Positions 1 to 64,000 of a stretch of DNA of 64,000 nucleotides are shown here, one piece after another. Each line of letters begins with the position of its first letter. Position 1 is the first letter of the stretch. The stretch is taken from contig JAFEKR010000010.1 in assembly GCA_019022495.1 (NCBI GenBank), positions 248,001 through 312,000 on the forward strand, read 5' to 3'. The position numbers and the translations under genes were made by a program. Source of the DNA: Epichloe hybrida. Its lineage: Eukaryota > Ascomycota > Sordariomycetes > Hypocreales > Clavicipitaceae. The notes beneath the pieces were generated by a model. The model was not told the DNA's origin and made no database searches. It saw only the letters and a list, made by a program, of their open reading frames with translations.

Positions 1-370
1 TACCATTGCCAACAACAGCACTTTGGCCATCCCCCACGATGAGATGATACATGCCCGACGTGTTACCGAATTGGATTTGCTTGTCTTTATGGAATGCCCT
101 GCTGCGGTTCCCCGAGATGTTCAACTCCATGGCAGCCTGCGTCAGTGTCTCTGGATATTCTCCGGGCCATCTCTCCTTGCCTCTTTCCAGGAGACACACG
201 GACTGGCCAGCTCGAGCCATGCGCGACGCGGCAATACCTCCGCCATATCCCGAACCGATGACCACACAGTCATAAGAGGCTTGAGCAAGGTGGAGGGGCT
301 TGGAAATCCGAGGGTATTTCGTTGGTCGGGTACGCTTCTTGCGCTCCGAGTCACCGGAGGTATTATCCAT
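1..370 (-). CDS. FAD-dependent oxidoreductase, N-terminal part (GMC / cholesterol-oxidase-like), cut by window edge
   Basis: About 123 codons of an FAD oxidoreductase are visible, read from an ATG at 370-368 to the window edge. After a short basic N-terminus (EKKRTRP-like) comes a classical dinucleotide-binding fold: a hydrophobic strand CVVIGSGYGGG with the GxGxxG motif at about residues 34-39, a helix, and a second strand ending in LLERG, where the acidic residue usually binds the ribose of FAD. Further on, VGDGQSAVVGNG resembles the FAD-contacting segment of GMC and fungal cholesterol-oxidase-like enzymes. The substrate cannot be told from this fragment. No intron is visible in this part. 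The ATG is chosen because it is the first in frame and gives a plausible short leader before the Rossmann strand. The adjacent 2 kb is non-coding, so the promoter probably lies at about 371-900. Confidence 0.85.
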   Translation of the reverse strand, partial: MDNTSGDSERKKRTRPTKYPRISKPLHLAQASYDCVVIGSGYGGGIAASRMARAGQSVCLLERGKERWPGEYPETLTQAAMELNISGNRSRAFHKDKQIQFGNTSGMYHLIVGDGQSAVVGNG

Positions 371-560
371 GGAAAGGAAAGGCTCGCGGTACGGTCGTCG
401 CACCACTTGTCCTATACTAAGCAGAGTGATGTGATTCAATGTTGAATGGATAAAGGAAGGAAGGAAGGAAAAAAAAAAATAGAATTAATAGAAGTTGAAG
501 AAACCCCAAGGAACAACAGAGGTTCTCATCCAACGTGTATTTATGCATATTGTCGCCGGC

Positions 561-600
561 TGGTCCCTTGAGGTCCCTTGAGGTCCCTTGAGGTCCCTTG
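561..600. repeat. 10-bp tandem repeat, four copies
   Basis: Four head-to-tail copies of a decamer (T/A)GGTCCCTTG lie about 190 bp upstream of the oxidoreductase start. They are perfect except for the first base of the first copy. The position would suit a variable promoter-proximal repeat, but nothing shows a function. Confidence 0.9.
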
Positions 601-1110
601 AATCGCAACATTCAATACGAAGCTTTTCGGCTACTCCGCCCGCGGCTCTGTCGACGCCACTGCCCGTTACAGAAAGAGTACACTAAGCAGAGTCAGCCGT
701 CATGTCATGGTTTTAAAAAGGAAACCATGACAAGCCACCCGCGACTCATCTGATGGCGTTTAGCGCCGTGACCTAGTGCCGGGTGTTGGCTCACTAGTCA
801 GGCGTCAGGCAAAGAGACTTGAACGACTTTGTGTCACGGAAAGAGGATCATGCACGGCGAATTACACCATGATTACACCATCATGACCCATCCCGCCGTG
901 AGTCGAACGGAAAGTATTGACTTGTCCCATTTCAGAGAGCCACGGAGCTGAATCGGGAGGGAAGAAGTGGACACGGGGGGGGTTTTTGTGGCAGCCTCCG
1001 GAAGAGAGGGCCTCGACGCCTCAACCGCTTCGGCTGGATTTGGCCCGGTGGCCTTTATCTTACATGTAATGTAAGCTGTTACATGATGGAAATTTCGAGT
1101 AATCGCGTCC

Positions 1111-1111
<1 letters not shown>

Positions 1112-1167
<56 letters not shown>

Positions 1168-1199
1168 TGTGTGTGTGTCAGTGTCAGTGTCAGTGTCAG
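1112..1199. repeat. (GT)n microsatellite passing into (GTGTCA)n
   Basis: A nearly pure GT dinucleotide run of more than 60 bp is interrupted once by a C and then passes into hexamer GTGTCA units. It is an ordinary fungal microsatellite and was not mutated by RIP, so it lies outside the RIP compartment. Confidence 0.95.
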
Positions 1200-2315
1200 C
1201 TCGTTCATGTATTGTGACGACTCGGTGTGATTGCAGCTCTGCCGAGTCCGAGAAAAGCTCTGAGCCCCTTGCGGCCGGCCAACTTTCAACTTTGACCGGA
1301 GGAGACAGGAAGGTTTTTTCTTTTTTTTTTCCAATTTTTGGCTTTCAAGACTTCCGTGCTCCGTGATTCCCGGTCCAATGATTATTACAGTAGCAATCCG
1401 TAATCTGTATTGCCTGTCCAATATCGCCCAGTGGCCTGCATTTAAGAGAGGCGTCTTTTGCGAATTGGAAAGGCAGCAGCAGGCGGGAATGTACGGCTGA
1501 GGCTGATTTGCATCCTGCGTCCGTCAATCTCATCATGCATTGCGCCCACCCCCGGCAGGAACGGCGTTTTGATCATCTCCTTCTTTTGGGATGCTGGCGA
1601 AGGGAAAGGGAAAGGGAAAGGGAAAGGGCTCTTGCTGCATGATGCCGCTGCCTGCTTTGCCGGGTGCATTGCCGGATGCAACGTCGATTTCCACTACGGC
1701 TAGGACCCGATATTGGCAGATCAGATGCCAATACGGAGTATTGATTCGTCATTTTTTTTTTTTTTTTTTTTGGGCAGATCCCAACGTCAGATTTGCCAAG
1801 TCGAGGGCATGGTGCGAATGACAAATCTTGCTGTGATATTGACCTTGCATGCGCACTCGGACCAATTAAAAATCTTACCGGTGGTTCAAGAACACAATCT
1901 TACACGGAGGAGAGAGTGCCCTTCCGTTCAAAAAGCATTCATCATTCCCGAGTCCAAATGGGGGGGAGGAGGAGTGGTGGAGGATCTTTCTTTTTTTTTT
2001 TTTTTCCCCGGCTTGAAACTCATCTTTTTTTTTTCTGCTGACAACTCTCACAGTCTCCATTCTCACAACTCTCAATGAGCCAGATGGCGCCATGTCTGAA
2101 TTTTAATGTGCACACCTGCATGTAGCCTTGTTGGCCATGTCTTCAGCAAGGGCCGGCGCGATTCCAACGAGTCGTATATTTCGGCAGGAAGGCGAGGACA
2201 AGTCAAGGAATGATGGATGGCGTGAGGAAGAGGGTGTCTTTTTGCTCCGAGCCAGTGGGGCTGACTGCCATCTATTATTACTTTTCCCTCTTCTGCACTG
2301 CATACAGCAAGAACG

Positions 2316-2513
2316 TGTGTATGATGGGGGCACTGGTCTATTAACTACGTATAAGCTTTCAAGGTTCGAGTCTGTTGCGCGTGCGAGTCGCTGGGCCTTG
2401 GGCCCTGGCTGATAGTCAGTGGCTCGCTAGTGTCACGTGTGGACCTAGCCCTAGGGCACGGCCAGACACGCCTACGGTGGCACCTTAGACAGGCTCGGCA
2501 AAACGCTGCCACA
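2316..2513 (-). repeat. Diverged solo LTR related to the Gypsy element in this window
   Basis: Read on the minus strand, this about 198-bp stretch begins TGTGGCAG and ends near CACA. It aligns along most of its length with the 203-bp LTRs at 25091-25293 and 31623-31825. The clearest shared block is CCTAGGGCTAGG, followed by GTGACACTAGCGAGCCAC and then by GACTCGCACG. It is not RIP-mutated and retains CG and CA dinucleotides. No 5-bp target duplication is evident, so the ends are approximate. It sits exactly where normal sequence gives way to the AT-rich block. Confidence 0.55.
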
Positions 2514-2529
2514 TCGGAAAAATCGGAAA

Positions 2530-4270
2530 ATCGCAAATTAGAAAATTAGAAAATCATATATTTATAATTTCAGCTATATATAAATTAAATATATATATAA
2601 AAAAGCAAATCTATATAAAAATTCTTATAGTATAAAATAAAACTAAGCTTAGCTAGTCTTTACTTGTCAGGAGCACAGAGGTTAGAGATAGGATAATTTA
2701 TCGAAGTAGGTCTTTAGAGAACCTTTAGGCTATATAAATAATAAAGAGGCTAGCTAGCTATAAGATAGTCACGTGCTTATAAAGCAAGGTATTTATTAAA
2801 GACTATATATATTATTAGTACTAGGTTAGAGATTAAAATATTTACACACCTACCCCTAGCTAGTATTTATTTAGTAATAACTATAATAGTCTTAGCTATT
2901 ACTTTATTTATAACCTTTTAGTATAAGCTATAATAAATTAATCTCTCTTAATCTTTTTAAGGATATAAACTATTAGCTAGATTATTATATAGCTAATACT
3001 TTAAAGATTTATAAGGAACACACTAGTACCTTATAATAATAAAGCTATAGATAATTAGGAAGTTAGAGAACCCCTATAATCTAAAACTATAGATAATAAT
3101 AAGGTATAATAAATACTACTTAATCCTAATTTAAGTAAAGGTATAGATAATATAACTAAAGAGAAAAGGGTATTATAATAATACTATAAAGTTATATAAG
3201 CTAAGCTATATTACCTTTAAAAGAGATAAGAGGTCTTATAAATAAAGGCATAAATTAGGGAGCTTAAGGTAAATCTAGGATTAGCTAGACCTTAAACTAG
3301 ACTTATAATTACCTCTTAAATATTAGCTATAATTTTACCTATAGTTTATAGTAACTTAGTAGTTATTATATAGTAAGGTAGTCTTATTAAAATATAGATA
3401 AAATGCCTATATATAAAGGAGAAATATATAAAAGCCTATAGAATTTCTTAGTAAACTTAAATATATTATTTAAATTAAATTACTATACCTTTAAGGATAA
3501 TATAACTAAGGTAATGTATATAAGTAATTACTTAGCTAGTAATATAAAGTAATAATAAATATATTATATAGCTATAAATAATTATATAAATTATTTATTA
3601 ATTACCTAGGTAAATTTTCTAAAATAGCTAAAAACTAAAATAATAGATATAAGTATAAGATACTTAAAAGTAATAAGGTTATTACTAAATCTTAGGTAAA
3701 AGAATAACTAATTATTTTAATCTTTTATATAAGCTTAGGCTAAGGTATAAGCTAAGTTACCTAAAGAAATCCTTATATATCTAAGAATTATAATCTTTTT
3801 AAATAGCTTAAATAATACTATAAGAAAGTAAATAATTAGTTAAGAGATTTTAATAACCTAAAGCTAACTATAAGGCTAGGGTAAGAAAGTAAAGGTTATA
3901 ATAGGTTTAAGCTAAAGTAATAAAAAAAGCTAAGACCTTAAAAGAAAGAGATAATACTCTTATTTTATATTATTTATAAATAAGGTATAGTAATAAAGTA
4001 AAGATTAAGAGAAAAGATTATTCTTAGTATACTATAAATATAAAAAGCCTAGGTATACTTTACTAGCTTATTAGGTATTAGATTATTTTACTTATAAAAG
4101 TACTAGGTATATAACTAAGAAATATAAAGAAAGTAATAATAAAGCTATATTTCCTAATATAATACTAGTTTAATTAGTATAGACTTAATAATATAATCTT
4201 ACTATAAAGTACTTTATTAATAATAAAATAAGAATATAAGTATTTATATAATAAGATAAGTAGTAATTAG
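2530..4270 (+). mobile_element. RIP-mutated LTR-retrotransposon relic, gag region
   Basis: This is extremely AT-rich DNA with no open frame. Around 3395-3600 the plus strand still spells a retrotransposon gag-like segment, with pieces such as KMPIYKGEIY, NFLVNLNILFKLN, TFKDNITKVMY and SNYLASNIK separated by stops at former Gln/Trp codons. This resembles the capsid region of Ty3/Gypsy-type gag. The relic is cut at 4270 by the 5' LTR of Copia B. Neither LTR could be found, so family and limits are uncertain. From 2530 to about 3380 I see only AT-rich sequence without recognisable features. Confidence 0.5.
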
Positions 4271-4598
4271 TGTTAAAAATAAGACTTATTTTTAGCCCTT
4301 TCTAGTTAAAGGACCTTTTAATTACTAGCTTGCATTGCAAGCCTAATAGCTGCATTGCAGCTGTTAACAGTCACGAAGGTAGCCATCAATGGCTACGTCG
4401 CAGCTATTAACAGCTGCGACTAACCGTGTGGATAACTAATCCAAATTAATTGTGGATTATTCAATTGCGTTATGGCTGCAAGCGTAGCTATAACCGCAGC
4501 GCCACTAGTAATTAAGTAAGCTAGGGTGACGTAAGCAGGTTACCCTGTACGCGGGTTACCCTATAGCTATCTTTAATAGCGATTTTCTCTTTAACTAG

Positions 4599-5414
4599 TG
4601 TTAAAAATAAGACCTATTTTAGCCCTTTCTAGTTAAAGGACCTTTCTATTACTAGCTTGCATTGCAAGCCTGACAGCTGCACTGCAGCTGTCAACGGTCG
4701 CGAAGGTGGCTGTCAATGGCTACGTCGCAGCTGTCAACAGCTACGACTGACCGTGTGGATGACTAATCCAAATCAATTATCAATTGTGGATTATTTAATT
4801 GCATTGTGACTACAAGCGCAGCTATAACCGCAGCGCCACTAGTAATTAGGTAAGCTAAGGTGACGTAAGCAGGTTACCCTATAGCTATCTTTAACAGCGA
4901 TTTTCTCTTTAACTAGAGGTCGTACAAAAGTCTTACATATAGTAAATTAAAGCTAGAAGACAAGGCTTTTATTTTATGCAGGAATATTTTTTAGACTAAA
5001 ATTTGGTGCATATGGGTTGCTAGTTTGTATAGTGGTGAGTCGATTTTTTGGATTTTATATATAAATGAATTTTACGGAAAATAAAAAGTGGCCTATAAAA
5101 CCTCTTTAGCAGTCTAGATCCACTAATATAGTTAGTAGGTATATAAGAGGAAGAAGATCTTTTTAATTTAGCTAGATAGCTAGGCCTCTTAATCTAACAG
5201 CTGCATTGCCTGTATAACGTCACTAAAATCAATTCTATTAGTATATAAGATATCGTAAAAGTCATCTAGATTGAATTCTATTAGTTAATAACTGCTAAAA
5301 CCTTCCGTTACGTTGCGTTAAATATTTCAACGTGGTGGTTTTACTAGTCCCTAACCGTAGAGCCACACCTGTACAGCTGTTGCCAGCTAGCAACTAGCTC
5401 CTTACATTTCAATA
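4599..5414 (+). repeat. 5' LTR of Copia A
   Basis: The LTR starts TGTTAAAAATAAG and ends TTTCAATA (ACA before RIP, by comparison with canonical LTR ends). It pairs with 10937-11753. It contains dense inverted repeats near its start, such as CTTGCATTGCAAG and CAGCTGCACTGCAGCTG. The second half is more mutated than the matching part of the 3' LTR. Confidence 0.9.
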
Positions 5415-5436
5415 GGTTATAAGCCTAGTCTATCAC
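5415..5436 (+). other. Primer-binding site of Copia A (half-tRNA-iMet type)
   Basis: GGTTATAAGCCTAGTC directly follows the 5' LTR. Allowing for RIP transitions, it resembles the copia-type primer site, which pairs with the anticodon half of initiator tRNA-Met rather than with a tRNA 3' end. The same sequence follows the 5' LTR of Copia B (34831), and a related one follows the minus-strand 5' LTR of Copia C. Confidence 0.6.
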
Positions 5437-5471
5437 TATAAAATTCTTTCTAGTGCACTTTGCGTACGGTT

Positions 5472-5752
5472 ATAAAAGACTTCCCTTCTATAAAACAGGA
5501 AGGACCCGCGAGATAGAAGCTATTCCCTTCTATAAAAAAGGAATTATTATGGTTATAGAAGACTTCCCTTCTATAAAATAGGAAGCGCATAAGCGATATA
5601 GAAGCATTCCCTTCTATAAAAAGGAAGTTTAGCGAGAATAGAAGCTTTTCCCTTCTATAAAAAGGAAATTCAGCGCGAATAGAAGCTTTTCCCTTCTATA
5701 AAAAGGAATTTCAGTATAAATAGAAGACTTCCCTTCTATAAAATTAGAAGAT
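5472..5752 (+). repeat. Seven hairpin-forming tandem repeats in the Copia A leader
   Basis: Seven copies of a unit of about 40-45 bp are built around TTCCCTTCTATAAAA followed by AGGAA and a spacer ending in TAGAAG. Each core can form a TTCC/GGAA hairpin. The array lies between the primer-binding site and gag. Copia B has the same array with the same apparent copy number at about 34889-35165. Confidence 0.85.
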
Positions 5753-5789
5753 AGCTACTAATTAACAAGGTTAGGGACCTCCAGTCCCT

Positions 5790-8700
5790 GATCTTAGTGA
5801 GCAAGAGGTTTTAAATAACTAGCTAAAAGAGCAGGTTATTAGATAACAAAATGCTATCGATCTAGTAATACAGAAGCTAGAGTCCTTAACCTTAGCTATT
5901 AATGATAGACCTATAGAGGGTGTGGAAGCTGCTAAGCCCGCTAGTTAGCAGCAAATTCAGCAGCCTATTTAAGATAAGGCACCTGAATCTAGCTCTGTAC
6001 AAGCTGCCTTTAATAATTTAATTATTAAGGAATTTAATAAGAGGGTTTATAGCTTCCCTAAGACTGCTAAGCTTAAAGGAGCTGAAAATTTCAATTAATG
6101 GAAACAAGCCCTAGCTATCTAATTTAGAGCTTTAGGCATGCCTAATTTTCTAGATAATCCGGATATTTCTAGGGCGCTAGGGGACGCTAATTAAGCTATT
6201 ATCCTAATGTTACTAAGGGATAGTTATACGGAAGGCCCCTAAGCCGCTATAACTTAGCAAAAATCACCTGAAGAAGCCTATAATTTACTTATACGGTAGT
6301 ATTCACATAGCGTTGAAATCCAGAGGGGGTCCCTATATTCTGAATTTCATAACCTGAATTTTCATGGATTTAAGGGGACTTTAGAAGCCTTTAATGCAGT
6401 CTTTAATAATCTACTAGCTAGATTATCGATTTTAGGAGTCCTAATTGATCCTATAGATTAGGTTAATTAATATCTTTAATCCCTAAAATCAACCTTCCCT
6501 CAGTGGGCTGAGAGGCAACGATTTAGCATGCGTATAAATAGGGCTATAGGGGTCCCCCTAGAAGCCCTAAATCTTGAATTCCTAATGGCAGACCTTCTAG
6601 CTAAACAGAGGGATAAGTCATCTACAGTAGCCAAAGCCCTGAATTATAGGGCTAAAGACCTAGAAAAGGGTGCTAAAGACAAGGAAAAGGCCCCTAAAGG
6701 TCAGAAGAAGAAGAAAGAAGGCTCTGAAGAAAATAAGGGCTCTTCTAATAAGAAGAAAAAGAAGCAAAAGGGTCAAAAATCAGATAAAAAGGATACTAAA
6801 GAACTTACAGAGGGTTCTTTTATGCTAGGAAATTACAACCTTTCTAACGGAGCACTTGATCCGTACAAGAAACCTAGTAATTACAAGACTAGTTATAAGA
6901 GCTCTAGCGATAGTAGCTCTAATTCTAGCTCTAGTGATTTGGATAATGAAAAACAAGAAATTAATACCTTAAATGGTTTTAATTATTACAGTAAAGACAT
7001 AAAAAAGGCCCTATTATATAATACAGGTTCGACCGTACATATAGTTAATTCTAGGGAGGTCTTTAGGGATTATACCCCTTATAAGAAGGGGGAATCCGAC
7101 CCTATTATAACCGGTGGTGGCCTTATTTATCCTAAGGGTCACGGTAGTGCTGTTTTTGAGGTCTTATATCAAAAGAAACCTAATAAATATAGGACCTTAG
7201 TGCTAAAGGATGCTCTATATTTTCCTCAGCTTAATGTTAATATAGTTAGTGGCCTTATTTACTATATATCTAGCGGTTGCTTTATAAAAAACTATCTTTA
7301 TCTTAAAGATAGGTCTTATATTGCTACCCTAGATATAGAAAAACATGGTTTTTTCTTTCACGTTAAAAACCAATTTACACTAACGTTACATAAAGGGCCC
7401 TGTAAAAAATCTCATTATATCCGACCTTTTACCTATGCCAGCTTTAGGGGTCATAGCTATCTGATTAGCTACCCTATAGAGGTTCAAATTCCCTCTAAAA
7501 AGCCAGATTAGGCTTCTAATTTAGACGAAATCGCTGAAATTGACGAAAATAATAATGATATTGAAGAAGTCATACGGGATAATTTAGGGGATTTAGTCCC
7601 TTCTCCAACGCCTATAGCCCTAGGCTAGGTCCCTTATAAATCTAAAGATATAGATTTAGGGGTGTTAGAGGGCCTTAGTGGAGGAAAAAGGTCCCTAATA
7701 CCTCCCTAAGAGGCCTGTGATTCTTAAGGGGCCTAGCAGAGGACTGACGGAGAGGGCCCTAATCTAGACCTAAATCTAGACCCTAATTCAGGCCCTAAAG
7801 ACCTTTAATATCAAAAGTTACTAGAACTAGCTAGCCTATGGCATGTACGATTAGGGCACCTAGGGCTTCCTTTGCTAAAGAAAACAAGCCTTATAACTAA
7901 AGGAATCCCTGATTTTTCTAAAATTAAGGATAAAGACTTTAAATATATAGCTTGTAATCAATCTAAGGCAGTTAGAAGACCTAGGAAATTAGCTATCCCT
8001 AACCCCCCTAGAGCTCTAGATTGAATAGAGGGGGATACGCTAAAAATTAGCCCTGTACCATACAATAAACAGTCAATTTGCTTATTTCTAGTTAATCGAA
8101 AAACTAGATATAAGTAGGTGTTCTTATTACCTAATAAGGAAGGCCTAACTGTTTATAGGGCTATTAAGGGCTTCTTCAGAGGGCTTAAAAATCAACTAGG
8201 TTAATATCCTAGGCACCTTCACTTTAATGGGGGCTAAGAAATCGATTCTAGTTATTAAACTTAGTTAAATTCTAAAGGGATTAAATTTATAACTTCTAGT
8301 CCCTATATTAATAAGCAAAATAGATTAGCAGAGCGTTCAATTCGTACTATTCTAGATCAATTAAAGGCTACTATCTAGTGGGCAAAATTACCTTTATATT
8401 TATGGTGTTTTGTATTACCTGCAGTTGTTAACCTAGTTAATATAACTGCTAATACCACTAAGGATAAAAGCCCTAAACAACTGCTAGCTAGGGAGCTAAA
8501 TCAGCCCTGTATAACTGATATTAGCAGTATTAGAGCCATAGGATCTCACTGTGAGATTCTAATCCCCCTAGAAAAACGACCTAAAGCCTAGAAGTTAGCA
8601 GCTAGGACTATCCCTAGAAGGTTATTAGCTACACTAGGTTCTAACACCTATCTAGTGTACATCCCCTCTAAAAGGCTAGTTATAAAGACTAGCTTTATCA

Positions 8701-10730
8701 AGATTATAGAGCCTATAGGTCCTGTCTCTAAAGGATTACCTAGGCTTTCTATAGGGGATAACCCTTTAGAGGGGGAAAATGATTTAGAAGATTAAGATCT
8801 AAATTAAGGTTTAAAGGATTACCCTATAGACAACATAGGAAATCAAAATCCCCCTATAGGTTAAGAAAAACACCCCATAGGGCCTGTACAACCCCCTAAG
8901 GAACCGATTCCAGAGGCCTCAGAGGAGGCCACGCCCGTAACTTCCCTAGGAAATCAGATTTCGACTCCGGACCTTGATTTTAATAAAATTACTAACTTTA
9001 ACCCTAATATTAACCCTATGGATGTTGATATTAGTTCCCCTTCTTCTCTAGATTTTATAAAAGAAATCTGCTTTAAGGTACAGGAGAAGCTAAAGGAAAA
9101 CAACCCTAATAGCCCCGAACCTAAGACCTAGAAGCAAGCTATATCTAGCCCTAAAAGGGATAAATAGATAAAAGCTATGTATAAGGAATACAAACAGCTT
9201 CTAAAGGCTAGTACTTTTAAATTTATAGGGAAAGACTAAGTACCTAAGGGCCGTAAAGTACTAAAGAATAGGCTTGTTTATAAGCTTAAAAAGAATAAAG
9301 AAAATAATCCTTTAAAATACAAGGCCTAACTCGTTGCTAAGGGATTTATGCAAATCAAAGGTCTAGATTATCTAGAGACCTTTGCAGCCATAAGCATTCC
9401 CCCTAGCTAGAGGATTTTACTAGCCCTAGCAGCTTAGAATAACTAGGAAATCAAACAGGTCGATTTTATAGGAGCTTTTCTTAATAGTAAGCTATAACAA
9501 CAGATTTATATGGTTATTCCAGACGGATTTATTAAATTCCTTGAAGCAAATCCTAAATTAGCTAAATTAGCTAAAAGTTTTGGCTATAAACCTTCTAAAG
9601 ATTAAGTAATTTTATTATAGAAATCTTTATATAGCCTAAAACAGAGCTTAAGGGAATGGCAATAAGCACTAATTGCAGTGCTAAAGTCCCTAGGATTTAG
9701 CCCTCTACTTTCTAACCTAGCTATATTCTATAATTCCTTCACTAAAACCACCATTATTATATATATGGATGATTGTCTTCTAATTAGACTGGATTTACAT
9801 TATATCCAAAGACTTAAAAAGGAACTTTATAAAGTCTATCTAATAGAAGATAGGGGGCTAGCTGAATTCTTCTTAGGGGTTTAAATCGTATAAGATAGAC
9901 CTAATAGGGTCCTGAAAATTCATTAATCTTAGTATATCTTAGAGGCTTTAAATCGATTTAATATACTAGATAGTAAGCCTATTAGCATACCTCTTTAGCT
10001 AGGCGTTTTAGCTACGCAGACCACTAAGCTTTTAATAGCTAGCGAAATCAAGCTCTATTAGTGTATTATAGGGACTATAATGTACCTAATATTGCTTATA
10101 AGGCCGGACGTGGCCTTTACACTTCAGTGGCTATTTACAGCACTAGCTAGGCCCTATATAGAGCACCTAAAAGCAGCTAAAAACTTGCTTAGGTACCTAT
10201 TAGGGACTAAATTCCTTACTATAATTTATAGGGGAGACCCTAAAGGTATAGCTAGCAAAAGCCTAATAGGTTATTGCGATAGTGATTTTACAGGGGATAA
10301 AAAGACCTCTAAATTAACCTACGCTTATCTATTTAAGCTAGCTAGTGGACCTATTAGTTAGAAATCAAAGAAAGCTAGTACAATAGCTCTATTAACATTA
10401 GAAGCTAAAGCTAACGCTATTTGCGAGACCTTCTGGGAGCTATAGTGGCTTTAAGGCTTATTTAAGGAGCTAAAAACCCCTATTTCTCCCCCTATCCAGA
10501 TATATTGTAATAATCAAGGCGCTATAACCACTGCCTATAACCCTACCTTACATAGCTATACAAAGCATACCTTACTAAAGTTTAACTATATTAGGCAATA
10601 GGTTTTAGAGGGTTTAGCTAAGATTGAATATCTAGATACGAAGTTAATGCCTGTAGATAGCCTAACAAAACCATTATCTAGGCCTCTTCATCAGGCTTTT
10701 ATTAGGCTCTTAGGGCTTAATAATCACTAA
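5790..10730 (+). pseudogene. Copia A gag-pol polyprotein, RIP-disrupted
   Basis: The reading frame is recognisable but broken. The gag-like part (5800-6700) includes RVYSFPKTAKLKGAENFN. An open stretch at 6528-7511 (327 codons) holds a Lys-rich and Ser-rich linker and the aspartic-protease site, now NTGST instead of the family DTG/DSG. Gag-pre-integrase (WHVRLGHLGLP) lies near 7838, and integrase core motifs (EGDTLK, HFNGG, NRLAERS) at about 8028-8340. Reverse transcriptase runs from about 9130; YMDD is intact in the open piece 9678-9884. RNase H occupies about 10240-10730, including open piece 10080-10361. There is no CCHC knuckle; the Lys-rich stretch may have replaced it. Stops fall where Gln or Trp is expected, the signature of RIP. 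Confidence 0.9.
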
Positions 10731-10936
10731 AAACCAACAACTAATTCCCTTCAATAGGGAACTAAAAACAACGCTAAAAAGGGAGCTATATTTAATAATA
10801 GCTAGGAATTCAAAAGGGGGTCTTTTATCTTTTCCTGTTTTTCCCTTTTATCTGTTTTTATCTAAAAGTTCTTGTTTACCCTATATCACCTTATACGCTT
10901 TTAATTAGCTTATACGTAATTCTTTTGTAAAGGGGG

Positions 10937-11753
10937 TGTTAAAAATAAGACCTATTTTTAGCCCTTTCTAGTTAAAGGACCTTTCTATTACTAGCTTGCA
11001 TTGTAAGCCTAACAGCTGCACTGCAGCTATTAACAGTCGCGAAGGTGGCTGTTAATAGCTACGTCGCAGCTGTTAACAGCTGCGACTAACCGTGTAGATA
11101 ACTAATCCAAATCAATTATCAATTATGGATTATTCAATTGCGTTGTGGCTACAAGCGCAGCCACAACCGCAGCGCCACTAGTAATTAGGTAAGCTAGGGT
11201 GACGTAAGCAGGTTACCCTATAGCTATCTTTAACAGCGATTTTCTCTTTAACTAGAGGTTATACAAAAGTCTTACATATAGCAAATTAAAGCTAAAAGAC
11301 AGGGCTTTTATTTTATATAGGAATATTTTTTAGACTAAAATTTAGTGCATATGGGTTGCTAGTTTGTATAGTAGTGAGTCGATTTTTTGGATTTTACATA
11401 CAAATGAATTTTATGGAAAATAAAAAGTGGCCTGTAAGACCTCTTTAGCAGTCCGAATTCACCGATATAGTTAGTGAGTATATGAGAGGAAGAAGATCTT
11501 TTTAATCTAGCTAGATAGCTAGGCCTCTTAATCTAACAGCCGCATTGCCCATATAACGTCACTAAAATCAATTCTATTGGTATATAAGATATCGTAAAAG
11601 TCATCTAGATTGAATTCTATTAGTTAATAACTGCCGAAACCTTCCGTTGCGTTACGTTAAATATTTCAACGTGGTGGTTCTACTAGTCCCCGACCGTAGA
11701 GCCGCACCTGTACAGCTGTTGCCAGCCAGCAACTAGCTCCCTACATTTCAATA
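10937..11753 (+). repeat. 3' LTR of Copia A
   Basis: The LTR directly follows the polypurine tract AAAGGGGG at 10929-10936 and ends at the ACTAG duplication. Its first part is more mutated than the 5' LTR, while its last part (from about 11440) is less mutated, keeping CCGACCGTAGAGCCGC. Confidence 0.9.
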
Positions 11754-11758
11754 ACTAG

Positions 11759-11924
11759 AAGTTATATAAAAGTCTTACATATAGTAAATTAAAGCTAGAA
11801 GACAAGGCTTTTATTTAATATAGGAATATTTTTTAGACTAAAATTTAGTGCATATAGGTTACTAGTTTGTATAGTGGTGAGTTAATTTTTTGGATTTTAC
11901 ATACAAATGAATTTTGTGGAAAAT
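11759..11924 (+). repeat. Middle piece of the Copia B 5' LTR
   Basis: The piece continues the LTR exactly where 4598 stops, after the ACTAG duplication. It runs to GTGGAAAAT, where the TRIM-like element begins. The next LTR base is found at 34496, after the second AAAAT. Confidence 0.88.
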
Positions 11925-12094
11925 TGTGATAATCTAGGCTTTGCCTAGACCTAGCAATATAGGTGTCAATTGTACAAGTAAATGATAACTTGTACAATGC
12001 GTATTCTTTTGTTACCTATGGCGCAATGGAATTGGGGTCAAACCCACATGGTGGCGCAGGCACCCGCGATTAGCCCTATGGGCTAGACTATAAC
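11925..12094 (+). repeat. 5' LTR of the TRIM-like element
   Basis: The repeat matches 34320-34490 with only transition differences. It contains a perfect 11-bp inverted repeat (ATTGTACAAGT at 11969-11979, complement at 11988-11998) and smaller hairpins at both ends: TCTAGGC-ttt-GCCTAGA and AGCCC-tat-GGGCT. Its last base is displaced to 34134 by Copia C. Confidence 0.85.
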
Positions 12095-12326
12095 TGTCAA
12101 GGTAAGGGTGTAAATGGATGATAAAAAGCGTTCGATTTCAGTCAATTAGAGGTGCAGACAGCACCTGACTTTTGTACCTAAAAGGTACATAGTGTGCTAT
12201 AGTAATAACTAGTTTATAGAGGTACTTCTAATATATTGTATTTACTAATATCTAACCTTACGTTTTATCCTTATTAATACACGCTACCCTTATATAACCT
12301 ATGCTTTAAGGGAGCTCTCCTTAACA
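12095..12326 (-). repeat. 3' LTR of Copia C (left copy)
   Basis: The repeat is 232 bp, from TGTCAAGG to TTAACA on the plus strand. The outer half (left) keeps CA, TG and CG dinucleotides; the inner half (right) is RIP-mutated. Confidence 0.9.
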
Positions 12327-13031
12327 CACCCCCCTTAGCTAAGATATTTATTAAAGCTAAAGATTATAAGTATAGGAAGAGATTATAATAATTTTCTAGT
12401 GTTATAATTAAGCGGGAATTTCCTATAAGCTAATCTAGTAATAGAATTCCTTATATATTTACCCTAATAAAGGCTTTATAAAGCTATTAGTAAGTATCTT
12501 AGAGGTCTTTAACTAATTTACCTTAATATTACCTAGGGTATATTACTCTTAAATTTATATTTAATTTATATTAAGATGCTTTAGACTAGTTTAAAGCCTT
12601 TTTTCCTTGTGTTTTATAATGTGAATTATTTACTTATTATTACACTAGATAATTAATAAAGGGAGAACCTATACGCTAATATTATAAAGTAATTTGCCTA
12701 GAGATATGCGCTCTTTTACTTTATAATTTAATATAAAGAGCTTTACTTCTATACTTAAGGTTATTATATAATACTACCTCCTAGACTTCTAATTAATTAT
12801 AGCTTTATATATAATAAAGACATAGCCTTATGTTAATTTCTAAGTATTAGGGTTATTGCTAAGAGAGGCATTAGTGCTAGAGAAGAGTGTGTTAAAGCTA
12901 TTTACTCCTAAGTATTAGATATATAACTTCCTTATGTTCTAAGCGTATATTAAAGTAGCTTTTATAAGCTTAATATGCTTTATTAAAGGGTTTATTATAA
13001 AGGAGGCTAGCTTTAAAGCTATAAAGGCTAT

Positions 13032-13319
13032 TGTGGCTTCCTTCGGACCTTCGGACGATAGATAGTCCGACCGTGGCCAAAGAGTGGAGCCACCGAAGGG
13101 ATGCACGCAATGTGATTAGACGCATCGTAAGCTACCCCGCTCCGTTAGCAGTAACACCGCACTATAGCCTTACTTTTCCCCCTTTTTGCTTACTTTCTCT
13201 TCTAGCTAGATTCCTCTCCTTCTCCCTTTTCTCTTCTCTCTTAGTTATTAGCTATTATTATTAACTTTATTAAATTTAACCCCTTTGCACTAGTATAACG
13301 TTCCTTAGTATAACTAACA
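13032..13319 (+). repeat. 5' LTR of Copia D
   Basis: The 288-bp repeat starts TGTGGCTTCC. Its first 150 bp are essentially unmutated, while the last 60 bp are transition-mutated relative to the 3' copy. Confidence 0.9.
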
Positions 13320-16300
13320 CTAATTAGTGGTTAACTATAACCATAGATAAGTTAGGTATTATAAGAAGAGATATTTTTGTAAATAACGCAGCCCCTTACC
13401 TCTTAAGCTAACCTAGATAGGCTATTTAGGTAAAGAGGTATAACTATAAAGTGTGCTAAAGGAAGATAGACTAGAATCCTAGTTATAGGCTTATTAGACT
13501 TCTAAGGGATTAATCTATTAACCCTTAGGCTTATAGGATATAACCTTATTATATCTATCCGGGATATTTAGTTAATTATTAATCTTATTATCTATCACAA
13601 GAAAACTAACTAAATAACTAAATCTATTGCTATAAGGTATTTTATTTAAACCTAATATTAAAAATAATCCTTAGCTAAGCTAGCTAACCTATATAACCTC
13701 CTTTTACACTCTCTTTATAACCCCTCTTCTCTCTTTATAGCTTTTATGTCTTAGTGTTCTAAACATTAAGTTATTTCTGCTTTTACGCTATCTTTATAGC
13801 CTACTCTTCCCTCTTTTTGCTATTTTTCCCTCTTTTATACTTTTTCTATTGTTTTTCGTTATTTCCCTTTATTTATCCTATTAATCCTATTTATCTTGTT
13901 TATCCTATTCTGTTTATCCTGTTTATCTTACCCTGTTTATCCTGTTTATCCTATTTACCCTATCTTTCCTGTTTTTCCTATTTTGCCTGTTTTTTAGACT
14001 TACCTAGTCTATCCCTTTTAATAAGCGTAGAAATTACGCTATTATTATACTACTATTTGCTTTATTTAAATTATTTAAGAAGACTAAACCTTTCTTAAGA
14101 AAGGGATAGAATTAAACATTAGACTATTAATAAGATAGACTCCTTACCTTACTTTCCCTAATAATAAGATATCCTAAAAGCCTTTAGAAATAGCTTCTAA
14201 AAGACTAGAAAAAAACAGTTTACTAAGGTAATTATAGCTATATTTATTTACACTTATAAGAGACTAGGAAGAGCTTACCTAGCTAAACCTAGAGGCTACT
14301 ATGTAGCCTAAACTTAATAATTAGATTATAAGGTTTATTTACACTAGTAAGTATTAAAATTAGTAAGGAGAAAACCTTTAGGAGAACTTTAAAGAAGATT
14401 TTAAAGATTAAATAAAAGACATAGTTAGGAGAGCTTTTAATAAGCTTATAAGAGAGCTATAAAACTCCTTATAAGATAATAATGTTTATATTAGCTAAGG
14501 AGTAAGCCTTCCTATCCTAATAGCCCTTAAATATATGCTTTAAGAGATAATAATAACCCTATAGTTAGGAAATAAGTTATAATCTCCTAAACTACCTTAT
14601 ATATAACCTCTATAAGCCACTGCCTTAAAGACTTTCTCTAATATTCCTTACCCTTAAAAGGAATAATCTTTATATTCTCTATAAGAACCCTTATAATAAT
14701 CTTAATTATATTAGGAGTTTAACCCTTAATAGCTTACTTTTCTTCCTTATTCCTTCCCTTTAGATAAATAAATTATAAAGAAAATATCTAAGCTTATAAA
14801 GATATATAAGGATAGTAATTACTATAGTAAGAAGCTATATAACTTTCTCTTACTAAAACTTACGCTCTTTAAGAGTAAGTATAACTAAATTAACCTCCTT
14901 AAGTTATATTTTAGTAAAGTATTCCTTATTATATTAATAGGAAATACTAAATAGCACTTTCTTAATTACCTTACTAGTAAGAACCTCTCTTATAAAGAGA
15001 TAATTATAAATATCTATTAATAATTTAAAATAGAAAGTAATTAATAGTTCTATTACTATAAGTAAAGTAATATAACCCTTAAAAATATTATTATATAAAA
15101 CCCTAATAAGAGTAAGCTTAAGAGCCTTAAGATTTTATTAACTACCTTAAAGAGAGTCTATAGAGAGCTATACCCCTCTAATATAGTAAATATAAAGCTC
15201 TATAAGCAGACCTTAAACGTAGTCTTTAGTATCCCTAAATATTAGGTAGTAAAGTATATACATACGCTAGGCTTTAAAAACCTTACTAGTAACCTCTATA
15301 AATTAATTATAATTACAGAGAGTAATATAAGGAGTAACTAATACTACTAGCATTAAGATAAAGACCTATTAGAGGTAATGTTTATAGATTACTAATATAG
15401 CTAATAGAATTAAAGAGACTAAGGAAAAGAAGGTTATTATAGTAACTTTAGATAACCTAAGTAATGCTTTATTTATAGTAAGAGTAGCTACTAGTTATTA
15501 AACTATACTAACGCTAAATATTAGAAAGAGAAAGAGAGGTAGTAAGCTAGTAAGAACTATTATTTACCCCTTATAAAGAAGAAGTTTTAGGTATTCCTTA
15601 TTTTATTTAAAGGAAATAATAGTAATAATAAATAGGAAATAGAAGACTAGGAAATATAGCTTAAGGCCTTTACTTAGGACTAAGATAATAGTAATAATAA
15701 TATTAAGAAAAAGCTATTATTAAAGGCATAACTTAGTATTATATAATTCTTCTACGTAGGATTATAAACAATAGATAATATTAATATCCTTATAACGCTT
15801 AAGAATTAAGCTTTTTAACATACCTTACTTAAGTAAAAGCTATACCTTAAAGAGGCTTTTAATAAAGATAATTTAATCTATTATGCCTTTAAAGGACACT
15901 ATTTTAAAGAGATCTTTAGAGGAATTATACTAGATATAAGAGCCTTAGGCTAATTAACTACTAGTCTAGTATAAGCTAAAGCCTTACTAAGATTAATGCT
16001 ATTATTAATAATTAAACCCTATAACCTAGAAGTTATTTACTTTAGTGCTAGATTAGTAATAACACATAGCGTTATCTATATGCCTATAAAGCTTAGCTAA
16101 ATTAACTTCTATATCCTTAACACTACTATACTCTTTCTCTTTTCCCTTACTAATATAAATAAAATAAAGGTTAAGATTAATAACCTTACTAATATATTAA
16201 TTTAAAACAATAAGACTATACCTATTATACATAAATAGGGCTACCCTTAGTAGCTTCTAAAGGCAAGAGAAACCACCGCTTTCTACCTATTAAAAGGAGA

Positions 16301-19300
16301 GATTTATTAACTTCACTAAAGGTTTAGTTATCCCTTAATTTAATAGCTTATAAAGATTTTTTAATAAGCTAGTTATAATATTAAACATTATATAATTAAG
16401 AAGCTAACCAAAGTCTATTACTATTATTAGATAAATAGAAAAGCCCCTAGCTAGTTTAAATTCTCCCTTAAAGATAACTATAACTTTAACTATAAGATTA
16501 TTATTAATATTATGTAAATTAATAACTAGCTAGTCCTTTATATTATTAATTTAGTAACCTTATTTTAAGTAACCTAATTCCTTAACCCTAAGAAGTAAAA
16601 AGCTTATAATATCTAGGATATAATTAAAGAGTGCTAGATTAATATATATTTAGGCCCTCTAGACTAGATTATTTATAATACTAGTAATAACTTTACCTTA
16701 GCTAAATTTAGGCAATATACTTGCTTAATATTAATTAATATTAATAAGATACTTATTAAAGCCTATAATAGCATTAGAAAGGTTAAGAGATATTATAGAC
16801 CTCTTTACTAGGCTTATAATATTATTATAGACTTAATTAGTAAGGAAATTACTCCTAAGCAGTGACTTTAGATAGCTATTAAAGCTATTAATAACTTAGC
16901 AGGCCCTAATAGCCTTATGCTAACCTTACTAGTCTTTAAAGCTTACCTATAAATAATAGATAAGTTATTACTAAGTGTCTTTATTATTTAATAAGCTAAA
17001 GTAATTTAGAAGGTAACTAATAAAGTTTGCTATTACCTAGCTAAGAGGTAAGTCTATAAGGCCCTTAGCGCCTAGAATAGCCCTAATACATTACTAATAT
17101 ATTAGCTACTACTATAGACTAATATATATTATAAAGAGAAAAAGGCAAATAGCATAGCCCTTATAAGCTATTAGCTACTAATAGGGAGACCTATATAGGT
17201 AAGATACCCTATAGCCTAGCTAAGTTCTGCTTTATAGTAGTAAAGCTATACTATAAGGACTTATAGTATATAAAGGCTAATAAGTAAAGCCTTTAGGATA
17301 TTAGGGAGTATAACCTAGGCCTAGAGGTCCCTGCCTATAATATAGCCCTTTCCTACACTATAGCCCTCTCTAATGCTATAGTCCTATTATAAGAAAGGGC
17401 TAAGGGGGCCTAGGGGAATAAGCTACTTATAAAGGGTAGTAAGGTAAAGAAAAAAAAGGAAAAGACACTAGTTAAGAGAAAGTAAGGGAGGCTAAGGAAA
17501 AACCTTATAGTTTAATTCTTTATTAATAAGGGTATAGAGAAGCTTATAAAGGCTATTAAGGCTAAAGGTAATTCTATAGGAAGCTATAGAGTTAAAGAAC
17601 TTATAGTAAGCCTTAAGATAGCTAAAGCTACCCTTATAAAAAGCTATAAAGCTAGTAGCCCTAGGGAAGTAAAAGTAAAGGTAACTAAGGCCTAGGTTTA
17701 TAATCCTAAGGAGCTTATTAAACTTATAAAGCCCCTTATATTTATTAATAAAGACTAAGAGAAAGTATTAATTAAGGAGATTATAGCTAAAGGAGTGCTA
17801 AATATAGTATTCCTTATAGTAAAAGAAAAGGCTAACTAAAACCTTACCCTTTAACTTCACTAAGAGAGAAAGATTATAACCCTAGGGAGCCCCTTTAAAT
17901 AATCTAATTAAGCTAAGATTAACACATTATAAGCTTATAATATGTTTAAATTTATAATATTTAATTTAGTAAAGCATAAAGGCCACTAGATCTTTAATTC
18001 TTATATAGTCTAAGAGATTAAAGATAAAGGCACTAAAACACTATATAAGAAATCACGCCTTATTATGCAAGGGCATAATAACAGAGGAAAAGAGGCTATC
18101 TTAACCTAATTGCTAATAATATAGCGATTAAGCTAATAGATTATTATAGCCCTTACTTTATTATTAAAGTAAAAGGGAATTTACCTTTAGCTATAAGACA
18201 TTACGCAAGCTTATATTTAATCCTAAACAACCCTAAATAGGCTAATTATCATGAAGTTACTAAAGCAAATTACATACCTCTTTCCTAAAGGTATAATAAT
18301 AAAGGTTATTAAGCCTCTCTATAGGATTATAAAGGCTAGAACCCACTAGTAGGCAATATGTTTTCGCTACTATAGGGATAATCTTAATATAATAACCTTA
18401 ATATATAATCCCTGCTTACTAATTACAGCCCTAAATAATAAAAACCTCTTTAGTATTATAAGGATATAAACAAATAACACGCTAGGCCTTAGTAACAATA
18501 ACTTCTTTAAGAAAGAAAAAAAAGAGCTCTAGAAGGCGAAGTTTATAGCTAAAGAAAAACAATGCCTTATAACTATAAATCCCCTTATCTTTAATAGCTA
18601 TATCTTAACCTAGAATGCTAATAACTCCCTAACCCTAACCTAAAAGGGCTAAAGTTAGAAGATTAAGGAAATTAACCCTTAATTACTAATAGTAAGGCAA
18701 GATTATATAAAGTAAAGAGCCTAAGGAAGTTACATTATAATAGTCTATTAACTAGAGGCATTATATAACCTATTAATTACCGCATAACACTAAGAACCCT
18801 CTGCTAATAATATCTTATAACTTAATAAACGCCTTAAGTAGTAAATTAAGCATTAGTAACGGGGATTATAGTACATCCCCTTAACTCTTAAAGAAGCAAA
18901 GCTCTTTATATTTATAAATAAGTCCCTTACTAATAATAAAGATCTAAGTTTATAGATTAAATACATTATTATAATTAGTAATAAAGTAATAAAGAAAAAC
19001 AACACCTTTATCTTAAAAGGGAATATTATTACATATAGCTCTATAAAAAGTAAGCGTGTGACCTATAGCACACTTATATCTAAGCTATATAGCATGGTTT
19101 AAGGTGCTAATATCGCGTACGCGATATTTATAACCCTTTAAATAATCACAGACTAATTAAAGATGCCTTAGATCCTAATAATTCTTTGTATAGACTCTTT
19201 CTTATTATATAAATGCCTTATAAAGCTAGGTATAATAAAAGAGAAGTGGCTAATAATTAATATTATAGCCCTTTCGTAGTTATATAAGAGGAGAGAAGTC

Positions 19301-19641
19301 TATAAAGTTAGATAGATTAATAGCAGCGATAATCTAGCTAATGTAATAACGAAGGCATTGCTAAATTCGGCCCTTTTAACCTTAATTAATTTAAATGAAT
19401 TAATAATTTATATAGAAGGATAGGTTAAGAGACCTATAAGGTTAGGCAGAGGGGAGGATTAATATAATAGGCATATAGGTATAGATTGTAATAACTAGGT
19501 TAATTAGAATAACCAAGGCTACGACAGCTAATAAGAACCATGGATTCTTATTAAGGGATTTACTTATATACACTTTCCTTTAATCCAATTTTTATTACGT
19601 TTTTAGGCTCCTTTAGCCACAAAGAAAAGAGAGAGTGCTAG

Positions 19642-19929
19642 TGTAGCTTCCTTTAGACCTTTAGATAATAAATAGTCTAACCATAGCTAAAGAGTAAAGC
19701 CACTAAAGGGATACATATAATGTAATTAGACGTATTACAAGCTACCCTACTCTATTAGCAGTAGCACGACACTATAGCCCCACTTTTTCCCCTTTTTGCC
19801 TACCTTCTCTTCTAGCTAGATTCCTCTCCTTCTCCCTTTTCTCTTCTCTCTTAGTTATTAGCTATCATCATTAACTTCATTAAATTCAACCCCTTCGCAC
19901 TAGTGCAACGTTCCTTGGTGTAACCAACA
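19642..19929 (+). repeat. 3' LTR of Copia D
   Basis: This is the reciprocal pattern to the 5' LTR. The first 110 bp are RIP-mutated, while the last 100 bp (from about 19830) are intact and end GTAACCAACA, followed by the GCTAT duplication. Confidence 0.9.
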
Positions 19930-19934
19930 GCTAT

Positions 19935-22124
19935 ATTAGGTTTTCTAATAATGTAAAGATAAACTAAAGAGCTAATAACTACTCTATAGTAATTAATCTC
20001 TTTATTAGTAACCTAACTATTATTTAGGACTATTATAGCTATTATTAGAGGTATTGTAATTAAGCTCTTTAAATTATTATTAATAATATTAGGAATAAAC
20101 TTCTAAGCTATCTTTTAAATGTATAATTCCTATAATAACTATATCTCTTTAGTATTATAATTCCTAATGATTTTAATGCCTAGGAATTACTTTAAATTAC
20201 CTTAGTCTTTAATATCTAGACTATTTATTAACTACTTATATAGCTCTTTAAATTCTGCTTTAAATCCGTTTAGAAATAGCACTATAATATTATTTACGTA
20301 GAAAAACAAGATAAATCTGCCTTTTATAAAGATATATAGGTTTTCTTTTCCTTAGATAAAGCCTAGATTTAATAGGAATTACATTAGGTATAGAAACTAT
20401 TATTAAGGAGCTTCCTACAGCCTATATAATGCTCTAGTTATCTTCTAGAGATAACCTTATGTATTTATACCCTCTAGTGGCTTATAAAAGATAGGTTCTT
20501 TAAGTTTTATATATAGGAAAGCATTCTAAACGTTATATTAATATATGTTAAGATTATTAGCGTAGCAAATAGCAAGTAATATATATAGAGATTATAAAGT
20601 AAGTATAGTAGCGTAGTTATTAAGGTTATCCTTTAGTTATTAGTTACCTTAGACTACTATTTAAGCCTTAAACTCTATAATAATACCTTTTTTATTAGTT
20701 TTATACTTAAAAACCTATCTAAGGTTAATAATCTCCTTAAGATTAAATAATTTATCTAGTATATTCTCCTAGTAGTTTAAGGATTAAAGCTTTAAAAGCT
20801 CCTTTATAATCGCTTTCTTCTAGTAGTTATAATACAATAAGGCTATTACCTAATAATAATACATAGGTTCTAGAGGTATATTTTTAATACGTAAACTATA
20901 TTAAGTTCCTTAGAATACTATTAAGAAAGTAAAAGAAAACTATACTTACCTAGCTTTTCTTGTTTTCTTTCTTTAATATTTCCTAGTAATAATATTATTT
21001 ATATTAATACTATTATTATAGGGACTATAATTCTCTATAGCCTTACTACCCTTTATAGTAAATTCACTAGTCTCTATAGTAATTACTATATATTTAGCTA
21101 TTACCTTACTTATAAATTTATTAATCTTATAAAATAGCATATTATTACCTTATACTTAAAGCTCTAAGTTCTTTATAGTAACTAGCGCCTTTTAAGAGAA
21201 GTTAGGAGGGGTTAAAAGTGCACTAGAAAGGTTCTCTTTATCCCCTATTATATTAGGAGGCGTTTTTACTTTAAACTACTTATTTTCCTAGCCTATAGCT
21301 AATAGTAAAGAGGTAGGATTATTCTCTTTAAGCTTTATTCTAATAAGATCTTAACTAATCTCCTTATTAAGGTCTTTAGCTTTAAGCTCTTTAAGTAACT
21401 TAATTATTAATATTTTCTCTTATTAAGCTAATTCTAGCTTTTCTTCTAGCTTAAAGAAGGAGTTCTTATTAAACTAAACATATGCTAATATAATAACCTT
21501 ATAATTATAAAGCAAAGTTACCTATATAATATATTATAACTTACCTCTATACCTAATAAGGTATCTAATATAAGCTTTTTGCTCTAGCTATAGTATTACA
21601 TTATGTGATTTAACATGCTCTAGAGCCTTTATTATTATTAGAAATGCCTTATATCTATAAGCTTATAGGTATGTAATTAAGGGCTTTTAAACCTCTAATA
21701 TCTATAAATAGGCTAGGACTATTTTCTATGCCTAATTTCACTAGAGTTCGTAAGGTATAACCTAATTCCTATAATGCTTAAAAGGTATTTTATTTAGTAA
21801 ATAGACTACTATATTAAAGACCTTATTATTAAGTTCTAAAGGAAAGTAAGCCTTAAGGCTTAATATATAAGCCTTTTACTTAACTACCCCCCTAGATCTC
21901 TTTGCCTTTTTATTTTAACTGGCGTTAAGGGAGCTAAATTATAGACTATAATACTAGCAAAGGCTATCTTATCCCTTATGCTCTTTATAAATAAAGCCTT
22001 TTTAATATCGCTATATAGAAATTAAAGTTAAACCCTAAATTATATACATAGGAATGCTATTATTATATAGAAGCTATTGTAAATTCTATCTTTAGTCTTA
22101 AATAAATAGAAGAAATGCATTAAG
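19935..22124 (-). pseudogene. Copia C polyprotein remnant (reverse transcriptase and upstream part), minus strand
   Basis: Read on the minus strand, the stretch 20400 to 19960 is a typical Copia reverse transcriptase C-terminal half: FFYVNNIIVLF, then FKAEFKELYK, FLGIKII, a region like KFIPNIINNN, and INYYRVVISSLVY. Both catalytic Asp of YVDD are Asn through G-to-A change. Stops replace Gln and Trp throughout. From 20900 to 22124 the earlier part of pol is expected but I could not assign motifs. The remnant is cut on one side by Copia D and on the other by the hAT-like element. Confidence 0.75.
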
Positions 22125-22689
22125 GTTATAAGCAGAGTATTGCACTACAATGTGTATTGTATTGTATTGTTTGTATTGTATTGTATTAAATACAATACAA
22201 TACAAAATACAATACAAATAAAATACAATATAAATTATTTTGTAGTAAATACAATAAATACAAATTAATTTGTAGTAACTACACTAACTACAAACAATAT
22301 AAATGTATTGTTAGGTAAAAAAAAAAGTATAACTTTTTATTAACTAAGGTTATTATTAGGATTAATAGAAAATTAGTTAATAGAACCCTTATATTATTAG
22401 CTATTTTATCTAATTAGTTATATAATTTATAATATTATACTATTTTGTTAATTTTACTATAACTAGGGTTATATATAATATTATGACTTTTTAATAATAC
22501 TACTATACTTAATACTTTATTTTACTAATATAGCTTAAAGAAAAACCTTCTTATTATATTATTTACTATTTTTATTAATTGTTTTCTATTTCTATAAATT
22601 ATTATTATTACTTATTTAAAAAAAAACTGTAAACTAAAGTAATTACATAAAATAAACTACTAATTAGCTTACTACAAGTACCTTATTAT

Positions 22690-23660
22690 AGGTTATTATA
22701 GCTTAGAATAGCTTAGAATAGCTTATATTAGCTTAGAATAGCTTAGAATAGCTTATATTAGCTTATGTTAGCTTATATTAGCTTACAATAGCATATATTA
22801 GGTTATAATAGTATATTATAGCTTAAGATAGCTTATACTAGCTTATACTAGCTTAAGATAGCTTATACTAGCTTATACTAGCTTATACTAGCTTACACTA
22901 GCTTAAGATAGCTTATACTAGCTTATACTAGCTTAAGATAGCTTATACTAGCTTATACTAGCTTATACTAGCTTACACTAGCTAATACTAGCGTATACTA
23001 GCTTATACTAGCTTATACTAGCTTAATATAGCTTATAATAACTTATAATAGCTTTAACATAGCTTATATTAGCTTATAATAACTTTATAATAACTTAGAA
23101 CAGCTTAAGATAGCTTAATATAGTTTATATTAGCTTATAATAACTTTAAATAGCTTATACTAGCTTAGAATAGCTTGTAATAGCTTATATTAGCTTCTAA
23201 TAGCTTCTACTAGCTTAGAATAGCTTAGAATAGCTTATAATAGCTTAGAATAGCTTCTAATAGCTTCTACTAGCTTAGAATAGCTTAGGTTAGCTTAGAA
23301 TAGCTTAAAATAGCTTATATTAGCTTCTAATAGCTTCTACTAGCTTAGAATAGCTTAGAATAGCTTATAATAGCTTAGAATAGCTTCTAATAGCTTCTAC
23401 TAGCTTAGAATAGCTTAGGTTAGCTTAGAATAGCTTAGAATAGCTTAGAATAGCTTAGAATAGCTTATATTAGCTTAGACTAGCTTATAATAGCTTATAT
23501 TAGCTTATGTTAGCTTATATTAGCTTATAATAGCATATATTAGGTTATAATAGTATATTATAGCTTACAATAGCTTATAATAGCTTATACTAGCTTATAC
23601 TAGCTTAGAATAGCTTAGAATAGCTTAGAGTAAGTTAGAATAGCTTAGAATAGCTTAAAA
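22690..23660. repeat. 10-bp satellite array (AGCTTANNNT) inside hAT-like element 1
   Basis: About 95 head-to-tail units of AGCTTAxxxT occur, where the variable triplet is GAA, TAC, TAT, AAA, CTA, ACA or GTT. Higher-order blocks recur, for example the AGCTTCTAAT and AGCTTCTACT block at about 23190-23400 is repeated. Each unit contains the near-palindrome TAGCTTA/TAAGCTA. Confidence 0.93.
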
Positions 23661-23872
23661 TACTAATATTACTTAGAATATTATTAGTGTTAAAGTTTAA
23701 TAAAATATATATAACTAATAAATAAATAAAATATAAATACTAGTAATTATAAGTAAATTACTATAGTAAAAGCTATAGTTTTTAATAACTTAGTATTTTA
23801 AGGTTTTTAAAAATATTAATATCATAAAAATGTTTTCTTTTTTATGTTTTTTAAAATAATAATAAAAGTAAG

Positions 23873-24066
23873 ATAATAGTAATAATAGTAATAATAGTAA
23901 TAATAGTAATAATAGTAATAATAGTAATAATAGTAATAATAGTAATAATAGGTAATAATAGTAAGGTTATTAAGGTTATTAAGGTTATTAAGGTTATTAA
24001 GGTTATTAAGGTTATTAAGGTTATTAAGGTTATTAAGGTTATTAAGGTTATTAAGGTTATTAAGGT
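23873..24066. repeat. Adjacent (TAATAG)n and (GGTTATTAA)n arrays
   Basis: There are about 15 units of TAATAG followed without a gap by about 12 units of a 9-bp GGTTATTAA repeat. The same two arrays occur in reverse order and strand at 38110-38357 in element 2. Confidence 0.93.
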
Positions 24067-24084
24067 TAGTTATTAAAGTTATTA

Positions 24085-24210
24085 AATCTGTTATAATAAG
24101 TATATATATATTCTTTACGCTAGATAGCTAATTAAGTAGCTAGTCCTAGTACTCTAACCGCTTAGTTAAGAGGGAAAACCCTATACTAGGAAGAAAAACC
24201 CCCTTATGTC
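24085..24210 (-). other. Conserved unique island with a tRNA-A-box-like motif
   Basis: This short non-repetitive stretch between arrays is identical, as far as I can read, to 37990-38100 in element 2. On the minus strand it reads CTTAACTAAGCGGTTAGAGT, which looks like the D-arm and A box of a tRNA. No convincing B box or cloverleaf follows. It could be a tRNA fragment, a pol III promoter remnant or chance. Confidence 0.4.
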
Positions 24211-25090
24211 TATATACCTTATAATAAGTATAGTATATTATATAAAAGTTAGTCTTACTATTATTTTTAAAAATAAGTTAAACTTATTTCTATAGCTTAT
24301 TTAAGCTATATAAGGTAACTAAAATATACTATTAAGAATCTATTAAAATATTATAAATATTTTCTATTATATTCTTTCTTTATATATTATTATAATAAGA
24401 TATATAAAGTTACTATATATAACTTCTTAAAGCTTTAGAATTATAAAGCTTAAAGTAATATTTAATTAGTTTAAATAGTAAATAAATAGTTTAAGCTTTT
24501 TTTAAGTTCTTATTTTATTAATAATAATATTTGAGTACTAAGTATATAGTCTATTAACTTATAGATATTTATTTAGATTTCTAATTTAATTTAATTATAT
24601 TAGTTTAGGGTATTTTTTAATTAAATTAATTAAATTAATAAAAGAAATATAAAATAATTCCTAATAATAGTAAATAAAATAATTAGAAGGTTTTTCTTAA
24701 AGTTATATTAGTAAAATAAAGTAATAAGTATAATAGTATTATTAAAAAGTTATAATATTATATATAACACTAGTTATAGTAAAATGTTTAAAATAATATA
24801 ATATTATAAATTATATAACTAATTAGATAAAATAGCTAATAATAAAAGGTTTCTATTAACTAATTCTCTTTTAATCCTAATAATAACCTTAGCTAATAAA
24901 AAGTCCCACTTTTTTTTAACCTAACAATACATTTGTATTATTTGTAGTTAGTGTAGTTACTACAAATTAATTTGTATTTAATACAATATAATATAATAAA
25001 TATAAATTTTTTCAAATACAATACAAATACAAAATTTTCCGAAAAAATACAATAAATACAATACAAACAATACTCTGGTTATAAGGCATG

Positions 25091-25293
25091 TGTGAGGCCC
25101 TACTCATAACAACACCCGTAATCACTAGTGCACCCCGCGGGCAGGCCATGTCCTAGGGCTAGGTCTACGTAACACTAGCGAGCCACTAGCTATAAGCTAG
25201 TGACTTATATATATAATATACTTAGACCTAGTAAGCTTTAGTTAATATACTAAAGCCCCCTATACCTCTTACCTAGCTACTATTATTCTTATA
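25091..25293 (+). repeat. 5' LTR of the Gypsy element
   Basis: The repeat is 203 bp, paired with 31623-31825. The outer part keeps CACCCCGCGGGCAGGCC, while the inner part has TATATATAATATA where the 3' copy keeps CGCACGTATAACACA. All differences seen are C-to-T or G-to-A type. Confidence 0.93.
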
Positions 25294-25299
25294 ATTCTA

Positions 25300-28200
25300 A
25301 AGCTTCTCTTACTAGCTACTTAAGAGTAATATAGGGGGGAGAACTACTTAATTCACTAGAGTAATATTAGATAATAACCTAACCCTAATAGATAAGAGTT
25401 ATACCTAAGTAAATAAGGGTAATACTATAGGTAAAGACATACTATATACTAATAAAACTACGCTTATAATAAGACCCTTTACCCCTTATAGTAAAGCTAT
25501 AGTAATACTAAAGTAAATTACTTAGCTAGAAAAACTCTAAAGATTATACGAATAAGAATAAAAACTTATTAACCTTATTAAGAGTAACTTAGGGGAAGTA
25601 TAAGGGAAAAGTAAGTAAAGAGCTAGCCTTTCCTTAAGTAATAGTAGCTAAGAGATTAGAGTTAAGAATATTACTAAGCTCTAATACCCTATAAACCCCT
25701 AGAGGCATAAGATATAGATAAATAACCTAAACCATGCCTTTAATAGGGTAAAGAAAAAATACTAACGTAATTACTAAAAGATTCTCTTTATACTTAACTA
25801 TATATACACTAACTATAAGGTAAGATAGGATAAATACCTTAATAAATAATAGGCTAATAGCTAGGATAATCTTAAGGATAATTAGGGTTAGGGTTAGACC
25901 TAGACGCTTACACTGCTTAGGGACTCTATAAACTATAATACCTAAATAGCTACATAGCTTAAGAACGCAAAGTAACGTAAGGGCTAGAGCCCTATTAAAT
26001 TTAGTATTTTCCTAGATTTACTAGAGATATACCTAGAAAAAGCCCCTAAAAAGTCCTATGCCCTTATATTCTTTATAAAGTTACTCCCTAAGCTATAGGA
26101 CTATATTAACCTATATACCTCTATTACTAGGAAAACATAAGAGAAAGTTATATAACTTACCTAGTGATTTTAAGAAGCTATACTAAAGAGTAAGCAAAAG
26201 CCTAAATATTTAGGAGATAAGGGATTATATAAGAATCCCTAATATTATAAAAATAACTTACCTTAAGGTTATAGGCTATATAGAGATTAAAGGAATAGAG
26301 ACTAAGAAAAGGGCCTAGCTATATACCTAAATAATAGCGAAATTAGGAATAAGAGATAATATTATAACTATAATAGCCTAGATTACCTTATAAATAAATA
26401 TAATAAGCTAAGGAAAGACCCCTAAGATAAATAGGGAAACTTCTTAAGGTAAAAGTAAAGGCCCTTACCTTTACCTTAAATACTAAGGTACTAATTAGGC
26501 ATTAATTTTATATACTAGTTACTATTTATAAGTATAAAGATATTAAAATAGTAGTAAATCTAGATAGCTACGCTAAGCTTAACATTATTAGCGTTAAATT
26601 CGCAAGAAACTATAAGCTTAATTAGGCTAAGGCTATAGTACCTATCCTCTAGGTAATAAGGGCCCTTATAGTCCCTTAATATAGTGTCTATAAGGTACTT
26701 ATTACTATTAAAGACTTAAGAGAGAAAGAAAAGGACCTTAAGTTACTATATATAGCTATAGATAAAAACCTAAGAGTAAGGGGAAGCCCTATCTTAATTA
26801 GGATATATATACTTACTAAAGAATATATATATCTTTATTTATACTTATAAGAGTAATAGTTTAAGAAAAAGAAAATAGCCTTTTTACTTATAACTCCCTA
26901 TAAGTTTATAAAGGTAATGTGTAATAAGGCTATTATATATGCTATTATAGGAGTTATAAAAGATAAGTTTATTACCCTTAAAGATAATAAGAAAGTAAAA
27001 GCATATAGAACTATTAAAGATATCCCTAAGGTACTATATAAGTTTAAAGATATATTTATAGTAAATAAGGTAAGTAGTTTACTATTAAGAAAGAAAACTA
27101 ATTATATAATTAACCTAATACCTAGGGCTATGCCCCTATATAGACTAATTTACTCTCTCTCCTAAAGTAAGTTAAAGGAGCTTTATAAATATATTAATAA
27201 AAACCTATAGAAAGGCTAGATAAGACTCTCTAAGAGCCTTATAGGTATACCTATTTTATTTATACTAAAGAAAGATAAAATACTTTAACTATATATAAAT
27301 TATTAAGGACTTAATAAAGTAATATAGAAAAATTACTACGCTCTCCCCTTAATTTTAAAGATCCTAGACTAGTGCTAAGAAGCTTACTACTTCTTAAAGA
27401 TTAATATTAAGGATACTTACTATTAAATCTATATTAAAGAGAGTAATAAGTAAAAGACTATGTTTTATACCTATTATAAACACTATAAATATCTTATAAT
27501 ACCCTTTAGGCTAACTAATACACTAGCTACTTTTTAGAGCTATATTTATAAAGCGCTTTATAGGCTAGTAAACACTATTTATATAGTGTATTTAGATAAT
27601 ATCCTTATTTTCTTAAAAATATAAGAGAAGTATACTATATATATTAAGGAAGTTTTAGAATATATAAGGTTAGTAAAATTATATATAAAACCCTTAAAGT
27701 GTTTATTTTACTAGAAATTAGTGAAATTCCTAGGGTTTATCCTATTAGTTAATAGTATTTTAATAAATATATATAGAGTAAATATAATCTAAGACTAGAA
27801 GAAGCCTATAAGCTTTAAAGATATATAGTCTTTCCTAGGATTCTATAACTTTTACTAAAGGTTTATTTACTAATACTCTAGGATTATAGTACCCTTATAC
27901 ACGCTAATAAAAGGTAGTTAAAATAGCATTTAGACTAGGAAGTTTATATTTAAGAGAAGAGAATAGCTAGTATTTAACTAGCTAAAAGATACCTTTTAAT
28001 AGGCACCTCTTCTCTATTATTATAACCTAAGTTAGCTAGTGCGCATTAAGATAAATACTTTAGTCTTTATAATAGTAGGAATCTTATCTTAGTAAAATAA
28101 TAAGGGCTAATAGTATTCTATAGTATTTTAGTTAAGGAAGTTTATAAATACTAAATATAATTATAGTATAGTGGATTAGGAGCTACTTACTATAGTAAAG

Positions 28201-30290
28201 TTATTTAAACACTAGTAACACTATATTAAAGGTATAGTCTTAGTAAAGGTCCTATTAGATTACTATAACTTATAGACTTTTATAAAATAGTAAAAGCTAA
28301 ATAGAAAATAGGCTAAATAGTGTATATTCCTTTACCCCTTTTACTTTATAATTAGGCATAGACCTAGGAAGAGTAACCTAGTAAATACACTATTAAGATA
28401 GTCTAATTATAAAGGTAAACCCTTAATAAATAGGTTACTTTTACTAGAGCTTTAAAAGAAAATAGTAGCTACTAAAGAACTAGTAAAAAAAGAGATACTA
28501 ATATATAAGAGAAAATATAGTAAGATGCCTTTAGGGGAGGAAAATACCCTAGTCTTAATATATTAAAGAAAATATAGTAAGATACCTTTAGGGGAGGAAA
28601 ATACCCTAGTTTTAGTAAAGAGGCTTAGTAAAATACCTTTAGGGGAGAAAAATACCCTAGCTACTATAGAGAGAGCTCTAGAGGCTAGAGTAGCCTAGTT
28701 AAGAGGCTAGTTAGCTACTATAAATCTAGTAAAAGATTAGCTAAATAAGGGTAATTTCTAGGAGAAAGTAGTATGTGTCTAAGATATTAGCATAATATAA
28801 GAGATATAGGAGACTATTAAGCCACTAAATCCTTACTAATCTAGGCTAAATAAACTATTAGTATAATTACTATAGAAGGTATAGGATTAAGATCTAGATT
28901 TATAGAAGTAAAATAGTAAGATTAATAATTCCCTAGTAAGAGGTAAGGGAAAAGCTAGTCTATAGTTATATAGTATAAGAGGCCTCCTAATATACTAAGA
29001 CTAGGTAGTTATTTCCTAGGAGCTTATCTTATAATAGGAGCTTTTATAGCTACACTATAATAATCTACTAGTAAGTTACTTTAGGACTAAATACACTCTT
29101 AAGCTATTAAAGCATTACTTCTAGTTACTAGGTATAAGTAAGTTAGTATCTAACTATATTATAAGCTATAGGGTTTACTAGCAGGTAGTAGCTAGAAGGC
29201 ATTGCCTATATAAAAGCCTTAAATCCTTGCTAATACTATAGTAACTATAGGTAAAAGTCTTAATAGATTTTATTATAGGATTACTAGTTACCTAAGTAAG
29301 TAAATAAGAGACTAATATAATCCTAGTAATTATAAACTAATTTACTAAGTACTTTATCTTCCTACCTATAACTATAATAATTAATATAGCTAAACTAGTA
29401 AAGCTTTTTTATAAGGAGATTAAACTAAGGTTTAGGGCACTAAAGGGCATTATATCTAATAGGGGATTAGTCTTTATAAGCTAATTCTAGTTAGACCTAT
29501 GCTACCTATTATATGTAAAGTAAAGGCTTTCTATAGTGTTTTACCCCTAAACTAATAGGTAAATAAAGAGAATAAACTAAGTGCTTAAGTATTACTTCTA
29601 ATACTTTATAGCTAATAACTAATAAATATAGCCTAAGTTACTCCTAATAGCCTAATTTACCTATAATAATATAGTAAATAAGACTATAAGCTACTCTCCT
29701 AATTACTCCCTTATAGGCTATTTACCTAAGTTTTACCTAGCTCTTAGGGATAAGACTAAAGAAAGGGAGGTGCTAGAAGCCTATATATATATTATAAAGC
29801 TATATAAAGTTAAAGAGTAACTAAAGTAAAACTAGGTAAAAGCTACTAAGACTTAAGTAAAGTACTATAACTAGTATTACTAGCTATTAACGCTAAAAAG
29901 AGGTAACCTAGTACTACTATTAGTAAAGAACATTAGGCTTAAGGATATAAAATAAAAGCTAACCCCTAGATTTATTAGACTATTTTAAGTACTTAATACT
30001 ATAGGAAAATAAGTATATAGACTTATATTACCTAAAAAATATAGTTAGCTATATAACATATTCTATATTAGCCTATTAGAGCTATAGAATTACTATAAAG
30101 ACACTAGAGATAAGGAAATGCTAATACTAGACTTAGAGAATAAAGATAATAAGTATAAAGTTAAGGAGGTTAAGGACTATAGGAAGACCTAAGAAAGTAA
30201 TAAATACCTAGTAAAATAGAAGGGCTAGCTAAGTAAATATAACTAATAGGTTATAGTAAAGAATATAGAAGGTGCTTAACGCGTAATTTA
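25300..30290 (+). pseudogene. Gypsy gag-pol polyprotein, RIP-disrupted
   Basis: Domains remain legible between stops. The protease-like part at about 26550-26880 includes LNIISVKFARNYKLN. An open piece at 26917-27165 (82 codons) ends with the conserved NLIPRAMPLYRLIYSLS that leads into reverse transcriptase. The polymerase runs to about 27760 with IPILFILKKDK, LINY, a PFRLTNTLATF segment and the active-site box YLDN at about 27585 (YLDD in active elements). RNase H follows at about 27830-28420. Integrase (about 29040-29740) has FTKYFIFLP and GIISNRGLVF. A chromodomain-like KYLVK-KG-LSKYN-W lies at about 30150-30285. Stops sit at Gln and Trp positions. Confidence 0.9.
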
Positions 30291-31622
30291 GGCATTTTAC
30301 TAAAATAAGTCTAGTAAGAAAAGTAGTAAGATATAAGTAAGTTATAGGTAAAAAGATATAATATTCTTATAGAAAAGGCATAGCCTTATTAGCTACTACT
30401 ACACTCTAGAATAAAAACCTTAGATTACTTACTAAAAAATAAAAGAAAACATACCTATAGAGTAAGGAGAGTTAAGGGAAACCCCTTTATAGTGGCCCTT
30501 ATATAGGAATACACTATACCCCTATAAAGAAAGTATTTACTTGCTTTCTTATTCTCCTTAATAAGGCCTTTTATTACCTAGAAAAAGCAATGCTTTACCA
30601 CGCCCTAGGGTATAAAACCTAGGTTATAAGACTATAAATATAAAGTTACCTTTATCTTCTAGATATAGAAAAGTTTATAATAGTTTTACTATAAAAGGGT
30701 TAGTAAATTAGTGGTAAAAAGGAATAGAATACTTACTACTCCTAGGATAAGCGCTAGCTATATTATAATAGAAAGTTATTACTAAGATATAATATACTAA
30801 TTATATAAAATTAATACCTCCTACCCTAAAATATAAGTAAAGCACTAGTATATAGGTAAGGAAAAGATAAACCTAGTAAACCTTTATAGCCCTTATAAGG
30901 CTAAATATAATATAGTATACTATATTAGTATAGTTAAAACCTAATATTAAGGCTAAGTAAGACCTAGTAATACTAAAGTAAGTTACCTTAGAGAATATAG
31001 AGTCCTTAGGGTTTTCCTTAATAGTATTACTAAGGGTATTTATAAGGGTTTATACCTAGTCTAAAAGGACTAAAAGGTCTAGAAAGTTACCTTTTATTGT
31101 GGCTATTACCTATATAAAGATATTAGAAATAAGGGACTAAAAGTCTAGTAAATAGTAGTATACTTATAGTATTATAGGTATTACTATATTTATAACACTA
31201 AATATAGCGTTTAGAACGCTTTACTATTATAATAGTAATAGCAGATAATTTAATAGGGAATTAATAGTTAATCTTAGTAGTTTAGGCTTAGATAAAGGGT
31301 TTTTCTTAAAGTCTACACACCTAGTATATAAATAGTATATATAGGAATATTTCTTTAAGGGAATATATTTAGCTTCTATAATAAAAATATAGTAATAGGT
31401 AAGGGCAAAGTAAAAGTATCTAAAGGTATAATAATAATTTATAGAAAACTTATCTAGTATTATAGAAAAGAAAAGTATATAATATAATAGGGAGTTACTA
31501 GTAAATTTATACTTAAGTGCTACTTATTATTTATTATTATTTTAATATAGTAGCTAGGTAGTAAATAGCTATATAATAGCTAGTAAGCTATTTAGGAGCC
31601 TAGCTATAAGTAAGGGGGCAAT

Positions 31623-31825
31623 TATAAGGCCTTACTTATAATAACACCTGTAATTACTAGTGCACCCTGCGGGTAGACTATGTCCTAGGGCTAGGTTCAC
31701 GTGACACTAGCAAGCTACTAGCTATAAGCTAGTGACTCGCACGTATAACACACTTAGACCTAGCAAGCTTTAGTTAATATACCAGAGCCCCCCATACCTC
31801 TTGCCTAGCTACCATTGTTCTCACA
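31623..31825 (+). repeat. 3' LTR of the Gypsy element
   Basis: The left third is mutated (TATAAGGCCTTAC for TGTGAGGCCCTAC) and the right two-thirds are intact, ending TTGTTCTCACA before the GCATG duplication. Confidence 0.93.
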
Positions 31826-31830
31826 GCATG

Positions 31831-33896
31831 TAAAAACACACTAATACCTATTACTATTCTAATAAGAAAAGTTATAATAGTCTAGATTAACTAAAAGGCT
31901 ATATCTAGGTCCCTAAGGAAGCTCTTTTAATATAACCTATAATCTCTAGCGCTTAGCTTTACCTATAGCATAGATCTTACACTCTATAAGCTTAGGTCCT
32001 ATTAATTTAATGCTAAGAGTAGCGTTTATAATCTCTATAAAGGCCTTCTTGCCTAAATAATTATATTATTAATACTAAAGCTTTATATCTCCTTTTATAG
32101 GTAGCCTTAGTGCTTTACTAGTTATAGCGTAGGCCTCTTTTAGGTTATCTAAGAGTATAGATAATATATAAAGCTTATTAATATTATAAAGTTTAGTAAT
32201 AGGATACTTTCCTTAGAATAGGAAGCTTTTCTTTTAGTTTTAACAAATCCCTGCCTTTATTAGAATTATTGCTAATACTAGGTTTATATAGAATTCTAGA
32301 ATTAGTAAAGCACTTTACACTATAATCCTTCTTAGCCTTTATAATACTAGATCTATAATGGATATATAGACTAGTCCTTATCCTAAGGATATATAGATTA
32401 TACCTCTAGCTCTAACCTCTATTATAATAGTTCTATTAAACTTAGACTATTTAAACTAATAAATATTATTAAAAATATAAACATTAGCTCTAGAATTATA
32501 GATAACTATATTCTAATTCCCTTTAGAGCTATCTATAGTATTTAAAGTTAAATATATAACTTCCTTTAAAGGTTAAGAGCTCTATAAGTAAATAAATAAT
32601 AATATATTCATAGTCTTCTCTTCTAGAGTCACTATAAGTAAGTTATTTATTAGGTTTTACAATAGGATAATAATATTGCTATTTTTCTCCCTTTTCTCTA
32701 GCTTCTAACTTATAGCTTTTAATCTCTCTTATAAGTTCTCCTTTAGATATCTCTTAATATTATCTTTAGAGTTTTTCCTAACTTCCTAGTCCTTAGGAGT
32801 AGCCTTTAGCTTATAAAGAGCCTTAAATAAATTATAGGATTCCTATTACTTTAATATATTATAAACATTATAACTAGAGTATTTAAGGCACTTCTTTTAT
32901 TCTAATTTACTTTAACTATTTAATCTTTTAGTAATAATAGTGTTATTAGCTAATTTTATTATTATTAAGCTTTAAGGAGCTTTATAATCACTTTTAAACT
33001 TACTAACTACTTTAAGGAAGCTATAGTTCTCTCCTTTATTTAGTAAGTTATTTTATTTCTTCTAGAATACCTTAAATTTACTTTAAAGAGAGATAATAAA
33101 CTTATATAGTATTATCTCCTTAGTTTATTAAGTCTTAAGATCTAGATAATTCCTTTATAGTACCTTTATTATTATAGCTTACTTATACTAATTATAAGTA
33201 CCTTTAGCTTATAAGTAATTATTAAGGTAATTCTCTATAAGGATAAGTATTTTCTTAGTATTTAGCTTATATTAATTATAAAGAAGCTTAAGTATCCTAT
33301 AGGTATAATATTAAACTAACTCCTTTTCCTTTACTTTAGTGTTAAAGTTAAGAGAGTCTTATATATTCTTTAAAAGGGTCTTATAAATATACTCCCTAAT
33401 CTTTAGTATTTGCTTTAATAGGTTTATATACTTTATAAGGTTAAATTAAAGCTCTTTATATTTAAAGTTAAATTAGTTCTTTATATCTTTATAAGTAATC
33501 TTCTAATCTTTAAGAGCATTAAGGTTATTTAGCGTAATTTCTAGTCTTAGACCTCTCTAGGGGTATATAGGCATTATAGGTTCTTTAAGTAATTTAACTT
33601 TATTAGGGTTAATATACTCCTAAACGCTATATAATTCTATATAGTTCTTAACTTAGGTAAATCACTTAATCTAATCCTTCTCTAATAATAACACTATATT
33701 TAGAGTTTCTTTAGATATTATAAAGGGGAATATATTAGTTAACTAGAGCGTAAGATAAGGGTTTTAACTAATTAATAATATAATAAGGGCGTTTATCTTG
33801 TGATATTAGTAAGCGTTAATTAAATCAATTTAACAGAGCTAATAATCTTTAAAGATAGTAATAAAAATAGCGATAAAAGCCTCCTAGGCTTATAAC
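31831..33896 (-). pseudogene. Copia C 5' coding part (gag side), heavily mutated
   Basis: This 2-kb stretch lies between the Gypsy element and the minus-strand 5' LTR of Copia C, so by position it should encode gag and the start of pol on the minus strand. I can see no open frame and no secure motif. The minus strand beside 33896 carries the primer-site-like GTTATAAGCCTAGG. Confidence 0.5.
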
Positions 33897-34128
33897 TATT
33901 AAGATAAGGGTATAAATAGATAATAAAAAGCGTTTGATTTTGGTTAATTAGAGGTGCAAATAGTACCTAACTTTTATACCTAAAAGGTATATAGTACGCT
34001 ATAGTAATAACTAGTCTACAGAGGTACTTCTAATACATCGTATTTACTAATGTCTAACCTCGCGTTTTATCCTTGTTAATGCACGCTGCCCTCATATAAC
34101 CTATGCTTCAAGGGAGCTCTCCCTGACA
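33897..34128 (-). repeat. 5' LTR of Copia C (right copy)
   Basis: The 232-bp repeat pairs with 12095-12326. The left (inner) half is mutated, while the right (outer) half is intact and ends GAGCTCTCCCTGACA, followed by the ATAAC duplication. Confidence 0.9.
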
Positions 34129-34319
34129 ATAACATTTGTACAAGTCACCTAAGGTCATAGGTTCGAACCAGCTGCGTGCGCAAGCACTATAGGGCAGCCA
34201 CAACAGGGTTCTTCCTAGGCTTACAGGGAAAAAAGAGGGCCCCTAGGGGATGCGCAGTATTACTAGCTTACAAGGGGTTAAGGGGTTATAGGAAGAAGAT
34301 CACCTAGGGAAAGGGCCTA

Positions 34320-34490
34320 TGTGATAATCTAGGCTTTGCCTAGACCTAGCAATATAGGTGTTAATTGTACAAGTAAATGATAACTTATACAATGCGTATT
34401 CTTTTGTTGCCTATAGCGCAATGGAATTAGGATCAAACCCACATGGTGGCGCAGGCACCCACGATTAGCCCTATGGGCTAGACTATGACA
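34320..34490 (+). repeat. 3' LTR of the TRIM-like element
   Basis: The repeat is 171 bp, from TGTGATAATC to GACTATGACA, followed by AAAAT and the remainder of the Copia B LTR. Confidence 0.85.
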
Positions 34491-34495
34491 AAAAT

Positions 34496-34830
34496 AAAAA
34501 GTAGCCTATAAGACCTCTTTAGTGGTCTAGATTTACTAATATAGTTAGTAGGTATATAAGAGGAAGAAGATCTTTTTAATCTAGCTAGATAGCTAGGCCT
34601 CTTAATCTAATAGCCGCATTGCCTATATAACGTCACTAAAATCAATTCTATTAGTATATAAGATATTATAAAAGTCATCTAGATTAAATTCTATTAGTTA
34701 ATAACTACTAAAACCTTCTATTACGTTACATTAAATAAATATTTAACGTGGTGGTTTTACTAGTCCCTAACCGTAGAGCTATACCTATATAGCTATTACT
34801 AGCTAGCAACTAGCTCCCTATATTTTAATA
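34496..34830 (+). repeat. Last piece of the Copia B 5' LTR
   Basis: The piece continues from 11924 after the TRIM complex. It ends TATTTTAATA and is directly followed by the primer site GGTTATAAGCC, as in Copia A. Confidence 0.88.
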
Positions 34831-34888
34831 GGTTATAAGCCTAGCCTATTACTATAAAATTCTTTCTAGTGCACTTTGCGTATAGTTA

Positions 34889-35165
34889 CAGAAGACTTCC
34901 CTTCTATAAAATAGGAAAGACCTGTGAGATAGAAGCTAATTCCCTTCTATAAAAAGAAATTATTATAGTTATAGAAGACTTCCCTTCTATAAAACAGGAA
35001 GCATATAAGCAATATAGAAGCTTTCCCTTCTATAAAAAGGAAGTATAGTAAGTATAGAAGCTTTTCCCTTTTATAAAAAGGAAATTTAGCGTGAATAGAA
35101 GCTTTTCCCTTTATAAAAAGGAATTTTAGTATAAATAGAAGACTTCCCTTTTATAAAATTAGAAG
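34889..35165 (+). repeat. Seven leader hairpin repeats of Copia B
   Basis: The array matches 5472-5752 of Copia A, with about seven TTCCCTTCTATAAAA-type cores. The preserved number suggests the array is an inherited feature of the family rather than recent slippage. Confidence 0.8.
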
Positions 35166-35199
35166 ATAGATACTAATTAACAAGGTTAGGGGCCTTTTG

Positions 35200-37094
35200 C
35201 CCCTAATCTTAGTGCACAAGAGATTCTAAATAATTAGCTAAAAGAGCAGGTTATTAAGCAATAAGATGCTATTAATTTATTATTATATAAGATAAAAGCT
35301 TTAACTATAGCTATTAATAATAGAGGCATAGAGAGTATGAAGCTACTAAGCCTGCTAGTTAGTAGCAAGTTTAGCAGCCTATTTATTAAGATAAGGCACC
35401 TAAATCTAGCTTTATATAAGTTACCTTTAATAATTTAATTATTAAGGAATTTAATAAGAGGGTTTATAGCTTCCCTAAGACTACTAAGCTTAAAGAAGCT
35501 AAAAATTTTAATTAATAGAAATAAGCCCTAGCTATTTAATTTAGAGCTTTAGGCATGCCTAATTTTCTAGATAATCCAGATATTTCTAGGGCGCTAGGGG
35601 ACGCTAACTAAGCTATTATCCTTATATTACTAAGGGATAGTTATATAGAAGGCCCCTAAGCCACTATAAGTTAGCAAAAGTCACCTAAAGAAGCCTATAA
35701 TTTACTTATTAGACAATATTCATATAGTGTTAAAATCCAGAGGGGGTCCCTGTATTCTAAATTTTATAACCTAAATTTTTATGGTTTTAAGAGGACTTTA
35801 GAAGCTTTTAATGCAGTCTTTAATAATCTACTAGCTAGATTATTAATTTTAGGAGTCCTAATTAATCCTATAGATTAGGTTAATTAATATCTTTAATCCC
35901 TAAAATTAACCTTCCCTTAGTAAGCTAAGAGGTAATAATTTAGCATGCGTATAAATAGAGCTATAAGGGCTCCCTTAGATACCCTAAATCTTTAATTTCT
36001 AATAGCAGACCTTCTAGCTAAACAGAGGGATAAATTATCTATAGTATTTAAAGCCCTAAATTATAAGGCTAAAGACCTAGAAAAGGGTGCTAAAGATAAG
36101 GATAAGGCCCCTAAAGGTTAGAAAAAGAAAAAAGAAGGCTCTAAAGAAAATAAGGGCTCTTTTAATTCTAATAAGAAGAAAAAAAAGCAAAAGGGTTAAA
36201 AATTAGATAAAAAGGATAATAAAGAACCTATAGAGGGTTTTTTTATACTAGGAAATTATAACCTTTCTAACGGAGCCCTTAATCCATATAAGAAACCTAG
36301 CTCTTATAGGACTAATTATAAGAGTTCTAGTAATAGTAGCTCTAATTCTAGCTCTAGTGATTTAGATAATAATAAAAAACAAGAAATTAATTCCTTAAAT
36401 GGTTTTAATTATTATAGTAAAGAGATAAAAAAGGCCCTATTATATAATATAGGTTTAACCGTATATATAGTTAATTCTAGGGAGGTCTTTAAGGATTATA
36501 CCCCTTATAAGAAGGGGGAATCTAACCCTATTATAACTAGTAGTAGCCTTATTTATCCTAAGGGTTATGGTAGTGCTATTTTTAAGGTCTTATATTAAAA
36601 GAAACCTAATAAATATAGGACCTTAGTGCTAAAGGACACTCTATATTTTCCTTAGCTTAATATTAATATAGTTAGTAGCCTTATTTACTATATATCTAGT
36701 AGTTACTTTATAAAAAACTATCTCTATCTTAAAGATAAGTCTTATATTACTACCTTAGATATAGAAAAACATAGTTTTTTCTTTTACATTAAAAACCAAT
36801 TTACACTAATGTTACATAAAGGGCCCTATAAAAAATCTTATTATATCTAACCTTTTACTTATGCTAGCTTTAGGGGCCATAGCTATCTAATTAGCTACCC
36901 TATAGAGGTTCAAATTCCCTCTAAAAAGCTAGATTAGGCTTCTGATTTAGATGAAATTGTTGAAATTAATAATAATATTAAAGAAATTATACGGGATAAT
37001 TTAGGGGATTTAGTCCCTTCTCTAACGCCTATAGCCCTAGGTTAGGTCCCTTATAAATCTAAAGATATAGATTTAGGGGTATTAGAGGGCCTTA
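35200..37094 (+). pseudogene. Copia B gag and protease remnant
   Basis: The stretch aligns throughout with Copia A 5780-7680 but carries more transitions. Landmarks are RVYSFPKTTKLK, a Lys-rich linker at about 36120-36200 and the protease site region near 36430, where the active triad is lost. It ends in the GTAAAGGA target at 37095-37102, where hAT-like element 2 is inserted. Confidence 0.85.
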
Positions 37095-38109
37095 GTAAAG
37101 GACAGAGTATTGTTTGTATTGTATTTATTGTATTTTTTCGGAAAAATTTGTATTTGTATTGTATTTAAAAAAATTTGTATTTATTGTATTATATTGTATT
37201 AAATACAAATTATTTTGTAGTGTAGTTAGTGTAGTAACTACACTAACTACAAATAATACAAATGTATTGTTAGGTAAAAAAAAAAGTGGGACTTTTTATT
37301 AGCTAAGGTTATTATTAGGATTAAAAGAGAATTAGTTAATAGAAACCTTTTATTATTAGCTATTTTATCTAATTAGTTATATAATTTATAATATTATATT
37401 ATTTTAAACATTTTACTATAACTAGTGTTATATATAATATTATAACTTTTTAATAATACTATTATACTTATTACTTTATTTTACTAATATAACTTTAAGA
37501 AAAACCTTCTAATTATTTTATTTACTATTATTAGGAATTATTTTATATTTCTTTTATTAATTTAATTAATTTAATTAAAAAATACCCTAAACTAATATAA
37601 TTAAATTAAATTAGAAATCTAAATAAATATCTATAAGTTAATAGACTATATACTTAGTACTCAAATATTATTATTAATAAAATAAGAACTTAAAAAAAGC
37701 TTAAACTATTTATTTACTATTTAAACTAATTAAATATTACTTTAAGCTTTATAATTCTAAAGCTTTAAGAAGTTATATATAGTAACTTTATATATCTTAT
37801 TATAATAATATATAAAGAAAGAATATAATAGAAAATATTTATAATATTTTAATAGATTCTTAATAGTATATTTTAGTTACCTTATATAGCTTAAATAAGC
37901 TATAGAAATAAGTTTAACTTATTTTTAAAAATAATAGTAAGACTAACTTTTATATAATATACTATACTTATTATAAGGTATATAGACATAAGGGGGTTTT
38001 TCTTCCTAGTATAGGGTTTTCCCTCTTAACTAAGCGGTTAGAGTACTAGGACTAGCTACTTAATTAGCTATCTAGCGTAAAGAATATATATATACTTATT
38101 ATAACAGAT

Positions 38110-38357
38110 TTAATAACTTTAATAACTTTAATAACCTTAATAACCTTAATAACCTTAATAACCTTAATAACCTTAATAACCTTAATAACCTTAATAACCT
38201 TAATAACCTTAATAACCTTAATAACCTTAATAACCTTAATTACTATTATTACTATTATTACTATTATTACTATTATTACTATTATTACTATTATTACTAT
38301 TATTACTATTATTACTATTATTACTATTACTTTATTATTTACTATTATTACTATTAT
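38110..38357. repeat. Adjacent 9-bp (AACCTTAAT)n and 6-bp (ATTACT)n arrays
   Basis: This is the reverse complement of the paired arrays of element 1, with about 14 nonamers and about 19 hexamers. Copy numbers differ between the elements while the flanking unique sequence does not. Confidence 0.93.
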
Positions 38358-38573
38358 CTTACTTTTATTATTATTTTAAAAAACATAAAAAAGAAAACAT
38401 TTTTATGATATTAATATTTTTAAAAACCTTAAAATACTAAGTTATTAAAAACTATAGCTTTTACTATAGTAATTTACTTATAATTACTAGTATTTATATT
38501 TTATTTATTTATTAGTTATATATATTTTATTAAACTTTAACACTAATAATATTCTAAGTAATATTAGTATTTT

Positions 38574-39992
38574 AAGCTATTCTAAGCTATTCTAACTTAC
38601 TCTAAGCTATTCTAAGCTATTCTAAGCTAGTATAAGCTAGTATAAGCTATTATAAGCTATTATAAGCTATAATATACTATTATAACCTAATATATGCTAT
38701 TATAAGCTAATATAAGCTAACATAAGCTATTCTAAGCTAATATAAGCTATTCTAAGCTATTCTAAGCTATTCTAAGCTAATATAAGCTATTCTAAGCTAT
38801 TCTAAGCTATTCTAAGCTATTCTAAGCTATTCTAAGCTATTCTAAGCTATTCTAAGCTAGTCTAAGCTATTCTAAGCTATTCTAAGCTAATATAAGCTAT
38901 TCTAAGCTATTCTAAGCTAGTCTAAGCTAGTCTAAGCTAATATAAGCTATTCTAAACTAGTCTAAGCTAATATAAGCTAGTCTAAGCTAGTCTAAGCTAA
39001 TATAAGCTAGTCTAAACTAGTCTAAGCTAATATAAGCTATTCTAAGCTAATATAAGCTATTCTAAACTAGTCTAAGCTAATATAAGCTATTCTAAGCTAA
39101 TCTAAGCTATTCTAAGCTAATATAAGCTATTCTAAGCTATTCTAAGCTAGTCTAAGCTAGTCTAAGCTAATATAAGCTATTCTAAACTAGTCTAAGCTAA
39201 TATAAGCTATTCTAAGCTAGTCTAAGCTAATATAAGCTATTCTAAACTAGTCTAAGCTAATATAAGCTATTCTAAGCTAATATAAGCTATTCTAAACTAG
39301 TCTAAGCTAATATAAGCTATTCTAAGCTAATCTAAGCTATTCTAAGCTAGTCTAAGCTATTATAAGCTATTCTAAGCTATTCTAAGCTAGTAGAAGCTAT
39401 TAGAAGCTAATATAAGCTATTTTAAGCTATTCTAAGCTAACCTAAGCTATTCTAAGCTAGTAGAAGCTATTAGAAGCTATTCTAAGCTATTATTAGCTAT
39501 TCTAAGCTATTCTAAGCTATTTAAAGTTATTATAAGCTAATATAAACTATGTTAAGCTATCTTAAGCTGTTTTAAGTTATTATAAAGTTATTATAAGCTA
39601 ATATAAGCTATGTTAAAGCTATTATAAGCTATTATAAGCTATATTAAGCTAGTATAAGCTAGTATAAGCTAGTATACGCTATCTTAAGCTAGTGTAAGCT
39701 AGTATAAGCTAGTATACGCTAGTATTAGCTAGTGTAAGCTAGTATAAGCTAGTATAAGCTAGTATAAGCTATCTTAAGCTAGTATAAGCTAGTATAAGCT
39801 ATCTTAAGCTAGTGTAAGCTAGTATAAGCTAGTATAAGCTAGTATAAGCTATCTTAAGCTAGTATAAGCTAGTATAAGCTATCTTAAGCTATAATATACT
39901 ATTATAACCTAATATATGCTATTGTAAGCTAATATAAGCTAACATAAGCTAATATAAGCTATTCTAAGCTATTCTAAGCTATTCTAAGCTAT
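38574..39992. repeat. 10-bp satellite array (reverse AGCTTANNNT) inside hAT-like element 2
   Basis: About 140 units of (A)NNNTAAGCT occur. Several longer-period blocks are visible, for example TCTAAACTAG-TCTAAGCTAA-TATAAGCTAT repeated between 38940 and 39300, showing local duplications of multi-unit segments. The array is roughly 1.4 times the length of the one in element 1. Confidence 0.93.
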
Positions 39993-40582
39993 AATAACCT
40001 ATAATAAGGTACTTATAGTAAGCTAATTAGTAGTTTATTTTATGTAATTACTTTAGTTTACAGTTTTTTTTTTAAATAAGTAATAATAATAATTTATAGA
40101 AATAGAAAACAATTAATAAAAATAGTAAATAATATAATAAGAAGGTTTTTCTTTAAGCTATATTAGTAAAATAAAGTATTAAGTATAGTAGTATTATTAA
40201 AAAGTTATAATATTATATATAACCCTAGTTATAGTAAAATTAACAAAATAGTATAATATTATAAATTATATAACTAATTAGATAAAATAGCTAATAATAT
40301 AAGGGTTCTATTAACTAATTTTCTATTAATCCTAATAATAACCTTAGTTAATAAAAAGTTATACTTTTTTTTTACCTAATAATACATTTATATTGTTTGT
40401 AGTTAGTGTAGTTACTACAAATTAATTTATATTTATTATATTTACTACAAAATAATTTGTATTGTATTTTATTTGTATTGTATTTTGTATTGTATTGTAT
40501 TTTGTATTGTATTGTATTTAATATAATATAATACAAACAATACAAAACAATACACATTGTAGTGCAATACTCTGGTAAAGGA

Positions 40583-42169
40583 AAAAGGTCCCTAATACCT
40601 CCCTAAGAGGCTTATGGTTCTTAAGGGGCCTAGTAAGGGACTAATAGAGAGGGCCCTAATCTAGACCTAAATCTAGACCCTAATTCAAGCCCTAAAGACC
40701 TTTAATATTAAAAGTTACTAGAACTAGCTAGCCTATAGTATATATAATTAGGGCACCTAGGGCTTCCTTTGCTAAAGAAAACAAGCCTTATAACTAAAGG
40801 AATCCCTAATGTTTCTAAAATTAAGGATAAAGACTTTAAATATATAGCTTATAATTAATCTAAGGTAGTTAGAAGACCTAGGAAATTAGCTATCCCTAAC
40901 CCCCCTAGAGCTCTAGATTAAATAAAGGGGGATACGCTAAAAATTAGCCTTATACTATATAATAAACAGTTAATTTGCTTATTTCTAGTTAATTAAAAAA
41001 CTAGATATAAGTGGGTGTTCTTATTACCTAATAAGGAAGGCCTAACTATTTATAGGGCTATATCCTATTAAGGGCTTCTTTAGAGGGCTTAAGAATTAAC
41101 TAGGTTAATATCCTAGGCACTTTTACTTTAATAAGGGCTAAGAAATTGATTCTAGTTATTAAACCTAGTTAAATTCTAAGGGAATTAAATTTATAACTTC
41201 TAGTCCCTATATCTATGAGTAAAATAAATTAGTAAAGCGTTTAATTTGTACTATTCTAGATTAATTAAGGGCTACTATTTAGTAAGCAAAATTACTCTTA
41301 TATCTATAGTGTTTTGTATTACCTGTAGTTATTAACCTAGTTAATATAACTACTAATACCACAAAGGATAAAAGCCCTAAATAAATACTAGCTAGGGAGC
41401 TAAATCAGCCCTATATAACTAATATTAGTAGTATTAGAGCTATAGGATCTCACTGTAAGATTCTAATCCCCCTTAAAAAATAACCTAAAGCCTAGAAGTT
41501 AGTAGCTAGGACTATCCCTAGAAGGTTATTAGCTACACTAGGTTCTAACACCTATCTAGTGTATATCCCCTCTAAAAGGCTAGTTATAAAGACTAGCTTT
41601 ATTAAGATTATAGAACCTATAGGTCCTATCTCTAAAGGATTACCTAGGCTTTCTATAGGGGATAACCCTTTAGAGAGGGAAAATAATTTAGAAAATTAAG
41701 ATCTAAATTAAGGTTTAAAGGATTACCCTATAGATAATATAGGAGGTCCCCCTATAGGTTAAGAAAAACACCCCATAGGGCCTGTATAACCCCCTAAGGA
41801 ACTAATTCTAAAGGCCTTAGAGAAGGCTACGCCTATAACTTTACTAGGAAATTAGATTTTAACTCTAGACCTAGATTTAATAAAATTACTAACTTTAACC
41901 CTAATATTAACCTTATAGATATTAATATTAGTTCTTCTTCTTCTCTAGATTTTATAAAAGAAATCTACTTTAAGGTATAGGAGAAGCTAAAGGAAAATAA
42001 CCTTAATAGCCCTAAACCTAAGACCTAGAAGTAAGCTATATTTAGCCTTAAAAGAGATAAATAAATAAAAGCTATGTATAAGGAATATAAATAGCTTCTA
42101 AAGGCTAGTACTTTTAAATTTATAGGGAAAGACTAAGTACTTAAGGGCTAAAAAGTACTAAAAAACAAG
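40583..42169 (+). pseudogene. Copia B integrase region remnant
   Basis: The stretch aligns with Copia A 7690-9280: gag-pre-integrase at about 40730-40870, then integrase with the acidic residues largely disrupted, then the linker towards reverse transcriptase. A small tandem insertion near 41060 is absent from Copia A. It is interrupted at the CTTATATA target by hAT-like element 3. Confidence 0.85.
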
Positions 42170-42220
42170 CTTATATACAGAGTATGTAATGTAATGTAAT
42201 GTAATGTGTAATTATTACAC

Positions 42221-42348
42221 ATTACATTACAATACATTACATTACAATACATTACATTACAATACATTACATTACAATACATTACATTACAATACATTAC
42301 ATTACAATACATTACATTACAATACATTACATTACAATACATTACATT
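42221..42348. repeat. 15-bp subterminal tandem array
   Basis: There are about eight copies of ATTACATTACAATAC next to the left end of element 3. Terminal arrays of short motifs are typical binding sites of hAT transposases, but here the array is present mainly at one end. Confidence 0.9.
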
Positions 42349-43036
42349 CATTATAAATGTAATGTTAGGGTAAAATATAAGTGGGGTATATTAATATCTT
42401 GTAATATTCTTTAGATTTTTCTCTATTAACTTAATGTTGCTATCTTTTATTATTATAATTTAGTTATTTTGTTATAACTTTTTAATATTTAAGCTTATTT
42501 TAACTAATAAGCTATTTATAGGTAGATAGTAGCTAAATATAGTTTATTCTAATAATAAACTATACTATTATTTTTTCTTTAAATTACAAAGCTTTTTTTA
42601 GTTAAGGAACTTTTTTTTTAGATTTACTATCCTTTTTAATATACTTTCTTTACTTAAAATATAATAATTACCTTAAATAAATTTCTTTTTATTATATATA
42701 AATAAGATTAAAACTCTAATAATAATATATTTATATATATATATTTCTTATTATAAATAAGAAATTTTAATATATATAATAAAGAAATTCCTAGCTATAT
42801 AGCTATTTAAGTATAATTATAAGTAATTATATTAACTTTTAAGAGTTTCTAAGCTAAAGAAAAAGTAAGATACCTTAGGAAAGCTAATAAAAAAGGACTT
42901 AACTATTTTATAATAAATATTTATAATATTTATGATATATTTTTATTAATATTAAAGGTATTTAAAAATAAGCTTTAAAATTAAGTTTAATAATATTTAC
43001 TATCTTTAGTTTCCTTTCTTAGTTATATAGTTTCTT

Positions 43037-43640
43037 CTAAAAGTAAGTCTAAAAGTAAGTCTTATTAATTATACTTTATATATAGTTATAGTTTCTTTAC
43101 TTTACTATATAATCTAATCCTAGAAAAGAAATATTATAAAAGTAAGTCTAAAAGTGAGTCTTGTTAATTACCCCTTATATGTAATTGTAGTTTCTTCACT
43201 TTGCTATATAATCTAATCCTAGAAAAGAGATATTATAAAAGTGGGTCTAAAAGTGAGTCCTATTAATCTTCCCTTATATGTAATTATAGTTTGTTTACTT
43301 TACTATATAATTTAATCCTAGAAAAGAGATGTTATAAAAGTGGGTCCAAAAGTGGGTCCTATTAATCTTCCCTTATATGTAATTGTAGTTTCTTCACTTT
43401 TCTATATAATCTAATCCTAGAAAAGAGATGTTATAAAAGTGGGTCTAAAAGTGGGTCTTATTAATTACCCCTTATATGTAATTGTAGTTTCTTCACTTTG
43501 CTATATAATCTAATCCTAGAAAAAAGATATTATAAAAATGGTTCCAAAAGTGGGTCCTATTAATCTTCCCTTATATGTAATTATAGTTTCTTTACTTTAC
43601 TATATAATCTAATCCTAGAAAGGAGATATTTCTTAAAGTA
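43037..43640. repeat. 99-bp minisatellite, about six copies
   Basis: The unit starts at ATAAAAGTGGGTC and recurs at 43136, 43235, 43334, 43433 and 43532, giving an exact 99-bp period. Each unit contains a doubled AAAAGTGGGTC motif, CTTATATGTAATTGTAG and TAATCTAATCCTAG. The central copies keep GTGGGTCC and TCTTCACTTTGC, while outer copies are more AT-rich. The array lies inside hAT-like element 3. Confidence 0.93.
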
Positions 43641-43970
43641 AGTCTAAAAGTAATTATATTAATTATATTATAGCTAATACACTTAGTTATAGGGTTTTTT
43701 CTTAAAAATAAACCTAAGAGATAAGTTTTATTAGTTTTATTAATTATAATTTAGGTAAGAATAGTAATAAGACCTTAGTTTATATTTTTATAAACTTAAT
43801 ATAAACTTTTTAATAGTTAAATTATATTTTTTACTATCTATATCTTATTATATAACCTTAATATTAAAAAATCAAAAATAATTACAAATAATTACAAAAA
43901 TTACATGTAATGTAATGTAATTATTAAGGGTAAGGTGTAATGTAATGTAATGCCATGCTCTGCTTATATA

Positions 43971-44784
43971 TAAGCTTAAAAAGGATAAAGAAAATAATCC
44001 TTTAAAATACAAGGCCTAACTCATTACTAAGGGATTTATACAAATTAAAGGTCTAGATTATCTAGAGACCTTTGTAGCCATAAGCATTCCCCCTAGCTAG
44101 GGGATTTTACTAGCCTTAGCGGCTTAGAATAACTAGGAAATTAAATAGGTTAATTTTATAGGAGCTTTTCTTAATAGTAAGCTATAGTAATAGATTTATA
44201 TAGTTATTTTAGATAGATTTATTAAATTCCTTAAAGCAAATCCTAAACTAGCTAAATTAGCTAGAAGTTTTAGCTATAAACCTTCTAAAGATTAAGTAAT
44301 TCTATTATAGAAATCTTTATATAGCCTAAAACAGAGCTTAAGGGAATAGTAATAAGCACTAATAGTAGTGCTAAAATCCCTAGGATTTAGCTCTCTAATT
44401 TCTAACCTAGCTATATTCTATAATTCCTCCACTAAAACCTTTATTATTACATATATAAATAACTGCCTTCTAATTAGACTAGATTTACCTTACATTTAAA
44501 GACTTAAAAAGGAACTTTATAAAGTCTATCTAATAGAAAATAAGGGGCTTACTAAATTCTTTTTAGGGGTATAAATTATATAAGATAAACCTAATAGAGT
44601 ACTAAAAATTTATTAATCTTAGTATATCTTAAAGGCTTTAAATTAATTTAATATGCTAAATAGTAAGCCTATTAGCATACCTCTTTAGCTAGGCGTTTTA
44701 GCTATATAGATTACTAAGCTTTTAATAGCTAGCGAAATTAAGCTTTATTAGTGTATTATAGGGACTATAATATACCTAATATTA
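43971..44784 (+). pseudogene. Copia B reverse-transcriptase remnant, truncated
   Basis: The stretch aligns with Copia A 9280-10095. The polymerase active-site region near 44455 now reads like YINN instead of YMDD. It ends in the sequence before the RNase H linker, in the CTTATAAG target of the hAT-like stump. Nothing of RNase H, the polypurine tract or the 3' LTR follows. Confidence 0.85.
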
Positions 44785-44792
44785 CTTATAAG

Positions 44793-44950
44793 CAGAGTAT
44801 TCTTTGTAGTGTAGTTAATGTAGTTTTTAGGAAAAACTTGTATTTGTAATGTAGTTTTTTTTTTCTTGTAGTTAATATATTATAGTTTTTTTTTTTTTTA
44901 TAGTTAGTGTATTGTAGTTTTTTTTTTTTATAGTGTAGTGTATTATAATT
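44793..44950. mobile_element. Truncated end of a fourth hAT-like element
   Basis: The stump starts CAGAGTATTC directly after CTTATAAG (44785-44792) and continues with TAGTGTAGTTAATGTAG-type subterminal repeats and long T runs. It stops after about 155 bp at the change to normal sequence; no partner end or second CTTATAAG occurs nearby. It marks the right edge of the repeat block. Confidence 0.7.
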
Positions 44951-45218
44951 AGAGCTGCATCAGATTAAATGATTGGATAGGCTAGGAAAATAACAAATTA
45001 AAGACCCTAAAGACCCTATTAAAGTAATCAGAATGAAACCCTTATACAGGCATGACTTCCCGTACGGCTGCAATGATCAAGTTGGAACAATTCATTCATC
45101 AATTCCTAGTCATATCTAGCTACGGATCACGTGACTATGGGATCTAGTGGTCACGTGAACAGGGATCCGATCCGCAGCCATCACACAAGCAAGCAGCGGC
45201 CATGTGTGAGCTTCTGCA
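44951..45218. other. Border sequence between repeat block and gene space
   Basis: The stretch shows no RIP signature and no gene. It includes repeated CACGTGA motifs at about 45128 and 45152, downstream of the minus-strand secreted-protein gene. Confidence 0.6.
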
Positions 45219-45846
45219 TCAATCCTTCTCACCATCCAGCTCAGCGTGGGGGTTAAACTGAGTCTCGTGCTGCAGCAAGTGAGAAGACAAAGCCGAGTAC
45301 TCGGGGTTCTCGCCCTCGATCCAGTCCAAAATGGCCTTGGTGTCTGCCTCGGAGACGGCATAGTTGATCTTGAAGAAGCGCTTGTCGTCAAGGGTGACAA
45401 GATCAGGCTCGACCGACTCCTTGCACTCGGAGTCGTCGTGCAGCTCCTGGCCGCTTGCAGCCGCCTCGGCCTCGCGATTCTCCACCCCCTCGAGCTCCTC
45501 GCCGGAGATGCCTCTCTCGGCCATTCGCTTCGTTCGGCAGAGACGGCACCAGGTGTGGCCGCGGAGGTTCGCACCGCCGATGCAGCGGTTACCGTTTGTC
45601 GACGAGGCGGCGCGACCACAGAAGTTTCTGCCGTTCTGTGTCCAGACCGTGTGGAAGTCGGTGCTGGTGCAGCCTACGCAGTTGCCCGAGGAGAAGACGC
45701 GGGTCTGGGACTGGCAGCAGACTCCGGGATTGATGTTGCTGCAGAGACGCTTGGCGCCGAAGCACCGAGGGCGAGTGAACTGCTGCAGAGTCACGGCCGA
45801 CACAGACACGATGGTCGTGGCAAGGGCCAAGATGTTGGAAACGCAT
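45219..45846 (-). pseudogene. Small secreted cysteine-rich protein, effector-like, apparently frameshifted in the signal peptide
   Basis: The minus-strand frame from about 45845 to the stop at 45219 encodes a hydrophobic leader (NILALATTIVSVSAVTLQ), then a cysteine-rich domain with ten Cys within about 80 residues (C-C-CC-C-C-C-C-C-C), then an acidic Glu/Asp-rich tail of about 100 residues. This is the make-up of a small secreted fungal protein. I recognise no named family. The only nearby ATG (45846) is in the +1 frame relative to the leader, with the shift falling within about 10 nt (TTTCC at about 45838-45841). No upstream ATG or clear intron restores the frame. The gene may be a recent pseudogene, or the window may carry a one-base error. 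It is the first gene next to the RIP-mutated block. Its probable 5' leader and promoter lie at 45847-46100. The antisense open frames here are shadows. Confidence 0.65.
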
Positions 45847-45882
45847 GATGCTGGAGGGCGATTTTTGAAAAGAGGAAGCTGA

Positions 45883-47190
45883 TGGTTTCGAAAATTTGGA
45901 GTTTGAGAAGATGTGTTTTGAATTTCTTGCTCTGTTTGGGTCCTTCTGTAGGAGATTCGTGGACCCCTTTATATAGTTTTCTACACGTAACTTATCTATG
46001 CTCAGCCGGACTGATGATATGCCCGTGTACGGCGTTATCAGTTACAGTTGCTTTGTATTCGAGGGTACATGTTGCTTCTCAATCGGATCAGAGGCACGAT
46101 ATCAAACTGAAGCTTGAGCAACTACCAGCGGCAGCTGGACAACATGGCCAGCCTGCCTGGGCTATCAAACTGCCGTAGTATCTACGGACTTATGTTGAGT
46201 ACGTTGGTCGATTCCACATTAAGCAAAGCGCGTTGTCTTCCAACGTAATCCCTGGTAGAACAGCCAATCAAAGCTTGATCTCCGCACCGAATGCATCATC
46301 ATGAACTTGATTTCGAGACTGACATGTAGTAATATTAGCTCTCATGAAACCATTCGGCCAAGATCCGAGTCTCCCCTTCAAGTCACTTAGCTCGGTGAAA
46401 CTCGTTCATCACGAGGTGCTTCCATATTCTTGAGCTGCTTGGTCTGCATCTCGTCTTCCTCGCGTTGCCCGGGTCTCACGCACTGCATATGGTTAGGAGT
46501 CTGAGCTTACCACCCCCCTTCGGCGAGAATCCGGGAGCATGCTACATATTGTTGCCCGATGGCGGATACAGCGTATGACGATTAATATGCGTACGTGACC
46601 GTATTTGGGCAAGCTGAAGATGCACGTAGCTAAACGTGATGATTCACACGAAGAAGCGTACGATTTTTCACTATAATTACTCTCTCTGTGAAAGAGGAGC
46701 TTTTATACTTCTATTTATATGATAGAAGACAGCTTTAATTCCATCTTTTCTCTTCTTTCATCATCCTGCTAGGGGATATCTTTTCCCAAGTCACGTGCTC
46801 CACGTTCGATAACACATGTATGCCTTGAACCATGTGAGACGGTGTGGAAAGTGATGATGATGAATTCAGCTATCTAGAGCTATCCACACGTGGCACAACG
46901 AGGCTATATACGAGGGCAAAAGAGGGTCTTTGCCCTAAATGCCAAGGTCTCGCAACAAGGCCTCGAAGAGGAAAGACATCGCGATAGTGATGCCTAAGAT
47001 GTGAGGCTGCTACATCCAACAAACCATACATATACCCCGCATTATATATGGAGTAAGACGTCTGATTTATTGCCCCACCCCGCTCGCTCCGGCAAAGTTG
47101 AGCTTCCCATCAATCAAACATGTTCCTTCACCAAAACTTCCTCTTCTTAACTAAACGAGACCTGCATCGCCCGCCGATCCAGATAACAAG
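45883..47190. other. Intergenic region between the secreted-protein gene and the 155-aa gene
   Basis: No gene is supported. The region probably holds two divergent promoters. An AT-rich ATTATATATGG at about 47041 could serve as a TATA region for the gene starting at 47191. Confidence 0.6.
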
Positions 47191-47658
47191 ATGAGCGAGT
47201 CCCTAGATGCTCCGCACACGACGTTCGATGAACCCTCGTCGCTCGCCGACGCAATCTCACGGGATGGTGGTGGTGCGCAAGACTCATCATCATCCGCCCT
47301 GCCTACGCGCCTCCGCGTTTGTATCCTCCGACCTCTGGACGCGAAGAAGCTCACCGAGACTGAACTAAATGGGGGAATCGATGGGCCCGACTCTCGGACC
47401 GTAGAGCCCCTGGTTGAGGAATGGCGCAACGCATTCCGCCTGGTTCCACACGGGCACCGCATTTCCCATCTTGAGTTTGACATGAGCTCGTCCCATGACA
47501 TGGAGCAGCGTCATATTGTTCGGCTCATACAACAAGTGAGCACCGTCTTGAACATGAAGGCTGCGCCGAGGGAGGTGCATTTTTCCGTCACTGGGTGCTC
47601 GGACACAGGCCGGAAGCACCTCGAAGCCGGTCTGCCGACTCATCGGAAGACAGCTTAG
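47191..47658 (+). CDS. Hypothetical protein, 155 aa
   Basis: This open frame starts at an ATG in good fungal context (ACAAGATGAG). The N-terminal 50 residues are polar and Ser/Asp-rich and look disordered. Residues of about 75-130 are more structured (VEEWRNAFRLVPHGHRI, then RHIVRLIQQVSTVLNMK). There is no signal peptide, membrane segment or recognised domain. A TATA-like stretch lies about 150 bp upstream. It may be the remaining 5' part of a longer gene, because the following 5 kb is full of gene relics. Function unknown. Confidence 0.5.
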   Translation: MSESLDAPHTTFDEPSSLADAISRDGGGAQDSSSSALPTRLRVCILRPLDAKKLTETELNGGIDGPDSRTVEPLVEEWRNAFRLVPHGHRISHLEFDMSSSHDMEQRHIVRLIQQVSTVLNMKAAPREVHFSVTGCSDTGRKHLEAGLPTHRKTA

Positions 47659-50600
47659 GCGTGCCATGCGGCTTCGACTTGGGGGTTTTCGGCCAGGGCT
47701 GATCAAGATGAAGGAGGGGCGTAGACGGCCTCGAGACTAGGATCGATGGCAATATTTCTGGCCTCGTCGACGACTCACGAGTATGTGTTGCTAAGCAAGC
47801 TATTTGACCTTGGTCGAGAAGCTCTACGGTGGCGATTAAATCCACCGTTAATACCTTGGCCTTGATATTAATGGACTTGATTCCACTAATAACGTCCTTA
47901 TTTGACCATTCAATTGCAAACAAGAATGCCACCTCGATCCTCGACCACGCGGCCCGTACCGCCAGGTGTAGACAGACGCCTCTGGATGCAAATGAAGGAT
48001 GCATTTGACAATGACCCAAACGCACGTCTACATGCACACGATGAGAGTGCCACGTACGATGAGAGATGTTGGGTCTCGCATTTTGATCCTGGAGCCTTGG
48101 ATCCAGACGAGATGTCAGCTCCGAGAGCTTGAATCTCGGATTTTAGATCCTTGGGTCGTGAGTCATTCTAGTATGCTGCCCTAAAGGACTGATCCCTAAT
48201 AGAGTATGTATCCGGCAAAGGCAGATCAGTGTTTACGTGAGCTTATTTTCAGCTCTATTGGACTATATCTCATAGGCATAAACTTGGTTATCCCAGATTC
48301 TGATAACATGGATTGCACAGATCTGGGCTTATGTCTTTGAAGAAGAAAAAGGAGCAAACCATGAATGATGAAATGACGTGGGTTCGACTCATACTTGATT
48401 GCTTGACTTGTCCGACCGTATGATTTTCGGACTTTCAGACTTCCCGACTCTCGAAAACTCGAGTGTTCGATAGAGGTGGCTTGGTCGCCCCAGAAAAAAA
48501 ATGATATCCATAGCATCTCATCTAGAATGCCCACTGTCTTGTCGAATGAATGCACAGTCTAGTGTTATCCAATTGAATGATTAGGGAATGCAATATTAAA
48601 GGGTTGCCACTCTATAGCTCCGCTTACACCCGGACAAGTCCAACAAGCTCGATTTGACAAGTTCTCGAGCGACAGCATAATCACCGAATTACCAATCCAT
48701 TCACTCGCAGACCGAATGAATGATCCTCGCTTTTCGTTTAAAGCGTCCAGAAACGCGGCAAAATTCGAATTATCCATCTTCTTGACCCTATTACACACAA
48801 AACTCGATGAGCTTTACGGAATCACAGAAAAAACCACAAGCTGTTTAAAAGTTGCCAGTCAGAGATCGTGGAAGGTGGTTAGGAGGAGAGGAACCTGGTG
48901 GGTTATGGAAACATGGAGATTTGGAAATTTGCTCTGGCTTGAAGAGGTACTATGAGATAATTGTTTCTCCTCCGAGACTTGATAGTCGCCGCCCTAAGGA
49001 ACAAGGGCCAATACTCCCTTGGAGAAGCGACCAGCCAAACGATGCCAGTTTCGTGTGCAGGCCAGTCTCGATCCCACTCTTGACACTGTTCTCACATACT
49101 CCTTTGTCAGTTCTTGCTTGGATTCTCCTGAAACGTCGCCCGTTGGCCTTGGGTAAATAACGGACAAGAGTTTCTTCAAGGCTATATTGCCCGTATGCTG
49201 CCCTGCGGCCTTCTCGCCCGTCGTTCTTGCTTGGAAGCTCTGATTTCATCCTCGACTTTGATCTTCATCTCGGGGAGGTTGACGAGGTGAGAACGCCACA
49301 AGATACATCCGGTCGCTGATGCGTCAAGACTATCCAGCGCACGCATCACGGCTTTGATGCGGCAGAGGGAAGGCGGTCCCATTCTTTACTGGCCTTGGCG
49401 TTAAGTAGCTGCGCAATGGCACAGGGGGCTTGCTACGGTGTCAAAGAGGCGAGTGAGCAGATTGACTTTTTCAAACGTCGACTCTGCGAGCTTCTGGGAG
49501 AAGTATCCGTTGATTTCGGCGGCGGAGAGGCCGGGGGGGGGGTGGGGGGGGGCTCTTGAAATGCGCTTCTGGCGAGCCCTTGGCTGACGTTGTTAAAGGT
49601 AACGTTGAGGCTCACGGGGCTCAGTTGGTTGGCAGGAGATTCATCGGGACTGACCAGCGGATTCGTAGACGTTGGTTGATCTCTATCCCCAGCAACCACC
49701 AGTTAATGACTGTCCAGGAGATGCAACCAGTTGTTCTCTTAGAAGATACTGCCGTTATAGTCCCTAACGAATAGCACACCTAACGTCATTAGGTCGTGCG
49801 TTGCTAAAAGAGGGTTTGGAGGAAAATCAAAAGCATTCTCAGGCCTTCCGCTTTGAACGTCCACGCCCATGACTGTCCGGAGAAGAAGAGCCTTGGGGAC
49901 TGCAGTTGGACAGTGAGATGGACATCACTCCTCGTAGACTGTGGAAGTACTTTTTCCTCGTCTGTCAGTACCCAAATTTTGCGATGCAACGGGTTGAAGA
50001 AAGTTTATATCGACGATCGACGAGATAACACGGTGCCGTACGGTATCTCCTGAATCAGTTGGCTTCGAGCCATGTCCATGCCAGCATGTCTTGCGCTGAG
50101 AGAACATTGAGTCAACAAAGCTGAGCCATTGGTGTGGAAGTCGCAGCAAGCAAGCTAGCAAGAAACGAGTCCCGCATTGTGAGTTTTTAAGACATTGTTA
50201 GGCTGCCAGGACGGAGTAAAAGTGCGAGGTGCTCTCTTGGTTAGTGGCTGAACCTCTTGTTCCCTGGTGGCGTGGCAGTGATTCGCTGGTCCTGTACTCT
50301 GTGCATGTATAATTCCGCACCTTTCTCGTTCGTCCCATGACGCGAGGGTGGTCACTGGTGGTGATGGTCGCTCGAATATTGGGGTTTCAGTCCTTCTTCC
50401 GTCCCAGAATCCTTGTCCCAGCACACCTTCTGGTGATACATACTGCTTATGTGATGTATTTATTGTAGTAAAACGGACTGCTGTTATGGTACATCTGCTA
50501 GAAGGTCTATGAGGGCCTTTGCACTCATGTGGTTAATGCTTGTTTCGTCAATACCATGGAGCCTTGCTTTTGTCCTCTGTAGGGATGATGAGTCAATGTC

Positions 50601-51606
50601 TACTGTGTTGGGTCTTGCAATCTTGAAAACTTTAGGCAGTAGCCTCTTTTCTTACCAGTGCCGTGGCAGGTCTATAGCACGACTTCGCCCGTATAATTAT
50701 CTGCTTCTTTCATGTTCATGTCAACCAGTGTACGGAGTACATGGCGTATCACTTCATTCTGAACTTGCCTATTGGCCCAGTATATTCGCAACGTGACCAT
50801 TTCCCATACCCACGAGGGCAACCAGGGCCACCACCCCATATCGCTGGTGTCCCATCCGGCAAGAACTGAGCCACGCCATGCCTCGGCTTGTTGCTCAAAA
50901 AGATGCCGTCGCAGACATAAGATAAGGTAGAATGGCAAGAGGATCATGCATCCGAAGATAATCGGTGCGAGAGGGCAAGATGCAGCCCATCCCTCTTGGT
51001 CAGTCGGACGAGAGCTTCAGTCATGGCTTTGAAGGGCAAGCAAGGGTTGGTCCACACCCACACCCTCGGTACAGCAGAATGAGACCGTCGCCATCCGGTT
51101 GCAATGTGACATCAATGTGTTGGACTGTGTTCAAGACGCCTTCCCAGCCGAGGTGGACCCCCGTGTACGCCAGCTGTAAGTAAGTGCTTGAGATACATGA
51201 TTGTTTGTGTCCATTGTGCTAGACGTCGTTCCTTGCTGTCTTTGCGAGTATGAAAAAAATGTGACTAGTTCAACATGTATGGGGTCCAAGGATGGAGAAT
51301 ATTTATGCTTGGTTGGAGAAACGTTGGCGTGCAAGGCAAAAAGATGTTTCCCCGGTACCCTCGATCCTGTATTACGGTACGGAGTATATCCTTTCAGATG
51401 ACTGCTCTTGGATCACTTTGAAGAGGAGTCACTAAGGGTTTCAGTCAGCGTCAAATATGTTTTTGATACCCAGGATGGTAATTCATTTCCTAGCTCTCAC
51501 GATCAAGCGCAATCTTTGATCTTTCTCATCCATGACTTTTGGTCGTGAGCGAGCCCTTACTTCGTAGTCTATAAAAGATTTCTGGCCGCAATGAACAAAT
51601 GATTTG
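47659..51606. other. Gene-relic region without an intact gene
   Basis: Base composition is normal, with little RIP signature, but open frames are short and none is convincing as a whole gene. Pieces that look once-coding on the minus strand include 49182-49382 (SLCRIKAVMRALDSLDAS and WRSHLVNLPEMKIKVEDE), 48994-49179 (PRPTGDVSGESKQELTKEY) and 50680-50900 (WVWEMVTLRIYWANRQVQNE). On the plus strand, 47923-48130 encodes RLWMQMKDAFDNDPNARLH. I do not recognise families. A G-run at 49540-49553 adds low-complexity sequence. Confidence 0.45.
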
Positions 51607-52137
51607 TTACCCTTGCAGCTGATCCCGGAGACGCCACCAGCACCCTGAAAATATCGCTGCCGTCATTGCTGGCATCCAGAGAATACCATCAAACGTAAGT
51701 CTCAGTCTCTTGCTCGCCATGGCCGCACCAAGAGCCACCACGGGATTGATGGCTGCGCAAGCAGTAGGAAGACCTTCCATATGTTCTGCTCTATCGAATG
51801 CGTTCTTCGGCTGCAGGCTGACTGCGACGTTGAATCTTGCCAAGCGTAGCACGCCACAGAGCACAAAGAATGCCAGAGCTGTTTGATCGACCCGTGGTTT
51901 GAGAAACCGACACAGAAGACCATGACCGCTGGAGCGACGACAAAGGTAATCCTTTTTTACTCGGCTGAAATCTTGTGCTTGTAAAGGGGTTCCGGGGAGA
52001 AGGAGGATGTGTGCATGTGCGAGACATGGTGGCTGTACCAGATCAGAGAAACCATCGAGTTTTTTCCCCAAGTCAGAGCAACTCGTTCCTCCATTGCGCT
52101 ACTCTGCCATCGAAACAGTCACACTCGAGATCCTTAC
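51607..52137 (-). pseudogene. Decayed CDP-alcohol phosphatidyltransferase (phosphatidylserine synthase-like)
   Basis: Three adjacent minus-strand frames together give a recognisable phosphatidylserine synthase. CDCFDGRVAQWRNELL at about 52126-52079 covers the start of the CDP-alcohol signature (DGxxAR), with Gln at the Arg position, and is followed by an in-frame stop. GKKLDGFSDLV at about 52067-52035 supplies the second half of the signature in another frame. FVVAPAVMVFCVGFSN near 51915 is in a third frame, followed by VDQTALAFFVLCGVLRLARFNV (split here across about 51891-51826) and MEGLP. Family members use CDP-diacylglycerol and serine to make phosphatidylserine in the ER membrane. At least two frameshifts and one stop make this copy non-functional. 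It was presumably a duplicate, as the housekeeping gene is essential or nearly so in fungi. Confidence 0.75.
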
Positions 52138-52529
52138 GCGAGTAACGCGAACAAACATTCCCCGCGCTAGCCTGGGATCATACCCCCCCTGATTGTCACG
52201 GGCCAGTCAAATTTCCAACTCAGGAGTCAGGGCAATGTCCTGCCGCAAGCAGGACGAGCCATTGCATATTCTGCAAAAGATGGATTCCGAGTAGACGCGG
52301 CAGAGCCAGCATCTCATCAACAAGAGAAACATGGCAGAGAGGTGCCTCGGGATGTTGACTTTGTCTCGGAAATACGAAGAGGCCTCAACGCGTTCAAAGT
52401 CATGTGCGCCGCCCGCTCCAAGTTGTCCGCTCTCGACCAACGCATTGTCTGGACTGACATGTGCACCATATATAGGTCATGCTTTGTATCATTCTACCTT
52501 TATTTCCCCCAGCTCACTTCAGAGATATG

Positions 52530-52830
52530 CCTTTGAGCCTACTTACGCAGCGGGAGTGCAGAAGATGATATACTCATCCGGGCCATGTTACAACAAGCCT
52601 CTTGTTTGTGGAGCATCGGCGGACGGGAAAACCCCAAACAGCACATCTGTGTGGCTACAGGTTCCCATCTACTTGTTGCTGGCCATGGCCGAGATTCTGG
52701 GATTCACTACTTTCTCAGAGTACAGCTATTCGGAGGCGCCAAAGGACATGCGGAGCTTCGTGCAAGCCATCATCCATGGCTGAATGGGCCACCATCCTAA
52801 ACACTCGGCGATAGGGGTTCCACGGAGCTG
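52530..52830 (+). pseudogene. C-terminal fragment of a PTR2/POT-type peptide transporter
   Basis: An open stretch to 52783 contains YAAGVQKMIYSSGPCYN, then WLQVPIYLLLAMAEILGF, then SEYSYSEAPKDMRSFVQA. This is the characteristic late part of proton-coupled oligopeptide transporters: a helix, the AEI segment, and the EYAYTKAPKSMRS-like loop. After the stop a trace (SAIGVP) of the next helix may continue in another frame. The N-terminal ten or so helices are absent, replaced upstream by the minus-strand synthase relic, so this is a fragment left by rearrangement. It is not functional as it stands. Confidence 0.7.
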
Positions 52831-53333
52831 AGTAGCCCGTTGTATTTGGGTCGTTAATCATGACGCGATCAGATCTAGTTCGCCTTTACGGAGCTTCAGT
52901 CCCTGAATTGGCACATGTTAGTTGCAGGGTTTCGATGACGGGAAACCCGCATTCCAGGTGGCAAGCTAGTGCCAGACCACTTGGACGTCGGCAGTTGAAC
53001 ACTACGCATGAATTGTAGGTGCTGTTTCTTCCTTGAGAGGACTGGCCTTGGTCCAAACATGCTGGATTTCTTGGTCAACATCCATATCTATCATCATCAA
53101 AGGCGTGACCTACCGACCATGATGGCATCTTCATCCTTCATTTTCCGCGTGCAGCAGTGGGGGTCAAAGCGTCAAAGTAGCAGTCACATGGTCCATGGGT
53201 GTTGGGATAATTGTAATTTTCCGCTGGGTAAAATAAATTCCGTACCCGTACCCGCTTCCACAGGCAACTTGTCACTGTCCATTCTGACTCCTGAGGGACC
53301 ATCTTGCTCTTTGATCTTTAACTTCTCAGCACA
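52831..53333. other. Intergenic region upstream of the phosphotransferase gene
   Basis: No gene is supported. Presumably it contains the promoter of the gene starting at 53334; TTAACTTCTCAGCACA directly precedes the ATG. Confidence 0.55.
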
Positions 53334-54842
53334 ATGCTGTCGTCATTGATGCATCATTTTTGGCATCACTGCTGGCATCGGCTGCTGCTTATTTTTTCCA
53401 AGTTGGCCAAAAGCTTTGGAAAGCTCCAAAAGACGCTTGTCAGCTTTGCTCTCCGATCCCTTTCCTTGTCCCGTCGAGGGGAACGGCCAATACTCACAGT
53501 CCACGACTTTCCACCGACCTCGGAGCAAGACGACCAACGTCGGTCTGATTTCATTTCCACGATTTCCTCCGAAAGGATTACGGCTCTAGCCCTGCGCCAC
53601 AGCACACAGCATTCCTGCCGCATCACAAGCCGCGATAGCGGGAGTTACAATGTCAGTTTCATCATTGAATTTGATGATGAAACAAAATGCGTTGTCCGGA
53701 TCCCTATCCTGCCGTTCGTTCACGATCCTTGGAGAAAAGTACTCGGTCATGTTGCTGTTCTAAATTTTCTCAATAAATCAACACAAATTCCAGTCCCTCG
53801 TGTACGTGCATTCGGCCGCAATGTGCAACTCTCAAATGATGGCGGTGGCGAGTATGTTTTCCTTATACTAGACTTCGTCCCCGGTCGAAGTCTTACAAAG
53901 CGCATCCTGTTTGAATCAACGGTTGCGCAGCGAGCCATTTTCTTCTCCCAACTAATTGGAATCCTTGTCGAGTTACGACAGACCAAGTTTCCAGCACTGG
54001 GGTCGCTGGTGTCCGAAACAAAGACGAAGCTTCCGGAAGTTGGTGATTTGCAATCAATACCGCTAAATGAGCTCCGACGTAGCGTCCCGCCGACGACATC
54101 AGTGCGAGAGTACATGGAAAGCCAACTCCGGATAGTCTCCGACTCGCTAGCACTCCCAGTTGCAGGCCAGACCATGGACGACATCAAACTTGAGGTTTTC
54201 GCGGTCCATTTCGTCGGCAAATATCTCCTTGAGGCCGATGCCGATTCCGAAGAAAATGGGTACTCTCTGTACCACTCAGACCTGCGGCTTCCGAATATCA
54301 TCGTCGGCGATGAGCTGCAAATCAATGGTATAATTGACTGGGATGATGCGAGCACAGTTCCCAAGCATTTATTCTCGCCCCCGCCGTGGATCTCCGGTGT
54401 GGACGATAGTAGCATCATGGCATTCCAGAAACTGCACGCCGAGTTCCGCGGCATTCTCAAGGCAACATCCAAAACCAACCCCATCTGCCATGAATTATTC
54501 AAACAGTGGTACAAAGAGCCAAGCGAAGAACCAAGAGAAGCCTTGTACGCTGCTCATATTGTCCGATACCCCACCGAACTTGCAGAGGTCATCGCCCGTT
54601 TTCACGAACATCTAGGGTTGATAGGAAAATTACGCGCCGACATTCACGCCTATTACGAATCAAGCAGCACGGTTCAACAAGAAGTACAAAGACGAGCGGC
54701 GTTGTGCGACGAATACACGAGATACCTTAAAGATCGCGGGCTATATACTGAAACCCAACCATTGGATCTGGAAGAGTTAAGAGCAAAGCTTGAAGGCGCA
54801 ACCAAACGGGCCGAGGAGTTGCTTCGGAATCGGAAGTTGTAG
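53334..54842 (+). CDS. APH-family (aminoglycoside-phosphotransferase-fold) kinase-like protein, 502 aa
   Basis: A single open frame of 502 codons. The N-lobe starts near residue 95 (SGSYNVSFIIEF, then CVVRIP). A linker LILDFVPGRSL at about residue 180 matches the hinge of APH-fold kinases. The catalytic loop HSDLRLPN at residues 314-321 has the Brenner-type HxDxxxxN with base Asp316, and IDWDD (334-338) supplies the metal-binding Asp, so the active site looks intact. The C-terminal 100 residues are helical and charged. Fungal proteins of this group are numerous and mostly of unknown substrate; it should not be called a resistance gene. The start is the first ATG; the first 40 residues are unlike the rest, so a later Met or an unseen 5' exon is possible. 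It converges with the next gene, leaving one base between stop codons. Confidence 0.85.
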   Translation: MLSSLMHHFWHHCWHRLLLIFSKLAKSFGKLQKTLVSFALRSLSLSRRGERPILTVHDFPPTSEQDDQRRSDFISTISSERITALALRHSTQHSCRITSRDSGSYNVSFIIEFDDETKCVVRIPILPFVHDPWRKVLGHVAVLNFLNKSTQIPVPRVRAFGRNVQLSNDGGGEYVFLILDFVPGRSLTKRILFESTVAQRAIFFSQLIGILVELRQTKFPALGSLVSETKTKLPEVGDLQSIPLNELRRSVPPTTSVREYMESQLRIVSDSLALPVAGQTMDDIKLEVFAVHFVGKYLLEADADSEENGYSLYHSDLRLPNIIVGDELQINGIIDWDDASTVPKHLFSPPPWISGVDDSSIMAFQKLHAEFRGILKATSKTNPICHELFKQWYKEPSEEPREALYAAHIVRYPTELAEVIARFHEHLGLIGKLRADIHAYYESSSTVQQEVQRRAALCDEYTRYLKDRGLYTETQPLDLEELRAKLEGATKRAEELLRNRKL

Positions 54843-54843
54843 A

Positions 54844-55242
54844 TTATCGATCTCGACGCCTGTCATTGTCTTTGATTGCCTTGTTCAATTGCCTTTCTTC
54901 CTCCTGCAGCTCACAAATCTTTGCCCATAATCGTCCAGCAGTCTGCTCATATTCAACTTGAGTCCTTTGAAGCTCCTTCACATGAGTCTGCATGTCCGTC
55001 ATTGACGTCTCGACCACTTGCTCCATTTCATGAGCGTAATGCTCGTCAATCTCCGCCTCTGTCAACCTGTATCCGTTGGCGATTCTTTTCCTCTTGGAAC
55101 TTCGAGAGCTACACGACATTTGGTCAAGGCTGGCTTTCGGGATGCTTTGAACAACTTGCAGAATAGCGTCATATTCTTCTTGAATTTGTGTTCGATGTTG
55201 AATTATCTCACTGAGTCGTTGCTTGGCTTCTTGAATATCCAT
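54844..55242 (-). CDS. Coiled-coil hypothetical protein, 132 aa
   Basis: The sequence is rich in Glu, Gln, Lys and Arg, with long helices at both ends (IQEAKQRLSEIIQHRTQIQEE and later VKELQRTQVEYEQT). Heptad-like spacing of Leu/Ile supports a coiled coil. A basic SSKRKR at about residue 47 could be a nuclear-localisation signal. There is no catalytic motif, signal peptide or membrane segment. The stop codon lies one base from that of the phosphotransferase, so the two 3' UTRs must overlap. An overlapping upstream minus-strand frame (55441-55208) might be a 5' exon, but I see no firm splice evidence. Function unknown. Confidence 0.6.
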   Translation of the reverse strand: MDIQEAKQRLSEIIQHRTQIQEEYDAILQVVQSIPKASLDQMSCSSRSSKRKRIANGYRLTEAEIDEHYAHEMEQVVETSMTDMQTHVKELQRTQVEYEQTAGRLWAKICELQEEERQLNKAIKDNDRRRDR

Positions 55243-56524
55243 TATTGGCAGGGTTCGCTCTCGAGACGTTGCTGTCCAGACTTTTCACTTTTTGTATCTT
55301 TTGCAGATTCAAAAATGGGAGGCCGTCGCCCTGATCTGATTGTGAGGTTGCAGTTTGTTGTTGAAGGCCACAGCTCGCATAGCCCTGCCCGCGTGCGGGG
55401 TATTTGCTAATAGCCCTCTGCCACGTTGCACCGTGAGCCATTTAGCCCAGTGCACAGGAAGAGAGAGGTGTGACCCCTTGGTATTGATTGATGAAAGGAG
55501 ACCTAATTACGAGTTGAAACCAGAAATCTTTATCTAAGGAGTACGTCTATGTCACGGCAGCATCCCCAGAGCCCCCAAACCCTTCGAGAATCGACGAACC
55601 ACAAAGATGCGCTCAAGACGATACCAGAAAAAAATGCGGAATGCAAATGAATGTTTAGAAAGCCAGCCAGAGCAGCAGCACTCTTTTGAAGTCATAGTAT
55701 CTATTTTCGATCATTCTATTTTTACCTCCTTTTTACGCTCTGCGCTCTGCGGTTTCTATTCTTGTCCTTCCACTAAGATCCACAGAGAGGTATCTCATTG
55801 TTAATGATTGTGCAATGGATTAATTGGACCTCTTTACTCCCATGCTTATTATCTAGCTTCTCCTACGCTGACCAAGACACAAGCAAGTGCTCGTTCAATG
55901 CTTGAATTCATGAAGCAAAAACAGTACGTGATCCATATGGTGAGGCTGCTTGAGGTTGAGCTGTTGGTGCGACTTTTCTGAGTTTTGTCATGAAGTGTGG
56001 GCGGCGGTTCCACTGTAAAGTCCGGCCGTCCTCCTTTTAGTTATGAGCAGCCATTAACTTTAATAAAGCATACACACTTGCTGTGCGGCCTTGGATTTGT
56101 GCTCGTTTGGTCATCCATCGTCCGACCCCCAGCCGACCGTTGCCTCAGCCATCTCAGCCATCGGCATCACGTGTCACACATGCCACTCCGGAAACGCCGG
56201 CCGCAACACGCACACAGCAGCCACGTGCTTAAAATCAGATGATCCGGATTCCGGACTTTGGTTGGGGCCCAGTGAAGCTTCGCAACCCAGACTTCACACG
56301 CATGATTGCACCAGACCCCGAATTTCGTGCCGAGCATATTGCAGCTGGGAATGACCAGAGTCCGCGCCCCTTCCAGTCATGAGTCCTGACAAATACAGGC
56401 CGCCGCCCAAATAGCTTGCAAAATACGACGATTTCAGGACACTGAAGCGGTCGTAACCAACAACTGTTACTAATTCGTGTTAAAGTTGTTTTGGAGTGAA
56501 GCCAATTCTCGGGGGTCAACAAAC
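55243..56524. other. Intergenic region
   Basis: Only short open frames without recognisable similarity are present. The right end should contain the promoter of the FAD dehydrogenase. A short minus-strand frame at 55208-55441 could belong to the coiled-coil gene. Confidence 0.5.
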
Positions 56525-58222
56525 ATGTCAGAAGGAACGAAGCCCGTCATCATCATCGGGCATGGCTTGGCCGGCCTGGTGGCTGCCTTTGAGCTCTCGA
56601 AGCGCAAAGTCCCCACAATCATTGTCGACCAGGAAAATGCCAACAACGTCGGAGGACAAGCGTTCTGGTCGCTGGGTGGACTATTCGTGGTCAATTCGAC
56701 AGAGCAGCGACGCGTCGGAATCAAGGACTCTCGCGAGCTCGCTATGCAGGACTGGCTCAACTCTGCCCAGTTTGATCGCGAGAAGGAGGACCACTGGCCG
56801 CGACAATGGGCCAAAGCATTCGTCGACTTTGCCACGGACGAGATGGAAAACTATGTCAAGGGCCAGGGCTTGGGGTTCATGTTCAACGTTGGCTGGGCAG
56901 AAAGGGGTGACGGCAGGGCCGACGGTCATGGCAACTCTGTCCCAAGGTTCCATCTCACCTGGGGCACCGGGCCCGAGGTGGTGCGCATCTTCAAGGAGCC
57001 CGTTTCGAGAGCTGCGCAGGACGGCATCGTCCAATTCAGGCACCGCCATGCCGTCGACGAACTCATCATTGACGAGAAGACAGGGAGAGCTACGGGCGTC
57101 CGGGGCCGCGTTCTGGAGGACGACGACTCGGCCCGCGGTGTCAAGTCGTCCCGCACCGCCATCGATACATTCGAGCTGCACGGCTCCGCCATTCTCGTTT
57201 CGTCTGGCGGCATCGGTGGAAATGTCGAGGCTGTGAGAGCAGCGTGGCCTGTCGATCGCCTCGGACCCAAGGTACCGGAGAATTTCGTCGTCGGAGTCCC
57301 TGCTCACGTTGATGGTCGGATGGTCGGCATCTCGGAGATGGTCGGGGCAAACGTCATCAATCGGGACCGCATGTGGCACTACACCGAGGGCTTGCAGAAT
57401 TGGAACCCCATTTGGCCGAATCACGGCATTCGGATTCTACCGGCACCATCGTCTCTATGGCTCGACGCCTCAGGCAAGAGATTGCCGCCGCATCTGTTCC
57501 CTGGCTCGGACACGTTGGGTACGTTGAGGCATATTTGCAGCACGGGGCACGACTACACGTGGTTCATTCTCAATCAGACCATCATTGCCCGGGAATTCGG
57601 CCTCTCTGGATCTGAACAGAATCCCGACATCACAGGCAAAAGCCTATGGCAGCTTCTTTGCCGGACTCTCAACGGCAAGGGCCCCGTTCCCGTACAGAAT
57701 TTCATGAAGCACGGCAAAGACTTCATCGTCAAGGACACTCTTGAAGAGCTCGTCCAAGGCATGAACAAGCTGGCTCTGGAGCGTCGAGGGCCGGCGCTGG
57801 ACTTTGAAAAGATCAAGAAGGTGGTCGAGACCAGGGACTCTCAATTCCACAACGCCTACTCCAAGGACGCACAGGCCATGCTCATCAGCAATGGCCGATC
57901 CTACTGGCCCGACAGAATTTCACGAGTGGCGAAACCGCATGGCATTCTCGACAGATCCAAGGGTCCGCTGATCGCCGTGCGCCTCAACCTCCTCACGCGC
58001 AAGACGCTTGGGGGCATCGAAACCAATTTACAGAGCAACGTAATGCGTGCAGATGGGACGCCGTTCCCCGGGCTATACGCCGCGGGGGAAGTGGCCGGCT
58101 TCGGTGGCGGGGGTGTACATGGCTACAATTCACTCGAAGGCACGTTTTTGGGCGGATGTATCTTTTCAGGTCGCGCCGCCGGACGGGCCATGGCTGACGA
58201 GGTTGCCGGGCCTTTGACATGA
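56525..58222 (+). CDS. FAD-binding dehydrogenase, fumarate-reductase/ketosteroid-dehydrogenase fold, bacterial-type (COG3573-like), 565 aa
   Basis: An intronless gene of 565 codons. The Rossmann strand VIIIGHGLAGL puts GxGxxG at residues 12-17, followed by IIVDQEN, where FAD ribose is bound. Next come the conserved GGQAFWSLGGLF and RRVGIKDSRELA blocks and HGNSVPRFHLTWGTGP. The C-terminus has the second FAD-contact region GLYAAGEVAGFGGGG and HGYNSLEGTFLGGCIFSGRAAG. These blocks and the length match a group of predicted FAD dehydrogenases best known from actinobacteria and other bacteria. The substrate is unknown; relatives in the wider FAD_binding_2 family act on steroids or fumarate. The start at 56525 is preferred over an upstream in-frame ATG (56477) because it has AAAC before the ATG and leads straight into the Rossmann strand. 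There is no signal peptide, so a cytosolic location is likely. Confidence 0.9.
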   Translation: MSEGTKPVIIIGHGLAGLVAAFELSKRKVPTIIVDQENANNVGGQAFWSLGGLFVVNSTEQRRVGIKDSRELAMQDWLNSAQFDREKEDHWPRQWAKAFVDFATDEMENYVKGQGLGFMFNVGWAERGDGRADGHGNSVPRFHLTWGTGPEVVRIFKEPVSRAAQDGIVQFRHRHAVDELIIDEKTGRATGVRGRVLEDDDSARGVKSSRTAIDTFELHGSAILVSSGGIGGNVEAVRAAWPVDRLGPKVPENFVVGVPAHVDGRMVGISEMVGANVINRDRMWHYTEGLQNWNPIWPNHGIRILPAPSSLWLDASGKRLPPHLFPGSDTLGTLRHICSTGHDYTWFILNQTIIAREFGLSGSEQNPDITGKSLWQLLCRTLNGKGPVPVQNFMKHGKDFIVKDTLEELVQGMNKLALERRGPALDFEKIKKVVETRDSQFHNAYSKDAQAMLISNGRSYWPDRISRVAKPHGILDRSKGPLIAVRLNLLTRKTLGGIETNLQSNVMRADGTPFPGLYAAGEVAGFGGGGVHGYNSLEGTFLGGCIFSGRAAGRAMADEVAGPLT

Positions 58223-59769
58223 TGCCGCTTGCAATAAGCATGAGGCAGGACACGGTCAGTTGACATGTACGTTTGCAGCATCCGTACGCACATCGAGATG
58301 GATTAGGTTCTATTGTGTGAGTGGCCAATAGTAGTAGGTACGCTTGGACAACACATGGTTTCAGAAACCGCAGCCTTTTACATTGCGCATTTCTGTGCAC
58401 AAGTACAAGTGAGTGGATTTGTTGGCGGTGGGACGTTTCGGGAACAGCAGGTTCGTAAGTCATGTCTCGGCCGCGCCCTGGGCCAGGGAGGATCCGAGAA
58501 TCTTATTTTTCAAAGGGCGGGCCATTTTATAACGACTGTAGACTGACCATCTTCTCGGAGTTGCGTTGCCTAGCCTGGCCCTAAACTTGATTGAGCCATT
58601 GGTTGTTTTTTTTTTTCTTTTTTTTCCAAAAAAAGTCTAGGAAAACAAAGCGGACATGCGGAGGTTACACTGGGGTTCATTCTACTCCGTACCATGTTCA
58701 ACTTTTCCCAAGGGAGGGGGAAGTGAGACACAACGACCCTCGCGTGGGGGGTTCACATTTTGGGGGACGGACAGCTTCTTGCTTCTTGCTTCTTGCTTCT
58801 TGCTTCTTGGCAACAGAACGTGTCCACTGACAAACGCTTGTGCACGTGTAGCTTCAGTTGTAACCGGAGCAGTTCAAGGGCAACTAACAGTGTCGTCAGT
58901 GGTCACTCTGCCCATAGAAGAGGTAGCATGCCACGCGAGTCTGCGCTTGGCGGCGTGAACCGCATCTTGGATCAAGAGCCGAGCTGCATCTGTCGGAGGG
59001 TTGCGGGAAGCACGATGATGAGCATCTTTTCCAAAGCGGGCAATCGGCCAGCGGGCAATCGGTCAGCGGTCAGCGGTCAGCGGTCAGCAGTCAAGCGTGT
59101 GCCGTCAGTCCAGCATGACCAAGAAATATGACTTTACGGATCCGTATGCATCACGGGAATACGCAATGCAGCGTGGGCATCGACCGCGGGTACTTGGCAG
59201 ACGCTGGCAGGGATACGGCAAGAACCAACCAACGACAACGAGCAACCAGGACCAGGATCAGGATCCTCTCCGCATTCGAGATTGGTTTCCCAGCCCCAGT
59301 CTGCAGTCTGATACAAACACACCAACCAGTTGCTATGCTACCCCGCCGAGCTAGCTCTCCTAGCGACGGGTAGTACGCCGTGTAGCAAAATGAAGTCAGT
59401 CTGACCCAGTCAGACTGCTACCTGGACGGCTTTTCTTCACTTGCAATGCCGAGCTCTCTGCGAGACATGAGGGCTTCGAGGGGCGGCTCGGGCTTGAGAG
59501 GGGTGGTTATATGGTGACGATGTTGAAAGATGTGCCCTCTCTTCTCAGGGTCAGTCATCCTAGCTCGCTCCGAGGGAAACATAAATAGCCAGCCGCCTCC
59601 CGGAGCTCTTTCTGATGGGAATCAATGACACACGACACACGATTCCTCCTCATTTCTTGTCTCCAAGGTTCCTTACCACTGCAAATTGTCACATCATCAC
59701 ACCATCACATTACCACACAAATAAGCTGCGCTTCTCGCCCACTTCCCAGAGAAACGACATTCATCCGCA
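58223..59769. other. Intergenic region and formate dehydrogenase promoter
   Basis: No gene is supported. Contains T runs at 58603-58625, about four copies of TTGCTTC at 58775-58807 and short GCGGTCA repeats at about 59065-59090. A TATA-like ACATAAATAGCC at about 59579 and a CA-rich leader precede the formate dehydrogenase start. Confidence 0.65.
59579..59590 (+). promoter_or_regulatory. TATA-like element of the formate dehydrogenase gene
   Basis: ACATAAATAGCC lies about 190 bp before the start codon and is followed by a CA/CT-rich stretch typical of fungal transcribed leaders. It is assigned by position only. Confidence 0.4.
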
Positions 59770-61416
59770 ATGGTATTTCTCCGTCCCGCATCCCATTCAC
59801 TCACAGACAAGCTTTCTTCTTCTCCATTTGCCGCCCGGCCGCGCTTCTTCCTGCCGTCCTCACTGCGTGCGCTGACAACCGCGCGTGAACAGGTCAAAGT
59901 TCTTCTCGTTCTCTACGACGGTGGCCAGCACGCCAAGGATGTAAGTAGTCTGTGTCCTTTCCCATGTATGTTTCATCATCCTACTTGGTTTGTGGCCGGG
60001 CTGCATTCAAATCTCCGCCAGAAATGCGGGGAAGCCCGAGTCGAATGCGGAGGTCGATGACTCCTCACTTGATGAGCCATGTCACTCACTCACTCGTCTC
60101 AGTACTGCGCTAATGCGGGCCATGTCGCTTTGCTTCCGTCTTTAGGTTCCCGAGCTGCTTGGTACTACGGAGAATGAGCTCGGCCTGCGAAAATGGCTCG
60201 AAGACCAGGGCCATACCCTGGTTACCACTTCGGACAAGGAGGAGGACGTCAACTCCAAGTTCGACCAAGAGCTCGTCGATGCCGAGATTATCATAACCAC
60301 CCCGTACGCAGATGCAGATGATAGCAGGTCAATCTTTTACATGTCAGCCGACTGATTGCTAACGTGAGTTGAAGCTTCCACCCTGGCTATCTGACAGCAA
60401 AGCGTCTGGCCAAGGCCAAGAATCTCAAGCTTGCCATCACGGCCGGTATCGGCTCTGATCACATCGACCTCGATGCCGCCAACAAGACAAACGGCGGCGT
60501 CACCGTGGCCGAAGTCACTGGCAGCAACGTCGTGTCCGTTGCCGAGCACGTCATCATGACCATCCTGGTCCTGATCCGCAATTTCGTTCCCGCCCACGAA
60601 CAGGTTGAGCGTGGCGATTGGGATGTTGCCGCCGTCGCCAAGCAGGAGTACGATCTCGAGAACAAGGTCGTTGGCACCGTGGCCGTCGGCCGCATCGGTG
60701 AGCGCGTCTTGCGTCGTCTCAAGGCCTTTGACTGCAAGGAGCTCTTGTACTTCGACTACCAGCCTCTCAGCAAGGAGAAGACGGAGGAAATCGGATGCAA
60801 GCGTGTTGATACTTTGTCCGAACTACTCAGCCGTTGTGACATTGTCACGATCAATTGCCCTCTGCATGAGGGGACGAGGGGACTCTTTGACGCGAAGCTC
60901 ATCGCCCAGATGAAGAAGGGTAAGTACAATCCATACACGACCATGACCCATTTTGTTTTCCCCGGCATTTCCGTTCACATTATAATGTGTTATCCCCCCT
61001 CTTCTCTCCTCTACATAAGCCTCTTGCCCCTCTCACCAAAGTAACGTTTTTGACGTCTGACCGATGCCATAGGCTCATATCTCATCAACACTGCTCGCGG
61101 AGCCATCATTAAGGAGGCAGACGTCGCCGCCGCGCTCAAGTCCGGCCACCTCGCCGGTTACGGTGGCGACGTCTGGTTCCCCCAACCGGCAAAGCCCGAT
61201 CATCCCTTGCGTACCGCCAAGAATCCTTTCGGGGGCGGCAACGCCATGGTTCCTCACATGTCTGGTACCTCTCTTGATGCTCAGAAGCGCTACGCCGACG
61301 GAACCAAGGCCATTCTTACCAGCTATCTATCTGGCAAGCACGACTACCGCCCCGAGGACCTGATAGTTCACAAGGGGGACTATGCCACCAAGGCATATGG
61401 TCAACGATCCAAATAA
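59770..61416 (+). CDS. fdh: NAD-dependent formate dehydrogenase, four exons, 405 aa
   Basis: The enzyme oxidises formate to CO2 with reduction of NAD+. Exons: 59770-59940, 60146-60303, 60375-60919, 61073-61416; introns begin GT and end AG, and intron 2 has a GCTAAC branch site. Spliced length is 405 codons. Exon 1 encodes an Arg/Ser-rich leader (ending [11 protein letters not shown]) that looks like a mitochondrial presequence, followed by [11 protein letters not shown]. The NAD fold has [17 protein letters not shown]. Catalytic-domain motifs include [20 protein letters not shown] with the substrate-binding Arg, [12 protein letters not shown], and [17 protein letters not shown] with the catalytic His. 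All are as expected for fungal members, and length is normal. It should be functional. Confidence 0.95.
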
Positions 61417-62173
61417 AAAGGAGAACAAGGGGGATTCGAGAAGTCTATGTCGATGCAAGATGTTCCCCCTTTTTTTTTTTTCGACGGCAGCGTCTACGAG
61501 TTGGCGACAAGTGCAAATGCAGAGTGCCGAATTGTGCACAGTACGTGCTTGAGCCAGATAAATAATTTCATTCGTCCAGGGCCCTGCAACCCTGCGTATC
61601 AGTTCCAGTTCCAGATTCAGCCCTCCCGCCCAGAGAATCATGTAGAAGCGGTCCTTGCCGCGTCTGCTCATCAGATTGGGGTTTCGGCCTTGCCCCATGC
61701 CGTTGCGTCATCAGAGTATCAGCCAGTTGATAGTGCCTTTTCTTGCAGCGTCGTGCAACGGCAAAGGGCCAGCTCTTGTCGACAAGGTCTACGATCCGTA
61801 CGGCCGCTCCATTTTGTAGCAGTTTGATCACGGACGGCGGCCAAACATCCCCGTGGCTGGACGCGTCGCTGTTATCGACCGCTTCACCAAGTGGCCTTGT
61901 TCGTTGCACCTTGCTGCGCTTTGCTGCGCTTTGCTTCTCATTACTCGCACATATTATCCTGCGCCCGCCGGGGGCTTTCACCTTTGCAGAAACACCCAGG
62001 TACCCTAATCCAGACGAGTGTCAAATGCCCCGTGTCCAAGCAAATTATACGTAATCCTAACAATTGTACATGCCATGATGCTGGGGATATCTTTGATGCA
62101 TGATACCCATGATATAAAGACACGTTTTGTATTGTACGCTGCCCATGTGCTCTCCGCCTTCTGCAATGTCTTG
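61417..62173. other. Intergenic region between convergent formate dehydrogenase and transporter genes
   Basis: The region holds the two 3' UTRs; no gene is supported. A T run lies at 61470-61481. Confidence 0.6.
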
Positions 62174-64000
62174 CTATCTCTTCCAGAACCGCCACCAGGG
62201 TTTACGCCCATCGCCCCCCCCTGATTTCCCCAACTTGTCCCTGCCGTGGACGCGCCAGAAGTAGATGGGAATACCTGCCATGACGAATGCGACCACGGCC
62301 AGGGTTTGGATAGGTCGCGCAAAGACTGCCCTGCTGAGAAGGAAGAGACTGACGCAGCAGAAGATGATGGGGGTCGTGATCCACGTTTGATACGGTCTTT
62401 CGAGCTGCGGTTCCTTCACACGGAGAACAATGACGCCGAGCACGGTAAAAAAGTGAAATGTGTAGCCGGTGACGCCGTAAAAGGTGACTAGGGTGGGGAA
62501 TTCGCCGACGACGCAGTATCCAGCGGTAATGACCCCGTTCAGTACGAGAGCATAAATCGGGGTGAAGAAGAGGCCCATTTCCCCGTCGCCGAAGAGTTGA
62601 TCCAGTTTGCGAAAGGCCCAATTTCGCGTTCGTTGTGTATACATGCTCGGATCTTGGTTGTTGATGCCAATCTTTCCGAATAGCCCTGGAATATAGCCCT
62701 CCTTGCCAGCAACGCAGACCAGTCGACCGGCAGTGAATGTGGACGAGTTGAGGGCTCCTAGGCAGCTGGCGCTGACCACGAGTGCCAAGATGATGGATCC
62801 GACTGGACCGAACACCTTGGAGCCGAACATGACAGCTACGGTGTTGGAGCCGTTGATGTCCTCTACGGGCAACACGAGGAAGTAGGCCACATTTGCCAGC
62901 ACATAGCTTACTATGACAAGCGGCATAGCCGAATGAATCACCCGAGGGAGATCTCTGCTCGGATTGCGAAACTCTCCCACCACGTAGTTTGTCTGCACAC
63001 AATCCAGTCAGCCATTTGCACGCCAAGGGAAAAAAGTAGTAGAATTCGCCGATTCTGGAGCACATACATTGTCCCATCCGTCGTATGCCCACAAACCGCC
63101 ATACAAGGCGACGGCCCAATTTGACAGATCCGTCGACGTGTCATTGAACCAATCTTTTGCCTTCCATGCCACGTCTTTCTCGTCCTTGAAAGTGTATCCG
63201 GTGACGGCGACGACAATACCCACCACGGTGACAAACAGCAATGCCACAAATTTCAGAAACATGAGCATGTCGTTGATCCGTGTTCCCATGCGTGTAGAAA
63301 CACAATTAAACAAAGTGACCGAGAAGATGCCTGCCAGGGCGACCGACTTGGTGATCCAAGGGTTGACGTACTCTGCCTCGGCTCCAATGACGGCGCGCAC
63401 AAAGTATTCCCCCATGATGATGGATATGATGGCAGCGCTGCCTGGTTTGAGGACCAAAACAGCCGTCCAGGTGAACAGGAAACCCGCGAGTTCACCAAAT
63501 GTCTTGGCAAGATACACTTGTGCGCCACCGTTGAGCGGAATGGCCCCTCCCAGCTCGGCATAAGACGCTGCGCCAGTCCAGGCCAATATTCCCGCCACGA
63601 TCCATACCACAATGGCGGCGCCCGGCGATCCGACCTTGGAGCTGATCTGGCTGGGTGACGAGAAGACTCCGGATCCAATAATGACACCAATGATGAGCGA
63701 CAGCCCATTGAGATATGTCAAAGTCTTGTGCTTCTCCAACGAACCTCCTCCCAACACGCCCCTCGGCCGAGCCCCCGACGTTGGCGCTCCGATCGGCGCA
63801 TATCCTCCCGCCCCCGTGGTCGAACTCAGCGGAAATAGGTTCGCAGCGAAATCGAACGTCGACGATACCGAGTACGATCGACCCAGTCTGCCGGCAGGGT
63901 TGTCATCGTGGAGAGGATCTTCCTCCTCCACCAGCGACAATCTTCTTGACGACGAGATGCTCTGCCTTGATGATGTTTCTGTTTCGGCGCCGTCATTCAT
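62174..64000 (-). CDS. LAT/SLC7-type amino-acid transporter (APC superfamily), two exons, 583 aa
   Basis: Exon 1 is 64000-63068 and exon 2 is 62992-62174 on the minus strand, with a 75-nt intron (62993-63067, GTATGT...CAG) that falls between WDN and TNYVVGEF. A Ser-rich cytosolic tail of about 90 residues, with possible phosphorylation sites, precedes about 12 membrane segments. TM1 carries the APC substrate-binding GSGVFSSPSQ (residues 109-118). Next are the conserved YAELGGAIPLNGG and VLVLKPGSAAIIS, and later NEFRNPSRDLPR-like VVGEFRNPSRDLPR. This set is typical of the L-type (LAT) branch rather than of yeast general permeases. It probably moves neutral or methionine-like amino acids across the plasma membrane; exact substrates cannot be read. 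The ATG is the last base triplet of the window, so a longer N-terminus cannot be excluded. Confidence 0.9.

What the first reader, a model, noticed from the sequence alone, without database searches (positions are those of the whole stretch)
22133..25077. hAT-like foldback element packed with satellite arrays
The ends CAGAGTATTG/CAATACTCTG and the exact 8-bp duplication GTTATAAG are hAT hallmarks. But the arms are more than 400-bp inverted repeats, and the body is mostly three different tandem arrays with no transposase. hAT non-autonomous elements usually have short inverted repeats. Long arms with internal tandem repeats are known from foldback elements of other superfamilies. The combination looks like an undescribed class of fungal element that carries satellite DNA from place to place.
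Basis: partly seen in the sequence, partly recalled or inferred. Interest (0 to 1): 0.85.

Follow-up and report, generated by a model that had tools for sequence, protein, structure and literature searches.

The report
Gene-less hAT transposon carrying satellite arrays
This is a jumping-DNA element of a fungal genome that has lost its own mobility gene but kept the ends and the repeat arrays of a gene-bearing hAT transposon found in the same genome, so it carries small satellite arrays from place to place.

Summary
Window 22133-25077 has CAGAGTATTG/CAATACTCTG tips, exact 8-bp duplications, about 400-bp inverted arms and three tandem arrays. A second intact copy lies at 37103-40574. Exact duplications flank 9 of 15 family elements examined (one more has one mismatch, five do not match). 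Forty scored genome copies of the second copy's host repeat lack the insert.

It is a hAT element, but not a separate class. The genome holds a 7,755-bp element with the same right tip, the same left tip but for one C-to-T change, its own exact duplication, and a hAT dimerisation exon inside. Left end (read in a sister copy): LT-LA-SatA-U1-SatB-exon. Right end: SatA-U1-SatB-U2b-RA-RT. Collapse across the two direct SatA-U1-SatB blocks would give the window element, apart from a SINE-like insertion and array growth. Arms and satellites are therefore most likely inherited.

Subterminal hexamers differ between hAT groups (CACTAC, CAATAC, CATTAC). The window family differs from its gene-bearing relative partly in that hexamer, which may decide which transposase moves it.

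The organism is probably an Epichloe. No intact transposase was read; no CAATAC gene-bearing parent with these arms was found.

The parts
22125..22132 (.). 8-bp target site duplication, left (GTTATAAG)
25078..25085 (.). 8-bp target site duplication, right (GTTATAAG)
22133..25077 (+). e1, non-autonomous hAT element, 2945 bp
22133..22299 (+). LT: left tip CAGAGTATTG and subterminal region, CAATAC hexamers (10 in the first 200 bp)
22255..22679 (+). left inverted arm (includes LA); LA 86% identical to L059 over 299 bp, 87% over a trimmed 309-bp part
22682..23660 (+). SatA, 10-bp array TAGCTTANAN; the block between LA and U1 is 117-3598 bp long in 17 copies
23661..23872 (+). U1, unique block, also found 3' of the hAT exon in 20 of 31 hAT loci
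23855..23964 (+). SatB, 9-bp array AATAGTAAT
23962..24068 (+). SatC, 9-bp array TAAGGTTAT; SINE-less relatives hold about one unit
24105..24217 (-). SINE-like insertion (about 115 bp), flanked by TTATAATAAGTATA at 24091-24104 and 24219-24232; empty site in L039, L047, L050, L060 and the 2016-bp element
24218..24556 (+). U2b, unique block, 95% identical to the right half of hAT-A
24557..24980 (-). right inverted arm (includes RA), RA 90% identical to hAT-A
24911..25077 (-). RT: right tip and subterminal region with CAATAC hexamers (4 in the last 200 bp)
37103..40574 (-). e2, second intact copy, 3472 bp, duplication GTAAAGGA at 37095-37102 and 40575-40582

Best explanation
e1 is a non-autonomous hAT transposon. 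Shown: the family inserts with 8-bp duplications; a 7.75-kb element with matching tips, its own 8-bp duplication and an internal hAT exon exists; the two ends of such elements match e1 block by block; the left end (read in one copy) and the right end (read in another) carry SatA-U1-SatB in the same orientation. Inferred: the family arose when the two direct blocks of a hAT-A-like parent recombined, or mispaired during repair after excision, deleting the gene and leaving LT-LA-SatA-U1-SatB-U2b-RA-RT, much as an LTR element collapses to a solo LTR. Inferred: it is moved in trans by a hAT transposase that reads the 10-bp tip and the subterminal hexamers. The 10-bp array grows and shrinks and is carried along.
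For: 8-bp duplications: exact in 9 of 15 family elements (E1, E2, L039, L042, L044, the second element of L047, L048, L053, L054), one mismatch in L052; also exact in the 2016-bp relative (ACGGTCGG), the 410-bp relative (GATATAGT) and the 7755-bp hAT-A (CCTATATC). Empty site of e2: 40 of 40 scored matches (of 1169 candidates) run through the join, query 389-799/800. hAT-A: left tip C1:6917956, dimerisation domain 6919494-6919688 (exon region also), right tip 6925710. L060 is colinear with e1 from SatA to RT. L059 has LT-LA-SatA-U1 and then the hAT exon. L059 614-1004 and L060 137-530 are direct repeats at 90%. Module identities e1 to hAT-A: LA 87, U1 94, U2b 95, RA 90%. Young family: the 40 scored arm matches (own copy included, of 1132 candidates) are 95-100% identical to the query; 421 left-tip matches with up to 3 mismatches, 0 for the reversed pattern. 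SatA block 117 to 3598 bp in 17 copies whose LA matches are 97.6-100%.
Against: Five of 15 elements lack matching duplications, and 7 of 20 fetched loci had no pairable right tip and were dropped. The exon read in L059 has a stop. e1's hexamer (CAATAC) differs from hAT-A's (CACTAC); the one CAATAC hAT end seen (L022) gave no arm match, and its best paralogue is only 90% identical, so it has probably not moved lately. The crossover point of the collapse could not be located: U1 of the 2016-bp relative is 99% and 98% identical to the two hAT-A copies.
Confidence: 0.78

Rival explanations
1. e1 came first: a gene-less foldback element gained a hAT gene, or two gene-less elements came to flank one, and hAT-A is the composite.
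For: Gene-less copies seem to outnumber gene-bearing ones: 1132 arm candidates with 40 scored, all 95-100%, against 15 exon-region matches over at least 557 of 602 bases, own copy included. A composite would also give direct SatA-U1-SatB blocks on both sides.
Against: SatA and U1 lie 3' of the exon in 22 and 20 of 31 hAT loci, although outside L059 and two neighbouring elements (L030, L023) the arms give only weak matches of about 70% there. So gene plus satellite looks older than the close arms. hAT-A has one duplication pair around the whole 7755 bp.
Confidence: 0.12
2. A foldback element of another superfamily (P/Galileo-like or Mutator-like) that only resembles hAT.
For: Long arms with tandem repeats are known from Galileo (P superfamily) and Tetris (PMC4168063; PMC4079207). 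Tetris has 8-9 bp duplications.
Against: An element with the same tips and blocks holds a PF05699 exon inside one 8-bp duplication pair. A CAGAG(C/G)(A/T)TTG tip stands 3' of the exon in the right orientation in 14 of 30 hAT loci.
Confidence: 0.03
3. Independent growth: the satellites are host microsatellites that expanded inside a chance foldback, without relation to a transposase.
For: AT-rich surroundings; array lengths vary freely.
Against: With the threshold used (4 or more units), the 10-bp array occurs in the window only inside the two elements, and in 22 of 31 hAT loci 3' of the exon on the strand opposite to the gene.
Confidence: 0.05

Closest known systems
Ac/Ds-type hAT families (PMC3260210, start of abstract seen in a listing)
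   Same: shared tips and subterminal repeats; derivatives made by internal deletion and moved only with the autonomous element
   Different: here a pair of direct satellite blocks flanks the gene, and the derivatives keep about 400-bp arms and arrays of up to kilobase size
Galileo, P superfamily (PMC4168063 passages; PMC3688188 abstract)
   Same: long inverted ends, tandem repeats in some copies, copies with and without the gene; the repeats hold transposase binding sites
   Different: transposase superfamily differs; here the large array is a direct block, not part of the inverted arm
Tetris, Drosophila virilis (PMC4079207, abstract and section 10)
   Same: gene-less foldback, tandem repeats of variable number, 8-9 bp duplications
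   Different: no autonomous partner is reported in the parts I read; monomer about 220 bp; here a gene-bearing relative is in the same genome and the main unit is 10 bp
Epichloe MITEs (PMC6218096 passages)
   Same: non-autonomous elements with an unnamed mobiliser in what is probably the same fungal genus
   Different: the window element is 2.9 kb with arrays; but a 410-bp element with the same tip exists here

Membership tests
hAT superfamily | 8-bp target site duplication | tested here: met
   exact in 9 of 15 e1-family elements, 1 more with one mismatch, 5 without
hAT superfamily | short terminal inverted repeats with CAG...CTG tips | tested here: met
   10-bp perfect tips in e1 and e2; similar tips 3' of the exon in 14 of 30 hAT loci
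hAT superfamily | hAT transposase in an element with the same ends | tested here: met
   hAT-A, 7755 bp, PF05699 exon inside; only the C-terminal exon was seen, and the one read has a stop
hAT superfamily | intact catalytic residues of the transposase | not tested
hAT superfamily | duplication consensus nTnnnnAn (recalled) | tested here: inconclusive
   T at position 2 in 7 of 12, A at position 7 in 6 of 12
foldback elements (Galileo/Tetris type) | long inverted arms | tested here: met
   399 bp at 88%, 497 bits versus at most 47.3 in 60 shuffles
foldback elements (Galileo/Tetris type) | tandem repeats inside both inverted arms | tested here: not met
   SatA is a single block inside the left arm of e1; in hAT-A the blocks are direct
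MITE | short length (under about 0.8 kb, recalled) | tested here: not met
   2945 and 3472 bp

The most novel reading that the evidence does not exclude
The hAT transposons of this genome write a one-word address in their subterminal repeats (CACTAC, CAATAC or CATTAC), each read by a different transposase. Gene-less satellite elements spawned by collapse across built-in direct satellite blocks change master by rewriting that word in concert at both ends: CACTAC in hAT-A has become CAATAC in the window family, with tip and arms kept. The 10-bp array, one unit per helix turn, would be part of the same recognition or bending system.
Probability: 0.3. Interest if true: 0.82.

Novelty: new variant of a known kind. 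Interest (0 to 1): 0.62.

Why it matters
It gives a gene-bearing partner for a foldback-with-satellite element, which the parts of the Tetris paper that I read do not have, and a simple route from a full hAT to a gene-less satellite carrier. The Epichloe festucae genome paper calls it an open question which elements mobilised that genome's recent MITEs (PMC6218096); the shared tips name a candidate that can be tested directly. If the hexamer is an address, it would explain how parasites of transposons switch hosts.

Tried and rejected
tRNA scan of the window: none. Rfam: 14 microRNA-like matches, all below gathering scores, in the AT-rich left end and in SatA. The idea that SatC is the tail of the SINE was rejected: the duplication TTATAATAAGTATA closes before SatC, and SINE-less relatives hold about one SatC unit. 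Comparing the places of left tips (100 listed of 421) with hAT exons to find a CAATAC gene-bearing parent gave no clean case. Empty site for e1: the left repeat matches 1-254/256 and the right repeat 253/256-500, and no scored hit spans the whole 500-bp join, so it is only weak support. The paper search for tip 10-mers returned 281 papers, 10 listed; by title and abstract start none of the 10 is a transposon paper; uninformative. Homologue search with a 115-aa hAT exon gave 3 short proteins; the one with a name is from a thrips. A reversed-sequence control of the e1 blocks against the hAT loci gave only weak hits, at most 43.7 bits (U1) against 147-321 bits for all but the two weakest true U1 matches.

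Claims of novelty rest on searches of an open-licence library only, whose listings I saw in part. A 2011 paper on Epichloe MITEs (recalled; DOI tried) is not held, so its families could include these tips.

Full report
The element. The window stretch 22133-25077 is 2945 bp, begins CAGAGTATTG and ends CAATACTCTG, and is flanked by GTTATAAG on both sides. Its ends are inverted arms (399 bp at 88%, 497 bits; best of 60 shuffles 47.3 bits). Inside lie a 10-bp array, two 9-bp arrays and unique blocks. I name the parts LT, LA, SatA, U1, SatB, SatC, SINE, U2b, RA, RT. A second intact copy, e2, lies at 37103-40574 on the other strand, 3472 bp, with duplication GTAAAGGA.

A young, mobile family. The genome (79.9 Mb, 156 contigs; the window is C2:248001-312000) holds 1019 exact CAGAGTATTG sites against 42 for the reversed pattern, and 421 matches to the 27-bp left tip with up to 3 mismatches against 0 for the reversed pattern. 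The left-arm query had 1132 candidates; the 40 scored, own copy included, are 95-100% identical. I fetched 20 loci around exact left tips. Counting E1 and E2, 15 elements could be paired with a right tip; 7 fetched loci (L040, L043, L046, L051, L055, L057, L058) could not and were dropped. Of the 15, 9 have an exact 8-bp duplication, one has one mismatch and five do not match (4 to 8 mismatches; L041, L045, L049, L050, L056). For L047 the second element in the locus was used. A joined-flank query for e2 found 40 of 40 scored matches (of 1169 candidates) running through the insertion point at 91-94% identity: the empty site. For e1 the two flanks belong to two different repeats that meet 4-6 bp from the insertion point, and no scored hit spans the whole join.

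Which superfamily. PF05699, the hAT dimerisation domain, has 127 matches in the genome. In the 30 best loci, a CAGAG(C/G)(A/T)TTG tip followed by short repeats stands 3' of the exon in the right orientation in 14. With L059 added, 22 of 31 loci carry the SatA array 3' of the exon and 20 of 31 carry U1 there, on the strand opposite to the gene; 9 and 11 do not. These loci are related copies, some near duplicates, so the counts are not independent. Close arms are found at L059, and at L030 and L023 in what look like neighbouring elements; elsewhere the arms match only weakly, about 70% over 100-250 bp, which may mean that arms of some kind are older. With the threshold used, SatA occurs in the window only inside e1 and e2.

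The gene-bearing relative. L059 (C1:1142600-1144300) has tip CAGAGTATTG, an arm 86% identical to LA, SatA, U1 at 93% and then a hAT exon with one stop. A query from its end had 1627 candidates, 40 scored; a query from its exon region gave 15 matches over at least 557 of 602 bases at 81-100%, own copy included. Five pairs of end and exon region lie 1.03-1.24 kb apart in the right orientation, and a sixth 2.25 kb apart (C1:1142669, C1:6917957, C102:2754258, C2:1093011, C24:702413 where only part of the exon region follows, C102:3663332). Only the 40 scored ends could be compared. At C1:6917957 a right tip lies at 6925710. I read that right end (L060): SatA-U1-SatB-U2b-RA-RT, colinear with e1. 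The left flank reads CCTATATC before TAGAGTATTG, the right flank CCTATATC after CAATACTCTG. So 7755 bp moved as one unit with the exon inside. I call it hAT-A. Its left tip carries a C-to-T change. Two more spans of similar length are suggested by tip and exon places only (C13:342851 to about 350.6 kb; C1 about 6055.7-6063.3 kb); they were not read.

How e1 arose. In hAT-A the block SatA-U1-SatB occurs at both ends in the same orientation (L059 614-1004 and L060 137-530, 90% identical); the two ends were read from two copies and the ~5 kb between was not read. Deletion between such direct blocks leaves LT-LA-SatA-U1-SatB-U2b-RA-RT, which is e1. A 2016-bp relative (L001/L002, duplication ACGGTCGG) has the same order. 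Further gene-less elements inside L041, L046, L048 and L054 are, where measured, 96% (LA), 99-100% (U1), 97-100% (U2b) and 92-99% (RA) identical to hAT-A, while e1 is 87, 94, 95 and 90%. This suggests at least two separate collapses; that is inference. The collapse itself, by recombination or by faulty repair after excision, is also inference.

The satellites. The block between LA and U1 is 117 to 3598 bp in 17 copies whose LA matches are 97.6-100% identical; the longest (L050) holds about 1.5 kb without a module match. In e1 and e2 the first seven bases of the unit are 88-100% conserved while positions 8 and 10 are 43-57%; in L060 positions 8 and 9 are 55%. In the arrays of the 30 hAT loci, however, all ten positions are 80-100%, so the contrast is not general. 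TRF reports 0% indels. A 10-bp period is about one helix turn; a role in binding or bending is a lead only. Galileo is a precedent for transposase sites in tandem repeats of long ends (PMC3688188, abstract); Hermes and Kat1 for subterminal repeats (PMC10368747, PMC4763223, passages).

The hexamers. CACTAC, CAATAC and CATTAC were counted in 200 bp of 13 ends. Twelve use mainly one: E1 CAATAC (10 and 4, against CACTAC 1 and 0), hAT-A CACTAC (9 and 6, against CAATAC 1 and 2), L022 CAATAC, L020 and L037 CATTAC, L009, L012, L013, L015 and L026 CACTAC; L028 has none of them. In the alignment of the right ends, e1 and hAT-A match at 120 of 154 columns; 10 of the 34 mismatches are T in e1 and G in hAT-A, and by my reading four of the seven mismatches in the first 56 columns turn GTAGT into GTATT. 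The other mismatches, many A/T, lie in the poorly aligned inner part. At the left end, 131 of 179 columns match and the mismatches are mixed. Tips like e1's but with GTAGTG (17) or GTAATG (3) also appear among the 100 places listed of 421; their bodies were not read.

A passenger. A SINE-like unit of about 115 bp sits in e1 at about 24105-24217 on the minus strand, flanked by TTATAATAAGTATA twice; L039, L047, L050, L060 and the 2016-bp element have the empty site. It has 511 first-look candidates in the genome, of which 40 were scored, e1-family copies included.

Organism. A window protein at 56477-58219 is 97% identical to one of Epichloe bromicola; another at 53334-54839 has its best named match in Metarhizium rileyi at 69%. 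The genome is thus probably an Epichloe; the window has an AT-rich part (about 2-44 kb) beside a GC-balanced part. Winter et al. 2018 describe such blocks in E. festucae and leave the mobiliser of its MITEs open (PMC6218096, passages). Among the 100 tip places listed, ten pairs are 409-410 bp apart; the one read, L005, has duplication GATATAGT. These are MITE-sized elements with hAT-A's tip.

Verdict. Observation confirmed, hAT reading supported, 'new class' not supported. What is new, as far as my searches of an open library reach, is the hAT setting in a fungus, the gene-bearing partner and the collapse route. The address idea is the bold part and remains untested.

Noticed in passing
L005 1501-1910 (C1:462636-463045): A 410-bp element with the same CAGAGTATTG tips and an exact GATATAGT duplication; ten such 409-410 bp pairs among the first 100 tip places.
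   Followed up: partly
window 24105-24217; L041 2534-2649; L044 7699-7795: A short SINE-like repeat with A-box-like letters (recalled), varying T/A-rich 3' ends and a 14-bp duplication in e1; 511 first-look candidates in the genome.
   Followed up: partly
L044 and L049, right flanks: Two family copies on different contigs share 1644 identical bases of right flank (then about 95% to 2.9 kb) plus the last 401 bases of the element, while their left flanks do not match: ectopic exchange or conversion at the element.
   Followed up: partly
window 25078-25092: e1 sits 4-6 bp from the meeting point of two other high-copy repeats.
   Followed up: partly
G000 C24:701572-701778 and C24:711351-711750: Two parts of a hAT-A exon region lie 9.6 kb apart in opposite orientation with a few shared bases at the break; they may be one split copy or two copies.
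   Followed up: no
window 42219-42353: Array of 15-bp units ACATTACATTACAAT, made of CATTAC-type hexamers; may be the end of another hAT type.
   Followed up: no
window 5468-5744 and 34881-35159: Two related arrays of about 41/83-bp units with GAAGACTTCCCTTCTATAAAA.
   Followed up: no
window 43038-43667: 99-bp tandem array holding TAAAAGTGGGTCTAAAAGTG, letters that also occur inside the 410-bp element.
   Followed up: no
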